Positions 1 through 64,000 of a DNA stretch of 64,000 bases are shown here, one piece after another. This DNA comes from Tropicibacter sp. Alg240-R139 (GTDB lineage: Bacteria > Pseudomonadota > Alphaproteobacteria > Rhodobacterales > Rhodobacteraceae): contig NZ_UNRA01000001.1 of assembly GCF_900537075.1 (NCBI RefSeq), positions 372,001 through 436,000 of the forward strand, written 5' to 3'. Positions within the stretch are counted from its first letter, which is position 1. Each line of letters starts with the position of its first letter. The notes below the pieces were generated by a model that had not been told where the DNA came from, searched no databases, and was given only the letters and a program-made list of their open reading frames with translations. The position numbers and the translations under genes are program-made.

Positions 1-82
1 CGAATTGCGCGACACACTGGCTGCAGCCAAGGCACGCAAAGACGGCATTGGCGATAACTCCGGCACCGCCGTGCCAAACTGA
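1..82 (+). CDS. C-terminal end of a truncated upstream gene
   Basis: An open frame enters from the left edge (in frame from base 2) and ends at TGA 80-82; the visible tail reads ELRDTLAAAKARKDGIGDNS and a few more residues. It lies 3 bases before the DUF2927 gene and is probably in the same operon. In Roseobacter genomes a TelA-like toxic-anion-resistance gene often precedes this DUF2927/SPFH block, so that is the likeliest identity, but 26 residues are too few to prove it. Confidence 0.5.
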   Translation, partial: ELRDTLAAAKARKDGIGDNSGTAVPN

Positions 83-85
83 TCC

Positions 86-1048
86 GTGAAGGCCAAGGGG
101 TACATAGGCTTGCGCATAGTGGCGGCATTGGCCGCTCTTGTGGCGTTGTCAGCTTGTGACCCGACGCCCCGCACGACCCCCTTTCCCCAAACCCGACCCG
201 CGGGGCTGGCCCCAATCGGGGACGAAGTGACGCCCCAATCTGCTGTCAGTCAGGATCTGGCGCGATATTACGAGAAGGTTCAAAACGATCTTCTGACGCG
301 CGGCCTGTTGCGCACCGATGGCGGCGGGCCGGACACGCCCTATGACGCAGGTGACCTGGCAAGAAACTTCGAGACCATTGCATTTTTCGACGAGTACCGG
401 CCCGGCGGGCTGACGTCGTCGGGGCGCGGATCAAGTGGACAGCTTAGCCGTTGGAACGGCCCCGTTCGCGTCAATACCGAGTTCGGTGCTTCTGTTCCGC
501 TGGAACAGCGCGCGACCGACAAGGCCAACGTTGATGCCTATGTTGCACGCCTAGCACGGATCACCGGGCACCCGATCAACACCGCCTCGCGCAATGCAAA
601 CTTTCATGTCTTTGTCGCAGGCGAAGACGACAGCGATTTCCTGCAGGCCCGACTAAAGCAGTTGATCCCCTCGATCAGCCGCGAAGAGCTGGCAATCTTC
701 CGCGATTTGCCCCAGTCGTTCTATTGTCTGGTCGTGGCCGTGTCCGGCAATGGCACGCCCTATAACTACACCCGCGCCGTGGCGCTGATCCGGGCCGAGC
801 ACCCCGACCTTGTACGCCTGTCCTGCGTGCACGAAGAGATCGCCCAAGGTCTGGGCCTGCCCAACGACAGTCCGCGCGCGCGCCCCTCGATCTTCAACGA
901 TGACGATGAATTTGCCCTGTTGACCAGCCATGACGAGAAGCTGTTGATGATGCTCTACGATCCCCGGCTGAAACCGGGCCTCACAGCAGAAGAGGCCCGT
1001 CCCGTGGTCAACATTCTGGCGCGCGAAGCGATGGGACAATCGCTCTAG
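86..1048 (+). CDS. DUF2927 family lipoprotein
   Basis: A 320-residue protein with a GTG start just after the preceding stop. Residues 9-24 form a lipoprotein signal (hydrophobic run ending LSAC, lipidated Cys24), so the mature protein should be anchored to a membrane facing the periplasm. The rest is soluble and matches the DUF2927 family in length and style; the region around residues 205-275 (Asn-rich loop, SCVHEEIAQGLGLPND) is the conserved-looking part, with an HEE motif that recalls metallopeptidase-like helices. No function is established. It sits between a possible TelA gene and an SPFH gene, a conserved arrangement in Rhodobacterales that suggests an envelope-stress or membrane-domain role. 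Confidence 0.75.
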   Translation: MKAKGYIGLRIVAALAALVALSACDPTPRTTPFPQTRPAGLAPIGDEVTPQSAVSQDLARYYEKVQNDLLTRGLLRTDGGGPDTPYDAGDLARNFETIAFFDEYRPGGLTSSGRGSSGQLSRWNGPVRVNTEFGASVPLEQRATDKANVDAYVARLARITGHPINTASRNANFHVFVAGEDDSDFLQARLKQLIPSISREELAIFRDLPQSFYCLVVAVSGNGTPYNYTRAVALIRAEHPDLVRLSCVHEEIAQGLGLPNDSPRARPSIFNDDDEFALLTSHDEKLLMMLYDPRLKPGLTAEEARPVVNILAREAMGQSL

Positions 1049-1351
1049 ATCATGCGCCTAAGGATTGCGGTCCTCTCCCGTGACCGGTTCCGAAAAAGAC
1101 CAAACTGGCGTTCTGCGGTGCCGCGCCTGGCCGAAGGTCAGGCGCACGGCCCAACCGAGCAATGGCCCGCCAGGGCTTGTAGCGAGGGCGGGAGCCACCT
1201 GAGCCGATTTACGCTGACAACAAACATCGTGCATCTCTGTTTACGGGGATGATTTCAGATGCTTTCTCACTTTCAGCCGAGGTCAGTCTTGCGTAGATTT
1301 GCCTTGCGAAACGGGTATAGTTTCGCACAAGCGACATGGGAGCCGCAGATC
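1049..1351 (+). other. Spacer without a recognisable gene
   Basis: About 300 bases between the DUF2927 and SPFH genes. A short frame (1052-1252) has no family resemblance or good ribosome site. A possible hairpin pairs CCCGCC at 1166-1171 with GGCGGG at 1187-1192, but no T-run follows it. The SPFH promoter probably lies here. Confidence 0.4.
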
Positions 1352-2512
1352 ATGGGTATTTTCGATTTTCTCTCGGGGCAATTCATCGACGTCATTCATT
1401 GGGTCGATGATACGCGGGACACAATGGTCTGGCGGTTCGAGCGTGAAGGGCACGAAATCAAATACGGCGCCAAGCTGACCGTGCGCGAAGGTCAGGCAGC
1501 CGTGTTTGTGCATGAGGGGCAATTGGCGGATGTGTTCACGCCCGGTCTTTATATGCTCGAGACCAACAACATGCCGATCATGACGACACTGCAGCACTGG
1601 GACCATGGGTTCAAATCGCCCTTCAAGTCCGAGATCTATTTCGTCAACACAACGCGGTTCAACGACCTCAAATGGGGCACCAAGAACCCGATCATGCTGC
1701 GCGATCCGGAATTTGGGCCGACCCGCATCCGAGCGTTTGGCACCTATACTGTGCGCGTCAAGGACCCTGCCCGTTTCCTGATAGAGATCGTGGGGACCGA
1801 CGGCGAGTTCACCATGGACGAGATCTCGTTCCAGGTGCGCAATATCATTGTACAGGAATTTTCCCGCGTCATTTCCGGCTCGGGCATCCCGGTTCTGGAT
1901 ATGGCCGCCAACACCGCCGATCTGGGCAAGCTGATCGCGGCCGAAGTCTCGCCCGTGCTGGAAGGCTATGGGTTGGGGATGCCCGAATTCTACATCGAAA
2001 ACATCTCGCTTCCACCTGCGGTCGAGGCGGCGTTGGACAAGCGCACGTCAATGGGCTTGGCAGGCGATCTGGGCAAGTTCACGCAATATTCCGCAGCCGA
2101 AGCGATGACCGCTGCAGCCAGCACGCCAAACAGTGGCATGGGCGCAGGTCTTGGCATGGGAATGGGCATGGCCCTAGCTCAACAAATGGGAGCACAACAG
2201 ATGGGCAACATGGCAGCGGGTCAACCGACAGGTCCATGGGGCACCCGTCCCGCCCCCGCTGCGCCGCAAGCAGCAGCGCCTGTTGCACCGCCGCCCCCAC
2301 CGCCGGTCGAGCATGTCTGGCATATCGCGGTGGATGGGGTCACATCCGGCCCGTTCTCGAAAGCCAAACTGGGGCGCATGGCAACCACCGACGATATCAC
2401 GCGCGAAACCTTTGTCTGGACTGCTGGTCAGGATGGTTGGAAACGCGCCGAGGATGTGCAGGAGCTGGCACAGCTGTTCACTATCCTGCCGCCCCCACCC
2501 CCCGGTGCATGA
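1352..2512 (+). CDS. SPFH-domain protein with C-terminal GYF_2 domain
   Basis: A 386-residue protein. The start is set at 1352 because GGGAG lies about 10 bases upstream and the family begins MGIFDFLSGQ; the frame is open upstream but does not look coding. The N-terminal part (about residues 1-260) is an SPFH/band-7 domain of the bacterial virion-core-protein/YdjI type. Then comes a Gly/Met-rich low-complexity stretch (about 265-300), a proline-rich linker with PPPPPP, and a C-terminal GYF_2 domain (about 325-380, WHIAVDGVTSGPFS). Such proteins form membrane-associated oligomers and recruit partners. The cytochrome and zinc-ribbon genes that follow are closely spaced and likely co-transcribed. 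The precise role is unknown. Confidence 0.8.
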   Translation: MGIFDFLSGQFIDVIHWVDDTRDTMVWRFEREGHEIKYGAKLTVREGQAAVFVHEGQLADVFTPGLYMLETNNMPIMTTLQHWDHGFKSPFKSEIYFVNTTRFNDLKWGTKNPIMLRDPEFGPTRIRAFGTYTVRVKDPARFLIEIVGTDGEFTMDEISFQVRNIIVQEFSRVISGSGIPVLDMAANTADLGKLIAAEVSPVLEGYGLGMPEFYIENISLPPAVEAALDKRTSMGLAGDLGKFTQYSAAEAMTAAASTPNSGMGAGLGMGMGMALAQQMGAQQMGNMAAGQPTGPWGTRPAPAAPQAAAPVAPPPPPPVEHVWHIAVDGVTSGPFSKAKLGRMATTDDITRETFVWTAGQDGWKRAEDVQELAQLFTILPPPPPGA

Positions 2513-2515
2513 TCC

Positions 2516-3043
2516 ATGAACCGACGCTCTGTGTTGAAATGGATGCATTGGCTGTCGGCTGGTTTGATCGGGTATTTCTTTCTGGTTGAACCAGACGAAC
2601 TGCCCGCCGACCCCGGCGCGGGCCTCAGCACGCACGCTGGCATGGGGCTGCTGCTGGCGATTGTTGTCGGCATTTGGACGTTGATCTATCTACGCAAGGG
2701 ATTGGCCGGGCGTCCCGGACCCAAATTGCCTCGCCCGCTCAAGCCGCTGCACCCCCTGTCCCACAAGGCTTTGCAATTGGGCATGCCGATCGTCGTGGCA
2801 ACAGGCGCCATGGCAGGGCTTGTCGCCCCATTTGCCATTCACGCTTTTGGCTGGTTGCAGATCAACCCTGGCATTGGCAGCAAGACTATCCACGACTTGG
2901 CGCAAGAAATCCATGAAATCGCGTTTGATGCCCTTGTTCTGGTGGTGATCGCCCACATCGTCTTTCACCTGTGGCGACACCTCTGGCTAAAGGACAACGC
3001 TCTGCGTATCATGGTACCACGCATTCTGCACAAATACCTTTGA
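2516..3043 (+). CDS. Cytochrome b561-like membrane protein
   Basis: A 175-residue integral membrane protein with four predicted helices (about 10-25, 40-58, 88-108, 136-152). Histidines at the places expected for di-haem b561/cyt-b domains are visible: His11 in the first helix, His40, His133 and His147/151 in the last. It would pass electrons across the inner membrane between a quinone and an unknown partner. It begins 3 bases after the SPFH gene and ends 12 bases before the next gene, so it belongs to that operon. The family is clear; the electron partner is not. Confidence 0.75.
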   Translation: MNRRSVLKWMHWLSAGLIGYFFLVEPDELPADPGAGLSTHAGMGLLLAIVVGIWTLIYLRKGLAGRPGPKLPRPLKPLHPLSHKALQLGMPIVVATGAMAGLVAPFAIHAFGWLQINPGIGSKTIHDLAQEIHEIAFDALVLVVIAHIVFHLWRHLWLKDNALRIMVPRILHKYL

Positions 3044-3055
3044 CGGAGCCTGTGG

Positions 3056-4150
3056 ATGACCCCTCCCGTGGATGAGCACCGATTTCCCTGCGACCAATGC
3101 GGTTCGGATTACCGGTTCAATCCTGGGGATGGTACTCTGACCTGCGACCACTGCGGACACTCCGAAACAATCAGCGCCGGTCCCTGGAAAGGGGCCAGCC
3201 TGCGAGAGTTGGACTTCGACGCCGCCTTAGCCCAGGATCTGCCCGAGTCCGAGATCGAAGAAACCCGGGTCCTGAGTTGCCCCAACTGCGCCGCTCAGGT
3301 CGAGTTCGATCCCGATACCCATGCCGCCGAATGCCCGTTCTGTGCAACGCCCGTTGTGACCGGCACTGGCGTCAGCCGTCACATCAAACCACGCGGCGTA
3401 CTGCCCTTTGCCCTGGACGAACGTTCGGCCCATGGGGCGATGAGCGATTGGTTGGGCGCCTTGTGGTTTGCGCCCAACGGGCTCAGGGAATACGCCCGAA
3501 AGGGACGCAAAATGCAGGGCATTTATGTGCCTTATTGGACCTTTGATGCTGACACCAAGTCGAGCTACCGGGGGGAACGCGGCATAGTCTACTATGAGAC
3601 CCGCACTGTCATGCGCGACGGCAAACAGGTCACGGAACAGGTGCCCAAGGTCCGCTGGTCGCCCAGATCGGGCCGGGTTGCCCGGTTCTTTGACGATGTG
3701 CTGGTGTTGGCCTCGACCAGCCTGCCGAAGTCCTACACCGATGCGCTGGAACCCTGGGATCTGCCCGCGTTAGAGCCCTATCAGCCGCAGTATCTGGCCG
3801 GGTTCCGGGCCGAGGCCTATACCGTCGAGCTGAAAGACGGCTATACCGAAGCACGTGGCCATATGGCACGCGTGATCGAACGCGATGTGCGGTTCGATAT
3901 CGGCGGCGATCAGCAGCGCATTCATGACATCGACACCACGATCTCGGACGTGACGTTCAAGCACATCCTGCTGCCGGTCTGGCTGGCGGCATACAAGTAT
4001 CGCGGCAAGACCTATCGCTTTGTCGTCAACGGACGCACGGGGCGGGTGCAAGGCGAGCGTCCCTGGTCGGCGATCAAGATCACCATCGCCGTGACACTGG
4101 GCCTGCTGGCGGCTGCGGGACTGGGCTATCTGGTGGCGACAAACCAGTAA
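3056..4150 (+). CDS. Double zinc-ribbon membrane-anchored protein
   Basis: A 364-residue protein with two N-terminal zinc ribbons: CDQC (12-15) with CDHC (30-33), and CPNC with CPFC near residues 75-97. A long soluble region follows, then one C-terminal membrane helix (about 340-358). Proteins of this type are often mislabelled as primosomal protein N' or helicases, but no helicase motif is present. It is the last gene of the SPFH operon and may work with the SPFH protein at the membrane. No biochemical function is known. Confidence 0.7.
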   Translation: MTPPVDEHRFPCDQCGSDYRFNPGDGTLTCDHCGHSETISAGPWKGASLRELDFDAALAQDLPESEIEETRVLSCPNCAAQVEFDPDTHAAECPFCATPVVTGTGVSRHIKPRGVLPFALDERSAHGAMSDWLGALWFAPNGLREYARKGRKMQGIYVPYWTFDADTKSSYRGERGIVYYETRTVMRDGKQVTEQVPKVRWSPRSGRVARFFDDVLVLASTSLPKSYTDALEPWDLPALEPYQPQYLAGFRAEAYTVELKDGYTEARGHMARVIERDVRFDIGGDQQRIHDIDTTISDVTFKHILLPVWLAAYKYRGKTYRFVVNGRTGRVQGERPWSAIKITIAVTLGLLAAAGLGYLVATNQ

Positions 4151-4248
4151 CAATTACCCTATTCGGGACAAACAAACCCGGCCATACCTGTCGACCCAAG
4201 TTCAGCAAGCGCAGCTCGTGTCGCCTAAATGTACGCATATGTCGGCGA

Positions 4249-4319
4249 GAGTGAATTACCCGGTCGCATCACCAGTTACTTTGCGGTCAGGTCGATTTCG
4301 TGGGCTTTGAGTGAATTAC
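4249..4319 (+). repeat. 11-bp direct repeat, 60 bases apart
   Basis: GAGTGAATTAC occurs at 4249-4259 and again at 4309-4319, immediately before the OYE/FAD gene. The 60-base spacing is close to a whole number of helical turns, so the copies could be a regulator's binding sites upstream of that promoter. Chance is not excluded. Confidence 0.35.
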
Positions 4320-4350
4320 TCCTATCGGCCGATCATGGAGCAGTGCAATC

Positions 4351-6378
4351 ATGACCAGTCTTCTCGCCCCATTCAAACTTAAGCATCTGACGTTGCGCAA
4401 TCGTATCGTCAGCACATCGCACGCGCCCAATTTTGTCGAAAACGGTCACCCGCGTGACAGATACCGTTTGTATCATGAAGAAAAAGCCAAAGGTGGCGTC
4501 GCACTGACGATGGTTGGCGGCTCTACAAACATCGCGCCCGACAGCCCTTCGGTTTTTGGCCAACTCTATGCTGGCGATGACAGTATCATCCCGTGGTTCC
4601 AAAAACTTACTGGCGGGGTGCGCAAACACGGTGCAGCCGTCATGTGCCAGATCACCCATATGGGGCGGCGGACTGCTTGGGACGATGGGCACTGGTTGCC
4701 GGTTCTTGCCCCATCCGGGGTGCGCGAGCGCGCGCATCGGGCGTTTCCCAAGGTGATGGAGCACCAGGACATAGATCGTATCGTCGAGGACTTTGTCGCA
4801 GCTGCGCGTCGCTGCCAGCAAGGCGGGTTCGACGGAATTGAACTGTTGTCCCACTCTCACCTTTTAGGGCAATTTCTGTCACCAACAACCAATCAACGAG
4901 AGGATGATTACGGCGGCTCCCTTGAAAACCGGATGCGCCTGACCACGCGAATTCTGGATGGGGTGCGTGCTGAGATTGGCCCCGATTTCATCTTATCGAT
5001 GCGCATAACTGGCGACGAACTGACCGAAGGTGGATTGGACGTAAACGAATGCATAGCCGCAGCAAAATTGTTGGAAAAGACCGGTCAGGTAGATCTGCTC
5101 AACATCCTTGCAGGCGCGCCTTATGATGATCTGGGCCTTGCAGAATGGGTTCGCCCCATGGGCCTTCCAGCCGCGCCGCATATAACTGTGGCCGGGCGTA
5201 TCCGCGAGGCTGTCAAACTGCCGATCCTTCACGCAGGTGGTATTGCCGATATTGCCACGGCACACCATGCGATAACGGGCGGGCATGTTGATCTTGTCGG
5301 AATGACGCGTGCCCAGATGGCCGATCCATATCTGGTCGAGAAACTGGCACGAGGTGAAGAAGCGCGCATTCGCCCCTGTGTCGGTTTGGGGTACTGCGTG
5401 GACAGGGTCAATCAGGGCAAGCCCGCCGTCTGTGGTCACAATGCCGCCACCGGGCGCGAACAGAGCCTTCCCCATAAAGTCCCCGCCAGTGAAACCCATA
5501 AGAAAGTGGTCGTGGTGGGTGGTGGCCCCGGAGGCCTCGAAGCCGCACGTGTTAGCGCCTTGCGAGGACATGAGGTTGTCTTGTTCGAAGCGTCTGACCG
5601 GTTGGGCGGGCAGCTGAATTTAGCTGCCAAAGGCCAGACGCGTAGGCATATTTGGGGCGTTGCAGATTGGCTGATCTCTGAGGTGAGTGCCCTTGGCGTC
5701 GACATCCGCCTGAACACATTCGCCGAGGTCAAGGATGTCCAGGTCGAAGCACCGGATCTGGTCGTGGTTGCAACGGGTGGCTGGCCGCCGCCAAAGGGTA
5801 TACCAGGCGGCAACCTGACCGTATCCAGCTGGGACGTTTTGTCGGGTCAGGTCCGGATGTCCGGTAATGTCCTGTTGATCGACGAGATCGGCGATCACCC
5901 CGCGGCGGTCACTGCCGATTTTCTGTCGCGCCAAGGCCACAGGGTCGAGTTCGCGACGCCAGACCGCGCATTGCTTCATGATCTGGGTCCGACCACAAGT
6001 GCTGTCGCCCTGCGCGACCTAAGCGCGAACAACGTCAGTTTCACATGCCTGAATGAACTCATAGCTCTGCTCAGGAACGGGAACAAGATCACTGCACAAT
6101 TGCGCCATGTCCTGACAGGAAGCATCACCGAACGGTGTGTCGACCATGTTGTTCTGGAACAAGGTCTGTGCCCTATGGACGACTTGTACTTTGCGCTGCA
6201 ACCGTACTCAAAAAATTTCGGTCAGCTTGACCATGCTGCCCTGATAGCCGGGACTTATCCGTTCCCGCACACTGATCAGAACGGTCAGTTTCTTCTTGCC
6301 CGAATTGGCGACGCGGTGACCGGGCGCAACATGCACGCCGCGATTTTGGATGCCATGCGCGTCTGCATTGCCTTTTGA
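4351..6378 (+). CDS. OYE-FAD fusion oxidoreductase (2,4-dienoyl-CoA reductase / DgcA-like)
   Basis: A 675-residue enzyme with an N-terminal FMN TIM barrel of the old yellow enzyme family (about 1-335) and C-terminal FAD/NAD(P) Rossmann domains (VVVVGGGPGGLEAA at about residue 388). The family of trimethylamine dehydrogenase, dienoyl-CoA reductase and dimethylglycine demethylase DgcA normally has four cysteines for a 4Fe-4S cluster between the two halves. Here Cys343, Cys349 and Cys361 are present, but the second ligand position is Leu346 (CVGLGYC). It may be a subfamily trait. The substrate could be an N-methylated amine or an enoyl compound. A GGAG lies about 10 bases before the start. Confidence 0.8.
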   Translation: MTSLLAPFKLKHLTLRNRIVSTSHAPNFVENGHPRDRYRLYHEEKAKGGVALTMVGGSTNIAPDSPSVFGQLYAGDDSIIPWFQKLTGGVRKHGAAVMCQITHMGRRTAWDDGHWLPVLAPSGVRERAHRAFPKVMEHQDIDRIVEDFVAAARRCQQGGFDGIELLSHSHLLGQFLSPTTNQREDDYGGSLENRMRLTTRILDGVRAEIGPDFILSMRITGDELTEGGLDVNECIAAAKLLEKTGQVDLLNILAGAPYDDLGLAEWVRPMGLPAAPHITVAGRIREAVKLPILHAGGIADIATAHHAITGGHVDLVGMTRAQMADPYLVEKLARGEEARIRPCVGLGYCVDRVNQGKPAVCGHNAATGREQSLPHKVPASETHKKVVVVGGGPGGLEAARVSALRGHEVVLFEASDRLGGQLNLAAKGQTRRHIWGVADWLISEVSALGVDIRLNTFAEVKDVQVEAPDLVVVATGGWPPPKGIPGGNLTVSSWDVLSGQVRMSGNVLLIDEIGDHPAAVTADFLSRQGHRVEFATPDRALLHDLGPTTSAVALRDLSANNVSFTCLNELIALLRNGNKITAQLRHVLTGSITERCVDHVVLEQGLCPMDDLYFALQPYSKNFGQLDHAALIAGTYPFPHTDQNGQFLLARIGDAVTGRNMHAAILDAMRVCIAF

Positions 6379-6486
6379 ATCCTGCGCTTTCAACAACCCG
6401 GATCTGCGATACATCTACGTTCCCAGCGTCAGGGCTTGCGCCGCTCCTATACGCCCGTCAAGGTGCGGCGCAAAAGGAGACTGCCC

Positions 6487-7155
6487 ATGTCATATGACGC
6501 CCTGAACGAACTGCTAAGCACCCGACATTCCTGTCGCGCCTTTCGGTCGGAACCAGTGCCGCGTGACGTAATCAAACAGATCCTGACAGCAGCACAGCGC
6601 GTGCCCAGCTGGTGTAACGCGCAACCCTGGCAGGTCGTCGTCACCAGCGGCGCCGAGACCGACAACTTTCGCACGGCGTTGCAGAACGAAGTTACAAGCG
6701 GCGCACCCAAACCCGATTTGCCTTTTCCATCCACTTACGCAGGTGTCTATCAGGACCGCCGCCGTACCTGTGGGTGGGCCCTTTATGAGGCGGTTGGAGT
6801 CGAAAAAGGGGATCGCGCCGGTTCAGCCCAGCAGATGATGCAGAATTTTGCCCTGTTTGGTGCGCCACACTGCGCGATTTTACACAGCCCTGCCGATTTG
6901 GGGCCATATGGCGCGATGGACACTGGCGGCTACGTGACCGCATTTACTCTGGCTGCACAGGCCCTTGGCGTTGCAACCATCCCGCAGGCAGCAGTAGCCT
7001 CGTACGGGCCATTCCTGCACCGGTATTTTGCCATCCCCGAAGATCGCCTGATCCTATGCGCAGTCTCGTTTGGATATTCTGAAACAGATCACCCGGCCAA
7101 CGGGTTTCGAACCGATCGGGCCGATCTGGATGACGCCGTGACATGGCGGGGGTAA
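6487..7155 (+). CDS. Nitroreductase family protein
   Basis: A 222-residue FMN-dependent NAD(P)H nitroreductase-fold protein. The start at 6487 has a good AAAGGAGA site 7 bases upstream; the frame is open further upstream but lacks a site. N-terminal STRHSCRAF is the classic FMN-binding entry of the family (usual RRSxRxF), followed by AAQRVPSWCNAQPWQ, the N-Q-P-W FMN contact. The C-terminal GY and AVSFGY turn also fit. Its stop overlaps the start of the next gene by 13 bases, which implies co-expression with the PfkB-dtd-DUF4147 genes. The substrate is unknown. Confidence 0.85.
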   Translation: MSYDALNELLSTRHSCRAFRSEPVPRDVIKQILTAAQRVPSWCNAQPWQVVVTSGAETDNFRTALQNEVTSGAPKPDLPFPSTYAGVYQDRRRTCGWALYEAVGVEKGDRAGSAQQMMQNFALFGAPHCAILHSPADLGPYGAMDTGGYVTAFTLAAQALGVATIPQAAVASYGPFLHRYFAIPEDRLILCAVSFGYSETDHPANGFRTDRADLDDAVTWRG

Positions 7156-8045
7156 GCCCCCCTTGCATCTTGTGCTGCGGCGAAGCGGTGATGGATCTTG
7201 TCCCACTCGCGGACGGTTCAGATGCGCTGCTCCCCGTCGTGGGCGGCGCAGCCGTCAATTGCGCGGTTGCGCTTTCACGCCTTGGTGTCTCTGTCGGCTT
7301 TGTTGGCGCCCTGTCCACCGACGCCATCGGTGAACGCATATTCGAGCACTTGCTGCGGCAAGGGGTCGATACGTCGTTGACACATCAAAGTGCAAAACCC
7401 TCGACTTTGGCAGTGGCACAGCTCTTGCCGGATGGCATTCGCTTTACTCTATTCGATGAGAACAGCGCGGGTCGGTCTATTACGACAGATCAGCTACCCA
7501 CCATTCCCAAAAACACCCAGGCCTTGGTTTTTGGCGGCATCAGCCTTGCACACGCCCCTGCCGCGGCTGCATTCGAGCTGATGATAACCCGCGCGGGACG
7601 CAGGGTAACGTGGTTGGATCTGAACATTCGCCCTTCCGTGATTGGGGACGCGGAAGACTATCGTGCTCGCCTGATCCGCATGATCCGCCTTGCATCCGTC
7701 GTCAAAGTCTCGGACGAGGATTTGGACTGGTTTGGCCCGCTGCCCGATCTGCGCGACGATCAGCTTTTGCTGCACACATGTGGGGCCGCAGGTGCCGAGG
7801 CTCGGATGGGAAGCTGGGGATGCCACGTCCCTGCCCCCAAGGTCGAGGTTCGCGACACAGTTGGCGCAGGCGACACATTCAATGCCGGAGTTCTCGCATC
7901 CTTGGTTCATTCAGATGTGCTAGGGCCCATGGCAAAGATCGACAAACCCTCACTGGTCGCCGCCATCGCTTTTGGCGTCCGCGCGGCCTCGTTCAGCGTC
8001 AACCACGCCGGGGCACATGCCCCAACTCAGAAGGAAATCGAATGA
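7143..8045 (+). CDS. PfkB-family sugar kinase (fructokinase-like)
   Basis: A 300-residue ribokinase-fold kinase. The N-terminus ([14 protein letters not shown], then [15 protein letters not shown]) is the PfkB sugar-binding part and [12 protein letters not shown] at about residues 238-249 is the family's C-terminal signature containing the catalytic Asp. It phosphorylates a sugar, most likely fructose or a related ketose, at the expense of ATP. The start overlaps the nitroreductase end and the stop overlaps the dtd start (ATGA), so the genes are translationally coupled. Confidence 0.85.
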
Positions 8046-8482
8046 GAGCTTTGGTACAACGGGTCTCGCGCGCCTCCGTCACTGTTGAGGGAGAAGTTAT
8101 CGGCGAGATTGGCCAGGGATTGCTGATTTTGGTCTGCGCAATGCAGGGCGACACCGCGGTGCAGTCAGAGCAGTTGGCTAACAAGATATCGAAGCTGCGA
8201 ATCTTCATGGATGAGGCGGGCAAAATGAACCGTTCGCTTAAAGATATCGGTGGGGCGGCTTTGATCGTCAGCCAGTTTACACTGGCCGCCGACACCGCGC
8301 GCGGCAATCGCCCCGGATTTTCCACTGCAGCCCGGCCCGACGATGGCGAGCGGCTGTATCTAGATTTTTCCGAGCGCGTAGCGAACTTGGGCATCCCAGT
8401 AGCGACAGGCAAGTTCGGCGCGGACATGGCGGTTGACTTGATCAACGATGGTCCGGTCACGATCTGGATGGACACCGAATGA
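8042..8482 (+). CDS. dtd: D-aminoacyl-tRNA deacylase
   Basis: A 146-residue cytoplasmic enzyme that hydrolyses D-aminoacyl-tRNAs (and Gly-tRNA-Ala), keeping D-residues out of translation. The length is typical. The two signature motifs are present: SQFTLA at 77-82 and the Gly-cisPro motif NDGPVT at 135-140. The ATG overlaps the PfkB stop as ATGA and the stop overlaps the next start the same way. Confidence 0.95.
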
Positions 8483-9582
8483 CACCGCAGGAGCAAGCCC
8501 ACGCGATCTGGCAGGCAGGCGTGGATGCTGTTGGCGGCTATGTCGCAACCGAAAAAGCATTGCAGACCACCTCGCGCCCCGACTGCATTCTGGCCGTCGG
8601 CAAGGCGGCCGCCGCGATGGCACAAGCAGCCATTGCTTGCTTTCCCGAAACGCCTTGTCTGGTCGTAACCAAAGACGGTCACGACCTTGGCCTGCCCAAA
8701 AGCGTCGAACTGATCGAAGCCGCCCACCCGGTTCCCGACGCCCGCAGCCTGACCGCAGGGCGCGCCCTGCGCCAATCAGTCGAAGCGATGCCTGCTGGCA
8801 GCGCCCTGTTGCTGCTGGTGTCTGGTGGGGCCTCCTCTCTGGCCGAGGATCTGGTGGAAGGTCGTGATCTGGACGACCTGACCACGCTGAACAAGCGATT
8901 GTTGGCCGAGGGACTGGACATCACCGCCATGAACGCGGAACGGCGCAAGATCTCACGCGTGAAGGGCGGCAATCTGCTTGCCGGCTTCAGGGGGCACCGG
9001 GTTGATGTTCTGGCGATCTCGGATGTGCCCGGCGACGATCTGATGGTCATCGGATCAGGTGTCGGCGCTTTGCCAGATCACCATGATTTTGAGGCACACG
9101 CGCGGATCATTGCAAGCAACGCTCATGCCCGTGAAGCGGCGGCGCAGAAAGCTGCAACACTGGGGCTTGAGGTTGTGGCCAATTCAGAGTCTCTTCATCA
9201 GGACCTGCCCACATTAGCTGCGCATATGGGAGAGCAGCTTCGCAATATGACGCCCGGTGTGGCCGTCTTGGGCGGGGAACCAACGGTTGTTCTGCCCGAA
9301 AATCCAGGCCACGGCGGACGCAACCAGGCGCTCGCACTGGCCTTGGCCAAAGAGATCAAGGGCGAAGAAAATCTAACCATTTTGGTGGGCGGAACCGATG
9401 GCTCCGACGGCCCGACAAACGCCGCTGGCGGCATTGTCGATGGGACAACTTGGTCCGACTCGGCAGAGGCGTTTTTGATAGCTGCCGACAGCGGGTCCTA
9501 TCTGGCCCAGAAGGACGCGCTTTTGATGACAGGGCCCACAGGCACCAACGTCATGGACCTGTTGATCGCCATCCGCACTTAG
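8479..9582 (+). CDS. DUF4147 / type-2 glycerate kinase-like protein
   Basis: A 367-residue protein of the GckA/TtuD family, somewhat shorter than the usual 400-450. [10 protein letters not shown] near residue 115 is the N-terminal domain's signature, and [17 protein letters not shown] at about 299-315 is the MOFRL C-terminal motif. Members act as D-glycerate 2-kinases and were earlier called hydroxypyruvate reductases. ATGA overlap with dtd shows tight coupling. With the PfkB kinase before it, it may handle three-carbon acids from sugar breakdown; that link is inferred. Confidence 0.8.
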
Positions 9583-9670
9583 ACCTCATGACAACACCTG
9601 TCGTGAATCGCCTTTCGCCAGTCGCTTCCCGTGCTTGACGTGCCGCTTGTCGACCGGAACAGTCAGGGGC

Positions 9671-11665
9671 ATGACGAACCCCAATACCTTGCTCGACATC
9701 GAAGAGTTTCCCGACGTCGGAATAATCCTGTCAGATGGTTGCCGCCTGTCGGCCCGAGTTTGGCTGCCAAAGGACGCTGGCACTGCGCCGGTTCCCGCCA
9801 TTCTGGAGTACCTGCCCTATCGTAAACGCGACGGCACTTGTGCGCGCGATGCGCTGACCCATCCTTACATGGCCAAACGCGGCTATGCCTGCATCCGGGT
9901 CGACATCCGGGGCAACGGCGACAGCCAAGGGTTGATGGGGGATGAGTATTCTCAGCAAGAACTTGATGACGCGGTCGAGGTGATCAACTGGCTGGCGGCG
10001 CAGGACTGGTGCAGCGGAAGCGTCGGTATGATGGGGATCAGCTGGGGTGGTTTCAACGCGCTGCAGGTGGCAGCAATGCAACCCGAGCCGCTCAAGGCGG
10101 TTGTTTCCCTGTGCTCGACTGCGGACCGTTATGCCGACGATATCCACTACAAAGGCGGGTGCCTGCTAAACGAAAACCTCGGCTGGGGCGCGACCATGTG
10201 GTCGTTTTCGTCCCGCGCACCGGACCCCGCCCTAGTTGGGGACAGATGGCGCGAAATGTGGATGGAGCGGCTGGAGAACGAGCCTTTCCTGCCCACGGTA
10301 TGGCTACGCCATCAAACGCGCGATGAATATTGGCTGCATGGCTCAATCTGCGAGGATTTCTCGGCCATCCGTACCCCGGTATTGACCTTCAGCGGCTGGG
10401 GTGACAGCTACATGAACACCGTGCCACTACTGGTCGAAAACCTGTCGGTGCCAACCAAGGGCATCAACGGGCCCTGGATCCACAAGTACCCCCATTTCGC
10501 CATCCCCGGTCCGCGCATCGGGTTCCTGCAAGAGGCCCTGCGTTGGTGGGACCGTTGGCTCAAAGGTGTCGAAAATGGGGCCGAGGATGACCCGGATTAC
10601 CGCGCCTATGTGATGGACGGGATAGCGCCAGAACGCCGGTCCGAACACCGAAACGGGCGTTGGATTGCCGAGGCCGAGGGGGCAACCGCCCACCTCCCCA
10701 CGCAGACCTGGCATCTGAGCGACCATGGTCTGGGGCCGCAGGGGCCACTGGATCAATCCATCAAGAGCCCTCTGCACTGCGGCATGGAATGTGGTGAATA
10801 CGGGAGCTTCTGGGCTGGCCCAGAATTACCGGGAGATCAACGGGTGGATGACGCCTTGGCCTGTTGTTTTGACAGTGGCCCACTGGATCAGGATCTGGAC
10901 ATAGTTGGCGCACCGCGCATCAAGCTGGCGCTTAGCTCGGACAAATCGCAGGCACAGATTGCAGTACGGTTAAACCATGTGCTGCCCGATGGTACCTCTT
11001 CTCGTATCACTTATGGTATTCTGAATTTGTCTCATCGTGACAGCCACAGTGATCCTGCGCCGCTGGAGCCAGGAAAAAGCTACGACGTCACACTAGACTT
11101 GGATCATATCGCCTATCGCGTGCCGAGGGGGCACCGCTTGAGGCTGGCCGTTTCGACCAGCTACTGGCCCATGATCTGGCCTTCGCCGGACAGGCCGACT
11201 TTGTCTCTCAGCCAGGGACAAATCGACCTGCCTGTGCGATCTGCCAGGGCGAAGGACGAATGGACCTTTCCACCGGCTGATGCAGATGAACCGTGGAAGA
11301 CCACCGTTCTGAAAGAAGGTTCCAACACACGCCGCACCGAGATCGATCAGTCCACAGGCAAAGTGCGGCTGATCATTGTGGACGACAATGGCAAATCTGT
11401 TGATGACGACCACGGACTGATGACCGCAAGCGTGGCCCGGGAAACATGGGTGATTCACCCCGATGACCCTCATTCTGCGCGCGGAACCTGTCATTGGACG
11501 GATGAAATGGGGCGTGATGACTGGAATATTCGCACGGAAACACATTGTGAAATGTGGGCAGATGACGCAGATTTCCACCTCAAAGCCAGCTTGTTTGCTT
11601 ATGAAAACGACACCCTTGTATACAAACGCGACCTGAGCGATAAAATTCCAAGAACCGAAATGTAA
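9671..11665 (+). CDS. CocE/NonD family hydrolase
   Basis: A 664-residue alpha/beta hydrolase of the X-Pro dipeptidyl-peptidase/cocaine esterase family. The catalytic domain has the nucleophile elbow GISWGG (Ser124) and the family's early LEYLPYRKRD motif; the C-terminal part from about 370 is the jelly-roll domain. The ATG at 9671 is preferred over a TTG at 9635. No signal peptide is visible, so it should be cytoplasmic. It directly precedes the peptide ABC importer and may cleave an acylated peptide or ester that the importer brings in. Confidence 0.8.
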   Translation: MTNPNTLLDIEEFPDVGIILSDGCRLSARVWLPKDAGTAPVPAILEYLPYRKRDGTCARDALTHPYMAKRGYACIRVDIRGNGDSQGLMGDEYSQQELDDAVEVINWLAAQDWCSGSVGMMGISWGGFNALQVAAMQPEPLKAVVSLCSTADRYADDIHYKGGCLLNENLGWGATMWSFSSRAPDPALVGDRWREMWMERLENEPFLPTVWLRHQTRDEYWLHGSICEDFSAIRTPVLTFSGWGDSYMNTVPLLVENLSVPTKGINGPWIHKYPHFAIPGPRIGFLQEALRWWDRWLKGVENGAEDDPDYRAYVMDGIAPERRSEHRNGRWIAEAEGATAHLPTQTWHLSDHGLGPQGPLDQSIKSPLHCGMECGEYGSFWAGPELPGDQRVDDALACCFDSGPLDQDLDIVGAPRIKLALSSDKSQAQIAVRLNHVLPDGTSSRITYGILNLSHRDSHSDPAPLEPGKSYDVTLDLDHIAYRVPRGHRLRLAVSTSYWPMIWPSPDRPTLSLSQGQIDLPVRSARAKDEWTFPPADADEPWKTTVLKEGSNTRRTEIDQSTGKVRLIIVDDNGKSVDDDHGLMTASVARETWVIHPDDPHSARGTCHWTDEMGRDDWNIRTETHCEMWADDADFHLKASLFAYENDTLVYKRDLSDKIPRTEM

Positions 11666-11783
11666 CTTCGGTCAGGGCAAAGCTCATCATTCAGGCTTGC
11701 CCGATGGGGGGAAATACGCAAACCTTGACTCACCAATCAACAAAAACAGCGCAACACGCGCGACCACTCAACGGGAGTAATCC

Positions 11784-13373
11784 ATGAAAGACCAACTTAA
11801 TTATATGGCCCAAAATGTGACGGACGGGAAAATGACCCGCCGCGAGTTTATGGGCAAAGCTGCAGCACTCGGCGTTTCCGCCGCGGTCGCCAGCTCAATG
11901 TTTGCCGACGCTGCCAAGGCAGCCAGCCCAGTCAAGGGCGGTGTTTTGAAGATGGGTGTTCAGGGCGGCGAATCTACCAATTCCCAAGACCCGGCCCTGT
12001 GGGCATCGGATGTTCCGATTGCTGGCGGACGCAACTGGGGTGAAACCCTGGTCGAGGTTGGCCCCGATGGCAGCCTCGAAGGTTTAGTCGCGGAAAGCTG
12101 GGAAGGCTCGTCAGACGCCAAGACCTGGCGTTTCAAGATACGTCAAGGTATCGAGTTCTCGAACGGTAAGTCGGTTACCGCCGAAGACGTGATGCGCACC
12201 ATGGAGCGTCACACCAACGAAGATTCGCAATCCGGTGCTCTGGGCATCGTCAAAGGCATCGAGTCGATGCGCGCGGACGGTGACGTTTTCGAACTGACCT
12301 TGGGCGTCGGTAACGCAGACATGCCCTATCTGATCGGCGACTATCACCTGGTGATTCAGCCAGATGGCGGCTTTGGTAACCCGACCGAGGCAGTTAGTAC
12401 CGGTGCTTACACACTGGAGACTGACGAGCCTGGTGTTCGCATGACTTTCAAACGCAACCCGAACTATTGGGGCGGCGACGCTGTTGCCCACTATGACGGT
12501 GTTGAAGTGATCACCCTGAACGACGCAACCGCCCGTACCGCGGCGTTGCAATCCGGTCAGGTCGACATCATCAACCGCGTTGAGCCCAAGATCGCTCAAC
12601 TGCTGGATCGCGCGCCGAACCTGGCGGTTCGCAACGTTTCGGGTCGTGGACACTATGTATTCATCATGCATGTGGACACCGCGCCGTTCGATGTGAACGA
12701 ACTGCGTCTGGCGCTGAAATACGCCGTGAACCGCGAAGAGATGGTCGAGAAGATCCTGCGCGGCTATGGCGGTGTTGGCAACGACATGCCTATCAACGCG
12801 GCCTATCCGCTGTTTGACGAGTCCATCCCGCAACGTGCGCACGACATGGCTAAAGCCAAGGAGCACTATGAGAAGTCGGGCCACGACGGCTCGCCGATCA
12901 TCCTCCGCACTGCAGACGGCGCCTTTCCGGGTGCTGTGGACGCAGCTGCTCTGTTCCAGCAGTCGGCTCAAGCGGCCGGCATCCCGCTGGAAATCAAGCG
13001 TGAACCCAACGATGGTTACTGGTCGGAAGTCTGGAACAAGCAGCCGTTCTGCTGCTCGTACTGGGGTGGCCGTCCGGTGCAGGACCAGATGTATTCGACA
13101 GCCTATCTGTCGACCGCAGACTGGAACGACACCCGTTGGAAGGTTGCCGCCTTTGACGAGATGCTCCTATCGGCACGCGCCGAGCTGGATGAGGCCAAGC
13201 GCAAGGCAACCTATTCGCAAATGGGTACCATGATCCGCGACGAAGGCGGGTTGATCCTGCCGATGTTCAACGACTTCATCGACGCCGTTTCAAACTCGGT
13301 TCAGGGTTACGAGCCCGATCCGAACGGTCCGGTCATGAACTGGTACGCGTCCAAGAAGACCTGGAAAGCCTAA
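11784..13373 (+). CDS. Peptide-type ABC transporter substrate-binding protein (SBP_bac_5)
   Basis: A 529-residue periplasmic binding protein of the DppA/OppA class. The N-terminus carries a twin-arginine signal (TRREFMGKAAALGVSAA, cleavage near AKA-AS at about residue 40). The family core is seen in ESWEGSSDAKTWRFKIRQG and in ALKYAVNREEMVEKIL. GGGAG lies 8 bases before the start. It delivers its ligand to the two permeases and the fused ATPase that follow. The ligand could be a di/oligopeptide or another small molecule such as a glycoside or nickel chelate; sequence alone does not decide. Confidence 0.9.
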   Translation: MKDQLNYMAQNVTDGKMTRREFMGKAAALGVSAAVASSMFADAAKAASPVKGGVLKMGVQGGESTNSQDPALWASDVPIAGGRNWGETLVEVGPDGSLEGLVAESWEGSSDAKTWRFKIRQGIEFSNGKSVTAEDVMRTMERHTNEDSQSGALGIVKGIESMRADGDVFELTLGVGNADMPYLIGDYHLVIQPDGGFGNPTEAVSTGAYTLETDEPGVRMTFKRNPNYWGGDAVAHYDGVEVITLNDATARTAALQSGQVDIINRVEPKIAQLLDRAPNLAVRNVSGRGHYVFIMHVDTAPFDVNELRLALKYAVNREEMVEKILRGYGGVGNDMPINAAYPLFDESIPQRAHDMAKAKEHYEKSGHDGSPIILRTADGAFPGAVDAAALFQQSAQAAGIPLEIKREPNDGYWSEVWNKQPFCCSYWGGRPVQDQMYSTAYLSTADWNDTRWKVAAFDEMLLSARAELDEAKRKATYSQMGTMIRDEGGLILPMFNDFIDAVSNSVQGYEPDPNGPVMNWYASKKTWKA

Positions 13374-13385
13374 GGTCTCGGACGG

Positions 13386-14342
13386 ATGCATCCGATTGTG
13401 AAACTGGTCGCTCAACGCTTAGCGTTGGGCGCCCTCCTTCTCCTCGCCGCTTCGGCCCTGATTTTCGGGTTGACCGAAGCCCTTCCCGGAGATGCAGCGC
13501 AAGCCATCCTGGGACAAGCCGCAACCACAGAATCCCTTGCCAACCTGCGCGAGGAAATGGGTCTGGATCGACCCGCACTGACCCGCTATTTCGAATGGCT
13601 GGGTGGAATTATGACAGGCGACATGGGGCTCGCCCTGACCAACAAACTGGACATCGCGACAAGCATTCAGTCCCGCATGGCAAATACGCTGTTCCTGGCG
13701 TTCTGGGCTGCTTTGATTTCGGTGCCGCTGGCCATTCTTTTGGGGCTGATCGCCGTGCGTTATCAGAACCGCTGGCCGGACAAGATGATCTCGGGTGTCA
13801 CTCTGGCCTCGATCTCGCTGCCCGAATTCATGATCGCCTATATCCTGATCTTCTTCTTCGCCGTGAAACTGTTCTGGGCGCCGTCATTTGCGAATATCTC
13901 GCCTTCGATGGACCTGTTGGACAAGCTGCACGCGATTGCGCTGCCCGTTGCCGTTCTGGTGATGGTGGTTCTGGCGCATATGATGCGTATGACCCGCGCT
14001 GCAATCCTGAACGTGATGCAGTCCGCCTATATTGAAACTGCCGAACTTAAGGGTTTGTCCGGTTTTCAGGTCATTGCGCGTCACGCTTTCCCGAACGCAA
14101 TCGCGCCGATCGTCAACGTTGTGATGATCAACATGGCCTATCTGGTTGTGGGCGTCGTCGTAGTCGAGGTGGTGTTCGCCTATCCCGGCATGGGGCAGTA
14201 TCTGGTGGACGCAGTGGTGAAACGTGATGTGCCGGTTGTGCTGGCTTGCGGTGTGATCTTTGCCGCAGTCTACATCCTGCTCAACATCTTTGCCGACGTC
14301 GTCTCAATTCTAACCAACCCAAGGCTGAGGCATCCCAAATGA
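13386..14342 (+). CDS. ABC transporter permease, DppB type
   Basis: A 318-residue inner-membrane permease with about six helices. The EAA-loop motif AELKGLSGFQVIARHAFPNA at about 219-238 contacts the ATPase. The N-terminal LVAQRLALGALLLL and the GLTEALPGDAA segment match the BPD_transp_1 N-terminal domain of DppB/OppB proteins. It starts 12 bases after the binding-protein gene and overlaps the next permease by ATGA. Confidence 0.92.
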   Translation: MHPIVKLVAQRLALGALLLLAASALIFGLTEALPGDAAQAILGQAATTESLANLREEMGLDRPALTRYFEWLGGIMTGDMGLALTNKLDIATSIQSRMANTLFLAFWAALISVPLAILLGLIAVRYQNRWPDKMISGVTLASISLPEFMIAYILIFFFAVKLFWAPSFANISPSMDLLDKLHAIALPVAVLVMVVLAHMMRMTRAAILNVMQSAYIETAELKGLSGFQVIARHAFPNAIAPIVNVVMINMAYLVVGVVVVEVVFAYPGMGQYLVDAVVKRDVPVVLACGVIFAAVYILLNIFADVVSILTNPRLRHPK

Positions 14343-15157
14343 TGAAAAACATCCCTCTCTCAGCCATGATCGGATTGGTGATCACGGCAACCTACTTCAT
14401 CGCAGCCGCCCTCGCCCCCATCATTACGCCCTATGGCATGGCCGAAGTTGTTGGCGACGTCTGGGAGCCATCTTCCGCGCAGCATCTGCTGGGCACTGAC
14501 CAAATCGGTCGCGATCTGCTCAGCCGGATGATATACGGCGGGCGCACCACGATCTGGATCGCCACGCTGGCAACGATTCTCAGCTTTGTGACCGGTGCTT
14601 CGCTAGGCTTCTTTGCTGCCGTCACCGGCGGCTGGATTGATATGGCGCTATCGCGTCTGGTTGACCTGTTCATGTCGATCCCTTCGCTGATCCTGGCACT
14701 GGTTATCCTGTCGTCGATCGAGGCCACTGTCGTGACGCTGATCGTCCTCATGGGCTTGCTCGATTCAACCCGCGTCTATCGTCTGGCCCGAGCGGTCGCG
14801 GTGGACATCTCGGTCATGGATTATGTCGAGGCGGCGCGTCTGCGTGGTGAAAAGCTCAAATGGATCATCTTCCGTGAAATCCTGCCCAATGCTCTGTCGC
14901 CACTGGTCGCGGAACTGGGCCTGCGTTTCATCTTCATGGTTCTGTTCATTTCGACCCTGTCGTTCTTGGGTGTTGGCGTTCAGCCGCCGCTCGCGGATTG
15001 GGGTGGCATCGTGAAAGAGAACAAGGAAGGCATCAACTTTGGTATCGGTGCGGCACTCTACCCTGCCGTGGCCATCGCCACACTGGCGATCTCGGTCAAC
15101 TTGGTCGCCGACTGGGTTCTGAACCGGACCACTTCGCTGAAAGGAGGCCGCGGATGA
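14339..15157 (+). CDS. ABC transporter permease, DppC type
   Basis: A 272-residue permease starting at the first ATG of ATGATG, overlapping the DppB-type stop. It has the DppC-type sequence LGTDQIGRDLLSRMIYGGR near residues 50-68 and the EAA loop EAARLRGEKLKWIIFREILP at about 163-182. An AGGAGG site at 15142-15147 near its end serves the ATPase start. It forms the translocation pore with the DppB-type partner. Confidence 0.92.
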   Translation: MMKNIPLSAMIGLVITATYFIAAALAPIITPYGMAEVVGDVWEPSSAQHLLGTDQIGRDLLSRMIYGGRTTIWIATLATILSFVTGASLGFFAAVTGGWIDMALSRLVDLFMSIPSLILALVILSSIEATVVTLIVLMGLLDSTRVYRLARAVAVDISVMDYVEAARLRGEKLKWIIFREILPNALSPLVAELGLRFIFMVLFISTLSFLGVGVQPPLADWGGIVKENKEGINFGIGAALYPAVAIATLAISVNLVADWVLNRTTSLKGGRG

Positions 15158-16791
15158 GCGACACTCTGCTGAAAGTACGCGGCCTTAAAATCGGCGCGAC
15201 TGTCTACCCGCCCGGCGAAAAACCTCATGACATCGACATCGTGCACGGGGTCGATTTCGACCTCGAGCGCGGCAAGGTGTTGGGACTGATCGGGGAATCC
15301 GGGGCTGGTAAGTCAACCATCGGCCTGGCCTCAATGGCCTATGGCCGGGGCGGTGTCAAAATCACCGGTGGTGAGGTTTGGGTCAATGGCCGCGACGTCA
15401 TGAAGTCGGGTCTCAAGGACATCCGCAAACTCCGCGGCGCCGAAGTGACATACGTGTCGCAATCGGCAGCGGCCTCGTTCAACCCGGCCAAAAAGATCAT
15501 GGATCAGGTTGTAGAGGCGGCGGTGGAACAGAAGAAGTTCTCCCGTAAAGATGCCGAACAGCGGGCGCGGACCTTGTTTGCCAAGCTGGGTCTGCCCGAT
15601 CCTGACAACATCGGTGAACGCTATCCGCACCAGGTGTCGGGTGGTCAGCTGCAACGCTGCATGACGGCCCTGGCCTTGTGTCCTGAACCGGATCTGGTGG
15701 TTTTTGACGAACCGACTACGGCTTTGGATGTGACAACCCAAATCGACGTTCTCATGGCCATCAAAGAGGCTATCGCAGACACAGGTGTTGGCGCGCTCTA
15801 CATCACCCACGACTTGGCGGTTGTGGCACAAGTGAGCGACGACATCATGGTTTTGCGGATGGGCAACACCGTCGAATACGGCAACACCGATCAGATCATC
15901 AACAACCCGCAAGAAGAATACACGCAGGCGTTGGTGTCGGTGCGATCTATCGAGCACGAAGAAAAACCACCCACCCCGGAACCGGTGTTGACCGTGCGCA
16001 ACATCACCGCGCGCTACAAGGGCACCAATTTCGACGTGCTTCATAACGTTAACGTCGAATTGCACCCTGGCCAAACCTTGGCTGTGGTGGGTGAATCCGG
16101 CTCGGGCAAGTCGACACTTGCACGGGTAATCACCGGCCTATTGCCACCGCGCGACGGGCAGATCGACTTCGCTGGTCGCACGCTCAGCGGCGATCTGGCG
16201 GGGCGCTCGCTTGAAGATCTGCGCGAGTTGCAGATGATCTATCAGATGGCTGACACGGCGATGAACCCGCGTCAGACGGTTGGTACGATCATCGGGCGCC
16301 CGCTGGAGTTCTATTTCGGCCTGCGGGGTGATGAAAAGCGCAAGCGGCTCATCGAGTTGCTGGATGAGATCGAACTGGGCGAAAAGTTCATGGACCGCTA
16401 TCCGGCGGAACTGTCCGGCGGCCAGAAACAGCGCGTGTGTATCGCCCGCTCGCTCGCGGCCAAGCCCAAGATGATTATCTGTGACGAGGTGACATCGGCA
16501 CTTGATCCGTTGGTGGCGGACGGCATTCTCAAGCTTCTGCTGGACCTGCAGAAGATCGAGAACGTGGCCTATCTGTTCATCACCCACGATCTGGCAACGG
16601 TCCGCGCGATCAGCGACAGTATCGCGGTGATGTATCAGGGTCGCGTTGCGCGCTATGGGTCGAAATCCGAAGTGCTCAGCCCGCCGTTCGACGATTACAC
16701 TGACCTATTGCTCAGCTCGGTTCCCGAGATGAGGTTGGGTTGGCTGGAAGAGGTGGTCGCCAACCGCAAGATGGAGAGCGCCGGAAACTAA
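15154..16791 (+). CDS. Fused dual ATP-binding ABC protein (DppD-DppF type)
   Basis: A 545-residue protein with two complete nucleotide-binding domains in one chain, replacing separate DppD and DppF. Domain 1 (about 1-260): Walker A GESGAGKST, signature VSGGQLQRC, Walker B LVVFDEPTTALD. Domain 2 (about 275-540): GESGSGKST, LSGGQKQRV, MIICDEVTSALD. The start has a strong AGGAGG site and overlaps the permease stop (ATGA). It powers the importer from the cytoplasmic side. A terminator follows. Confidence 0.92.
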   Translation: MSDTLLKVRGLKIGATVYPPGEKPHDIDIVHGVDFDLERGKVLGLIGESGAGKSTIGLASMAYGRGGVKITGGEVWVNGRDVMKSGLKDIRKLRGAEVTYVSQSAAASFNPAKKIMDQVVEAAVEQKKFSRKDAEQRARTLFAKLGLPDPDNIGERYPHQVSGGQLQRCMTALALCPEPDLVVFDEPTTALDVTTQIDVLMAIKEAIADTGVGALYITHDLAVVAQVSDDIMVLRMGNTVEYGNTDQIINNPQEEYTQALVSVRSIEHEEKPPTPEPVLTVRNITARYKGTNFDVLHNVNVELHPGQTLAVVGESGSGKSTLARVITGLLPPRDGQIDFAGRTLSGDLAGRSLEDLRELQMIYQMADTAMNPRQTVGTIIGRPLEFYFGLRGDEKRKRLIELLDEIELGEKFMDRYPAELSGGQKQRVCIARSLAAKPKMIICDEVTSALDPLVADGILKLLLDLQKIENVAYLFITHDLATVRAISDSIAVMYQGRVARYGSKSEVLSPPFDDYTDLLLSSVPEMRLGWLEEVVANRKMESAGN

Positions 16792-16821
16792 GACGTTTCA
16801 TGACACCTCTATGAAGATTTG

Positions 16822-16862
16822 AAATCCCGGCGTTTTGCATCTTGGCAGGCGTCGGGATTTTA
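16822..16862 (+). terminator. Rho-independent terminator after the ABC importer
   Basis: AAATCCCGGCG at 16822-16832 pairs with CGTCGGGATTT at 16850-16860 (10 of 11 bases), followed by a short T-rich stretch. It lies 30 bases after the fused ATPase stop and before the phosphodiesterase, so the latter probably has its own promoter or depends on read-through. Confidence 0.7.
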
Positions 16863-16944
16863 CTATTGGGGGCGTGAATTGACCTGCATGGCCCACAGCG
16901 AGCCCTATGGTCGACTAAACCCGCGACGCGAAAAGGAGATCGCG

Positions 16945-17781
16945 ATGGACCGGAAAGTTCTTTTGATCATTCTCGACGGTGTGCCCTGGCGCAACTTCCG
17001 TCGACTGTTTGGCAACCTCGAGGGGTGGGTCGACAGCGGCGATGCCCGCGTGTGGAAACTGCGCGCCGTGTTGCCGTCGATTTCGGCCAGCTGCTATGCT
17101 TCGATCCACACTGGCGTGGCCCCCGCCGAACACGGTTGCACCGGCAACGGCAATGTGTTTCGACTAAGCCACAAGGACGTGTTCAGCCAGGTGCGCGAAG
17201 GTGGCGGTGTGACTGGGGCGGTGACCCACAGCTTCTGGTCGCAGTTCTTCAACCGCCACCCGTTCGACTTTGTCCGCGACGTCGAATATGACGAACCTGA
17301 CAGCAAGACGATCAACCACGGCCGCTTTCATTCGATGACAGGTTACGGCCACGACAACCAGATGACCCCGTCGGATGTGGACCTGTTCGGCACACTCACC
17401 AACCTCTCCCTGCGGTTTGGGTTGGACTATGGCATCTTACACACCTGCACGCTCGACAGTATGGGGCATCGGTTCTTTCACGACTGCCAACAGATGGACC
17501 ACGCCTGTTTCGTGATGGACGAAATGCTGGCCCCCTTCATCCCCCGCTGGCGTCAGTTGGGTTATGACGTCATCGTCACCGCTGACCATGGGCAGGACGA
17601 GCGCGGCCACCACGGCGGGCGCGGGCCGCTGCAACAGGAAACGGCGCTGTACTACTTTGGCGATGCCGAAGGCCCAGCCGAGGACTACGTGATCGACCAG
17701 TTGCAACTCGCCCCGACCATCCTGTCGATGATGGGTGCGCCGGTGGCCGACACGATGAAGGCAGAGCCCTTCTTGAAGTAA
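16945..17781 (+). CDS. Alkaline phosphatase-superfamily phosphodiesterase (NPP-like)
   Basis: A 278-residue cytoplasmic-looking enzyme of the type I phosphodiesterase/nucleotide pyrophosphatase family, much shorter than typical NPPs. The start has AAAAGGAGA upstream. Metal-site motifs are visible: LIILDG (Asp11), DSMGH, and TADHGQDERGHHGG for the second metal. In the nucleophile loop PSISASCYASIHTG the position of the usual catalytic Thr is Ser47. It could hydrolyse a phosphomonoester, diester or phosphonate ester. It follows the ABC importer and may act on the imported compound. Confidence 0.75.
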   Translation: MDRKVLLIILDGVPWRNFRRLFGNLEGWVDSGDARVWKLRAVLPSISASCYASIHTGVAPAEHGCTGNGNVFRLSHKDVFSQVREGGGVTGAVTHSFWSQFFNRHPFDFVRDVEYDEPDSKTINHGRFHSMTGYGHDNQMTPSDVDLFGTLTNLSLRFGLDYGILHTCTLDSMGHRFFHDCQQMDHACFVMDEMLAPFIPRWRQLGYDVIVTADHGQDERGHHGGRGPLQQETALYYFGDAEGPAEDYVIDQLQLAPTILSMMGAPVADTMKAEPFLK

Positions 17782-17790
17782 CTCCAGAAC

Positions 17791-17814
17791 GGGGGAGCCT
17801 AAGGGCTCTCCCTC
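17791..17814 (+). terminator. Terminator between convergent genes
   Basis: GGGAGCC at 17793-17799 pairs with GGCTC-T-CCC at 17804-17812 (one bulge, loop TAAG), followed by TCATTT. It sits between the end of the phosphodiesterase gene and the end of the convergent AraC gene. Confidence 0.6.
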
Positions 17815-17823
17815 ATTTCCAAA

Positions 17824-18831
17824 TCAGACCAAAGCCCGCGTCTGCGACGGGACCTCGCCAAAGTGGCCGCGATAGTGCTGAGTAAACTGGCTCCAATTCC
17901 AGAACCCAAACCGCGCCGCGATGTCGCCGATACTGTCCGCCTGCGCCGCTTCGTCCAGCAGCGCTCGCCGCACCAGATGAAGTCGGATAATCCGGTGATA
18001 GGTCAACGGCCCGGCTGCGACGTGGGACGTGAACGCCTGTTGCAATGAACGGCGCTTGATACCGGTTTGATCGGTCAGCGCATCTAAATCGTGCACCTGT
18101 TCCCAATCTCTTAGAATGGCATCCCGACAGGCCATGAATCGGTCATAGGACTGCCGGACCCGCCCGTGATCGCCCCCGGGGATGGCGCAAAGGTCGATGG
18201 CCAGTTTGGCGAACAATCCCGTCAACAAGGCATGGCCAATGCGCGTCGCTTCTTGCGGAGAACACTCTGAGCGGTTGCACCCCTCAACGGCTTGCACCAC
18301 ATCCTCGCGAATGCGACGGGCCAGCTGCGGGTTGCGCAGGATCTGCACTTCGGGCGTCTGATGCAGATAGGACTGCAACGGGTCAGACAGCTCTGAAAAC
18401 CCGCAAAGGGCGCTGTCCTGCACTGTGATAGCCAGGACCGAGCCGTTCACTGGGCTGAGCAGGTGCAGATCAGCGTCGGGTGGGATAAACAGGATGTCGT
18501 CAACCGACAGCCTCTCACCATTGGCCAAAAAGCTTTGTCCGCCTTGAATGGCAACCCCAATCGACAGCGCTGTCGAGTGACCCGTCACCTGCTGCTCTAA
18601 CGCCTGATTGCAATGTTCAATGTGAATGGCCACATCTGGCCCCAATGTGCAGGACAGAAATCGCCCTTCGAATGCTCCGGGCGTCAGTTGGACATAGCTT
18701 TGATCATGCCCCACCAACCGCTGTGCTTGGGCGTCGAAGTCGTTGTAATGCGCATCCCAGATCAGACCGGGATTCGCGCTTAGCACGTAGCCCGGCATGC
18801 AGCTATTTGATAATGCGGCAATATTTGTCAC
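17824..18831 (-). CDS. AraC-family transcriptional regulator
   Basis: A 335-residue regulator. The C-terminal 100 residues hold the double helix-turn-helix of AraC/XylS proteins (DALTDQTGIKRRSLQQAF and IGDIAARFGFWNWSQFTQHY). The N-terminal part is a cupin-like sensing domain resembling the AraC-binding-like domain found in regulators of aromatic or oxidoreductase genes. Translation starts at GTG 18831 behind GGAGGAATCAC. The gene is divergent from an exported alpha/beta hydrolase across 125 bases, so that hydrolase is its most likely target, along with its own promoter. Confidence 0.88.
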   Translation of the reverse strand: MTNIAALSNSCMPGYVLSANPGLIWDAHYNDFDAQAQRLVGHDQSYVQLTPGAFEGRFLSCTLGPDVAIHIEHCNQALEQQVTGHSTALSIGVAIQGGQSFLANGERLSVDDILFIPPDADLHLLSPVNGSVLAITVQDSALCGFSELSDPLQSYLHQTPEVQILRNPQLARRIREDVVQAVEGCNRSECSPQEATRIGHALLTGLFAKLAIDLCAIPGGDHGRVRQSYDRFMACRDAILRDWEQVHDLDALTDQTGIKRRSLQQAFTSHVAAGPLTYHRIIRLHLVRRALLDEAAQADSIGDIAARFGFWNWSQFTQHYRGHFGEVPSQTRALV

Positions 18832-18956
18832 GTGATTCCTCCGCCCTTTCTGCGCAGCACCGATAACGCGCGGGCGCTTTTCCAGACTATCATTTGGGAC
18901 TGTAGCATCGAACCCGGTGCCAAAACCAACACCAGAGCGTTTCGGGAGGAAACACC

Positions 18957-19811
18957 ATGCTCAAAGCACTCGCTATTGCGGCAGTGACAGCCGTTGTCAG
19001 CACAGCCCAATTCGCCACCGCCGAGGAGGTGTGGAAATCCATCCCGACCCCCCCCGCAATGCCGGACGCCGCCGAAAGCGGCACCGCATCCGTGAATGGG
19101 ATAAACATGTATTATGCCAGCTATGGAGACGGCGACGGCACACCGATCCTGATGATCCATGGGGGTTTGGCCCATGCTGACATCTGGGCGTCTCAAGTAG
19201 CCGACCTGGCACAGGACCACCGGGTGATTGTCGCCGACACTCGCGGCCATGGACGCACCACCAACAACGGCAGTGCCTATTCCATCAGTTTGCTGGCGCA
19301 GGATTATCTGGCCCTGCTGGACACGCTGGACGTGGACAGGGTGCATCTGGTGGGTTGGTCCGATGGTGCCAACATCGGCTATGAAATTTCTAAGACCGCC
19401 CCAAGCCGCCTGGCCAGCCATTTCGCGCATGCGGGCAACGTCACATTGGCGGGTGTCGATCCGTCGGTTGAAACCAACGAGGTGTTCGGCGGCTATGTCG
19501 GCATGATGGCCGGAGATTACGCCAAAATGTCCCCCACTCCGGACGGGTTCGAAGGATTCGTGGCTGATGTGTCTGAGATGTGGTTTGCCGACAAGGCGGA
19601 CGGGCTGCAAGCAATCGAGGCGATCACCGTCCCCACGTTGGTCGTGCATAGCGAACATGACGAGGCGATCCTGCACGACCATTCTGCCGCCGTCGCCGAC
19701 AACATCCCCGGCGCAAAGCTGTTGGTTCTTGATGGTACAAGTCACTTTTCAATGTTTCAGAAACCCGACATGTACTCGGCTGCCATTCGGACGTGGTTGG
19801 CCTCTCTCTAG
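18957..19811 (+). CDS. Exported alpha/beta hydrolase
   Basis: A 284-residue protein with a signal peptide (residues 1-22, ending QFATAEE). The hydrolase fold is shown by the oxyanion region IHGGLAHADIW, the nucleophile elbow GWSDG (about Ser138), a late Asp in VVHSEHDEAI and the catalytic His in GTSHFSMF. GGGAGGAAACACC precedes the start. It is expected in the periplasm and to cleave an ester or similar bond. It is probably regulated by the divergent AraC protein. Confidence 0.85.
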   Translation: MLKALAIAAVTAVVSTAQFATAEEVWKSIPTPPAMPDAAESGTASVNGINMYYASYGDGDGTPILMIHGGLAHADIWASQVADLAQDHRVIVADTRGHGRTTNNGSAYSISLLAQDYLALLDTLDVDRVHLVGWSDGANIGYEISKTAPSRLASHFAHAGNVTLAGVDPSVETNEVFGGYVGMMAGDYAKMSPTPDGFEGFVADVSEMWFADKADGLQAIEAITVPTLVVHSEHDEAILHDHSAAVADNIPGAKLLVLDGTSHFSMFQKPDMYSAAIRTWLASL

Positions 19812-19830
19812 GCTGTCAGCGCAAGGAAAA

Positions 19831-19850
19831 GCCGCCCATTTCGCGGCGGC
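19831..19850. terminator. Bidirectional terminator
   Basis: GCCGCC (19831-19836) pairs with GGCGGC (19845-19850), with AAAA on the left and TCTTC on the right. It separates the convergent alpha/beta hydrolase (+) and OYE (-) genes and can serve both. Confidence 0.75.
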
Positions 19851-19892
19851 TCTTCATTGAACATTCAATCGAGTGAAAGTCGAGGAAATAGG

Positions 19893-21092
19893 TCACCCGG
19901 TACCAAAGTGATCATTCCAGATGGCGTGTCTTTTGCGATCACGGGCTTCGTACACATCAATCGCATCGGTCAATTCATCGGCCCGCAGCGGCTCAGCCCC
20001 GTCGGCAATTTTTGTGATCTGCATCGTGTACCAGGCTGTGACCCCGCCTTCGGGCGGGGCGTTGAACCTTGGAAACGGCGGGTGCTTCTCTTGACCTGAC
20101 TGCCACTTGTTTGGGATGTCAGGAGCAACAACCAACGCTCGGGCAAGGCCGACAATATCTGCCTTTCCCTGTGAAACTGCGCTTTCGGCCTGCTCAAAGG
20201 TTTTGAACCCACCTGTCACCATCAACGGTATTTTCGTATTCGCCCGCGCACGTTCGGCGAAGTCCAGAAAATATGGTCCCGAACCCGCACGATCTGATGA
20301 AGAGGGCGCACCGGGAAAATACGTTCCTCCGCTGATATCGATCAGATCTATCGCTTTGGCATCAAGGGCCGCAATCACGGTAAGGGCCTCGTCTTGTTGA
20401 AACCCACCTTCCAACTGATCTGTCGCGTTGAGCTTAATTCCCACCGGGAAACGTGGGCCAACGGCCTCTCGAACGGCGTCGACCACCTCAAGCAACAACC
20501 GCATTCGGTTTTTCAGAGCCCCGCCATAGGCATCTGTGCGCTTGTTGAACAAAGGCGACAAAAACTGATTGAGCAGGAACCCGTGTGCTGCGTGGATCTC
20601 CACGCCGCCGAACCCAACCTGCTGCGCAAGAGCAGAAGTGCGCGCAAATTCAGCCGGGATCGCCTGTATCTCATCCAGTGTTAGTTCCGCGCAATTCAAC
20701 CCAGGTACATCCAGCGCGCTTGGCCCTTTGGCCAAGCTGATTGGTACATCTGCCATCGCCCCGGCGTGGCCCAATTGTATCCAAAGGTTGGCGTTGTTTG
20801 TTCTGCCCCCATCAGCAAGGGTTCGAAAGCTCTCAAGATCGGCGGATGGATTCAAAACCAAGTTACCGGGTTTCTCGGCAAAATGCGGGGAGCCCTGAAC
20901 CTCGCCAATGATCGACAAGGCCAGTCCCCCCTGTGCCCAACGTTTGTATAGGTTGATCTGAGCGCCGGTCGGGTTTCCGCGGCCATCGCCCAACGAGTCC
21001 GACATCGCCGGTTTTGCGATCCTGTTTTTTAGGACAACGCCGCAAGGCAACGTAAATGGCTGAAACAGGGCGGATGAATATTGTTCTGTCAT
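19893..21092 (-). CDS. NADH:flavin oxidoreductase (old yellow enzyme family)
   Basis: A 399-residue single-domain FMN TIM barrel. Family marks are the N-terminal LFQPFTLPCGVVLKNRIAKP, the segment GFGGVEIHAAHGFLLNQFLS with the paired active-site His/Asn region, and TGGFKTFEQAESAVSQGKAD near the phosphate site. There is no FAD/Fe-S extension, unlike the larger relative at 4351. It would reduce an activated C=C bond with NAD(P)H. It is the last gene of a minus-strand operon headed by an acyl-CoA ligase and an HSL-type esterase. Confidence 0.88.
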   Translation of the reverse strand: MTEQYSSALFQPFTLPCGVVLKNRIAKPAMSDSLGDGRGNPTGAQINLYKRWAQGGLALSIIGEVQGSPHFAEKPGNLVLNPSADLESFRTLADGGRTNNANLWIQLGHAGAMADVPISLAKGPSALDVPGLNCAELTLDEIQAIPAEFARTSALAQQVGFGGVEIHAAHGFLLNQFLSPLFNKRTDAYGGALKNRMRLLLEVVDAVREAVGPRFPVGIKLNATDQLEGGFQQDEALTVIAALDAKAIDLIDISGGTYFPGAPSSSDRAGSGPYFLDFAERARANTKIPLMVTGGFKTFEQAESAVSQGKADIVGLARALVVAPDIPNKWQSGQEKHPPFPRFNAPPEGGVTAWYTMQITKIADGAEPLRADELTDAIDVYEARDRKRHAIWNDHFGTG

Positions 21093-21170
21093 AATGTCGA
21101 CGATAGTCGGTCAAAGCCTGCTTGTCTGCAACGTCGCGACAGGCAACGACCGCGATGCACCAACTTGAAA

Positions 21171-22094
21171 TCAATCGTAGGCCCAGATCCCCTGCCCCAA
21201 AGCCTCGATCGCGATTGACATACGCTCAAAGCTGTCGCGGGCGCGGCCAACCGTTGTGCGGGCGCGCAGATAACCGTGAACCAGGCCGTCTTCATTGATC
21301 CAATGAGCCTTGCCCCCGGCCTCTTGCAGGCGATCGCGGTAGTCGCGCCCATCGTCGCGCAGCGGGTCGCAATCGGCAGAAAACACAACGGTCGGCGGCA
21401 ATCCCGAAAAATCTGTGTCATGCAGCGGAGCATAGGTCGGATCGCCAACCGGCTCCTCTTCGTGGAACCGCACTGTCTGGTAGAATTTGATTTCATCCAG
21501 CGTAAGCAACGGTGCTTTGGCGTGCTCAAGGTACGAACCCTTGGTCATGTCACCACCCAGACCAGGATACATCAGCACTTGGCCCAACACGTTGTCCATC
21601 CGCCCACGGGAAAAATGCGCGACGCAGGCGGCAAGGTTTCCGCCTGCGCTGTCGCCTGCCAGAATCAGCGGATCACCGAATTCAGTGGCCGCCCATTGGG
21701 TCGCGGTCCAGCTGTCCTCGAATTGAACAGGGTGTCGGAATTCGGGGCACAGGCGATAGTCGACCGCCACAACGCGATAGCCGGTCTGTGCGCAAATCTC
21801 GGCACACACGTCGTCGTGGCTTTCCAGCCCCCCGACGACAAACCCACCTCCATGGTAATAGACCACAGTGCGGGTTGGTTGGCCTGCGGAATAGACGCGG
21901 ACCGGGACGCCATTTGCCTGAACATCCACCGCTTCGACCCCATCAGGGTAGCCTTGGTGAAAGACGCGGCACATGGTGTCATAAACCTGCCGCTGCCCTT
22001 CGATGGACAACTCAACCGCGTCCTCGGGATAACTTTCGATAGTCCGGGCGATAAACGCCCAGGTTTCTTCGTCGATCAGACTGTTGTAGTCCAT
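21171..22094 (-). CDS. HSL-family alpha/beta hydrolase (carboxylesterase)
   Basis: A 307-residue esterase of the hormone-sensitive-lipase type. HGGG at residues 81-84 is the oxyanion motif and GDSAGG (Ser149) the nucleophile elbow; the late Asp (DCDPLRDDG) and His (VHGYLR) complete the triad. The start at 22094 has GGAGGGCAA directly before it. The gene starts 11 bases after the acyl-CoA ligase stop, so the two are co-translated. It probably frees an acid that the ligase activates. Confidence 0.88.
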   Translation of the reverse strand: MDYNSLIDEETWAFIARTIESYPEDAVELSIEGQRQVYDTMCRVFHQGYPDGVEAVDVQANGVPVRVYSAGQPTRTVVYYHGGGFVVGGLESHDDVCAEICAQTGYRVVAVDYRLCPEFRHPVQFEDSWTATQWAATEFGDPLILAGDSAGGNLAACVAHFSRGRMDNVLGQVLMYPGLGGDMTKGSYLEHAKAPLLTLDEIKFYQTVRFHEEEPVGDPTYAPLHDTDFSGLPPTVVFSADCDPLRDDGRDYRDRLQEAGGKAHWINEDGLVHGYLRARTTVGRARDSFERMSIAIEALGQGIWAYD

Positions 22095-22105
22095 TTGCCC
22101 TCCGC

Positions 22106-23995
22106 TCAGGCTGCCCACTCCCAAGGTCGGGTGTGACCACCCAAGACCTTAGCGACATCGTCGTCCGAGCTACCGTTGGCGTCAAGCTGCGCAACAAGGC
22201 CCCGTTTCTTGTCATCGATGACCGAGACGACACGCGCGGCTACGCCCGCCTCCTCCAGCTCACCGTTATAAACGCGGGTGATGGCGTTTTTGCGCAGGTC
22301 CGGCTTGAACACCTTGCCCACAGCGGTTTTGGGCAATTCGTCCAGGATGGTCATGTGCTTGGGCTGTGCAGCGCGCTCGTGTACGTGCACTTTGCAGTAT
22401 TCCAAGAGTTCCTCAGGCGTGACCGAAGCTCCTTCAACCAGTTCGACAAAGGCGCAAGGCACCTCGCCCGAATGTGCGTCCGGTTGACCGATAGCCCCTG
22501 AAAAAGCCACGGCTTCATGCCCAAGCAGGGCCTCTTCGATTTCGGCGGGGTCGATGTTGTGTCCGCCGCGAATGATCAGGTCCTTGGCCCGCCCCGTGAT
22601 CCACAGATACCCATCGCCGTCCACGCGCCCCAGATCTCCGGTGCGCAGGTATTTGTCGAAATGGTAGAGGTCGGCGTTCTTTTCCGCCTCGGTATAGGTA
22701 TTGCCTGCGTAGATACCGGGGTTCGAGATGCAGATCTCGCCAATCTCATCCACTCCTGCCTCGACCGGGCCATCAGGTGTATTGTTGAGGATTTTGACGT
22801 CCGTATAGGGGAAGGTGATCCCGATCGAGCCGATCTTTTTCTCACCATCTATGGGGTTGCAGGACACAAGGCACGTCGCCTCTGTCAAACCATACCCTTC
22901 AATGATCTTGATATCAGTGGCCTCTTCGAACCGGCGGTACAGCTCTACCGGAAGCGGGGCCGACCCCGAAAAGGCCGTTTTTACAGTCGAGATGTCGGCA
23001 TCAACAGGACGCTGCATCTTGGCCGAGATCGCGGTGGGAACGGTGATGATAAACGTCACCTTCCAACGCTCGATCAGCTTCCAGAAGTTGTCGAAAACAC
23101 CATCGCCGCGATAGCCCTGCGGTGTTGGAAAGACGACATGCGCGCCCGAGGCCACGGCCGCCATAACGATCACGTGGCAGGCAAAAACGTGGAACAGGGG
23201 CAACGGACACATGATCACGTCTTCTTCGGTATAGAGCAGCTCGGACGTCAGCCACGAGTTGTAAATCAGGCCGGAATACTTGTGCTGTGCGACCTTGGGC
23301 ATGCCCGTGGTGCCGCCGGTGTGGAAATAACAGGCAACCCGATCTTCGGTGCTGTCGGCAAAGGCCAGCGTCTTGGGTTGTTTGTTCAGCTCTTTGTTGA
23401 AGCTTTTGTAGTCCGCGTGCGCGATCTGTTCCTTGTTTTCTAATTTGGGACGGATCAGCGGCACAATCCAGGATTTGGGCGGCGTCAAATAGCGGTTTAA
23501 GTCAACCTCTAGCACGGTATTCACACCCGGCGCGTGGCGAACGGCCTCGGCCACCTTTTGGGCGACGTCGGTTTTGGGGAAGGGCTTGAGCGTGACAACA
23601 ACTTTAGCCCCGGTTTCGCGCAGGATCGAGGCGATCTGTTCCGGTTCCAAGAGCGGGTTGATCGGGTTCACAATGCCCGCGACAGCGCCGCCAAGGAAGG
23701 TCAGGAGCGTCTCGTTACAGTTGGGCAGGATATATGCAACTACATCGTTTTCTCCCACATCAAGCGAGCGGAACAGGTTCGCAGCCTGGTTGGTCTTTTC
23801 GAGCAGCTGCTGCCAGCTGAGCGTCTCGGCCTTGTCGGTGGGCCCAGAGAGCAGCTGATAGCTCATCGCCGGGCGGGATGGAAACTTTCCAGCCGTGCGC
23901 GATAGCAGTTGATGCAGGGTAACGGCGACGTCCCGCTCTTCCCAGCTCATTTCGTTTTCCATGCGCGTGCGATCTGCGACGGTTGCAAAAGTCAT
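22106..23995 (-). CDS. Acyl-CoA synthetase (AMP-forming)
   Basis: A 629-residue adenylate-forming ligase. The start at 23995 follows GGGAGGAATACGG. The AMP-binding loop HTGGTTGMPKVAQH, the motif YGLTEATC and the hinge/C-terminal motif GRAKDLIIRGGHNIDPAEIE are all present. It makes acyl-CoA from a carboxylic acid, ATP and CoA. It is clearly paralogous to the ligase at 29556-31484, with long shared stretches such as NPINPLLEPE. With the esterase and OYE downstream it looks like an uptake-and-activation operon for an unsaturated ester or acid. The acid's identity is unknown. Confidence 0.88.
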   Translation of the reverse strand: MTFATVADRTRMENEMSWEERDVAVTLHQLLSRTAGKFPSRPAMSYQLLSGPTDKAETLSWQQLLEKTNQAANLFRSLDVGENDVVAYILPNCNETLLTFLGGAVAGIVNPINPLLEPEQIASILRETGAKVVVTLKPFPKTDVAQKVAEAVRHAPGVNTVLEVDLNRYLTPPKSWIVPLIRPKLENKEQIAHADYKSFNKELNKQPKTLAFADSTEDRVACYFHTGGTTGMPKVAQHKYSGLIYNSWLTSELLYTEEDVIMCPLPLFHVFACHVIVMAAVASGAHVVFPTPQGYRGDGVFDNFWKLIERWKVTFIITVPTAISAKMQRPVDADISTVKTAFSGSAPLPVELYRRFEEATDIKIIEGYGLTEATCLVSCNPIDGEKKIGSIGITFPYTDVKILNNTPDGPVEAGVDEIGEICISNPGIYAGNTYTEAEKNADLYHFDKYLRTGDLGRVDGDGYLWITGRAKDLIIRGGHNIDPAEIEEALLGHEAVAFSGAIGQPDAHSGEVPCAFVELVEGASVTPEELLEYCKVHVHERAAQPKHMTILDELPKTAVGKVFKPDLRKNAITRVYNGELEEAGVAARVVSVIDDKKRGLVAQLDANGSSDDDVAKVLGGHTRPWEWAA

Positions 23996-24155
23996 CCGTA
24001 TTCCTCCCAACGTCTGCCCGTTCACCTGACAAAGTTCATCCTTAAGCACAAGATGCGGCCTCTCCCACTCTTGTGCAAGCAAGCGCTTAACTTGTGACGC
24101 GAAAATCAGCACAGGTGACGTAACGCCACCCGTGGTTTGACGCCACGACTAAACG

Positions 24156-24183
24156 AAAAAGCCGCCTTACGTGGCGGCTTTTC
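24156..24183 (-). terminator. Terminator after the LysM gene
   Basis: GCCGCC (24161-24166) and GGCGGC (24173-24178) form a stem with a six-base loop, flanked by AAAAA and TTTT, so it could work in both directions. It follows the stop of the minus-strand BON-LysM gene at 24201. Confidence 0.8.
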
Positions 24184-24200
24184 TGTAGTTTCGGCAGACA

Positions 24201-24629
24201 TCAGGACTGTGGTATGCGTAGCATCTGCCCAGGATAAATCTTGTCCGGGTGGCTCAGCATCGGTTTGTTGGCCTCAAAAATCTCTTGGTACTTAGAGCCA
24301 TTGCCCATTGATTTGTCGGCGATCGCCCACAGGGTGTCACCTTTTTCGACACGGTGGAACACCGGTACACCTCCTTGGGCCGCGACCTCTTCCTCGACAG
24401 CAGCGACGCCTTCGACGTTACCAACCGCCAGTATCAGCTTTTCCTTAAGCTCGTCGCTGGCCGCTGCACCAGTGAGTTTGACAGTGTCGCCCTCAACCAC
24501 GATATCCACGCCCGGAGCATCCAGACCCAGATCGGCAATCTCTTGCTCCAGCGCCTCTTTGGTGGGTTCGGCGTCATCCCCGCCAAAGATTGATTTGCCA
24601 CTATCCTTGATGAAATTCCACAGACCCAT
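24201..24629 (-). CDS. BON-LysM domain protein (Kbp/YgaU-like)
   Basis: A 142-residue protein beginning MGLWNFIKDSGKSIFGG, with TAAGGAG upstream of the ATG at 24629. Residues about 25-88 form a BON domain and about 92-141 a LysM domain (HRVEKGDTLWAIADKSMGNG). This matches E. coli Kbp/YgaU, a cytoplasmic potassium-binding protein despite its LysM. No signal peptide is visible, as in Kbp. It is flanked by a strong terminator on its 3' side. Confidence 0.88.
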   Translation of the reverse strand: MGLWNFIKDSGKSIFGGDDAEPTKEALEQEIADLGLDAPGVDIVVEGDTVKLTGAAASDELKEKLILAVGNVEGVAAVEEEVAAQGGVPVFHRVEKGDTLWAIADKSMGNGSKYQEIFEANKPMLSHPDKIYPGQMLRIPQS

Positions 24630-24701
24630 GCCACTACTCCTTATGCCGCGTGTCATTCTCGCAGTAGGGGTAGCAGCCTCTCAATAAGCTGGCAGGGGAA
24701 A

Positions 24702-26519
24702 TTATTCGGCGGCCAAACCATCAGTAAATTGCAGGCGCGCCAGACGAGAGTAAAGCCCGCCACCTGCCACAAGCTGATCGTGGGTGCCCTGATCGACGAT
24801 CTGGCCGTTTTCCATCACCACAATGCGATCGGCCTTTTTGACTGTCGCCAAACGGTGCGCCACGATCAGCGTGGTGCGATTGGCGCTCAACTCATCGACG
24901 GCTTGTTGAACCGCGCGCTCACTCTCTGCGTCCAGCGCCGAAGTCGCCTCGTCCAGCAGCAGCACCGGCGCATCGCGCAGGATGGCGCGGGCAATGGCAA
25001 TACGTTGCTTCTGCCCGCCTGACAGCATTACGCCACGTTCGCCCACAAAGCTGTCATAACCGTCAGGCAGAGCAGAGATGAAATCGTGCGCGGCAGCAGC
25101 ACGCGCCGCCTGCTCGACCTCGGCGTCACTTGCACCAGGGCGGCCAAAACGGATGTTTTCGCGGGCCGATTCGGCAAAGATCACTGGGTCTTGTGGCACC
25201 ATGGAAATGGCGCGGCGGAAACTGTCGCGTCGCATGTCGCTGAGCGCGATGCCGTCCAGCGTTATCTGCCCTTGATCCGGGTCATAGAACCGCTGGATCA
25301 TTTGGATCACAGTGGTCTTGCCCGCGCCAGATGGGCCGACAAAGGCCACGGTTTCACCCGGCTTCACGGTGAGTGACAGGCTGTCCAAAGCCAGAGTTTC
25401 GGGCCGTGCAGGATAGCGGAAGGTGACATCGTTAAACTCGATCTCACCGCGGACCGGGTCAGGCAGCGCCACAGGGCCAACAGGGTCCAATACCGAATCT
25501 TCGGAATTCAACAGTTCGACCAGTCGTTCGGTGGCACCCGCCGCACGCTGCAGTTCGCTCCAGATCTCGGACAGGGCCGCGACAGACCCCGCCATGATGA
25601 TGGAATAGATCACGAACTGGATCAGCGTGCCTTCTGTCATTTCGCCCTGGCGCACATCGTTGGCACCCATCCACAGGACACCAACGATCCCGGTAAAGAC
25701 CAGAAAGATCACGATCACTGTAAGGATCGCGCGTGTCTGGATGCGTTTCTTCGAGACGACGTAAGATGTCTCGGTCATATCGGCAAAACGTTCGCGGCTG
25801 GCGTTTTCGTTGGTGAACGACTGCACTGTCTGCACCGCACCAAGCGCCTCGCCCGCGTTGCCGGATGAGGCCGCGATCCAATCCTGGTTCTCGCGGCTGA
25901 TCACCCGCAAACGGCGGCCCAGCACCAGAATCGGCACGACGACGGCCGGCACAATCAACAGCACCATGCCCGTCAGCTTGGCCGAGGTCAGCAGCATCAA
26001 AACCATGCCCCCCGCAAAGAGCAACATGTTGCGCAACGCAATGGAAACAGAGGAGCCTAGAACCGATTGGATCAAGGTTGTGTCCGTCGTGATCCGGCTG
26101 AGCACCTCACCGGTCATGATCTTTTCATAAAACTCGGGGCTCATCCCGATCACGCGGTCAAAGACGGCGATCCGAATATCGGCCACCACCCGCTCGCCCA
26201 GTCGGGTCACAAGCGCGTACCGAACACCTGTGCCCACGGCCAGAACCGCGGCAATGCCCATGGCAGCCATGAAATAGAGGTTCAGAACTTCGGTATCGCC
26301 GATCCGGAAATTGTCGACGACCCGACGCACAGCCAGCGGCAAGGTCAGCGACATCGCAGCGGTCAGGACCAGAGCGATTGTTGCCCCAACCATCAGGCCT
26401 TTATAGGGCAGCACAAAGGGCCACAGGGCCCGCAAAACGCCGACCTTCTTGGAACGTTCACGCTCTTCGCTTCCACCGGGTACGGCGGTGCTTGACGGTT
26501 GCGCTGGTTGTCTTGCCAT
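24702..26519 (-). CDS. MsbA-like ABC exporter (fused membrane and ATPase domains)
   Basis: A 605-residue half-transporter with six membrane helices in the first 320 residues and a nucleotide-binding domain after about 355: Walker A GPSGAGKTT, signature LSGGQKQRIAIARA, Walker B VLLLDEATSALD. Upstream in-frame codons lack a ribosome site; AAAGG lies about 10 bases before the ATG at 26519. It should work as a homodimer exporting a lipid or hydrophobic drug. It precedes the BON-LysM gene on the same strand. Confidence 0.88.
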   Translation of the reverse strand: MARQPAQPSSTAVPGGSEERERSKKVGVLRALWPFVLPYKGLMVGATIALVLTAAMSLTLPLAVRRVVDNFRIGDTEVLNLYFMAAMGIAAVLAVGTGVRYALVTRLGERVVADIRIAVFDRVIGMSPEFYEKIMTGEVLSRITTDTTLIQSVLGSSVSIALRNMLLFAGGMVLMLLTSAKLTGMVLLIVPAVVVPILVLGRRLRVISRENQDWIAASSGNAGEALGAVQTVQSFTNENASRERFADMTETSYVVSKKRIQTRAILTVIVIFLVFTGIVGVLWMGANDVRQGEMTEGTLIQFVIYSIIMAGSVAALSEIWSELQRAAGATERLVELLNSEDSVLDPVGPVALPDPVRGEIEFNDVTFRYPARPETLALDSLSLTVKPGETVAFVGPSGAGKTTVIQMIQRFYDPDQGQITLDGIALSDMRRDSFRRAISMVPQDPVIFAESARENIRFGRPGASDAEVEQAARAAAAHDFISALPDGYDSFVGERGVMLSGGQKQRIAIARAILRDAPVLLLDEATSALDAESERAVQQAVDELSANRTTLIVAHRLATVKKADRIVVMENGQIVDQGTHDQLVAGGGLYSRLARLQFTDGLAAE

Positions 26520-26732
26520 GGTGGGCCTTTGGTTCTGAGTGATCCGCTGACTTGGCCCTAAAGCCAAGCATCGTTCCGTTTCATGGCGGGCAGCGGCGCG
26601 GGGGTCAAGCGATCAACGCCCCCAACACGCCCCACAGGACCCTTTGCCGCGTTGGTCTTACCTAGCAAACATAGGCGCCCTGTTCCCGCGTTTCATCGGG
26701 TAACGAGCACAAGGGATGAGCTGGGACATTCT

Positions 26733-26776
26733 TGGAGCGGGTAGCGGGAATCGAACCCGCACCTTAAGCTTGGAAG
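26733..26776 (-). pseudogene. 3' fragment of a tRNA-Gly gene
   Basis: Read on the minus strand, these 44 bases give the anticodon 3' side, variable region, a full T arm (GCGGGTTCGATTCCCGC) and the 3' acceptor with CCA of a tRNA-Gly(UCC)-like gene. The D arm and 5' half are missing. It lies 93 bases downstream of the intact tRNA-Gly and differs from it at several positions. Such 3' copies are typical scars of integrase-mediated insertion at a tRNA gene. Confidence 0.75.
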
Positions 26777-26869
26777 ACACATGCGCAAAATCCGATAAAT
26801 TACAATTTACCAATATCTTAACTGCGTAGGTAGGAGAGTTTTGCAGGTGATTTGTAGGAAATGAATTTC

Positions 26870-26943
26870 TGGAGCGGGCGGCGGGAATCGAACCCGCGTC
26901 ATTAGCTTGGAAGGCTAAGGTCTTACCACTACACAACGCCCGC
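26870..26943 (-). tRNA. tRNA-Gly (anticodon UCC)
   Basis: On the minus strand, 74 bases including an encoded CCA fold as a complete tRNA. The acceptor GCGGGCG pairs with CGCCCGC and the discriminator is T(U). The anticodon loop CTTCCAA gives UCC, and the T arm is GCGGGTTCGATTCCCGC. The sequence is close to the classic bacterial tRNA-Gly(UCC). Confidence 0.95.
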
Positions 26944-27389
26944 TCATCTTCACCCGGTACTATTTCATTGATTTTTCGGCGTCAAGGCATGAACAAAAAT
27001 ACTATCCTCATCCAGAAGATAAATGGCGCTTCCTGCCCAAAGCCACCATCTGTTCTTAGCGCAGAGAACAGCGGCTTCGAGCCCAAGGTGTACTTTGAAT
27101 TCTCTCGCTGTGTGCACTCGCAGCGTCAGAAATGCCGCGCAAGCAAGACATTTGGTGCTGCCGCGCAGCGGAAAGAGCAGTCATTTTTGTAGACCGCAGC
27201 GTGGAAAAAACCTCGAATTTGCAGGTCGTGAGACAAAGGGTAAATTCGCTGCGGTTTTCAAAGGTCGGTTTTTCGAATCCGCGTTCCGGCCGTTCGTGGT
27301 CGACTTAGAGAAGGTTGGAAAAGCGACCATTATGAAGTCCACATCCTATGGATACTAATAAAAAACAAACCAATGTATCGAGGGTAAGT
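26944..27389. other. Noncoding spacer beside the tRNA
   Basis: About 450 bases with no credible gene; short frames here have no domain, ribosome site or codon bias. The text is rich in CGCAGCG/GCCGCGC words like the spacers near 53.8, 57.0 and 63.7 kb. The tRNA-Gly promoter should lie in the part next to 26944. Confidence 0.5.
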
Positions 27390-28433
27390 TCACCCGCCAA
27401 TTTCGCCCAGCGTATGGGTCAGGACATCCAGGAAGAACGGGCGTGGCCGTCCACGGAAATGAAACCCCACATGGCCTCCATATGGGGTCAGGAATACGCG
27501 AAAATTCGAGCGGCCACTTTCGTTGATACGGTGGTAGGGATCGCTGGTGATCCAGGGATCGTTTTCGGCGTGAAGCATCACAACCGGAACCTCGATTTGC
27601 CCCAGCCGCAGGAACGGGGAGGCCCGCCGGTAATAGTCCGCGGCATTGGCAAACCCGTGTCGTGGCGCGGTGAAAAGCTCGTCGTATTCAAGCAATGAAC
27701 GGGGGCGCGGCAGCGGGCTTTCATCGAGCAGCCTGCCAGACACACACAGTTTTCGTTCTAATCCCATCAGCGTGCCAAGCAATGCCTTTTGATAAATCAG
27801 GTTACGGCGCCGATTCATCCGGGAGGACGAGGCGATAAGGTCCAGCGGGGCCGATACTGTCATGGCGCCACGAATTCGCGGGTCATGATCGAGATCGGCC
27901 AACATATTCAGAAGGATTGTACCGCCCATTGAAAACCCGCACAGGAAGATGCCCTGTCCGGTCAGTCCATCGGGCAGGGTATCGAGAACGTCGATGATCT
28001 CGGCGGTGCCAGCGCACTGATAAGTGACCGAGCAGCTTGCCAAAGATGACCCCGCCCCGCGGTGGTTCAGCCGCAGAACCCGCTTGCCCAACTCTGCCAG
28101 ATGCCGCGCGCTTTCCTTGATATAGATGCTATCTTCGCAACCGGCGACGCCATGCAGCAGGATCACCAGCGGACCGCCTTTTCCAGGATCATGCAGGATG
28201 CCCGTCATGATATCGCCCGAGCCATCGCGCAGGGGGAATTGCATCGGCGTCTCGATGCCCGGAATGGGCAAGTCGCGATAAGTGATACGGTGCGCCACGG
28301 TTTGCAAATCACCGCCCAGCCAGGGCGCACGTTCACGGCTGTGAAGGACCTGGATGCGGAGATCCTCCAGCCGTGCCTCGTCAAACATCAAAGGGCTGTC
28401 CTGCGAGGATTTGAATTCTACGTTCTTGATCAT
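27390..28433 (-). CDS. YheT-type alpha/beta hydrolase
   Basis: A protein of about 347 residues of the ABHD1/3-YheT esterase family. The family N-terminal APWLGGDLQTVAHRI, the oxyanion segment LLHGVAGCEDS, NHRGAG, and the nucleophile elbow GFSMGG are visible, with the catalytic Asp in HAENDPWI and the His in YGGHVGF. ATG 28433 is used; a GTG 9 bases upstream is also possible, and neither has a clear ribosome site. It follows the crotonase gene closely on the same strand and is probably the last gene of the ligase-SCP2-crotonase operon. It likely cleaves a lipid ester or thioester. Confidence 0.8.
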   Translation of the reverse strand: MIKNVEFKSSQDSPLMFDEARLEDLRIQVLHSRERAPWLGGDLQTVAHRITYRDLPIPGIETPMQFPLRDGSGDIMTGILHDPGKGGPLVILLHGVAGCEDSIYIKESARHLAELGKRVLRLNHRGAGSSLASCSVTYQCAGTAEIIDVLDTLPDGLTGQGIFLCGFSMGGTILLNMLADLDHDPRIRGAMTVSAPLDLIASSSRMNRRRNLIYQKALLGTLMGLERKLCVSGRLLDESPLPRPRSLLEYDELFTAPRHGFANAADYYRRASPFLRLGQIEVPVVMLHAENDPWITSDPYHRINESGRSNFRVFLTPYGGHVGFHFRGRPRPFFLDVLTHTLGEIGG

Positions 28434-28481
28434 TTTTGTCACGCGCGGCCTGTTGATTGCCCGACCTCAACCGCATAGCCA

Positions 28482-29153
28482 TCAAGTATCAAAACTCGCA
28501 AGGAAATTTCGCATTTGCTGCGTGGGCGCGGCCCGGACTGCTATCTTGTTCTTGCCGAACACTGCAGGCATCGTGGCAAGCCCCCGTGCCACCTCAAGCG
28601 CCCTTGCGCGGACCTCCTCCTGCGGCACCACCTCGTCGAGAATGCCTGCCTTGCAAGCCATTTCCGGGTCGAGTTCTTCCGACAGGATCGCCACCCGCGT
28701 CATGTAGGCAGGTGTGATCCTCGATTGCGCCAAAGCAATCAGAAACGGCCCCAAATCCATGCCAAGCCGACTCTCAGGCAAGCTAAACTTGAACTCCCCT
28801 GCCGTACAGATTCGAAAATCGCTGACCATCGGCAAAAAAGCACCCATGCCAATACCATGGCCCGAACAGGCCGCGACAATCGGCCGGGGAAATTCAAACA
28901 GCCGGAGAAGCATCTCGAACCCGCTGCGCACAAGCGAAAGTGTTGCCTCGGGCCCTTTCTGGAACTCTTTCAGATCGAACCCCGCCGAAAACGTGCCCGT
29001 GCGTCCCTCCAGCACGATGGCCTTGGCTTTATCGGCGCCGGCCCGGTCCAGGCAATTGTTCATTGCCGCAACAATGGCAGGGCCAACGACATTGCGTTTG
29101 CCATCGTCGATGACCAATATGGCAATGCCGTCTTCGAGACTATACGATATCAT
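28482..29153 (-). CDS. Enoyl-CoA hydratase/isomerase family protein
   Basis: A crotonase-fold protein of about 223 residues. The oxyanion loop regions EGRTGTFSAGFDLKEF and ACSGHGIGMGAFLPMVSDFR are typical. The position of the usual hydratase Glu is in FSLPESRLGMDLGPF. The start is placed at ATG 29153 (AAGGAAG nine bases upstream) rather than 29162. It would hydrate or isomerise an enoyl-CoA. It lies between the SCP2 gene and the YheT-type hydrolase in a minus-strand operon headed by an acyl-CoA ligase. Confidence 0.82.
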   Translation of the reverse strand: MISYSLEDGIAILVIDDGKRNVVGPAIVAAMNNCLDRAGADKAKAIVLEGRTGTFSAGFDLKEFQKGPEATLSLVRSGFEMLLRLFEFPRPIVAACSGHGIGMGAFLPMVSDFRICTAGEFKFSLPESRLGMDLGPFLIALAQSRITPAYMTRVAILSEELDPEMACKAGILDEVVPQEEVRARALEVARGLATMPAVFGKNKIAVRAAPTQQMRNFLASFDT

Positions 29154-29246
29154 TTCACACATCTTCCTTCTGGTTCACGGCCGGGTCCGGTTCAGATCGA
29201 ATGTACGGCCGCAATCCCGAGCGCAAAGTGTCCAGGACTGCCGAAA

Positions 29247-29537
29247 CTATCCCAGGATAGTGCCCAGCTTCATCGCCAAGCCCATGTCGCCATCGATTGT
29301 GATTTTACCCATCATGAATGCCGAGGTGGAATCGATCGAGCCATCGAGGATGCCCTGAAAGGTTTCCGCGTCTGCGGTCACCGTCAGATCGGCCTCTTCA
29401 TCCGAGGCCCGCGCCCCGGTGCCGTCGATCACCACGGCGCCTTCACCTTCGATGTTGAATTTCACGGTTTCGCTCATGCCCGAGGCTTTAGCCTTCGTAT
29501 CCAATTCTTCGACAGCCTTCGCGATCATATCGCTCAT
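29247..29537 (-). CDS. SCP2 sterol-binding domain protein
   Basis: A 96-residue protein made of a single SCP2 domain: acidic beta-strands (FNIEGEGAVVIDGTGA), then DLTVTADAETFQGILDG, and the closing GKITIDGDMGLAMKLG helix that covers the hydrophobic tunnel. SCP2 domains bind sterols, fatty acids or acyl-CoAs and hand them to enzymes. It lies 18 bases downstream of the acyl-CoA ligase stop. The pairing suggests a bulky or very hydrophobic acyl substrate. Confidence 0.9.
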   Translation of the reverse strand: MSDMIAKAVEELDTKAKASGMSETVKFNIEGEGAVVIDGTGARASDEEADLTVTADAETFQGILDGSIDSTSAFMMGKITIDGDMGLAMKLGTILG

Positions 29538-29555
29538 GGTTCTTTCCTTTCAGAT

Positions 29556-31484
29556 TTAGTTTGCAGTTTTCCAATCCCAGTGCGGGATGAAATCACCAAG
29601 AATATCATTGACTTGCTCATCCGACACCCCATCGCGCGTGCCCGACAGATAGGCGGTCATGCCTTTGTTTTTGACATCAATGACCTGCGCCACTTTCAGG
29701 CCCAACCCTGCATCGGCAAGCGCATGGTCGAACACATGGGTAATCGACTGCTTGCGTAGATCGGGCTTGAAAACCTTGTGAACCGCGGTCTTGGGCAGCT
29801 CGGGCAGGATGATGATACGTTTCGGCACGGCGGCCTGTTCCGGCACATGTTTCCGGGCGAAATCCATGATTTCGGCCTCGGTTGCCGTGCCACCAGGAGC
29901 CAGTTCAACATAGGCCACAGGCAATTCGCCCGCCAAGGCGTCGGGCTCGCCTATGGCACCGACAAACGTCACATCGGGATGATGCACCAAAGCTTCTTCG
30001 ATTTCAGCCGGATCGATATTGTGGCCGCCGCGGATAATGAGATCCTTCTTACGCCCAGTGATCCACAGATAGTCATCCTCGTCGAGATACCCCAGATCGC
30101 CGGTCCGCAGATAGGTTTTGCCGTTCTCGACCGCATAAAGCCCCTTGTTCCGGCTATCCTCGGTATAGGTGTGCCCCTCAACGACGCCCGGCCCATAAAT
30201 GCAGATCTCGCCGATTTCATTCGGTCCACAGTGTTTTTCGATGTTGCCATCATCGTCGCATTCGAAAATACGCGCCCCGGAATAGGGTGTCGGAATGCCA
30301 ACCGACCCCACCTTGCGCGGACCATTGGGTGGGTTCGAGGTGACGAGACAGGTCGCCTCGGTCATTCCATAGCCCTCAAGGATCGACACGCCCAGTTTCT
30401 GCTCGAACTCCTCGAACAGCTTGGTCGGGAAAGGCGAGGAGCCGCTGCAAGCATATCGCAGCGAGGAAACATCGGCATTCACTGGGTAGTTGAGCAGCAT
30501 CGCCGCAGCTGTGGGCACCGTCACGATGATCGAGATTTTCCAATGCTCAATCAGTTTCCAGAAATTCTCCCACACGCCATCGCCGCGATACCCCGCAGGC
30601 GTGGTCTGCACCATATGTGCGCCGGACATGATCGCGCCCATCCAGATCGGATAGACCGCCATAACATGGAAGAGCGGCAGCGGGCACAGTACCACGTCGT
30701 CAGGCGTGAACAGGTTTTCAGCATTGGCCCATCCATTGAACATAGCACCCGACATGCGGTGCTGTGCCAGTTTCGGCGTGCCTGTGGTGCCGCCGGTGTG
30801 GAACATCGCGCAGATCCGATCTTCGCTCGTCTCCTCGAATGTCAGCCGGTCGTTGGGCTGTTCGGCCAATGCCTTTTGGAAATCCAGCACCCGCGCCTTG
30901 CGCGGCACCGTCATCTTGGGGCGGATCATCGGCACGATCAGCTTTTTCAACCCGCTCAAATGCGGCAGCATGTCAATCTCGACGATGGTTTCGACATTGG
31001 GCGCAAGTGCGGCCGCCTGCGCCGCCTTTTCTGCCAGATCAACCTTGGGGAAGCTCTTGATCGTGACCAGAACCTTGGCGCCGCTTTCGCGCAGGATCGA
31101 AGCAATGATCTCGGGCTCCAGCAACGGGTTGATCGGATTGGCCTTGCCTGCGGTCATGGCGCCGGTCACGGTGATCACCGCCTCGTTGAGGCCCGGCAAC
31201 AGATAGGCGACCGCGTCATCCTCGCCCACACCAAGCGAGCGGAACAGGTTCGCGGCCTGCGTCACCTTTTCAAGCATCTGCCGCCAGCTCAGCGTCTGCG
31301 CCTTGCTGCCCGGTTCCGAGAGCATCTGAAACGAACTTGCCGGCCGGTCAGGGTGCTTCTCGGCCGTAAGCTTCAAGAGCCCATAGACCGAGTTCGCTGG
31401 AAACCGGTCCTCGAGCGTAGTTTCGTTTTCCATCCGTTGGTAGTCGGCCAAAATCTCGGCCGCGGTTTCGAATTGTTGTCTCAT
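29556..31484 (-). CDS. Acyl-CoA synthetase (AMP-forming), second copy
   Basis: A 642-residue adenylate-forming ligase, paralogous to the one at 22106-23995. The start at 31484 follows GGGGAGGACAAA, which rules out the longer frame. Motifs: HTGGTTGTPKLAQH, YGMTEATC, and GRKKDLIIRGGHNIDPAEIE. It makes acyl-CoA from a long or bulky acid. An inverted repeat with two TGNCAT-type half-sites lies just upstream, between it and the FadJ gene. Confidence 0.9.
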   Translation of the reverse strand: MRQQFETAAEILADYQRMENETTLEDRFPANSVYGLLKLTAEKHPDRPASSFQMLSEPGSKAQTLSWRQMLEKVTQAANLFRSLGVGEDDAVAYLLPGLNEAVITVTGAMTAGKANPINPLLEPEIIASILRESGAKVLVTIKSFPKVDLAEKAAQAAALAPNVETIVEIDMLPHLSGLKKLIVPMIRPKMTVPRKARVLDFQKALAEQPNDRLTFEETSEDRICAMFHTGGTTGTPKLAQHRMSGAMFNGWANAENLFTPDDVVLCPLPLFHVMAVYPIWMGAIMSGAHMVQTTPAGYRGDGVWENFWKLIEHWKISIIVTVPTAAAMLLNYPVNADVSSLRYACSGSSPFPTKLFEEFEQKLGVSILEGYGMTEATCLVTSNPPNGPRKVGSVGIPTPYSGARIFECDDDGNIEKHCGPNEIGEICIYGPGVVEGHTYTEDSRNKGLYAVENGKTYLRTGDLGYLDEDDYLWITGRKKDLIIRGGHNIDPAEIEEALVHHPDVTFVGAIGEPDALAGELPVAYVELAPGGTATEAEIMDFARKHVPEQAAVPKRIIILPELPKTAVHKVFKPDLRKQSITHVFDHALADAGLGLKVAQVIDVKNKGMTAYLSGTRDGVSDEQVNDILGDFIPHWDWKTAN

Positions 31485-31505
31485 TTTGTCCTCCCCAGGC
31501 ACTTT

Positions 31506-31559
31506 TGTCATAAGCTGCGCCATTTCCCGCCAGAACAAGAAATGGCGCGACTTATGTCA
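31506..31559. promoter_or_regulatory. Large inverted repeat with embedded TGNCAT operator-like sites
   Basis: Two 21-base arms, 31506-31526 and 31539-31559, are complementary at 18 positions around a 12-base loop. Each arm also starts an imperfect TGNCAT-N5-ATGNCA site: TGTCAT-AAGCT-GCGCCA on the left and TGGCGC-GACTT-ATGTCA on the right. No T-run follows on the minus strand, and the acyl-CoA ligase ribosome site comes right after. It is more likely an operator or an mRNA-processing hairpin than a classic terminator. Confidence 0.55.
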
Positions 31560-31610
31560 ATAGTTTTCTCTCCGATCGCCGAACCCCGGCGTGGAGTCAC
31601 GGCTTCAAGC

Positions 31611-33818
31611 TCAGGCCGCCGCCTGCGATTGTGAACCGAAACGCGCGTAGAACCCGTCGCCCGCTGCCGCGATATCGCGCAGCAGCTTGGGCGGCTCGAA
31701 CGTTGCCCCGTGTTTCGTGGCCAGCTCTTCGCCCAAACGCACTGCTTCGCCCGCGCCAACGATATCGAGATACGAGAATGGCCCGCCCGACCAGGGCATG
31801 AAGCCCCAGCCCAGTATGGCACCGACATCGCCCTCGCGAATGTCCAGAAGCACGTCATCTTCCAACGCGCGCACCGCCTCGAAACTCTGACTCAGCGCAA
31901 GGCGGTTCATTACCTCCTGCACATCGGGCTGATCCTCCGCCCTTGGGAACTTCTCGGCCAGACCAGGCCAAATTCCCCGCCTCTTACCCGCCTCGTCATA
32001 GTCGTAAAAGCCCGCCTTGGTCTTCTTGCCATAGCGCCCAGCCTCATAAAGGTATTCGACCACCTCTTCGGTGCCCGTGGACTGATAGGCATCCCCCATC
32101 GCCGCCCGCGTTGCCTTGCCGATCCGATAGGCCAGGTCAATCGCGGTCTCGTCCCCCAATTGCAGCGGCCCCAGCGGCATACCCATCTGCTTGGCCGCGT
32201 TTTCGATCAGCACCGGGTTCACCCCTTCGCACAGCATCCGCAGACCCTCGTGCATGTAAGGCACGATGCAGCGATTGGCATAGAAGAAGCGCGCATCGTT
32301 CACGACGATCGGCGTCTTGCGGATCTGACGCACGAAATCGAGCGCCTTGGCCACGGCCTCGTCCCCGGTGTCACGGCCCTTAATGATCTCGACCAGCGCC
32401 ATTTTTTCGACGGGCGAGAAGAAGTGGATGCCGACAAAGCGGCCCGCATCGCGGCTCGCCTTGGCAAGATCGGTGATCGGCAGGGTCGAGGTGTTGGTGG
32501 CAAATATCGCACCCTCTCCCAGCTGCGCTTCGGCCAGTTTGGTCACATCTGCCTTCACGCCGACATCTTCGAACACCGCTTCGACCACCAGATCGCAGCC
32601 TTTGAGCGCGGCGTACTCGGTGGTTGCGGTGATCCGTTCCAACACTGCGGCTTTCTTTTTAGCCGTGCTGCGCCCACGGGCGATGGCCTTGTCCAGAATT
32701 GTCTCGGAATAGGCCTTGCCCTTGTCGACGGCCTCCTGGCTCTGGTCGATCAGCACGACCTCGATCCCGGCTTTGGCCGACACATGGGCAATCCCCGCGC
32801 CCATCAGGCCTGCGCCCAGAACCCCCAGCTTTTGCACCCGCATATCCGGCACACCAGCGGGGCGGTTCGCGCCTTTTTCCAGCGCCTGTTTGTTGATGAA
32901 CAGCGATTTGATCATCGCTGCCGAGGACGGATCCATCATGACCGAGGTCATCCAGCGCGCCTCGATCTCAAGTGCTACGTCAAACGGCACCAGCGAGGCC
33001 TCGTACATCACCGCCAACAACGCCTTGGGGGCCGGGTAGGCGCCCTTGGTCTGGCCGTGCAGCATGGCCGCGGCGCCGACATAGTTCATCATCCCGGCAG
33101 GATGATAGGCATGCCCGCCGGGCAGCTTGAAACCCCTTTTGTCCCAGGGCTTGACGATATCGGCATCGCTCGCACCCCGCACCCAGTCCTTGGCGCGCGA
33201 AATCAGATCATCAGCAGGCACCACCTCATCAAGATAGCCCGCTTTTGCCGCCTTGTCGGCAGACAGCATCTTGCCCTGGCTCAGCAGTTGCAGGGCACTC
33301 ACCAAGCCGACCTTATGCAGCATCCGAACGGTGCCACCGCCACCGGGGAAAATGCCCACAAGGATCTCGGGCAGGCCGAATTTCGGCCCTGGGCGATCCG
33401 ACGCAAAGACCCGGTGACAGGCCAGCGCCACTTCGATACCAATCCCGGCGGCTGTGCCGGGCAAGGCGGCGGCGATGGGCTTGCCACCTTTCAGGGTTTT
33501 CGGGTCCATACCGCCGCGCTCGATCTTACGCAGGATGCGGTGGCCTTGCATCACGTTGTCGAAAATCCCCTGCGCGGGGTTTTCCCCCGCGCTGACACGC
33601 GCCGCGCTCAGTTCGTTCAGATCCATGCCCCCGGCAAAATCGGGCTTGGCCGAGGTGATCACCGCGCCCTTGATATTGTCGTCACCCAGCACCGTGTCGA
33701 TATGCGCGTCAAGTTCGACAAACCCTTGCGACGACATCACGTTCATTGCCTTTTCGGCAACGTCCCAGGTGATGGTGGCGATGCCGTCTTCGTCTACGTT
33801 CAAATGAAATTCAGCCAT
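31611..33818 (-). CDS. fadJ: Bifunctional enoyl-CoA hydratase / 3-hydroxyacyl-CoA dehydrogenase
   Basis: A 735-residue beta-oxidation multienzyme. Residues 1-190 are the crotonase domain ([13 protein letters not shown] and [20 protein letters not shown]). From about 315 a Rossmann NAD domain follows ([18 protein letters not shown]), then the C-terminal hydroxyacyl-CoA dehydrogenase domains with [15 protein letters not shown] and [24 protein letters not shown] precedes the ATG. It starts 12 bases after the thiolase stop on the same strand. It hydrates enoyl-CoA and oxidises the 3-hydroxyacyl-CoA. Role and length fit FadJ/FadB alpha subunits. Confidence 0.92.
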
Positions 33819-33830
33819 GCATCCAGCTCC

Positions 33831-35045
33831 TTATACGCGTTCCAGAATGGTGGCCGATCCCATGCCGGCGGCCACGCACAGGGTTGCCAGACCGGTTTCC
33901 TTGTCGGCCCTCTCCATTTCGTCCAACAGATGCGAGATCAGCATGGCACCAGTCGCCCCAAGCGGATGGCCCATGGCGATGGCGCCGCCATTCACGTTGA
34001 CCTTTTCTTGATCCACATCAAAGGCCTGCATGAAGCGCAGGACCACGGCGGCGAAGGCCTCGTTCACCTCAAAGAGGTCGATGTCGCCGATCTCCATACC
34101 GATTTCGCGCAGGATCTTTTCGGTCACTGGGACCGGGCCGGTCAGGTTGATGGTCGGGTCGGTGCCGATCTTGGCCATGGATTTGATACGGGCGCGCGGG
34201 GTCAGGCCGTTACGCTCGCCGAACTCTTTCGAGCCGATCAGCACTGCCGCCGAGCCGTCGACGATACCTGACGAATTGCCCGCGTGATGCACATGGTTGA
34301 TTCGCTCCAGATGCGGGTATTTCAGCAAGGCCACGGCATCAAAGCCGGGCATCACCTCGCCCTGTTCCTTGAAGGCGGGTTTCAGCGCCCCGAGAGACTG
34401 CATGTCCGTGCCCCGGCGCAGATATTCATCATGATCTAGAATGGTCAGCCCATTGCGATCCTTCACCGGCGCTATGGAGCGCTCAAAACGGTTCTCGTCC
34501 CAGGCCTTTGCCGCGCGGCGCTGACTCTCCACCGCGTAGGCGTCACATTCGTCACGAGTAAATCCGTATTCGGTGGCGATGATATCGGCGGAGATCCCCT
34601 GAGGCACGAAATAGCTTTTCATCGCCAAGGTCGGGTCGGCCGCAATCGCGCCCCCGTCCGAACCCATTGGCACCCGGCCCATCATTTCAACCCCGCCCGA
34701 GATATAGGCAGACCCGACCCCGGCCTTGACCTGCGCCGCGCCCAGATTCACTGCCTCAAGCCCCGAAGCGCAAAAGCGGTTGATCGAAATGCCGGGAAGC
34801 TGTTCACCCAGATCCGAGTTCAACACCGCGCTTCGCGCAAGGCAGGCTCCCTGCTCACCCACTTGCGTGACATTACCCCAGATCACGTCCTCGACCTGAG
34901 TAGCATCAAGATCATTGCGATCTTTGATCGTGTTCAACATTTCGGAGGACAGGTCCAGCGCTGTGACTTGGTGCAGGCTGCCGTCCTTGCGCCCCTTGCC
35001 GCGCGGGCTGCGGATTGCGTCATAGATATAGGCGTCTTGGGTCAT
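33831..35045 (-). CDS. fadA: Acetyl-CoA acetyltransferase (thiolase)
   Basis: A 404-residue thiolase. The start at 35045 follows AAAGGGACAACGA; an upstream in-frame start would overlap the FadE gene. Seen motifs are [29 protein letters not shown] (catalytic His) and the C-terminal [10 protein letters not shown] with the second catalytic Cys. It cleaves 3-ketoacyl-CoA with CoA. It lies between the FadE-like dehydrogenase and FadJ in one operon. Confidence 0.92.
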
Positions 35046-35079
35046 TCGTTGTCCCTTTCGTGAAATCTGTCGTGCCAGC

Positions 35080-36858
35080 TCAGAAAGCTGCGGCATCCGG
35101 CGCCATCACCGTTTCCGGCCCGGCCTGAATGCGTTTGAGATGCATGCGCGTCATCGGCAGATGTCGGTTGAAATAGTGACGAACGGTCAGGAGCTTTTGG
35201 GTGTAAAACGCTGCATCACCGGTTCCGGCCTCCAACGCGGCCTGCGCTGCCTCGGCGCTGAGCGCCAGCATGTAGCCCATGGTCAGATGCCCCATCAGAT
35301 GCAGGAAATCGGTCGACCCGGCCAGCGCGGCATTCGGATCTTTCATACCGTTCTGCATCATGTATTGACCGGCGCTCTGGAAATCTCCCAGCCCTGCCAT
35401 AAGTGGTTTTCCCACCATGTCGGTCAGAGCTTCATTCTGGATCAGACGGTCAGCCAGCCCCTTGATCATAACGCCATAGGCCATGGTGTGTTTGCCGCCA
35501 TCGGCACCGAGTTTCCGACCGACGAGGTCGAGCGCCTGCACGCCGTTCGCGCCCTCGTAGATCTTGGCGATCCGCACGTCGCGCACGAACTGCGACATGC
35601 CCCATTCTTCGATGTATCCATGCCCGCCCAGAACCTGCTGTGCATCGGTGGCGGCCTCATATCCCTTGTCGCTGGAAAAGGCCTTGAACACGGGCGTCAC
35701 AAGCGACAGCAGACCTTGCGCACCTGCATCATCGGTGCGCGACACCCGATCGGCCTGCATGGTGCACCAATAGGCAAAGACCCGGGCCCCTTCGATGAAG
35801 CTGCGCTGATCCATCAGGGTGCGCCGGATATCGGGGTGCACGATGATCGGGTCGGCTGGTCCATCGGGGTTCGCGGGTCCGGTAACGGCCCGCATCTGCA
35901 GACGTTCGCGGGCATAGGCCACCGCATTCTGATACGCCGCCTCGGCGATGCAATACCCCTGTGCGCCGGTGCCAATCCGCGCCTCGTTTACCAATGTGAA
36001 CATCGCACTCATACCCTTGTTGGGTTGGCCCAGAAGATAGCCGGTGGCGCCTTCAAAGTTCATTTCACAAGTGGCATTGCCGTGGATGCCCATTTTGGTT
36101 TCCAACCGGCCTGCGCGCACGGCGTTGCGCTCACCAAGGCTATCATCGTCATTCACCAAGTATTTGGGCACGATGAACAGCGACACACCCTTGATCCCCT
36201 CGGGGCCGCCGGGAATTTTCGCCAGCACAAGGTGGATGATGTTGTCGCCCATCTCGTGATCACCTGCCGAGATGAAGATCTTGGTGCCGGTGATCTTGTA
36301 GCTGCCGTCGTCCTGAGGCTCGGCGCTGGTGCGCATCAGGCCCAGATCGGTGCCGCAATTGGGCTCGGTCAGGTTCATCGTACCGAACCACTCACAGTTC
36401 GCCATCTTGGGCAGATAGGTGTGCTTTTGCGCCTCTGTTCCGTGCGCAAAGATGGTGTTCCAGGCACCGTGCGTCAGCCCGCCATACATCACCATCGCGT
36501 GGTTCGCCGAGGAAAAGCATTCGCCCGCCGCCATGTGCATCAATTTGGGCAAGCCCTGCCCGCCATAATCCACATCAAGATCAAGCGATGTCCACCCGCC
36601 CTCGCGCAGAACATTGATTGCCTCGGGAAAACCGTTTGGCACCTGCACCTTGCCGTCCACAAGGCTGGTGCCCTCCTGATCGCCCACGCGATTCAAGGGG
36701 GCCAGCACGTTCGAAGCGATCTTGCCGGCCTCTTCGAGGACCGGACCCGTCAGGTCGGGGGTCAGGTCTTCGTAGCCCGGAATGTCTGCCTGTGAGACTT
36801 TCAGAACCTCGTGCAGAACGAAATCAATATCCCTTAGCGGTGCTGTGTAAGTCGGCAT
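35080..36858 (-). CDS. Acyl-CoA dehydrogenase, large FadE type
   Basis: A 592-residue FAD acyl-CoA dehydrogenase with the extra C-terminal domain of the large bacterial type. FAD and substrate segments include [19 protein letters not shown] and [14 protein letters not shown]. The catalytic Glu region is [33 protein letters not shown] precedes the start. It performs the first oxidation of beta-oxidation and heads the FadE-thiolase-FadJ operon. A TGTCAT-type operator-like site lies 35 bases upstream, shared with the divergent kinase operon. Confidence 0.92.
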
Positions 36859-36892
36859 TCTTGCCCTTCCTCCATGACGAATCTCAATGTTT

Positions 36893-36909
36893 TGTCATAT
36901 TGTGTGTAA
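36893..36909. promoter_or_regulatory. TGNCAT-type operator-like site (site E)
   Basis: TGTCAT-ATTGT-GTGTAA lies in the divergent promoter region of the FadE operon and the kinase-ACAD operon. The left half fits the pattern TGNCAT-N5-ATGNCA; the right half is weak. It is read with better copies near 41.77, 48.55, 48.67 and 51.16 kb. Confidence 0.4.
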
Positions 36910-37002
36910 ATACTTCTTGAGATACATGGCAAGGCTCAATATGCTGACGGCCAATTAACGCGGCGGCAGTTTCAATGCCGATAGCAGAAAGGCAAACCGC
37001 CA

Positions 37003-38001
37003 ATGGATGCAGAAACGGCCACCAAGGCCCTGAGGTTGGCAACAGGTAGCTGCGAGACGGTTTCAGCGGTCGCGCCCCTGTCTGGTGGTGTGTCGAACCT
37101 GACATACCTTCTGACGCTGTTTTCGGGCGCGCGACTGGTCATGCGCACGCCACCGCCCGGGCAGCGGTCGGGGAATGCCCATAACATGATCCGCGAGGCC
37201 CGTGTGCTCGAAGCGGTGCATCCGCTGTTCCCTGAAGCGCCCGCCATTGTCGGTTACAGCGAAGACCCCTCGGCCACCGGCGATCAGTTCATGATCATGG
37301 CCCAGATCGACGGGCGCATCCTGCCCCCCGGCAGCCCGTTCGAGGTAAGCCCCGATCAGGCCCGCACCCTGTGCGAAAACTTCGTCGACGGATTAGCGCG
37401 GCTGCACGAGGCCGACCTTACCGACGCCGTGCGCGCAGCGTTTGGCGACCCGCAGGGGTTTGTCGCGCGTCAGGTGGCCGGATGGTCGCGGCGATACGAA
37501 AAGATCGGGCTGGACAACCCGCGCAGCGCCCTGCGCGACTGGCTGTCTGCCAACATCCCGCCTGATCCGGACCGCGCCTCGATCCTGCACAATGACTACA
37601 AGTTCGACAATATGGTGCTGGACCGAGACGATCCGACCCGGATCATCGGCGTGCTCGACTGGGAACTCTCGGGCCTCGGAGATTCGTTCATGGATCTCGG
37701 CAATGCGCTAGCCTATTGGGTCGAGGCCGGCGATCCGCATGCACTGCAGCGCTTCAAGCGCGGCCCGACGGATCTGCCCGGCATGATGAGCCGCGACGAG
37801 ATCATCGATGCCTATTGCACAGCGAGAGGATTCGACCGCCCCGCAAACATGAATTTCTATCAGTCGATGGGCCTCTTCCGTCTCGCCGTCATCGCATTGC
37901 AGGTGCACGTGCGCGTGGCCGGTGGTGTTGGCAAGCCAAGCCCTTTCCTTGATGCCGCGTTGGCTTTGCTGGATCGCGCCGAAGACTTCGCAGGAGTATA
38001 G
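37003..38001 (+). CDS. APH-fold phosphotransferase of the ACAD10/11-LvaA type
   Basis: A 332-residue kinase-fold protein. The catalytic loop HNDYKFDN (196-203, Asp198, Asn203) and the metal-binding LDWE (Asp219) are intact, followed by SGLGDSFMDLGNAL as in the N-terminal half of human ACAD10/ACAD11. In that family and in Pseudomonas LvaA, the kinase phosphorylates the hydroxyl of a 4-hydroxyacyl-CoA, and the partner ACAD then eliminates phosphate. Here the partner gene starts 3 bases downstream. So this is most likely a hydroxyacyl-CoA kinase and not an antibiotic-resistance enzyme. No LvaB-like small subunit is seen nearby. Confidence 0.85.
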   Translation: MDAETATKALRLATGSCETVSAVAPLSGGVSNLTYLLTLFSGARLVMRTPPPGQRSGNAHNMIREARVLEAVHPLFPEAPAIVGYSEDPSATGDQFMIMAQIDGRILPPGSPFEVSPDQARTLCENFVDGLARLHEADLTDAVRAAFGDPQGFVARQVAGWSRRYEKIGLDNPRSALRDWLSANIPPDPDRASILHNDYKFDNMVLDRDDPTRIIGVLDWELSGLGDSFMDLGNALAYWVEAGDPHALQRFKRGPTDLPGMMSRDEIIDAYCTARGFDRPANMNFYQSMGLFRLAVIALQVHVRVAGGVGKPSPFLDAALALLDRAEDFAGV

Positions 38002-38004
38002 ACC

Positions 38005-39246
38005 ATGGATTTTGCGCCTTCTGCAAAAGCACAGGATTTCGCACAACGCCTGACCGCCTTCATGGAAGAACATGTCTATCCGGCGGAACAGGTTTACCAC
38101 GACCAGCACGTCCAGCTTGGTGACAGATGGGCCGTGCCGCCGATCATCGAAGAGCTCAAGGAAAAGGCCCGCTCGGCCGGGCTTTGGAATCTGTTCTTGC
38201 CCGATGAACGTTTCGGCGCAGGGTTGTCTGTTCTTGAATACGCTCCTTTGGCGGAAATCACGGGCCGCTGCCATATCGCACCGGAAGTGTTCAATTGCGC
38301 TGCCCCTGACAGCGGCAACATGGAAACGTTGTCGCTTTACGGCACGCCAGAACAGCAGGACCAATGGCTGCGGCCTTTACTGGATGGCAAGATTCGCTCG
38401 GCGTTCTTGATGACCGAGCCTCAGGTCGCATCGAGTGATGCCACGAATATCGAATGCCAAATCCGACGCGACGGTGACGAATACGTGATCAACGGACGCA
38501 AGTGGTGGTCTTCTGGTGCGGGCGATCCGCGCTGCGCGATCTTTATCGTTATGGGCAAGACCGACCTCGATGCCGCAGCTCACGCACAACAAAGCATGGT
38601 GCTTGTTCCCGCCGATACGCCCGGCGTGACGATCGAGCGTCACCTGCCTGTCTTTGGCTATGACGACGCGCCGCACGGACATATGGAAGTGTCCCTGAAA
38701 GATGTCCGCGTCCCGGCCACGAACATCCTTTTGGGCGACGGCCGCGGCTTTGAGATTGCTCAGGGCCGATTGGGACCAGGGCGCATTCACCACTGCATGC
38801 GTTCGATCGGGGCCGCCGAACGGGCGCTGGAAATGATGACCGAAAGGCTGCTTAGCCGCGAGGTTTTCGGCAAGGCCATCGGCATGCATTCGGTCTGGGA
38901 AGAGCGCGTCGCCAATGCACGGCTAGATATAGAAATGACCCGGCTCATCTGCCTGAAGGCGGCCAGGATGATGGGCACGGTTGGCAACAAGGCGGCGAAG
39001 GACGAGATCGCCATGATCAAGATCGCGGCGCCGTCGATGGCGCTTCGGGTGATCGACGACGCGATCCAGTCCTTCGGCGGCGCGGGCGTGTCTGATGATA
39101 CGCCATTGGCCCAGATGTGGGCTGGCCAGCGCTCGTTGCGTCTGGCCGATGGCCCGGACGAAGTGCATCGCCGCGCGGTGGCGCGATCCGAATTCAAACG
39201 CGCCGCCGGGCGTTTGGGGATCAATATCAGGGAGATCAGGAAATGA
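38005..39246 (+). CDS. Acyl-CoA dehydrogenase of the ACAD10/11-LvaC type
   Basis: A 413-residue FAD flavoprotein. The C-terminal run [16 protein letters not shown] followed by LADGPDEVH is characteristic of the ACAD10/11 clade, and [16 protein letters not shown] is the FAD/substrate segment. Members with a linked kinase remove the phosphate from a phosphorylated 4-hydroxyacyl-CoA and leave an enoyl-CoA. The kinase gene lies 3 bases upstream, and an SDR gene overlaps by ATGA downstream. A role as an ordinary branched-chain dehydrogenase is the alternative. Confidence 0.85.
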
Positions 39247-39983
39247 GCGCAAAGAACGTTCTCGTAACAGGGGCATCGTCAGGATTGGGCGACCAGTTCT
39301 GCCGCACACTGGCGGCAAATGGCTATACCGTCATTGCAGCCGCCCGCCGCAAGGACCGACTGGAGAGCTTGTGCAATGACATCTCAGAAGCCGGCGGCGT
39401 GGCGCATCCTCTCGCGATGGATGTCTCGGATGTGGAAAACTTTGCCATCGCATTGGACGAAGCCGAAGCGATGGCCGGACCGATCACCTGCCTGATCAAC
39501 AACGCCGGCACCTCGGTCAGCAAATTCGCCACCGACATGACGCCCGAGGATTTCGATGCCGTTATGGGGCTCAATCTTCGGGGCCCCTACTTCTTGTCTA
39601 CCGAGCTGGCCCGACGCTGGATCGCGCGCAACACAGGCGGCCGGATCGTCAACATCGGCTCGCTTTCCGACAGTCGCGCGATGCCGGGCCACACGGTCTA
39701 TGGCACGTCAAAGGCGGCGATTGCACGACTGACCCAGCAGATGGCGCGGGAATGGATCAACAAGGGCATCAACGTCAATGCGCTGGCGCCGGGATATATC
39801 CGCACCGAACTGAACGCGCCCTATTTCGACAGCCCAAATGGGCAAGCCGTCATCGCGCAATTCCCGCGCCGACGGGTGGGGGAACCAGCGGATCTGGACA
39901 AGGCCATCCTGTATCTGTGTGACCCCGACCAGCGTTTCCTGACTGGTCAGGTTCTGCATCTGGACGATGGACAAGGATTATAA
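39243..39983 (+). CDS. Short-chain dehydrogenase/reductase
   Basis: A 246-residue classical [11 protein letters not shown] (cofactor loop), NNAG, a catalytic Ser in NIGSLSDS and YGTSK (Tyr-x-x-x-Lys) are present. It starts in the ATGA overlap with the ACAD gene. Its likely role in this operon is oxidation or reduction at a hydroxyl or keto group of the acyl-CoA, as LvaD-type SDRs do; the substrate is inferred from context. Confidence 0.88.
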
Positions 39984-39987
39984 ACCG

Positions 39988-41742
39988 ATGAAATTCACGC
40001 TCGCCGCAACCTTTGCAATCGCCGCTGCCATCCCTGCGATGGCGCAAGAGGCCGCCCGTCCAAACATCCTGCTGGTATTGTTGGACGACGCTGGTTTCAT
40101 GGATTTCGGTGCCTATGGCGGCGATGCCGCCACCCCCAATATCGACGCGTTGGCCGATCGGGGCGCGATGTTTTCTAGGTTTTATATGTCGCCGCAATGC
40201 GGCCCGAGCCGGGCGATGCTGATGACCGGGCGCGACAATCACGAGGTCGGGTTAGGCTCGATCCCTGAAACCCTTTCCCCTGATATGCGCCAATACCCCG
40301 GCTATTCAATGCGTTGGGAAGACGGGTTGCCAACCATCGCCTCGCGCCTGAATGAAGAAGGATACCAGACCTTTATCTCGGGCAAGTGGGGCATCGGCGA
40401 TATCGGGCAGAACCTGCCGCACCGTTTCGGCTTTGACCGCTCTTTCGTGATCGACGCCACCGGGGGCAGCAATTACGACCACACGCCTTATGTGCCACTT
40501 TATAATACCACAAATTGGTATGAGGATGGCAAACCGACTACCCTGCCTGAGGGGTTCTATTCGTCTGAGGGCATCGTCGACCGGATGATCAATTATCTCG
40601 ACGAGGCCGACCCGCAAAAACCGTTCTTCAGCTTCCTGTCCTTCCAAGCAATCCACATACCGATCCAGGTCGCGCCGGAGTACCGCGACCGCTATGCAGG
40701 ACGTTTTGATGAAGGCTGGGAGGCGATGCGCAAGCAGCGGCTGGAACGCGCTGTCGACTTGGGACTGGTGCCCGAGAGCACGGAATTGGCCCCCCTGCCC
40801 GCTTCGTCGCGCGACTGGAAGAATCTGAGCCCCGCGGACCAGAGCTATTGGGCGCGGTCTATGCAGGTCAATGCTGGGATGCTGGAGGCCGCGGATCACC
40901 ATTTGGGCCGCCTGCTGGCGCATCTCGAGGCGCAAGGTCAGCTCGACAACACTCTTGTTATTGTGACCTCGGACAACGGACCGGAATCCAGTGGGATCGG
41001 CAATGCACCCGGCGCCGAAGGCGTGTTTCAGCGCTGGTGGATGCGGCAAACCGGGTGGAACCAGGACTTCGAAACACTGGGGGAGCGCAACACCATGACC
41101 TTTATCGGCGAGGAATGGGCCTCGGTTTCGGCCGCGCCTTTTGCGCTGTTCAAATTCACCGCGACCGAGGGCGGGTTGCGCGTGCCGCTTGTCATTGCGG
41201 GTCCGGACCTGCCTCAAACCGGCATTCTGGACGGCCGCGCCCATGTCACCGACCTGGTGCCAACCATGCTGGATATTGCCGGGCTGGACCCGGTAGCGCC
41301 CGACATTCGCGGCCGCAGCCTCTTGCCCATGCTCAGTGGTGCGCGCGCCGCGGTCTACGGCGACGACGAGGCGGTTGGGTTCGAGGTCAGTGGCAACGCG
41401 GCACTCTATCGTGGCAACTGGAAAATCTCGCGGATTCCGACACCGCTGGGTGATGGCAAATGGCATATGTATGACCTCGCGACCGATCCGGGCGAGACCA
41501 CGGACCTTGCAAGCGCCCGTCCCGAGCTGTTTCAGGACATGCAGAACGAATATCTCAGCTATGCCGACGAGGTTGGCGTGGTGCCTGTGCCTGCGGACTA
41601 CAACCCGTTCAAGCAGATCAAGAAAAACGTGGTCAGCAAAATGGCGCGCGAACACTGGCCTGGACTGCTTGTTGCCGGGCTGGTCTTGCTTACGATCCTG
41701 TTCTTTTCCTTCCGCTGGGTCGGGCGCCGGTTGCGCCCTTGA
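39988..41742 (+). CDS. Exported, membrane-tethered arylsulfatase (FGly type)
   Basis: A 584-residue type I sulfatase. A signal peptide (1-20, AIPAMAQ) leads into PNILLVLLDDAG, the metal-binding Asp pair. CGPSRAMLMTGR carries Cys71, the residue to be converted to formylglycine, in the consensus CxPSR. GKWGIGD is the second signature. A C-terminal helix (about 556-574) and basic tail should tether it to the inner membrane. ATG 39988 is chosen because the 39967 codon lies inside the SDR gene. It removes sulfate from an ester outside the cytoplasm. Confidence 0.88.
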   Translation: MKFTLAATFAIAAAIPAMAQEAARPNILLVLLDDAGFMDFGAYGGDAATPNIDALADRGAMFSRFYMSPQCGPSRAMLMTGRDNHEVGLGSIPETLSPDMRQYPGYSMRWEDGLPTIASRLNEEGYQTFISGKWGIGDIGQNLPHRFGFDRSFVIDATGGSNYDHTPYVPLYNTTNWYEDGKPTTLPEGFYSSEGIVDRMINYLDEADPQKPFFSFLSFQAIHIPIQVAPEYRDRYAGRFDEGWEAMRKQRLERAVDLGLVPESTELAPLPASSRDWKNLSPADQSYWARSMQVNAGMLEAADHHLGRLLAHLEAQGQLDNTLVIVTSDNGPESSGIGNAPGAEGVFQRWWMRQTGWNQDFETLGERNTMTFIGEEWASVSAAPFALFKFTATEGGLRVPLVIAGPDLPQTGILDGRAHVTDLVPTMLDIAGLDPVAPDIRGRSLLPMLSGARAAVYGDDEAVGFEVSGNAALYRGNWKISRIPTPLGDGKWHMYDLATDPGETTDLASARPELFQDMQNEYLSYADEVGVVPVPADYNPFKQIKKNVVSKMAREHWPGLLVAGLVLLTILFFSFRWVGRRLRP

Positions 41743-41765
41743 TCGGCCCTTACCCTAGCATAATA

Positions 41766-41782
41766 TGTCATACGAGCTGCCA
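41766..41782. promoter_or_regulatory. TGNCAT-type operator-like site (site D)
   Basis: TGTCAT-ACGAG-CTGCCA lies 17 bases before the DJ-1-like gene's start, close to its AAGGAG ribosome site. It matches TGNCAT-N5-ATGNCA with one mismatch (C for A). Confidence 0.5.
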
Positions 41783-41799
41783 ACTTAAGGAGAACCCCA

Positions 41800-42621
41800 A
41801 TGTCCTGGCTGAAAATCATCCTCATCGCAATTCCTGTTCTCACCATCGTGGTCTATTTCGGACTGCCGCGGGCGCTGAACATGATGGGCCTTCATCCGCA
41901 CTACGATATCCCCGAATATGATCTGGCCGGCAAACGCGCCCTGATCATCGCCACCAGCCAGGACACGCTGGGCGACACTGGCAAGGAAACTGGCGTCTTC
42001 GGTTCGGAATTGACCGTGCCCTACTATGCCTTCCTTGATGCGGGCATGGAGGTCGACCTCGTCTCGATCAAGGGCGGTGAGATCCCGGTTGAGCCGCGCT
42101 CGATGGGCTGGCCTCTGGGCACAGAGGCCGATTTCCGGTTCAAGAAAGACACGGTTGCGATGGCCAAACTGACGAACTCGATCTCTGTCAAAGATGTCGA
42201 CATCACCAAATATGACGCGATCTTCCTCGCCGGTGGTTGGGGGGCTGCTTACGACTTTGCTCAATCCGAGGATCTGGCAGCGCTCGTGACAGCGGCAAAT
42301 GCGGGCGGCGACGTGATCGGTTCTGTCTGTCACGGCGCATTGGGGCTGGTGAATGCCAAGAACACCGATGGCACACCGCTGATTGAGGGACGCACCGTGA
42401 CCGGTGTAACCGATACCCAGATCAATCAGCTGGGCATTTCGATAACCCCCAAACACCCTGAAACCGAACTGCGCGCCGCCAAGGCCAACTTCGAGGCCGA
42501 CACAGCTTTCCGCGACATGTTCGCCAACCATGTCAGCGTTGATGGCCGCCTTGTGACGGGTCAGAACCAAAACAGCGGTGCCGAGGCCGCACACCGGATG
42601 ATGGAATTGCTGTCCAAGTGA
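41800..42621 (+). CDS. Membrane-anchored DJ-1/PfpI family protein
   Basis: A 273-residue protein with an N-terminal membrane helix (about 5-22) and a class I glutamine-amidotransferase-like domain. The nucleophile elbow is SVCHGALGL (Cys177-His178), and Glu70 in the GSE strand fits the usual acidic partner. It resembles Hsp31/glyoxalase III-type DJ-1 proteins, which act on reactive aldehydes or repair. AAGGAG precedes the start. It lies among sulfatase and GST-fold genes and could detoxify an intermediate; that is inference. Confidence 0.82.
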   Translation: MSWLKIILIAIPVLTIVVYFGLPRALNMMGLHPHYDIPEYDLAGKRALIIATSQDTLGDTGKETGVFGSELTVPYYAFLDAGMEVDLVSIKGGEIPVEPRSMGWPLGTEADFRFKKDTVAMAKLTNSISVKDVDITKYDAIFLAGGWGAAYDFAQSEDLAALVTAANAGGDVIGSVCHGALGLVNAKNTDGTPLIEGRTVTGVTDTQINQLGISITPKHPETELRAAKANFEADTAFRDMFANHVSVDGRLVTGQNQNSGAEAAHRMMELLSK

Positions 42622-42713
42622 GAAAGACAGCCAATAGGCGGTCGGCGAGAGTGTCGGCTGCCTTTCAACCCTCCCTGAGATGCAATTCAACCAATTTACG
42701 AAAGAAACGTCCA

Positions 42714-43726
42714 ATGACCGATTACAAACTCTATGGCGGGTCGATGTCGCCCTTCTCGATGAAAATGCGCGCCTACATGCGGTATCGTCGCATCCGTTTC
42801 AATGGATCACGGACGAACGCGCCAATACAGTCGCGCAAACCAAAGTCGAAACCTATATGGTCCCGGTTCTGGAAGATCCCGAAGGGGTATTTCGCAACGA
42901 TTCCACCTTTATGATCGATCTGCTCGAAGAGCGGTTCCCCGACAGACGTGCCGAGCCGGAAGATGAGGCCGATGCCTTCCTTGCGTATCTTATCGAAGAT
43001 TTCGCCGACGAATGGCTACTTTGGCCGTTCTTCATGATGCGTTGGCGGCATGAGGAGGATCGCAAGTTCAACAGCCAATGGATCGTTTACGAATATCTGA
43101 GAGGTGACACGACAACGCCGCAATTTGACGGTTTTGCCACCATGTGGGCGGCTCGCCAGACCAAGCTCGTGCGCGCGACATGCGGCGAGCAAGAGATGTT
43201 CCCGCTGCATGACGAAAGCCTTGATGCGCTGTTGAAGATCACGGAACGCGCCTTTACCTCTGGCATGTTTCTTTTTGGCACGCGACCGTCGCGCGCTGAA
43301 TTCGCGCTTTATGGAATACTTTCACAACTCATTCTTGATCACACGCCTTCGGCGCACTTACGCCAGAACTTCAACTTCACCTATCGCTGGACGACTTTGA
43401 TGGAAGACCTCAGCGGCCGCGAAGGTGCGTGGCAATCCTTGTCGGCAGATCCTGAACGTCTCAAGTCCTCTCCTGTGATTGATCTGCTCAGGCTGAGCGC
43501 AAAATACCACTTGCCGCTTTTGCGCGCGAACAGGCGCGCGATGGACGCAGGAGAGAAAATGCTCAGTTTCCCGATCGATGACAGCACCTTTACCCGACGG
43601 CCCGCAGAGCGGCATCAAGGTTGCCTACCTGCCCTGCAGGATCGCTACCAAAGCCTGTCCGACGACGCGAAGGCCAATTTGAACAGCGTGCTGACGGATA
43701 CGGGATGCTTGGACTATCTGGCCTAG
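42714..43726 (+). pseudogene. Long GST-fold protein, frameshifted
   Basis: The N-terminus MTDYKLYGGSMSPFSMKMRA starts at 42714 in one frame; the continuation (FQWITDERANTVAQ and onwards) is one frame over. Adding a single C near 42794 (ATCCGT to ATCCCGT) restores an uninterrupted thioredoxin-fold N-domain and helical C-domain of about 337 residues. So the copy has a 1-base deletion, or the assembly has an error there. It belongs to the same long GST-like family as the genes at 45691-46851 and 48704-49535. If the frame is broken in the cell, only a useless N-terminal fragment would be made. Confidence 0.8.
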
Positions 43727-43796
43727 GCCCGACAGACCCTACAGGCCCGGCAGCGCAGCAAAGGCACCGAAAAGACTCTGATCTTGGAACAAATCA

Positions 43797-44492
43797 ATGA
43801 CAAAGCTTCCACCCCAACTCTCGATCGGCGTGCCTGCCGGTGCGATTGCGCCGGCGGCCATGGCGGTGGCTCCCTATTGGGCATGGCCCTGGATTGCTGC
43901 TGCGGCACTCTATGCTCTGTTTTTGAGCCACTATCAGAATTGGCGCGGCCCGCTGACACAGGCCGAAGTCGACGACGTCCTCAAGACCATCCAGCCCAAG
44001 AATGATCCTGACGGGTTTCGCGCCTTTCTCGAAACCGATGATGGCGGTGAGTTTTTCATGCTCAATCTCATGCTGTTTCCCGACGGCAAGATCGCGCATC
44101 CTGATACCGGCGCGCCGATCGAGCCGCGGACACTGGTGCAAAGCTACTCCCGACCATTTATCAAACAGCTGCTCCTGCGCGGCGGGCACCCTACACTTTT
44201 AATGATGCGTCATGGCGGGGATGTTGACAGTTGGGGGTCGACCGCCGAGAGCGGCGCACAATGGGGAGTGACCAACGTGATGCGCTATCGCAGTCGCCGC
44301 GATCTGGCAAATATGGCCGCCATGTCTGCCTTTGCGGGCATCCACCAGTTTAAGCGCGCAGCCATTCTCGAAAACATCAGCTACCCGAACAAGATGATGA
44401 TGACGGGTTTTGCCGGTCCGCGGCTTTTCATGGCGACGGCGTTAATCCTGGCCGCAGCGCTCGGCAATCTCGTCATTCAGGCGCTAAGTTAG
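43797..44492 (+). CDS. Membrane-anchored protein of unknown function
   Basis: A 231-residue protein not recognised with certainty. It has hydrophobic segments near residues 8-45 and at the C-terminus (about 208-229), so it should be a two-anchor membrane protein. In between, EFFMLNLMLFPDG and VMRYRSRRDLANMAAM resemble dimeric alpha/beta-barrel (DUF1330/EthD-like) strands, with the barrel perhaps facing one side of the membrane. There is no clear ribosome site. It is followed 61 bases later by DUF2855. Confidence 0.65.
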   Translation: MTKLPPQLSIGVPAGAIAPAAMAVAPYWAWPWIAAAALYALFLSHYQNWRGPLTQAEVDDVLKTIQPKNDPDGFRAFLETDDGGEFFMLNLMLFPDGKIAHPDTGAPIEPRTLVQSYSRPFIKQLLLRGGHPTLLMMRHGGDVDSWGSTAESGAQWGVTNVMRYRSRRDLANMAAMSAFAGIHQFKRAAILENISYPNKMMMTGFAGPRLFMATALILAAALGNLVIQALS

Positions 44493-44553
44493 CGAGAGGC
44501 GATATCTCCCAAGTTAATGATTTCGGGTTCTGACACAGAATGAGGATTTTAGC

Positions 44554-45639
44554 ATGACCACGATCACCGAGCTTTGGACCAACCGCACCGATTTGCGCGA
44601 CACCAAAACCGTCACGCTCCCCGCCCCCGAACTGAAAGAGGGCGAAGTTCTGATGAAAATCGAGAAACTCGGCCTGACCGCTAACAACGTCAGCTATGCC
44701 GTGACCGGCGATAAGATCGGCTATTGGGGTTATTTCCCCGCTGATGAAAACTGGGGCAAGGTGCCTGCTTGGGGCTTTGCCCATGCCGTAGAGAGCAACT
44801 GCGCTGAAATTGAGCCAGGCGAACGGGTCTGGGGCTTCTTCCCGCTGGCCAGCCATGTGGTGCTACGCCCGAGCAAGGTGACCGACAGCCGCTTTTTTGA
44901 CGCTGCCGATCACCGCAGTGCGCTGCCGCCGATGTATAACGCCTATATGCGCACGGGGCCGGAGCCTGAAATCCTGAACCAGTTTGAGGATGAGCGCTGC
45001 ATCCTTTTCCCGCTCTTCGCGACCTCTTATATTCTGTATGACTTTCTGATCGACAATGATTTCTTTGGCGCGGATCAGGTGTTGATTGGCTCGGCATCCT
45101 CCAAAACCGGCTTTGGTCTGGCGCATCTTCTGTTCAACGACAAGACGGTGGGCAAACGTGTTGCTGGGCTCACGTCGCAGGGCAATGTCGCATTTTGCGA
45201 AAAGCTCGGATGTTTTGACGAGATCACTGTCTATGGCGCGGAAAACGCGTTGGACGCATCTGTCAAATCCGTTTTTATCGACATGTCTGGAGATGTGCCT
45301 TTGACCATACGCATGCACGCGCATTTCACCGACAATATTCTGGCCACATGGGTTGTCGGTGCCACCCATTGGGAGGACGGCGGCAAACCGCCCAGCGACC
45401 TGCCGGGCGCAAAACCCGCCTTCTTCTTTGCCCCCACCCATATGGGCAAGCGCGACAAGGAATGGGGCCCGGGCAAGTTCTGGCAAAAGGCTTTTACCGC
45501 CAGTATCGGCGTGACACAGGACACCGCGTCGACGCTGGACATCGTGGCGCAGAACGGTGTCGACAAGGTCGCCGCGTCCTGGCTTGCGCTTTTGGACAAC
45601 AAAGTGCCCGGCAGCTCAGGGTTGATTGTCAGTATCTAG
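44554..45639 (+). CDS. DUF2855 family protein
   Basis: A 361-residue soluble protein. Its ordering (N-terminal GroES-like part, then LIGSASSKTGFGLAHLL as a Rossmann loop) is that of a zinc-free medium-chain reductase relative, known as DUF2855. A dinucleotide-linked reductase role is plausible, but no substrate is known. GAGG lies 11 bases upstream of the ATG. It is last in the plus-strand run that starts at the kinase gene and converges on a GST gene. Confidence 0.8.
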   Translation: MTTITELWTNRTDLRDTKTVTLPAPELKEGEVLMKIEKLGLTANNVSYAVTGDKIGYWGYFPADENWGKVPAWGFAHAVESNCAEIEPGERVWGFFPLASHVVLRPSKVTDSRFFDAADHRSALPPMYNAYMRTGPEPEILNQFEDERCILFPLFATSYILYDFLIDNDFFGADQVLIGSASSKTGFGLAHLLFNDKTVGKRVAGLTSQGNVAFCEKLGCFDEITVYGAENALDASVKSVFIDMSGDVPLTIRMHAHFTDNILATWVVGATHWEDGGKPPSDLPGAKPAFFFAPTHMGKRDKEWGPGKFWQKAFTASIGVTQDTASTLDIVAQNGVDKVAASWLALLDNKVPGSSGLIVSI

Positions 45640-45690
45640 GATCAGGACCTAGCCCAGAGCATTTCGCCTCCATCCGGTGCCAGGCCTGTG

Positions 45691-46851
45691 TCACAGGTTT
45701 TCTTGTTCCGAAGGTGCCTCAATCGGCTCCCATATCTCAAGATGGTCTTGCCACCCGACACGACGTGACACCCGCAGGTCGAGGAATGGTGCAAGGCCGC
45801 AACGCTCAAACAGGGTGCGCACTGTCGCTTGCGCCGCCTCGGGGGCATCATCGAAGGCGTCTGTCATGCGTTGCGAAAGGAAATGCCGGTAGGCCTTGAC
45901 CGGCCCCGGCATCTTGGCCCCGCGCAGTTCGAATTGCGTCATTGCGAAAACCCGGTGGCCTTCGATCACCTCGTTGGGTTGTTTCGCCAGCCACTTATCA
46001 CAATAGGCATGATGGGCGGCGTATTCGGCGGCGTATCCTTCGGCCACGTACTTAAGCAAAGACAGAAATGTGTCCGGCGGGTTTTCAAGATTCACCATGC
46101 CTGTGCCCCACGCCAGCGAAACAGCGTCCTCGATATCCTCGAACGCGTTCATCCGTTCGGTCCAGTCAAAGACAAAAGGCGCGCGTTCCTGCATCAGAGC
46201 CAGCGGGAGCCGGTCGCGCCCAAGGTGAGCAAACATCGGGCCAAACAGCGCGTAATCCGCGATTGTCGGACGCCCACCTAAGAGGTAGGGCATCACAGCG
46301 AAATGCGCGTTCAGCCGGCCGAGAAAGTCCAGATAGGCCGCCTCGATCTCCGCCGCGTTCTTGGCGTTTGCCCCGATCATCGCAGTATATGTGCGTAAGA
46401 GACCCGACAGCTTCTCGAAACCTGCGTCACTTTCCGCTTCGTTTTTGCCCAACGGTAGGGCGTCGCGGAAAATATGCCGAACAAATGGCGTTTGCTCAGG
46501 TAAGTTCCAGCGATAGTGCATCGCTGGACGCATGAGGCCCTCGTTGCCGAACAGATCGAATAGGCGGGCGACGACATTCAGTGCTTGGTCTTTGGGATAG
46601 ACCGAAAACCGGCTCTGTCCTGAGGCCTCAAAGTGGTCAATGATGCGCGCGCCATCCTGCAACAGCGTGCCATCAGGCAGTTCCACCACAGGTATGATAC
46701 GCCGCCCAATTGCGGGGTAGATTACCTTTAGAGCCCGCTCTGACCCCGGCGCGCGTTCCGTGAACGCAATGCGCTGATGGCGCAGATAGGACCGCACTCT
46801 TGCAGAGTATAGCGACAGCTTGCCGCCATAAAAAACCACTTGGTCCGTCAT
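45691..46851 (-). CDS. Long GST-fold protein (intact copy)
   Basis: A 386-residue protein with a thioredoxin-like N-domain (residues 1-85, FYGGKLSLYSARVRSYLRHQ, and the cis-Pro in RRIIPVVEL) and a large helical C-domain extending well beyond usual GSTs of 200-230 residues. It begins 21 bases after the sulfatase stop on the same strand, so the two are co-transcribed. GSTs of this type may conjugate glutathione to an electrophile or cleave an ether; the substrate is unknown. It is the only unbroken member of the three-copy family here. Confidence 0.82.
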   Translation of the reverse strand: MTDQVVFYGGKLSLYSARVRSYLRHQRIAFTERAPGSERALKVIYPAIGRRIIPVVELPDGTLLQDGARIIDHFEASGQSRFSVYPKDQALNVVARLFDLFGNEGLMRPAMHYRWNLPEQTPFVRHIFRDALPLGKNEAESDAGFEKLSGLLRTYTAMIGANAKNAAEIEAAYLDFLGRLNAHFAVMPYLLGGRPTIADYALFGPMFAHLGRDRLPLALMQERAPFVFDWTERMNAFEDIEDAVSLAWGTGMVNLENPPDTFLSLLKYVAEGYAAEYAAHHAYCDKWLAKQPNEVIEGHRVFAMTQFELRGAKMPGPVKAYRHFLSQRMTDAFDDAPEAAQATVRTLFERCGLAPFLDLRVSRRVGWQDHLEIWEPIEAPSEQENL

Positions 46852-46872
46852 GATTGTTCACCTTTCAGGCAG

Positions 46873-48516
46873 TTAATTCGGCCAGTAGACAAAGGCATCC
46901 CCCGCGACAAACTCGTCAGCCAGATGCTTGTCGATGGCTAGCGGGCCCGCAACGACCGACTGCGCCAGAGGTTGCGAACCCGCCCAATGCGCCTCGATCA
47001 GCGCGGTCAGTTCCGCCACCTTTTCCGGCTCTTCATCGATCAGGTTGGTTTGCTCGGTCGGGTCGTCATTCAGATTGAACAGCCAGCCTTGATCGAATCT
47101 CGGGTTGAGCTGCAATTTCCAGCCCCCCGCCTGCACCACGCGGTAGTCCGACGTCCCCCAATGGATCGCATCGTCGGGTCGTGTCAGCCGGTCCGACCCG
47201 GTCCAGAGCGGCGTCATGTCGTGCCCGTCGATATCGCGATCCACCGGCAGCGCCCCGCCCCCGGCGGACACCAGCGTCGGCATCAGGTCAAGATGCGTCA
47301 CCGGCGCGTCGATTTTTGTACCCGGAGCGATCTTGCCTGGCCATGTCACCGACATCGGGATTTTTAGCCCGCCTTCGAAAAACGTATTTTTCCAACCGCG
47401 ATAGGGCGCATTGACCCCGTCAACACCAATATAGTCCGCCGCGCCATTGTCGCTGGACAGAACCACGATCGTATTGTCGGCAATCCCTTCCGCCTCTAGC
47501 TTATCCATGATGCGACCCACCGAACGATCAAGCGAGTGCATCATCCCCGCATAGACCCGTTTGCGGTGGGGTTGGATATCGCCAACCGCTTCGTAATCCT
47601 CTTTCGTGGCTTGCAATGGCGTGTGCGCGCCCCAGTGCGCCAGATAAAGGAAAAACGGCCGACCCGCGTTGGCCTCAATGGCGCGCACGGCATGTTCAGT
47701 AAAATAGTCCGTCAGATAGCCCTTGGGCGCGAACCAGTCGCCACCACCCTGCATCACCGAATATTGCACCCGCGCCCACAAAAACTTGTCGAGGGACGAA
47801 AAGGGCAGCTTGGCATTGACCACGTTCGGGTCGTCGACCGGTAGGAAAAGCCCGCTGGCCATCATCAGATCTTCATCAAAGCCCTGGTCTTTGGGCCACA
47901 TGCCTTCCGCCCGACCCAGATGCCATTTGCCGATATGCATCGTGTGATAGCCAGTATCGCGCAAGATCTCGGCCAAAGTGATCTCGGACCCTGGCAGGCC
48001 GCGCGCGTCAAAGGTCGGGTTGGCCGCGTCGGCCGCCTTGTCATAGATGTATTCAGGCCGCCCCATGGAGTCGTAGTTGCCGATCATGGCGATCATCCGG
48101 CCCATGCCATCGGGCGTGGGCGTCACGTCATAGCCGGTGCTGGATGCATCGCGCCCTGTCAGGATCGCTGCCCGCGATGGCGCACAGTTGGCGTGCCCGG
48201 CATAGGCATTGGTGAAAATCGCGCCCTTGGCTGCAAGCCGGGCAATATTGGGCGTCGGGGTGATACCCTCGCCAAAGCCGCTAAGGTCATTGATGCCAAC
48301 ATCATCCAGCAGGATGAACACGATGTTGGGTTTGTTGACGGGCAAGGATTCGGTTTTCTCGGGCCCTTTTTCCCAAGTGACTGGACGGTTGGGCCCCGTC
48401 TCAGGGAGATCCCGGTTGGCCACAACATAAAGCAGGATATCCATCCGCTTTGCATATCCAACAACACCCGCCACAAGTATCAGCGCCACCGCGCCGAGAC
48501 TGATCTTTTTCCACAT
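46873..48516 (-). CDS. Membrane-anchored sulfatase (FGly type), second copy
   Basis: A 547-residue sulfatase with a non-cleaved N-terminal helix (about 5-21) that should anchor it facing the periplasm. NIVFILLDDVG supplies metal ligands, CAPSRAAILTGR holds Cys111 for formylglycine conversion, and GKWHLG is the second signature. The start at 48516 has GGGAGGACAAGGCCA before it. A good operator-like site (TGTCAT-ATCTA-ATGCCA) lies 35 bases upstream. The formylglycine-generating enzyme and a TetR gene are about 1 kb away. Confidence 0.9.
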   Translation of the reverse strand: MWKKISLGAVALILVAGVVGYAKRMDILLYVVANRDLPETGPNRPVTWEKGPEKTESLPVNKPNIVFILLDDVGINDLSGFGEGITPTPNIARLAAKGAIFTNAYAGHANCAPSRAAILTGRDASSTGYDVTPTPDGMGRMIAMIGNYDSMGRPEYIYDKAADAANPTFDARGLPGSEITLAEILRDTGYHTMHIGKWHLGRAEGMWPKDQGFDEDLMMASGLFLPVDDPNVVNAKLPFSSLDKFLWARVQYSVMQGGGDWFAPKGYLTDYFTEHAVRAIEANAGRPFFLYLAHWGAHTPLQATKEDYEAVGDIQPHRKRVYAGMMHSLDRSVGRIMDKLEAEGIADNTIVVLSSDNGAADYIGVDGVNAPYRGWKNTFFEGGLKIPMSVTWPGKIAPGTKIDAPVTHLDLMPTLVSAGGGALPVDRDIDGHDMTPLWTGSDRLTRPDDAIHWGTSDYRVVQAGGWKLQLNPRFDQGWLFNLNDDPTEQTNLIDEEPEKVAELTALIEAHWAGSQPLAQSVVAGPLAIDKHLADEFVAGDAFVYWPN

Positions 48517-48550
48517 TGGCCTTGTCCTCCCTGACCGGGGCAATTTATTT

Positions 48551-48567
48551 TGTCATATCTAATGCCA
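48551..48567. promoter_or_regulatory. TGNCAT-N5-ATGNCA operator-like site (site B)
   Basis: TGTCAT-ATCTA-ATGCCA, fitting the shared palindrome exactly, 35 bases before the start of the minus-strand sulfatase-GST operon. Overlap with the promoter would suit repression. Confidence 0.6.
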
Positions 48568-48669
48568 GTTTATCGTGGAAGATGAAAAGCGCAAGCCCGG
48601 TGTCGTTGCGTAATTCCGCAGGGTAAGTGCATGGCACCCACTGCATCGCAGCGCGCGATCCGCATATGT

Positions 48670-48686
48670 TGACATATAGCATGTCG
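48670..48686. promoter_or_regulatory. TGNCAT-N5-ATGNCA operator-like site (site C)
   Basis: TGACAT-ATAGC-ATGTCG lies 17 bases before the start of the broken plus-strand GST gene. It sits inside a wider near-palindrome (CGCATAT ... ATATGCG, 48661-48692). The left half overlaps a TTGACA that could be a -35 box. Confidence 0.55.
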
Positions 48687-48703
48687 ATATGCGCAAGGTC
48701 GAA

Positions 48704-49535
48704 ATGTCTGAATCAGCGAAACCAATCGAACTTCTTGGTGCACCGGCCTCGCCGTATACACGCCAGTGATCCCGCCACCCGGTTCCTTCAGGACATTATC
48801 GAGGATTACGCCGACGAATGGCTGAGCAAGATGATGTTCCACTATCGTTGGGCGGTGCCGGAAAAAAATGCCGATCATGTCGCGCCGCTGCTGGTCTACT
48901 GGATGATGCCCCAGGCCACGGAAGGCCCCGCCAATGCCTTTGCAGCAAGTTTTGCCGCTCGCCAGATCGGGCGACTTGGCGTCGTGGGGTCGAAAGATAC
49001 GACCGCCGCGATCATCGAAGCCAGCTACCTGCGTGTCCTCAAGCTTCTGGATAGCATCGTCGCGTCCCGACCGTTCCTGTTCGGCACCCGCCCCTCGGCC
49101 GCCGATTTCGCCATTCTCGGCCAGTTCACACAATTGCTGACGATCGAGCCGACCTCTGCCGCGATCGCCCGCGAAAACGCGCCGCGCCTGCGCGCCTGGA
49201 TCGACCACCTGGAAGACGCTACCGGTTACGCCGCTGACGAAAACGGCTGGCTGTCTCGCGACGAGGTGGCCACCACCCTGCGACCGTTGTTCTGTGAGAT
49301 CGGCAAAACCTATGCGCCCTTCTTGCAGGCCAATGCCACCGCCCATGCGGCGGGTGAAAAACAGGTCACGTTAGAGATCGACGGAGCACCCTGGACACAG
49401 GCCACGTTCCCCTATCAGGCCAAATGCCTACGGGTTTTGCGCGACAGCTTCGCCGCGCTTTCGACGCAAGACCAGACCGCAGTGCGCGATGCATTCGACG
49501 GCACCGGCTGCGAAGTGTTAACGACCCCCCCCTAA
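48704..49535 (+). pseudogene. Long GST-fold gene with internal deletion
   Basis: The N-terminal fragment MSESAKPIELLGAPASPYTR starts at 48704 and meets TGA at 48767-48769. The downstream part (DPATRFLQDIIEDYADEW onward, from 48768) is one frame over. The join lacks about 55-65 residues of the thioredoxin domain seen in the paralogues, so roughly 170-200 bases were lost and the frame was broken. The helical C-domain is otherwise intact to 49535 and overlaps the end of the convergent FGE gene by 4 bases. Confidence 0.8.
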
Positions 49536-50419
49536 CCCGGATCCTTCACAATGCGAAACCCGGTATGCGCGGTTGAAAAGTCGGGCTCAAGGCTTTCACG
49601 GGCCGCAGTGCGATAACGGCGGCAATAGTTCGAACCGCACAGATAAGACCCGCCTTTGATGGTGAACTGCGGACTACCGTCGCCAAACGGCGTTTCAGTC
49701 CACTCCCAGACATTGCCGATCATGTCATGGGCGCCGATCAGGTTGGCCCGGTAGCATCCCACCGGGGCGGTGCCCGCGAACCCATCCTCGGCCGTATTCA
49801 GCACAGGGAAAACGCCGTTCCAGGTATTGGCCCGGATCTCGCCATCGGGGCCGCGAAGACCAGATTCCGGATCGTCGGGGTCAAAGAGGCCAAGGCTCGC
49901 GGCATATTCCCACTCAATCTCATTGGGCAAACGCCCCTCGGCCCAGGCTGCATAGGCACGCGCATCCGTCAGGCTGACATGCACCACCGGGTGGCGGCCC
50001 AGCCCGGCAATATCCGACCCTGCCCCGGCTGGCGTGCGCCAGGTCGCGCCTTTGTCCAGCTTCCACCAGGACAGAAGGTCCGAAGGCGTCTCGGTCTCGA
50101 TAAACCCCGCCGAACCGCCGTTTTGTTCGGCCTCGGTGACATAGCCAGTGGCGGCCACGAAAGCGGCGAACTGGTCATTCGTCACCTCGGTGACCGACAA
50201 CGAGAACGGCGAGACATGCAGCTTGATCGGTCCGCCTTCTTCGGGATAGATCGCGTCGGCACCCTTGACGAACCCGCCGCCCGGCACCTGCACGAACCCG
50301 CCAATGCTATCGTCAGCCAGAACGCAGTGCCGTGATGGATCGTCACCGTGCGGCCACCAGATGGACGCAGCCGCCAAACCAAGAGCCATCAGGCCAGACA
50401 CCGAAACCCGCCAACGCAT
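49532..50419 (-). CDS. Formylglycine-generating enzyme (SUMF1 family), probably exported
   Basis: A 295-residue FGE-sulfatase domain protein that converts the sulfatase CxPSR cysteine to formylglycine. The copper-binding active-site pair is Cys261/Cys266 in GGSYLCGSNYCRRYR; GNVWEWTE and AHTGFRI are other family marks. Residues 5-23 form a hydrophobic signal/anchor, so it appears to work outside the cytoplasm. Most bacterial FGEs are cytosolic. It starts 4 bases after the TetR stop, and the two sulfatases it would serve lie within 10 kb. Confidence 0.88.
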   Translation of the reverse strand: MRWRVSVSGLMALGLAAASIWWPHGDDPSRHCVLADDSIGGFVQVPGGGFVKGADAIYPEEGGPIKLHVSPFSLSVTEVTNDQFAAFVAATGYVTEAEQNGGSAGFIETETPSDLLSWWKLDKGATWRTPAGAGSDIAGLGRHPVVHVSLTDARAYAAWAEGRLPNEIEWEYAASLGLFDPDDPESGLRGPDGEIRANTWNGVFPVLNTAEDGFAGTAPVGCYRANLIGAHDMIGNVWEWTETPFGDGSPQFTIKGGSYLCGSNYCRRYRTAARESLEPDFSTAHTGFRIVKDPG

Positions 50420-50423
50420 CCCG

Positions 50424-51029
50424 CTATCCGGCGCTAGCGATCAAAGCTTCGACAGTGCGGCGCACAACCGCCTGCGCCGCATCAGCGGACAGCCCACGAT
50501 CCATGCGCATGTTGATCCAGCAACCGACCCCCAACACTTCATTCAGAGAATTGAAACATGCCTCATCCGCGGTAATGTTCTCCGGCAACACCGCCCTCAG
50601 GGAAGCGCCCTCAAGTTCAAGAACCTGTTGGTATTCTTCTAGCAGGAATTTCGACTGGAAGCGGCACAACGATGCAGACAGGCGGACCGGCAGGATGTCT
50701 TCCCAGACCGCGACGCGGCGCGCGATATTCTCGTCCAGCTGACCCCGCCAGTCGGTTGCCGTGTAAGGCTGCAGGAACCGCGGCAGCAATTCTTTCTGCA
50801 TATCGCCCGCGATTTCGCGCAGCAGGCTTTCCATGTCATCGATATGGCGAAACACCGTGCGCATGCTCAGGCCCGAATGCTCTGAGATGTCAATGGCCCG
50901 CGGGGCATAGTTTCCGGCACGGATCAGGGTGAGGATCGATGTCTTGATCTTGTCCCGGCTGCGCGCACTGCGCTGCTTGCGACCGTCTGTTTTTTCTTTT
51001 TTTGCAACGGGTTCTGCCTTAACTGCCAC
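50424..51029 (-). CDS. TetR/AcrR-family transcriptional regulator
   Basis: A 201-residue regulator starting at GTG 51029 behind AAAGGAATGCAACA. The N-terminal helix-turn-helix is clear: ILTLIRAGNYAPRAIDISEH then SGLSMRTVFRHIDDMESLL (residues about 32-70). The C-terminal ligand domain is variable, as usual. It is co-transcribed with the FGE gene. The best copy of the recurrent palindrome lies 130 bases upstream, between it and the divergent 93-residue protein. I propose it binds TGNCAT-N5-ATGNCA and senses an acyl-CoA or sulfated-lipid derivative; this is inference. Confidence 0.85.
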   Translation of the reverse strand: MAVKAEPVAKKEKTDGRKQRSARSRDKIKTSILTLIRAGNYAPRAIDISEHSGLSMRTVFRHIDDMESLLREIAGDMQKELLPRFLQPYTATDWRGQLDENIARRVAVWEDILPVRLSASLCRFQSKFLLEEYQQVLELEGASLRAVLPENITADEACFNSLNEVLGVGCWINMRMDRGLSADAAQAVVRRTVEALIASAG

Positions 51030-51158
51030 TGTTGCATTCCTTTCAGGTCAACCATTCCCAACACCCTATTTGAATGGCTTCCAAAATGCCAGCACTTAGA
51101 AAAACGATCGCGCCAGTCCGGTTGAGGGCTTTGATTGTAACGCCCTTAAGCATTTTAT

Positions 51159-51175
51159 TGACATATATAATGACA
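51159..51175. promoter_or_regulatory. TGNCAT-N5-ATGNCA operator-like site (site A)
   Basis: TGACAT-ATATA-ATGACA fits the shared pattern fully. It lies in the 230-base divergent region between the tetR gene (-) and the small periplasmic protein (+). The TTGACA over its left half may be a -35 element for the rightward gene. Confidence 0.6.
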
Positions 51176-51259
51176 TTACTTTAGGCATTTCGCAAGAGAC
51201 GGAAGGTCGCCGAAAGACCAATACTTAACGGCGCGCTTCACATCGACAGGAGGTTACCG

Positions 51260-51541
51260 ATGAAAACAGTCACAATCTTCGCATTCGCGTTAGCAATCAG
51301 CGCAACAGGCGCACAGGCCGGATGGAACGAGGCCGATGCCTGCGCTGCCGGGCTATCCGGCGACAGCAAGTTGATCTACAACAGGGTCAAACCGAAAATC
51401 GTGGTTGGCGACAAGTCAGGCAACAAAGCGCGGATCAAATCAACCGTCAAGGACATGGTGTCCAAAGACGAAGTTGCCTTTTTCGGGGTCAGGGGCAAAG
51501 CCAAACAGGCCGTGGCGTGCCTGCAAAAGGTGGATTCCTGA
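51260..51541 (+). CDS. Small periplasmic protein of unknown function
   Basis: A 93-residue protein with a signal peptide (1-20, ATGAQAG) and a strong AGGAGG site before the ATG. The mature part is basic, with one Cys in ADACAAG and one in VACLQK that may form a disulfide. It is not recognised as a known family member. It lies opposite the tetR gene across site A and could be co-regulated with it. Confidence 0.7.
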   Translation: MKTVTIFAFALAISATGAQAGWNEADACAAGLSGDSKLIYNRVKPKIVVGDKSGNKARIKSTVKDMVSKDEVAFFGVRGKAKQAVACLQKVDS

Positions 51542-51587
51542 ATCCTGGAAACCATGCGCCGGGTCGGACCTGGAAAGATAGGTATTC

Positions 51588-52838
51588 ATGTCCTTTGACA
51601 GCCTGATCAAATCTCGCATCATTGCCCATATCACGGGCGAACCACGGCAATTGCGAAAGCGGGCCGCTTTCGAGCGGCAGCGCCTACGCCGAGGTGCAGC
51701 GCATGTCGTCGACTATTTCCATGACGTCTCTGATCCATACTCTCATCTGACAGCACAGGTCCTGCGCCGGTTTCAGGATCGTTATGAGATCGAGCTTCGC
51801 CCCCACCTGATCTCCGCGCCGCCAGACTGGGCCGCACCGGACCGGGCGGCGCTGAAAGACTATGCACGGCTGGATGCCGCGCGGCTGGCCGCAAAGGCAG
51901 GGCTTGCCCTTCCCGCCACGCCGATCCCGCCAACAACCGAAAGGCTGGACCATGCCCGCGCCCTTGTGGCCGCTGCCTTGCCTCGGCCCGATTTCGCTCA
52001 GACCGCGATCGCCGTCGGCAACGCCCTGTGGCAGGGCGAGGCTTTGCCGGACGCCCCTGTGAGCAAACCGGCCACAGAGATGGCACAAGGCGACGCGCGG
52101 CTGGAACAGCTGGGGCACTATCTTGGTGCAACCTTCCACTATGGCGGCGAATGGTACTGGGGCATTGACCGGCTGCATTACCTGGAAGCCCGATTGCGCG
52201 GGCGAGGCGTGGCCAAACCGGACGCGCTAGCAGATCCAATATACGCCCCACCCGCACCCGATGCGACGTCCCCTGCCCCGCCGGGCACGGTGATCGAACT
52301 TTTCACCTCTTTTCGCAGCCCCTATTCCTATCTCGCCTTTGACCGTGCCCGCGAATTTGCCCGGGCCCGTGGCGCCGAACTCCGCTTCCGCCCGGTCCTG
52401 CCAATGGTCATGCGCGGCTTGGCCGTACCTCAGGCAAAACAGTTCTACATCCTGCATGACGTCGCCCGCGAAGCCCGACGGCTGGGTATCCCGTTTGGCC
52501 ATGTCTGTGACCCGCTTGGAAAGGCGGTCGAGCGCGGCTATGCGCTGATCGGATACGCACGCGAGGCCGGGCGACTGGACGATTATGCATCAAGCTTTCT
52601 GCGTGGCGTCTGGGCCGACGGGATCGACGCCAAAACAAACCGCGGCCTTGCCCGGATTGTCGAACGGGCCGGGCTGGATTGGGACAAGGCAAAACCACAC
52701 CTTCAAAGCGACACCTGGCGCGCGGAAGTCGAAGAAAACCGCCGCGCCCTGACCGCACTGGGCCTTTGGGGCGTGCCCAGTTTCCGCTGCAGCGATACCG
52801 TATTTTGGGGCCAGGACAGGCTTTGGCTGCTTGCTTGA
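51588..52838 (+). CDS. Tandem DsbA-like / HCCA-isomerase-type protein
   Basis: A 416-residue protein with two thioredoxin-fold domains of the kappa-GST/2-hydroxychromene-2-carboxylate isomerase type. Domain 1 (about 30-200) begins VVDYFHDVSDPYSHLTAQ; domain 2 (about 225-415) begins VIELFTSFRSPYSYLAFD, with the active-site SPYS serine, and ends LGLWGVPSFRCSDTVFWGQD. Single-domain members are about 200 residues. Substrates are glutathione-linked or aromatic ring intermediates. The gene may be in one transcript with the following crotonase. Confidence 0.8.
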   Translation: MSFDSLIKSRIIAHITGEPRQLRKRAAFERQRLRRGAAHVVDYFHDVSDPYSHLTAQVLRRFQDRYEIELRPHLISAPPDWAAPDRAALKDYARLDAARLAAKAGLALPATPIPPTTERLDHARALVAAALPRPDFAQTAIAVGNALWQGEALPDAPVSKPATEMAQGDARLEQLGHYLGATFHYGGEWYWGIDRLHYLEARLRGRGVAKPDALADPIYAPPAPDATSPAPPGTVIELFTSFRSPYSYLAFDRAREFARARGAELRFRPVLPMVMRGLAVPQAKQFYILHDVAREARRLGIPFGHVCDPLGKAVERGYALIGYAREAGRLDDYASSFLRGVWADGIDAKTNRGLARIVERAGLDWDKAKPHLQSDTWRAEVEENRRALTALGLWGVPSFRCSDTVFWGQDRLWLLA

Positions 52839-52879
52839 AGCCGGCACTGTCCCGCAAGGAAAACGACTAGGAAACGACA

Positions 52880-53665
52880 TTGAGCGCTGTATTGCTTAAC
52901 ATAAAAAACCATGTCGCCACATTGTCCAACAATGATGCGCCCTATAACCGCATGACCCTTGAATACATGGACGAGCTTGAGCGTCTGGTCCCGGAACTGG
53001 GCGCTGACAACTCTGTTCGCGCGCTTGTGTTTACATCAGAGGGCGAAGACCACTTTTCGGTTGGTATGAATCTGAAGCAGATTCCCGAGGGTATCGAACG
53101 CAAGGGATCATTGGAAGCGGTTTTGGACCAACGCCTGCGGGTCCTTGATCTCATCGAGAACTTGGGCAAACCCAGCATAGCAACATTGTTTGGTTATTGT
53201 TTGGGGGGCGGGCTTGAACTACCGCTGGCCTGTCATTTCCGGCTCGCAGCAGATGAAGGCGCTCAGATCGGCTTGCCGGAGATGGACCTCGGTACGGTCC
53301 CCGCTTGGGGCGGCTCGGCCCGTCTGCCGAGGGTGGTAGGCCGCGATGTTGCGCTCGATATGATCCTTCGGGGACGAAAGATTTCCGGAGAAGAAGCCCT
53401 GAAGTTTGGGTTGGTCATGGAAACGTGCCCGGTCACCGAGATCAAGGCACGGGCGCAGACACTGGGTGAGGAACTGGCAAAGCAGCCGCGTCTTGCCGTA
53501 AAAGGCGTACTCGACACCATCGTTGGCTTAGAGGCGAAAAGCTTGCGGCAGTCAATTCTTGATGAACGGGCAGCGGTGCTGCTCACGCGTGATACGGCAG
53601 ATTCCCAAGAGGGTATGCTGGCGTTTCTCGAAAAACGGGAGCCTGTCTTTAACAAGGATGACTGA
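52880..53665 (+). CDS. Enoyl-CoA hydratase/isomerase family protein
   Basis: A 261-residue crotonase-fold protein with TTG start (52880) after an AGGAAA-rich leader. VFTSEGEDHFSVGMNLKQIP and LFGYCLGGGLELPLACHFRL are the oxyanion motifs; LPEMDLGTVPAWGGSARLPR contains the usual acid/base Glu region. It ends 41 bases after the last codons of the DsbA-like gene's neighbourhood spacing and appears to be the last gene of the organosulfate/lipid region on this side. The substrate is unknown. Confidence 0.85.
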   Translation: MSAVLLNIKNHVATLSNNDAPYNRMTLEYMDELERLVPELGADNSVRALVFTSEGEDHFSVGMNLKQIPEGIERKGSLEAVLDQRLRVLDLIENLGKPSIATLFGYCLGGGLELPLACHFRLAADEGAQIGLPEMDLGTVPAWGGSARLPRVVGRDVALDMILRGRKISGEEALKFGLVMETCPVTEIKARAQTLGEELAKQPRLAVKGVLDTIVGLEAKSLRQSILDERAAVLLTRDTADSQEGMLAFLEKREPVFNKDD

Positions 53666-54282
53666 CTTGTCCGCGTCTCGCCCATTCACGCGCTATGCGG
53701 CGAAAGTGTTGTTTGGATGAGGCCGTCGAAACCGACCGGCAACGGTCGCTTCTGCGCCTTGGGCTACGTTGCGGCGTAGAGCTCGCTGCATATGCAAAGC
53801 AATGCTGCGCGAGCAGTAGCTGCGCCTGCACAAGTCCGGAAAGTCCGCATTGTGTGAATTCGTTCTGCGTGCGGCGAAAGTCTGAAGAGCGGGACAATGC
53901 CGCCTTTTGCTGACGCGGCTAATGCTTGCGCAGAAAGCGTTCGCGGGTGCAGCGGGAATTTTTCGGAGATGCAGCGAGTTTCACGAAACCGGCCGTTCAC
54001 TCGTGTGGATTTCACAGGATTTCAAACTGCCCTTTCGCTGCGCGCTGTTTCAAGAATCCAGAGGCGGACTTTACCGACATTCGTTTTTCTGACTTTGCTG
54101 ACGCAGCATGGCCACGCGTTTGCGGTATGTCTGTCGCTGCCTTGCAGCCCACGTCGCTAATGCTGTCATTCAATCTGGCTCCATGACGTCAAATCCAAAC
54201 CGCATTTTCGCTGCAGAGTGTCATAACTATCAAGACGCGGGACTTTGCGGATTTGTTCTTTCGCTCACTTGGTTCTTTAGTT
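53666..54282. other. Long noncoding spacer
   Basis: About 620 bases with short frames only and no domain or ribosome site. The sequence is rich in words such as GTCCGGAAAGTCCGC, TGCGGCGAAAGTC and GCTGCG. It marks the change from the G+C-rich left part to a more A+T-rich right part. Confidence 0.5.
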
Positions 54283-54648
54283 TTACATCGCCACAGCACA
54301 CCGAAACCTGTCCTTACCGACGATCGAAAGTGAAAAATCCGGCGGCTCGGGAAGATAGACTTTCAAAACATCGCCTGCTTGCAATATTCTGAAGTCTCCA
54401 CTGGGAACTTCCAACTTCATCTGCCCAGCAAGGCAGAAAACTATTCTCGGGCAATCAAGCACCCGATCTCTATCTGTATATCCTGGTGGAAACTCTACGA
54501 ACGTCAGGCCCTTACAGTCGAAAGTATTGCTTATCGATGTTCGTCGTCTGTCCCAGCCGTGGTCACCGAAAGACACTTCTACCGTTTCTTCAGAGATCAC
54601 GGTCTCTTCCGAAGGGTTTACTTTCAAAGTGATCAGTATTTGTGCCAT
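54283..54648 (-). CDS. Small cupin-like protein
   Basis: A 121-residue single-domain protein. The core FPPGYTDRDRVLDCPRIVFC, LAGQMKLEVPSGDFRILQAG has the G(X)5-type turn and pitch of a cupin beta-barrel, though the usual two-His motif 1 is not evident (Asp and Cys sit there). AGAGG precedes the ATG at 54648. Possible metal binding cannot be judged. It is an orphan gene next to the DUF3124 gene on the same strand. Confidence 0.7.
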   Translation of the reverse strand: MAQILITLKVNPSEETVISEETVEVSFGDHGWDRRRTSISNTFDCKGLTFVEFPPGYTDRDRVLDCPRIVFCLAGQMKLEVPSGDFRILQAGDVLKVYLPEPPDFSLSIVGKDRFRCAVAM

Positions 54649-54892
54649 TTCGTGCCTCTGGTTATCGTCGACGCAACAGTAGTGTCGGTTTCATTTGAAG
54701 TCACTATGCAGCCTAAAGTGTTAGGGGCTTATGTTACGATATCAGAGTAGTTCAGAAGGTAGCTGGCAGTTTTGTGAAGAGTGAGACTCTGGCTGACCTC
54801 ACAAAGAGCCTCAGACGGCCTAAATTTGGTTGCCCTAAGCCAATCTTGCTTTGCGTGAAGCATCCTTCGACGCCAAACTTCCCAATTCAATA

Positions 54893-55396
54893 TTATCTTT
54901 GAGACAGCACACGTGCTTTGGAGATGAAAGAAATGCCGTGGGTGCCGTTTCCGCCGACGATAAGGGCTTCAACGATTGGTTGAAGAACCGCGTCTTCTGC
55001 TTCCCATTTCACCACGAAATTTCCACCATGGGCGTTTTGTGTCGACCCGAGTGGCACCAAAACTCTCATAGACTGAAATGACTCAAGCACTTTTTCACCG
55101 TTAAGATGGCGTTTTACCAAACCGCCATCTGTATCGAGATACTCGATTTCCAAGACAGCAATACTCAGTTCCGGGTCAACATTGTGTATATACAGGGTGG
55201 ATGCCAGCGGTTCACTCGATCCTTCATGAGTGAGAACCTCAGAATATCCGGGGACAAAAAGAGTTTGAGCATTCAACCGGGCAAAAGGTTCTGCTTCCTG
55301 GGCAAGTACCCCTGTAACTGGGAAAACCAGAGCGATTGAGCATATTGCGGCCAATAAATTGGCTTTGAGGAGATGTCGTACGGTCTGGTGTTTCAT
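54893..55396 (-). CDS. DUF3124 family periplasmic protein
   Basis: A 167-residue protein. ATG 55396 opens a good signal peptide (MKHQTVRHLLKANLLAAICS, cleaved near VLAQEA). A TTG at 55465 keeps the same frame open but lacks a ribosome site. The mature part FVPGYSEVLTHEGSSEPLAS and LYIHNVDPELSIAVLEIEYL fits DUF3124, an immunoglobulin-like family of unknown role. Its start overlaps the stop of a 17-codon leader frame. It lies just downstream of the MscS gene. Confidence 0.75.
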   Translation of the reverse strand: MKHQTVRHLLKANLLAAICSIALVFPVTGVLAQEAEPFARLNAQTLFVPGYSEVLTHEGSSEPLASTLYIHNVDPELSIAVLEIEYLDTDGGLVKRHLNGEKVLESFQSMRVLVPLGSTQNAHGGNFVVKWEAEDAVLQPIVEALIVGGNGTHGISFISKARVLSQR

Positions 55397-55446
55397 ATCG
55401 TTATGACGGTGGAAGCGAAGGGCATCAGAACACTCCGGGTTTTCAT
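55393..55446 (-). CDS. Possible 17-residue leader peptide
   Basis: ATG 55446 has a good GGAG seven bases upstream and gives MKTRSVLMPFASTVITI, ending at a TGA that overlaps the DUF3124 ATG (ATATGA). That ribosome site, with none before DUF3124, suggests translation begins here and re-starts at DUF3124. It may be a coupling leader rather than a functional peptide. Confidence 0.4.
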   Translation of the reverse strand: MKTRSVLMPFASTVITI

Positions 55447-55474
55447 TACTTGTCTCCTGACTCAATATCTATGT

Positions 55475-56899
55475 TCAGTACGAGGTTTTATCGTCTGGCG
55501 GCGACTTGTCGACAATATGAACCTGCTTTTGCGGTAGCGGTGTGGACACACCTTCGGCATCAAATGCCTTCTTTCCTTTGTCGATAAGGTCCCAGTAGAC
55601 GGACCAATAATCGGCGGTTGCCACCCAAGGTCGGCAGTTCAGGTTCACGGAAGACTCGTCGATTGCGGCCATGAAAACTGACGGTGCGGGGGTTTCCAGA
55701 ACTTTTTCATGGGTGGTGCAGAGGTCCATCAGAATAGCCTTGGCCTTATCGACGTCATCCTCATACCCAATTCGGAACACCATATCGACCCGGCGTGTTT
55801 TAGCTGCGTTCACATTGGTTATCACGTCCCCCCAAATCGTCGAGTTCGGGACAATAATGAACTTGTTATCAAAGGTCCGTATGGTTGTTGAAATGATGCT
55901 CATACCATAGACTTCGCCAGAAATTCCGGACATTTCAACGAAATCTCCAAAATCAAATGGCTTGAACACCATGATCATCAAACCGGCGGCCAGATTCCCC
56001 AAAGTTTCTTGCATTGCAAACGCAACGACAATCGACAGACCGCCGAACACTGTCAAAATGGGTCCGAGGTAAAATCCCAGCCCAGAGAGAAGAAACATCA
56101 GTCCCACGACAAATGTTCCCCAGTAAACAATCCTGGGAACAAAACTTTTCAATGCCTCAGATAACTCGCGCTGCCGATCCAAGGCCTTCTTGCTCATTCG
56201 GGCCAATACGCGGGCAGCCAACCTTATGGCCCATATCGAAAACACTACTATCCCGATTTTCTTAATGAAATCAAGGCCACCGCTTGTGGAAAACGTCCAA
56301 CGGACAGCGCTCTCAACCAGTGCCCAATTGTCCGTTACGTAAATGAGTTCGGACGTCAAAGCAGTAAGGTAATCGCGGTAGGGCTTGGTTTCCTCAACTG
56401 ACCCTCCTTTCTTTGTCCACGCCTGCAAGGCTGAGGAATAGTTCCGTTGAATGCGGCTTCTGTCGTCATCGAGCTCAACGAGATTTCTTCGCGCTATTTG
56501 CGTTTCGGCGGTGTCCAAGTTCTTGAGCGAACGTTGCAGATCGACGGTTCTCTGAACGTTTTCCTGAAGTATTATTTGCCAACCTTCTGTGACCTGTGAA
56601 ATTTGCGTGGCGGTCAACGGCGTTAACATTTTCCTCAGATCAGCATTGCTGACATCTGGATCGGTCGCAGCTTCAACGTAAGATTGATTTCGATCACCCT
56701 CCGGCGCATTAGGCTCTTCACTCGCGCTTGGTGTCGAGGAATTTTGCGTTTGCGACGCGACCGGGACCGGCATGGCGATCAACACCACGGACAGCAGCAC
56801 TGCAAAAACATGTACGGCAACAGATGCATCTTCCGTTCCCGTTGGTATGGTTCTACTTCTCACTGATGGAGGGTGTTGGAAGAAGCCGACTGTAGCCAT
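55475..56899 (-). CDS. MscS-family mechanosensitive channel
   Basis: A 474-residue membrane protein: N-terminal hydrophobic segment (about 25-48), a coiled region, then the MscS pore and beta domain. The pore helix contains GLSIVVAFAMQETLGNLAAG, and FKPFDFGDFVEMSGISGEVY with NSTIWGDVITN are the beta-domain marks. It opens under membrane tension to release solutes. It heads a minus-strand unit with the DUF3124 gene. Base composition is lower in G+C than genes left of 53 kb. Confidence 0.9.
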   Translation of the reverse strand: MATVGFFQHPPSVRSRTIPTGTEDASVAVHVFAVLLSVVLIAMPVPVASQTQNSSTPSASEEPNAPEGDRNQSYVEAATDPDVSNADLRKMLTPLTATQISQVTEGWQIILQENVQRTVDLQRSLKNLDTAETQIARRNLVELDDDRSRIQRNYSSALQAWTKKGGSVEETKPYRDYLTALTSELIYVTDNWALVESAVRWTFSTSGGLDFIKKIGIVVFSIWAIRLAARVLARMSKKALDRQRELSEALKSFVPRIVYWGTFVVGLMFLLSGLGFYLGPILTVFGGLSIVVAFAMQETLGNLAAGLMIMVFKPFDFGDFVEMSGISGEVYGMSIISTTIRTFDNKFIIVPNSTIWGDVITNVNAAKTRRVDMVFRIGYEDDVDKAKAILMDLCTTHEKVLETPAPSVFMAAIDESSVNLNCRPWVATADYWSVYWDLIDKGKKAFDAEGVSTPLPQKQVHIVDKSPPDDKTSY

Positions 56900-57266
56900 T
56901 GCGATGGTCCCTCATTTCTGCGCTGGCTGAAACCAGTACCTTTTCGGCTTTATTGCTTCAAGTGCCGGTAAACAGACATACTCTTGCGATCCGCAATTTA
57001 ACTTGTCGCAGCGGGGAACAGCCGGAGTTGCTCTTTCCTACAGCGTTCCGGTCCGGACAATTTCCAGAATTCACTTTCACTGCGGCGAAATCAGCGCAAC
57101 TTTGGTGCCACAACCGCGCTTGGGAACCCCAATTTGTGAGGCTCAAACATCTGGCTGGTTTGTTGTGTACAGGGTAAACCCTTTCAGGTTAATCCACAGG
57201 GGAAAGCAGCGAGTTCATCCCATTGGCGGAAGTGCTTTGGGTATGCTGTGTAGTGGGCTCTGTGCT
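56900..57266. other. Noncoding spacer
   Basis: About 370 bases between the MscS and antiporter genes without a credible frame. It shares the CAGCG/GCGGCGAAATC word style of the other empty spacers in this window. The MscS promoter is expected near its left end. Confidence 0.5.
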
Positions 57267-58388
57267 TTAAGTGTCAAAAATCAAAACCACGAAAGTAAAA
57301 AAGGCTGCCAAGTGTACTACCCCTTGCAGTGAATTGGTTCGGGTCCCCACAAAGGTAACAATGCTAATCGCGAGAGTAAGAGCGAGCAGTACAATTTCGG
57401 CTGGTTCCAGGCCGAGTTCAATCGGAAGGCCAAACATCGTTGATGCGACAAGTACCGCCGGGACTGTTAAGCCGATAGTCGCGACGGCTGAACCCAAGCA
57501 GATATTCACGGCGCGTTGTAACTGGTTGGCCCGTGCGGAATCCAGAGCAGCCAGCGCCTCGGGCGTGAGGATCATTGCAGCCACCAGGAACCCTCCAAGC
57601 GCGACAGGCGCACCGAGTTCTGCGATCTTAAAGTCTACGTATACAGCCAGCATCTTGGACAGCAATACGATCGGGAGCATTGCCAGTAGAAGGCCAGCCA
57701 CATGATAGCCAATACTTTTGGTTTCCAGATTATGAATGGACGAACCTGCAGTTGTCGGAATCTCATCTGCCGGCTGGCGAAATATTTCCGGTTTCCCGAG
57801 CGTTTGGTATGCCAGAAAGATGCAGTAGAGCACCAAGGACATTACGACTTGAAACCCTGCTTGTAAGGGCGACAACCCTCCGCCCTCGGCTGAAGTCGTA
57901 AAGCTGGGAAGAACGAGACTCGTCAACGCAATCGGCAGCAGAACGACTAGATAGGCGTTGGCACCCGACAAGTTGAAAACCTGAAGCCCGTGCCGGAGAC
58001 CGCCGATCAACAAGCTGAGGCCAACGAGGCCGTTCATAACGATCATCAGAACAGAGAACATCGTGTCCCGCGCCAAGGTCGGGTTGTTGTCGCCGTTTAG
58101 CATGACGGCGGTAATAAGGGCGACCTCGATCCCGATGACTGAAAGCGTCAGAATTAGCGTACCAAAGGGCTCGCCGAAAATGATCGCCAGGCATTCGGCA
58201 TGATGAACAACTCGAAAGACAGTACCGAGCATAATCGCGAAAATCACGCCGAGCATAATCCAAGAAGCGCCCGAACCGATAATATCAGGCTTTAAGGCGT
58301 CTCCGATCAAAGACATCGCAGCAAAAGTCAGCCAGATGAGCCCGGTTGGCCATTCGGCTCGAAGTGTGTTGTCGCCTCCATGAGCCAT
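57267..58388 (-). CDS. Calcium/sodium:proton antiporter, ChaA/y4hA type
   Basis: A 373-residue protein with about 11 membrane helices. The alpha-repeat GEPFGTLILTLSVIGIEVAL (about residues 72-91) and its second copy LTPEALAALDSARANQLQRA are typical of bacterial CaCA antiporters related to ChaA. It would export cations in exchange for protons. It starts 9 bases after the MFS gene and is the last gene of a four-gene minus-strand run. Confidence 0.85.
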   Translation of the reverse strand: MAHGGDNTLRAEWPTGLIWLTFAAMSLIGDALKPDIIGSGASWIMLGVIFAIMLGTVFRVVHHAECLAIIFGEPFGTLILTLSVIGIEVALITAVMLNGDNNPTLARDTMFSVLMIVMNGLVGLSLLIGGLRHGLQVFNLSGANAYLVVLLPIALTSLVLPSFTTSAEGGGLSPLQAGFQVVMSLVLYCIFLAYQTLGKPEIFRQPADEIPTTAGSSIHNLETKSIGYHVAGLLLAMLPIVLLSKMLAVYVDFKIAELGAPVALGGFLVAAMILTPEALAALDSARANQLQRAVNICLGSAVATIGLTVPAVLVASTMFGLPIELGLEPAEIVLLALTLAISIVTFVGTRTNSLQGVVHLAAFFTFVVLIFDT

Positions 58389-58397
58389 CGATTTTTC

Positions 58398-59681
58398 CTA
58401 TCTCTTTAATTCCGGTGTCAGCTCGACGCTGTTTGTTTGTGCGACTTTATGGTGAGTTTTCTCAGCACTCGCTGCAGCATCCTTTCGTATCAGCCTGAGA
58501 CCGGCAAATCCAGCGTAGCTGATCGTAATCAATACAAGAAACCAGAATAGCGAGATGTCGCCAAAAATTCCCGAAACCGCACCAGCCAAGAGAGGCCCAA
58601 CAATGGCACCCACGGTGCTCACAAAAAGCATCGTAACGGAAGCAGACGCAACAAAAACAGGTGGCGTGCGATCCATCGCGTGAGCTGCGAGCAACGAATA
58701 CAAGGTTAGCAGAGATCCCCCTAAAAGAAGAAAAGCGGCCAGTTGCAATACTTGCCAACCGGGCCCGGCTGCTAGGATGTAGGCGGTCTCATCGCCAGAT
58801 CCGAGAACCGCAACGCTCGCCAGCAGGAAAGCCGCAAGAACGCTGCTCATCATAATGACCAAGCGACGATCAATTCGGTCAGACAGGTTCCCCAATGGAT
58901 ACATGAACACGATCCGCCCAAGGTAGAGAACCCCGATTGCAAGGCCGATATCTCTTGTTTCGATGCCCAGAACTGCTGCGTGATAGGGCGCCACACTTAA
59001 GAGTGTTGTGGCGACCATACCCACCACGAACGCACCAACCCATGCTGTTGGCGAGTCCTGGAACATTGCTTTTATTCGGACATTTGCATTGGACTTCAGG
59101 GCTGGAGGATCCGTTTGGGCCGCGGAAAGAACAACGATGGCAAGGCAATACAGCATGGAAATGAGAACAAAAGCTTCGTCTAGGTCGCCCGGCAGCAATT
59201 GTATCAAGAACTGACTGGCCACTGACATCGTGCCAAGCACAATCGCGTATATCGCGAGCAACCTGCCACGACTTTCTTTGTCGGCTGACTCGCTAATCCA
59301 AGCATCTCCGATGGCGAATAATCCCGCCGTCGCAACTCCGATCGCAAAACGGACGACCAAAAGGAACGGTACAGAGTCGCTTACGGAAAAGGCCAGTGCT
59401 GAGGCCGTGCAAATCCCGGCTCCAGCCGCGAATGATCTAACATGGCCGATCGCGCTGAGCCAGCCAGCGATATAGAAACACCCGACAAGAAATCCTAGTG
59501 AATAGAACGCCGGTGCGAGCGCGGCTACCTCTTGCGACACACCGGTTTCGGCAAAATACAATGCAACAAGAGTCGCAGACGCGGCCGTTACGATCTGAAC
59601 GGAGGCCATTCCAATGAAGAGCGACCTCAGTGTCAGAAGTTTTGCGTTAAAGCTAGTTGGATCTTGTTTTTTAACTGCCAC
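58398..59681 (-). CDS. MFS transporter
   Basis: A 427-residue protein with 12 membrane helices. The inter-domain loop and the conserved LGRIVFMYPLGNLSDRIDRR (MFS motif A-like) are near residue 255-275. It is a likely uptake or efflux permease for the substrate of the neighbouring esterase and sulfatase-like proteins; direction cannot be told. It is closely followed by the antiporter gene on the same strand. Confidence 0.85.
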   Translation of the reverse strand: MAVKKQDPTSFNAKLLTLRSLFIGMASVQIVTAASATLVALYFAETGVSQEVAALAPAFYSLGFLVGCFYIAGWLSAIGHVRSFAAGAGICTASALAFSVSDSVPFLLVVRFAIGVATAGLFAIGDAWISESADKESRGRLLAIYAIVLGTMSVASQFLIQLLPGDLDEAFVLISMLYCLAIVVLSAAQTDPPALKSNANVRIKAMFQDSPTAWVGAFVVGMVATTLLSVAPYHAAVLGIETRDIGLAIGVLYLGRIVFMYPLGNLSDRIDRRLVIMMSSVLAAFLLASVAVLGSGDETAYILAAGPGWQVLQLAAFLLLGGSLLTLYSLLAAHAMDRTPPVFVASASVTMLFVSTVGAIVGPLLAGAVSGIFGDISLFWFLVLITISYAGFAGLRLIRKDAAASAEKTHHKVAQTNSVELTPELKR

Positions 59682-59803
59682 AACTTTCGGTCCAGCTCAT
59701 TATTTTTACTTGTAGTTTTTCGTACGCGGCGGCAACTGCCATACCGTCTGGGTCAAGCCCATTGGCCGAAGAAACAAATTGAGAACTCGCCAGAAGTCGA
59801 CGA

Positions 59804-61687
59804 TTAAAGGTTCATGTGCTCCGGTTCAGGCTGGCGCGTCGGGATGCGGTCAAAGGAGTTGACGATCGCTTCCATCGTGGATTGCTCACCCGTGACAACT
59901 GCATCGCCGGAAGCGATCGCGTCTGCCAGCGAGATTTCCCGAAGAGCGATGCGAGCCCAGATCCTGCGGTCCAGCTCGACCTCTACATCGACTGTTGTCG
60001 GCGCAGCCTCAGTAACTTCAACGACACCGCGTCGAACGTGCACGCCCCACGACCGCCCCACATCGGTGAACGTAAACTTGGCGATGGCTTCAACGTTTGC
60101 GCTGTTCACCGGGTCGACGTTGAATTGTAACAGCTTGAGATAGGTGCCAGGCGGCGTATTCATGACCAAATCGACACCAGGAGGGGAGAAAAAGCCAATC
60201 TCCGGCGGTTGCTTCCAATCGAGTTTACCTTCGAGGTGGAGAGCATGGGTCAGGAAAAAGTTTCGGGCCTGAATGCCGGCTTGGGCGGCTTGCCCCATGG
60301 CTCGCAGCGCGTCTGCCTTGAGTTGGAGAGCGTCTGTGTTTATTGGATCAGCCGCCAGAACAAAGCTTAGAAGCTTCGCAGTCAGGTTGTACTTTCTTTC
60401 TTCGAAGGCGGCCCGCGCCCGATCGATGATAACATCGACGCCACCGAATCCTTCGATCATCACGCTACCGAGTTCGGCATCTGTCGGAGGATGCAGATCG
60501 GCGGTGTCCTCGGCAAACCAGCCAACGATACCTCTGTAAACACCGCGAATATTGTACTCGTGCTCGACATACCCCGGGAACAACCAAGAATGATTGGCGA
60601 GGTGCTCGGGTACTTGAATGGCCTCGACCATTTGGTCCGGTGTCATTCCACGATTTATGGCTCTGACCGACTGATTGTAGATATAGGAATAGTAGTCGCG
60701 ATGCGCCGTCATGACTTCGTAGGCCTCGTCGCCAATCAGCGGCACGCCGTGGCAGCCGACCAAGACACCGGGGCGAATGGCGCGCATTTTGTCGATCGAT
60801 GCAATCATGTCGTCCGGAGCGCGGTAAAAATCGCCGCGTAGCGTATACATGGAAAATGCCATAGGAACGACGTTTGTGTTGTGCAACACGAGGTCCAAAT
60901 CCGGAAAATGCACGATCACGCTATCCCGGGTATCACCAACCGCGTGATGGAAGACGACACGTAATCCATCGATCAAGAATTCCTCGCCGTCGGCAACAGG
61001 GTACGTCACCGGAAGGTGACCATTCTCCTGAAGTTCGGGATCGTCGAATGTCGGTTCGGCCGGACCAACATAAGCATCTGGTCCGTCGTGCGGCAAATAG
61101 AAGCCAAGCTGAAGGCTTGCCCTGCGAAACTGCATCGGCCCAAGCTCACCGGCTGTTAGCTGCAGGTTTGCGTCAACGTCGGGGTGCCCATAAATGGGCA
61201 GGTCAACGCCGCTGTCTTCTACGTAGGCGCGAGCGCCCGCAGTGTAGTGATGATGCGAATAGATGATTGCAACAATCGGAAGCTGTGTCTTTGTCCGCAG
61301 GAGTGCAAGGATATCGCGACCCATGCCAATGTTATTGCCAGCATCGAAAGCAATCAGCCCTGTTTTTCCTTGTACGAAAGTGAAATTCCCGAGCATATAG
61401 CCGACGATCGACCACACCCCCTCCTGCGGCTCAAATATTGTCGCTTCGGTGGGTTGGGACACTAGCCAGTCTATGTAGTCACCATTCGCAATCCCCCCGT
61501 TCGGCATCTCCGCTTTGGTGTCGTCGAAACTGCCTCGGTAGGAGAGCGGTCTTAGTTCAGAGTCTTCAACCGATGAGTCGGTGCTCTGAGCGCGCGCTGT
61601 TCTGGCGTTCATCGTTGCGAGCGGCGCCGCCGCGAGAGAAGCTCCAAGCGCTGGCACATTTTGAAGAAAGTTTCGTCTTGTAGTCAT
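59804..61687 (-). CDS. Exported MBL alkylsulfatase-like protein with altered metal site
   Basis: A 627-residue protein with a Tat-type signal (TTRRNFLQNVPALGASLA, cleaved near ARAQS). An MBL domain (about 85-330), an alkylsulfatase dimerisation domain (about 390-500) and a C-terminal SCP2-like domain match the SdsA1/BDS1 family. The usual HxHxDH zinc motif appears as HHHYTA (145-150): the Asp and last His are Thr149 and Ala150. The downstream Glu ligands also appear replaced (GDTRDS and HNTNVVP where TEAPAE and AENVTH are usual). So hydrolysis by the standard two-zinc mechanism is doubtful, and another reaction is possible. Confidence 0.8.
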   Translation of the reverse strand: MTTRRNFLQNVPALGASLAAAPLATMNARTARAQSTDSSVEDSELRPLSYRGSFDDTKAEMPNGGIANGDYIDWLVSQPTEATIFEPQEGVWSIVGYMLGNFTFVQGKTGLIAFDAGNNIGMGRDILALLRTKTQLPIVAIIYSHHHYTAGARAYVEDSGVDLPIYGHPDVDANLQLTAGELGPMQFRRASLQLGFYLPHDGPDAYVGPAEPTFDDPELQENGHLPVTYPVADGEEFLIDGLRVVFHHAVGDTRDSVIVHFPDLDLVLHNTNVVPMAFSMYTLRGDFYRAPDDMIASIDKMRAIRPGVLVGCHGVPLIGDEAYEVMTAHRDYYSYIYNQSVRAINRGMTPDQMVEAIQVPEHLANHSWLFPGYVEHEYNIRGVYRGIVGWFAEDTADLHPPTDAELGSVMIEGFGGVDVIIDRARAAFEERKYNLTAKLLSFVLAADPINTDALQLKADALRAMGQAAQAGIQARNFFLTHALHLEGKLDWKQPPEIGFFSPPGVDLVMNTPPGTYLKLLQFNVDPVNSANVEAIAKFTFTDVGRSWGVHVRRGVVEVTEAAPTTVDVEVELDRRIWARIALREISLADAIASGDAVVTGEQSTMEAIVNSFDRIPTRQPEPEHMNL

Positions 61688-61787
61688 AGTTCTTTACCCC
61701 GGATTTGCGATTGTGGCAGTGTGCTGCAGATATGATGTCGTTCGTTTCACCGCGGAGTTCGCGTGGGCAGAATTTCCCTGATTACTG

Positions 61788-63383
61788 CTACGGCACTTCG
61801 CAACGGAAACTTTCTGGGCTGTTGGGATCACCGCTTCCATCGTAGGTCACGACTGACGGGTGTGCGCAGATGATGCGCCCACCTCGACCGTCCGGCTGTC
61901 GCGTCCTCGGGTCCACGAAGGGAGCATCCAGTTGATCGGGAGCAACGCCTGTGTCCAACCACTCTTCCAAAGCTGCAATGTAGTTTGTGCCATCCGGTCC
62001 TGGTCCACCACTACAATGGGTAACACCTGGGCGAACGAACAAGCGCACGTCATCACGGGCTGTCGGATCTAGAGCCAGAACACTTTCATAGTAGTTTATT
62101 GTTCCGTAGGCGGTCAGTGATCCGTCCATCCAACCATTGTCGAGGATGAGCTTTCCACCATTGGCCCTGAATTTGGAAAGGTCAGGATTGTCGGCATCCA
62201 CCGAAGAACTGAGACGTTCGGCGTGATGAGCGTAGTCTGAGAAATCATAACCCTCATAAGTCCAATCAGGATCGTTGTAGAAGAAGTACTTCATCATCTG
62301 CGTCGCAAATCCCCAAGTGGCATTCGGGATCGGGGGTTCTTCAAACGCGCTTTGTTCAGAGCCAGGGTGAAAGTCCATCTCTGCGCCTTCGACATAGCCT
62401 CCGGAGATCCAAATCAACCAACCAAGCGGATTGCCGGGCAATTCCACACCCATCGGCGTTCCCGGCCACGAGATGCCACCGAACTCGGCTTCGCTGTGAA
62501 TGGCTTTCGCTGCTGCAACCTGTTCCGGGCTGAGGCATTGATTGGTTTCGCCTTCGCCGCAGGTCAGCGACGCGACATCAAAGTCACACTGCCTCGGGTC
62601 ATTCAGAATTCCATCCTTGAGTCCGTCCAGAGCGTCACAATGTTCCATGATCCCGCCACCCAGAATGGCAAGCGCGTCGGCATCAATCACGGGCGTCGTG
62701 ATCTGGTTTGGATCTGGATACATGATTTGAGCATCGTGGGTCCAACGACCAGCCATTTCCTTTGTCCAGGAGTAAGCGGGGGCTCCAGCATAGATCCCGT
62801 CGAACACATCGGGGGATCGCTGTGCTACCATCATTGCCTGGCCACCACCACGGGAACAACCAAGGAAAATGTTTCGCTGGCTTTCAGTCCCATAGAAGTC
62901 GGCAATAATCGCCTTTGATGTGACGGCGGTCCTGTGAACGGCCTGAAACCCAAAAGAGACCTGACGCTCTAGGTTGTTCAACGCCCAAGATGCGACAATG
63001 TTGCTGCCCTTGTGCCCGGTATCGGTCGAGACCGTCGCCCACCCATCCGTAACGACGTTAAAGGCGTCGTTTGCCATGTTGTCGAAGTTGCCAGCGAATC
63101 CGCCGCTGCCACCCATGATGAACTTTCCGTTCCACTCATCCGGCAGCAGCAGTTCAAATTCGGTTTCTGTTCCTATTCTGCCGATGACGCGGCAGTAAGC
63201 AGCAGGTTCAGATACAGCTTCGGCCGAAATAACGCTCATATCGGGAAAGCTGGGAATGCCCGCAACATTGCATTCACCCGTGCTTGCGACTGACGCAGTC
63301 GCTGAGGCAGCAAGCGCGGTAGTTACGGCCATTAGTCTCATTTTGTGCGCACCAAAACCGGCAGCAATGGACTGTACCTTCAT
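61788..63383 (-). CDS. Tannase/feruloyl esterase family protein
   Basis: A 531-residue exported hydrolase. Signal sequence LMAVTTALAASATASVASTG near the N-terminus; ATG 63383 or a later Met15 may be the start. GCSRGG (175-180) holds the nucleophile Ser177 and a Cys that forms the characteristic disulfide with the Cys in VTHCSGGPG beside the catalytic His. The Asp lies in DNGWMDGSLTAYGT. It would release a phenolic or other aryl acid from an ester in the periplasm. It is the first gene of the run with the MBL protein, MFS and antiporter genes. Confidence 0.85.
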   Translation of the reverse strand: MKVQSIAAGFGAHKMRLMAVTTALAASATASVASTGECNVAGIPSFPDMSVISAEAVSEPAAYCRVIGRIGTETEFELLLPDEWNGKFIMGGSGGFAGNFDNMANDAFNVVTDGWATVSTDTGHKGSNIVASWALNNLERQVSFGFQAVHRTAVTSKAIIADFYGTESQRNIFLGCSRGGGQAMMVAQRSPDVFDGIYAGAPAYSWTKEMAGRWTHDAQIMYPDPNQITTPVIDADALAILGGGIMEHCDALDGLKDGILNDPRQCDFDVASLTCGEGETNQCLSPEQVAAAKAIHSEAEFGGISWPGTPMGVELPGNPLGWLIWISGGYVEGAEMDFHPGSEQSAFEEPPIPNATWGFATQMMKYFFYNDPDWTYEGYDFSDYAHHAERLSSSVDADNPDLSKFRANGGKLILDNGWMDGSLTAYGTINYYESVLALDPTARDDVRLFVRPGVTHCSGGPGPDGTNYIAALEEWLDTGVAPDQLDAPFVDPRTRQPDGRGGRIICAHPSVVTYDGSGDPNSPESFRCEVP

Positions 63384-63879
63384 TTTGAGCTCTTCCTCAT
63401 GATCTCAGACTTGTCTGATGCCAGTGTAATGATTGAAGACTGTAAATGTCGAGTAGCCACACCTTTGGCTTAGAGTTTGCCAGATGCTGTCTCTTTTTGT
63501 TTGCTAACAACGGTAGGTCTTTGGCTCACAAGTGTTTTTTTGTCGCGGTGCGAGCCGATTGTGATTTCGGCAACCTTGCCAGATGGACAAGCTTCAATGG
63601 CAATAGCCGAAGTTCAAAGCAACCACCAATACTGCGCCGCTGCTAACGGCGAGATTGTCCCGCATAGCAGAAATTGACGTCCCAAATCTTGCTGCGCTGT
63701 GGATGAACGGCCGCTTTCCTCTTTGCGGCGCTGTTTACAGTTTTAGTGTTCGTATTGCTGCATAAGCGAGCGTCAGCGGAGGAGCACTTCGGCTTTGGGC
63801 TCAATCCGAACCACCGCTGCGGCGCGATCGTAGGTCCGGTGTGAATTGGCGAACGGCAAACGCCGTCCGCCAACTCCAT
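63384..63879. other. Noncoding spacer
   Basis: About 500 bases with no credible gene. It contains GCTCAATCCGAACC and repeated GCTGCG/GCGGCGC words, as in the other empty spacers. It must carry the tannase-gene promoter. Confidence 0.5.
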
Positions 63880-64000
63880 TCATATGTCGATTTTCTCGGC
63901 GCTCTTTCCAACGCCAGCGGCCTCAGCCCGCTGAACGGCCAATACTGCTGCAGCATAATCCCCAAGTGCTATCCCTCGGAACGCAAAAGCAGTCGGCGCT
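63880..64000 (-). CDS. C-terminal end of an ornithine cyclodeaminase-like protein (partial)
   Basis: A minus-strand frame open to the right edge ends at TGA 63880-63882. The visible 39 residues (GIALGDYAAAVLAVQRAEAA then a short basic tail) resemble the C-terminal helix of the ornithine cyclodeaminase/mu-crystallin family, which commonly reads xGLAxxDxAAAxLAYxxA. The rest lies outside the window, so the call is tentative. Confidence 0.5.
   Translation of the reverse strand, partial: APTAFAFRGIALGDYAAAVLAVQRAEAAGVGKSAEKIDI

Follow-up and report, generated by a model that had tools for sequence, protein, structure and literature searches.

Alkylsulfatase-like proteins with a shortened HxHxDH motif form a clade that may have been repurposed as one-metal hydrolases

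Introduction

The described proteins closest to the one analysed here are the alkylsulfatases SdsA1, SdsAP and Pisa1. The SulfAtlas paper words its definition of family S3 as an HxHxDH pattern, an updated consensus around the bridging Glu and RG, and an identity of 30% or more to SdsA1 across some 600 residues (PMC5066984). The report on SdsAP places a first zinc ion between Asp196, His197, His367 and Glu322 and a second between His192, His194, Glu303 and Glu322, and its authors describe the zinc of the His192/His194 site as the more easily lost (PMC5426288). For Pisa1, water activation was reported to require two zinc ions (PMC3920027). We set aside the claim in PMC5426288 of an Asp at the first Glu position of Pisa1, as the Pisa1 sequences in the PDB align with Glu.

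We analysed a 64,000-nucleotide stretch of DNA from a marine bacterium (the window) carrying a gene whose product was originally predicted to be alkylsulfatase-like and to lack the expected zinc ligands. Its motif loop is two residues shorter than HxHxDH, and we call proteins of this type HxHY and their HxHxDH-type relatives canonical. L and G numbers denote loci and genomes.

Results

Domain architecture

The protein has 627 residues and the N-terminus MTTRRNFLQNVPALG (ORF translation). Its main features are as follows.

59804..61687, minus strand: HxHY-type alkylsulfatase-like protein, 627 aa (ORF; PF14863 and PF14864; PDB matches)
61586..61687, minus strand: predicted Tat-type signal peptide (RRNFLQ...) spanning residues 1-34, identified in the translation by eye and not by a signal-peptide program
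60230..60643, minus strand: Alkyl_sulf_dimr domain, residues 349-486 (PF14863, E 1.3e-29)
59843..60172, minus strand: Alkyl_sulf_C (SCP2-like) domain, residues 506-615 (PF14864, E 1.8e-11)

The SdsA1-like overall architecture that had been proposed was borne out by both Pfam domains, which pass their cut-offs (PF14863, 103.9 bits against 26; PF14864, 44.8 bits against 27), and by a phmmer search of the PDB, which matched six distinct sequences, all alkylsulfatases or YjcS-type proteins (7tl5, 4nur, 4av7, 2yhe, 2cfu and 4pdx; E 1.1e-43 to 3.1e-32). The match to 2cfu covers residues 84-596 (E 5.9e-34), and a profile of HxHY proteins aligned strongly to the alkylsulfatase structures over most of its length. 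Lactamase_B gave no Pfam match in the window protein at E≤1e-3; it was matched in the relatives L040, L036, L151 and L120:9470-11212. The dimerisation domain is present in the window protein, and all three relatives scanned for it (L040, L036 and L151) have it too. AF2 models built from the single sequence (mean pLDDT 35.5) and from six rows (the window protein and L003-L007; mean pLDDT 47.2) were too poor for site geometry. Foldseek with the latter model nevertheless ranked alkylsulfatase structures first (E 3.2e-19, TM 0.37-0.43; 20-21% identity to the SdsA1 entries in alignments from this poor model), which supports the overall fold family only. HxHY proteins are probably metallo-beta-lactamase-fold proteins of alkylsulfatase architecture, and the window protein is probably exported by the Tat route.

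Metal-ligand columns

The positions discussed below are listed here, with counts among the 29 HxHY and 67 canonical rows of the alignment.

61235..61255, minus strand: HHHYTAG, residues 145-151, shortened metal motif (alignments; codons visible in the DNA)
61184..61186, minus strand: H168, role not assigned (29/29 HxHY, 23/67 canonical)
60932..60934, minus strand: D252, column of the first Glu ligand, SdsAP Glu303 (Asp in 29/29 HxHY; 63 Glu and 4 Asp in canonical)
60923..60925, minus strand: D255 (Asp in 29/29 HxHY, 40/67 canonical)
60875..60877, minus strand: T271, column of the bridging Glu, SdsAP Glu322, lost (acidic in 1/29 HxHY, 67/67 canonical)
60749..60751, minus strand: H313, column of the last His ligand, SdsAP His367, kept (28/29 HxHY, 67/67 canonical)

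The original prediction had read HHHYTA in place of HxHxDH. The letters, at residues 145-150, are right, but the event was a two-residue deletion and not a plain substitution. In both the phmmer and the HxHY-profile alignments the loop is two residues shorter, H145 and H147 are kept, the Asp falls in the gap, and Tyr148 takes the column of the second-site His. The HxHY profile aligned in the same way to Pisa1, YjcS-type proteins and SdsAP (H-x-H, a two-residue gap, then Tyr), and this gap rules out plain substitution of the motif.

Mapped from SdsAP, His192 and His194 correspond to H145 and H147, Asp196 is deleted and His197 corresponds to Y148; Glu303, Glu322 and His367 correspond to D252, T271 and H313. 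Three of the seven ligand columns are therefore identical (H145, H147 and H313), one has changed conservatively from Glu to Asp (D252), and three are lost (Asp, His and the bridging Glu). The claim that expected zinc ligands are missing stands for these three, but HxH, an acid at D252 and H313 are kept clade-wide. Similarly, both later Glu motifs had been called changed, which is correct for the bridging Glu; the first Glu is a conservative Asp that also occurs in 4/67 canonical rows. The retained last ligand His, H313, was absent from the prediction. Judged by these columns, one metal site is destroyed, with only H313 of its four ligands left, and the other is kept in conservative form (Asp for Glu). 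Another natural change of the second-site His was seen in an HxHxDH-type relative, L077, in which HHHPDQ places Gln at that position.

Conservation across the two motif classes

Rows were collected by overall similarity and then typed by motif, as H.HY..G (29 rows) or H.H.D[HQ] (67 rows); all 96 fit one of the two classes. H145, H147, Y148 and G151 are 29/29 by definition of the HxHY class, and the HxH counts are partly circular, yet no row gathered by similarity lacked HxH (96/96, and 87/87 in a smaller set). The pattern is more than chance, since all 96 rows fall into two classes and the class-independent columns follow the class. Over residues 80-490 any two of the 29 HxHY proteins share between 25% and 98% identity (median 32.5%), and at least 28 of the 29 rows agree at 33 positions in this range. 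H145, H147, H168 and H313 are the His residues among them. The sole HxHY exception at H313 is L078, which has Gly in that column. L078 / L150 (G871), with the motif DHNHYALG and no last His ligand, is the longest branch of the clade.

Phylogeny and distribution

In quick trees made without bootstrap and with the motif columns removed, one branch separated the 22 HxHY rows from all others in a set of 87 (SH-aLRT 96) and the 29 HxHY rows from all others in a larger set of 96 (SH-aLRT 93), which had seven more HxHY rows and ten short HxHxDH forms as outgroup and root. Several branches are long (L029, L078) and drew warnings of long-branch meeting, and the outgroup is not itself one branch side, owing to one row. 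By these trees the HxHY proteins share a common ancestry as a single clade. The clade is nested among HxHxDH rows in the rooted 96-row tree, so the two-residue deletion is most likely derived. The HxHxDH rows L055/L060, which have Asp at column 252, adjoin the HxHY rows there (SH-aLRT 85, long branch); their placement is unresolved in the 87-row tree.

Before counting we dropped L017 and L024 (interrupted frames), L030-L033 (fragments or weak), the duplicates L001, L064, L065, L066, L080, L094 and L110, and the near-duplicates L006 and L007. Rows below 500 aa were left out of the 87-row tree except L051 (347 aa, cut by the contig end). In the 96-row set, thirteen canonical rows were thinned, the canonical Vibrio-family loci L130 and L132-L142 were left out, and two short HxHY rows, L148 and L149, were included. 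These two are 468-470 aa long and come from the Vibrio family, one of them from a genome (G636) that also has a full-length HxHY gene.

The 29 distinct HxHY proteins come from seven family codes of Pseudomonadota. A contig scan returned five close relatives, from Ruegeria sp. Alg231-54 (94%) and from Shimia and other Rhodobacteraceae (79-80%), all with HHHYTAGA. The genome samples overlap and many matches are untyped, and the HxHY counts given here are lower bounds: at least 5/385 genomes of the class sample (G000, G425, G551, G553 and G298; 25 matched at E≤1e-45) and at least 5/398 of the phylum sample (G000, G553, G636, G873 and G871; 55 matched at E≤1e-75, most matches beyond the best thirty being untyped). 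By family, the counts were at least 1/2 genomes for that of G425, at least 11/149 for that of G553 (15 matched) and at least 8/150 for that of G636, which includes the Vibrio fortis contig (25 matched, four places untyped). Among the loci typed, G873 was the only HxHY genome in its family (150 genomes) and in its class (321 genomes), with two genomes matched in each. The window's own family had 27/198 genomes matched, with G000 the sole HxHY genome among the loci typed, and its genus had 1/4 matched at E≤1e-60. Two genomes of the phylum sample carry more than one HxHY gene, namely G636 with two and G873 with two in tandem. The tandem genes (L120:7722-9473 and L120:9470-11212) overlap slightly at their ends and lie near GMC oxidoreductase genes.

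Protein searches of the plasmid collection matched 164, 170 and 167 records; of the four records typed, that of Vibrio fortis was HxHY and those of Nitratireductor, Caballeronia and Novosphingobium were HxHxDH. Scans of the viral collection gave no confirmed relatives. An HxHY alkylsulfatase-like clade was not found among the matches listed from the open-licence literature (titles and abstract openings), which is weak evidence of absence.

Gene neighbourhood and island

The genes beside the HxHY gene, and the segment that holds them, are as follows.

57267..58388, minus strand: ChaA-type cation/proton antiporter, 373 aa (PF01699; PRK10599 2.5e-67, below its cut-off; 6/6 close loci)
58398..59681, minus strand: MFS transporter, 427 aa (PF07690; 6/6 close loci)
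61788..63383, minus strand: tannase-family esterase, 531 aa, serine motif GCSRGG at 175 (PF07519, E 1.8e-87)
54064..63802, unstranded: probable island segment (98.2% identical to Ruegeria sp. Alg231-54, L003; G+C below that of the left flank)

The predicted pairing with a tannase-family esterase and an MFS transporter was confirmed and is repeated in close relatives, with the ChaA-type antiporter as a further partner. The MFS and ChaA-type genes lie near the HxHY gene in all six close loci (the window and L003-L007), accompanied in four loci by a gene for a tannase-family esterase and in two by genes for an Abhydrolase_3 and for a HlyD-like protein; these loci are three pairs of near-identical sequences and so amount to three independent arrangements. 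PF07519 has one match in the window's genome. In Vibrio fortis the HxHY gene and an Abhydrolase_3 gene are arranged head-to-head, and the product of the latter shares 58% identity with its Shimia counterpart. At a locus of G1299, a genome with the genus code of Vibrio fortis, an intact HxHY gene is followed by two separate tannase pieces (L151:9109-10067), with an integrase adjoining, and the tannase there is therefore broken. The esterase link is thus supported by few independent loci. The neighbours are mixed at loci of families f63 and f216. Elsewhere the neighbours include DUF3604 and HupE/UreJ genes at L123 (with homologues in L114), GMC oxidoreductases and a TctC receptor at L120, an MPAB/Lcp-type protein, PhyH and alcohol dehydrogenase at L121, a DLH protein at L116 and a PETase-like protein at L119.

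The absence of sulfur genes, as originally predicted, holds for the immediate cassette but not for the window as a whole, which carries two PF00884 sulfatases (39967-41742 and 46873-48543) and an FGE-type (sulfatase-modifying) gene (49532-50419). All three lie outside the island segment, 9-20 kb from the HxHY gene.

The G+C content drops from 0.56-0.63 to 0.48-0.56 at about 54000, with the HxHY gene in the 0.54-0.56 part, and a tyrosine integrase lies further right on the same contig (L125:11442-12521). The HxHY gene is on a probable integrase-bearing genomic island, which spans roughly window position 54000 to L125:12521 (G000 C1 about 426000-448020). The Vibrio fortis copy is plasmid-borne. 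Beyond the segment shared with the window, L003 has an IS240-type transposase and a terminase gene; phage Terminase_6C genes were observed a few kb from the HxHY gene in two genomes (L003:2554-3768 and L121:2220-3686).

Within the 9.74 kb shared with L003, 113 of 178 differences fall inside the HxHY gene (L003:6001-7884), with sharp edges. The gene differs by 6.0%, compared with 0.09% for the ChaA-type gene, 0.31% for MFS, 0.70% for MscS, 0.81% for the tannase gene and 2.27% for DUF3124. Its dS (0.188) is well above its dN (0.027), and the pattern suggests that the HxHY gene alone was replaced by recombination.

Discussion

The HxHY gene probably encodes a working protein with a changed job. 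Our preferred reading, which we hold tentatively and at somewhat under an even chance, is a mononuclear metallohydrolase that falls outside the published definition of an alkylsulfatase and was repurposed through the motif deletion. A two-metal HxHxDH ancestor would have been deprived of one metal site when two loop residues of the motif, and the bridging carboxylate, were lost. H145, H147 and D252, with H313 nearby, would then most likely hold a single metal ion that activates water to cleave an ester-type bond of a hydrophobic substrate; given the residues kept, with H313 in reach, one-metal water activation is the simplest reading. Since H313 is a ligand of the lost site in SdsAP, retention of the other site does not by itself explain why this residue is kept, and L078 lacks it. 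It also counts against the one-metal reading that the kept site is the one whose zinc is described as the more easily lost in SdsAP (PMC5426288). The SCP2-like domain may assist with the hydrophobic substrate, and Y148, in place of the lost His, may orient or protonate it. The esterase neighbours suggest an ester-rich hydrophobic substrate, and the HxHY protein probably acts on the same class of compound as the adjoining esterase, with the MFS protein perhaps moving product or substrate. More cautiously still, HxHY proteins could be a broad mononuclear two-His-one-Asp family, derived by the two-residue deletion from binuclear alkylsulfatase-like ancestors and travelling with esterases in a catabolic cassette on mobile islands. 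In such a family the new chemistry could be ester or lactone hydrolysis, or even ETHE1-like iron-dependent oxygenation.

The original prediction left open a repurposed enzyme or a binding protein. A non-catalytic, binding or chaperone-like protein, whose fold and dimer would serve to take up a hydrophobic ligand and whose former metal residues would be structural or contact that ligand, is unlikely without being far-fetched: all 29 rows have lost one metal site, the window protein and the relatives L040, L036 and L151 retain the dimerisation domain, and the partner esterases could supply the chemistry. Against this, there is no obvious reason why such a protein would keep D252 (29/29), H313 (28/29) and HxH among only 33 positions so conserved. 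We favour the repurposed enzyme.

We consider it quite unlikely that HxHY proteins are still two-metal enzymes, with Y148, H168, D255 and H313 forming a rebuilt second site. Each is a potential ligand in at least 28/29 rows, Y148 by definition of the class, but the bridging column is non-acidic in 28/29. Moreover, canonical two-metal rows often have H168 and D255 as well (23/67 and 40/67), and neither residue therefore had to evolve as a replacement ligand.

HxHY proteins might also be ordinary alkylsulfatases that remain active on alkyl sulfates with one metal missing; in favour are the shared domains and nearest solved structures, and R284 and R289, which are conserved in 29/29 HxHY rows. 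This explanation is nonetheless improbable. HxHxDH, replaced by HHHYTAG in the window protein, occurs in none of the 22 HxHY rows (by definition) compared with 64/65 canonical rows, and a regex for the S3 signature matched 0/22 HxHY rows, the window protein included, compared with 45/65. With both pattern and signature unmatched, the HxHY protein is not to be filed as an S3 alkylsulfatase. The two zinc ions that Pisa1 was reported to need (PMC3920027) also argue against it, as does a separate HxHxDH paralog in the same genome (L002), which is 26% identical to the window protein and has motifs that look SdsA1-like by eye.

A decaying gene, drifting after loss of function, is hardly credible, even though the motif looks damaged and the 6.0% divergence between the two strains exceeds the 0.09-2.27% of the neighbours; the reading frame is intact, class-independent ligand columns are kept over 29 proteins down to 25% identity, and dN/dS (NG86) was 0.15 for the window and L003, 0.12 for L004 and L005, 0.18 for L004 and L007 and 0.04 for L005 and L006, four close pairs that indicate purifying selection on HxHY genes (three further pairs gave no usable dS). 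We set sequencing error aside, as 29 distinct proteins carry the same pattern.

The Vibrio fortis relative is annotated as 'alkyl sulfatase dimerization domain-containing protein', yet the HxHY clade does not fit the definition published for the alkylsulfatase family. If the one-metal reading is true, HxHY proteins would be a natural conversion of a two-metal into a one-metal enzyme by loss of two residues, with L055/L060, which have Asp at the first Glu column, as a possible intermediate. The evolution of metal number in the metallo-beta-lactamase fold would then become testable, and the recurring esterase neighbour would offer a handle on the substrate.

Comparison with known systems

HxHY proteins have in common with SdsA1, SdsAP and Pisa1 (SulfAtlas S3, type III) the three-domain architecture, the HxH of the kept site, the last ligand His and R284/R289; they differ in the shortened HxHxDH, the Asp for the first Glu, and the absence of the bridging Glu and of the S3 signature. 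The nearest HxHxDH rows are uncharacterised dimerisation-domain proteins (L039, L037, L045 and L055/L060), of which L039 is the best at 34%. L055/L060 resemble HxHY proteins in already having Asp at column 252, but all of these rows keep the Asp, the His and the bridging acid and hence the full two-metal set. We know of no dimerisation or SCP2-like domain in human ETHE1. This persulfide dioxygenase is described as a mono-iron enzyme of the metallo-beta-lactamase fold that binds its one metal through two His and one Asp (PMC4383860), a precedent for what we propose for HxHY proteins. By the same account, its His and Asp ligands come from motif positions other than those of HxHY, and it has in its active site an Asp83 and a His195 that are not among the three coordinating residues (PMC4383860).
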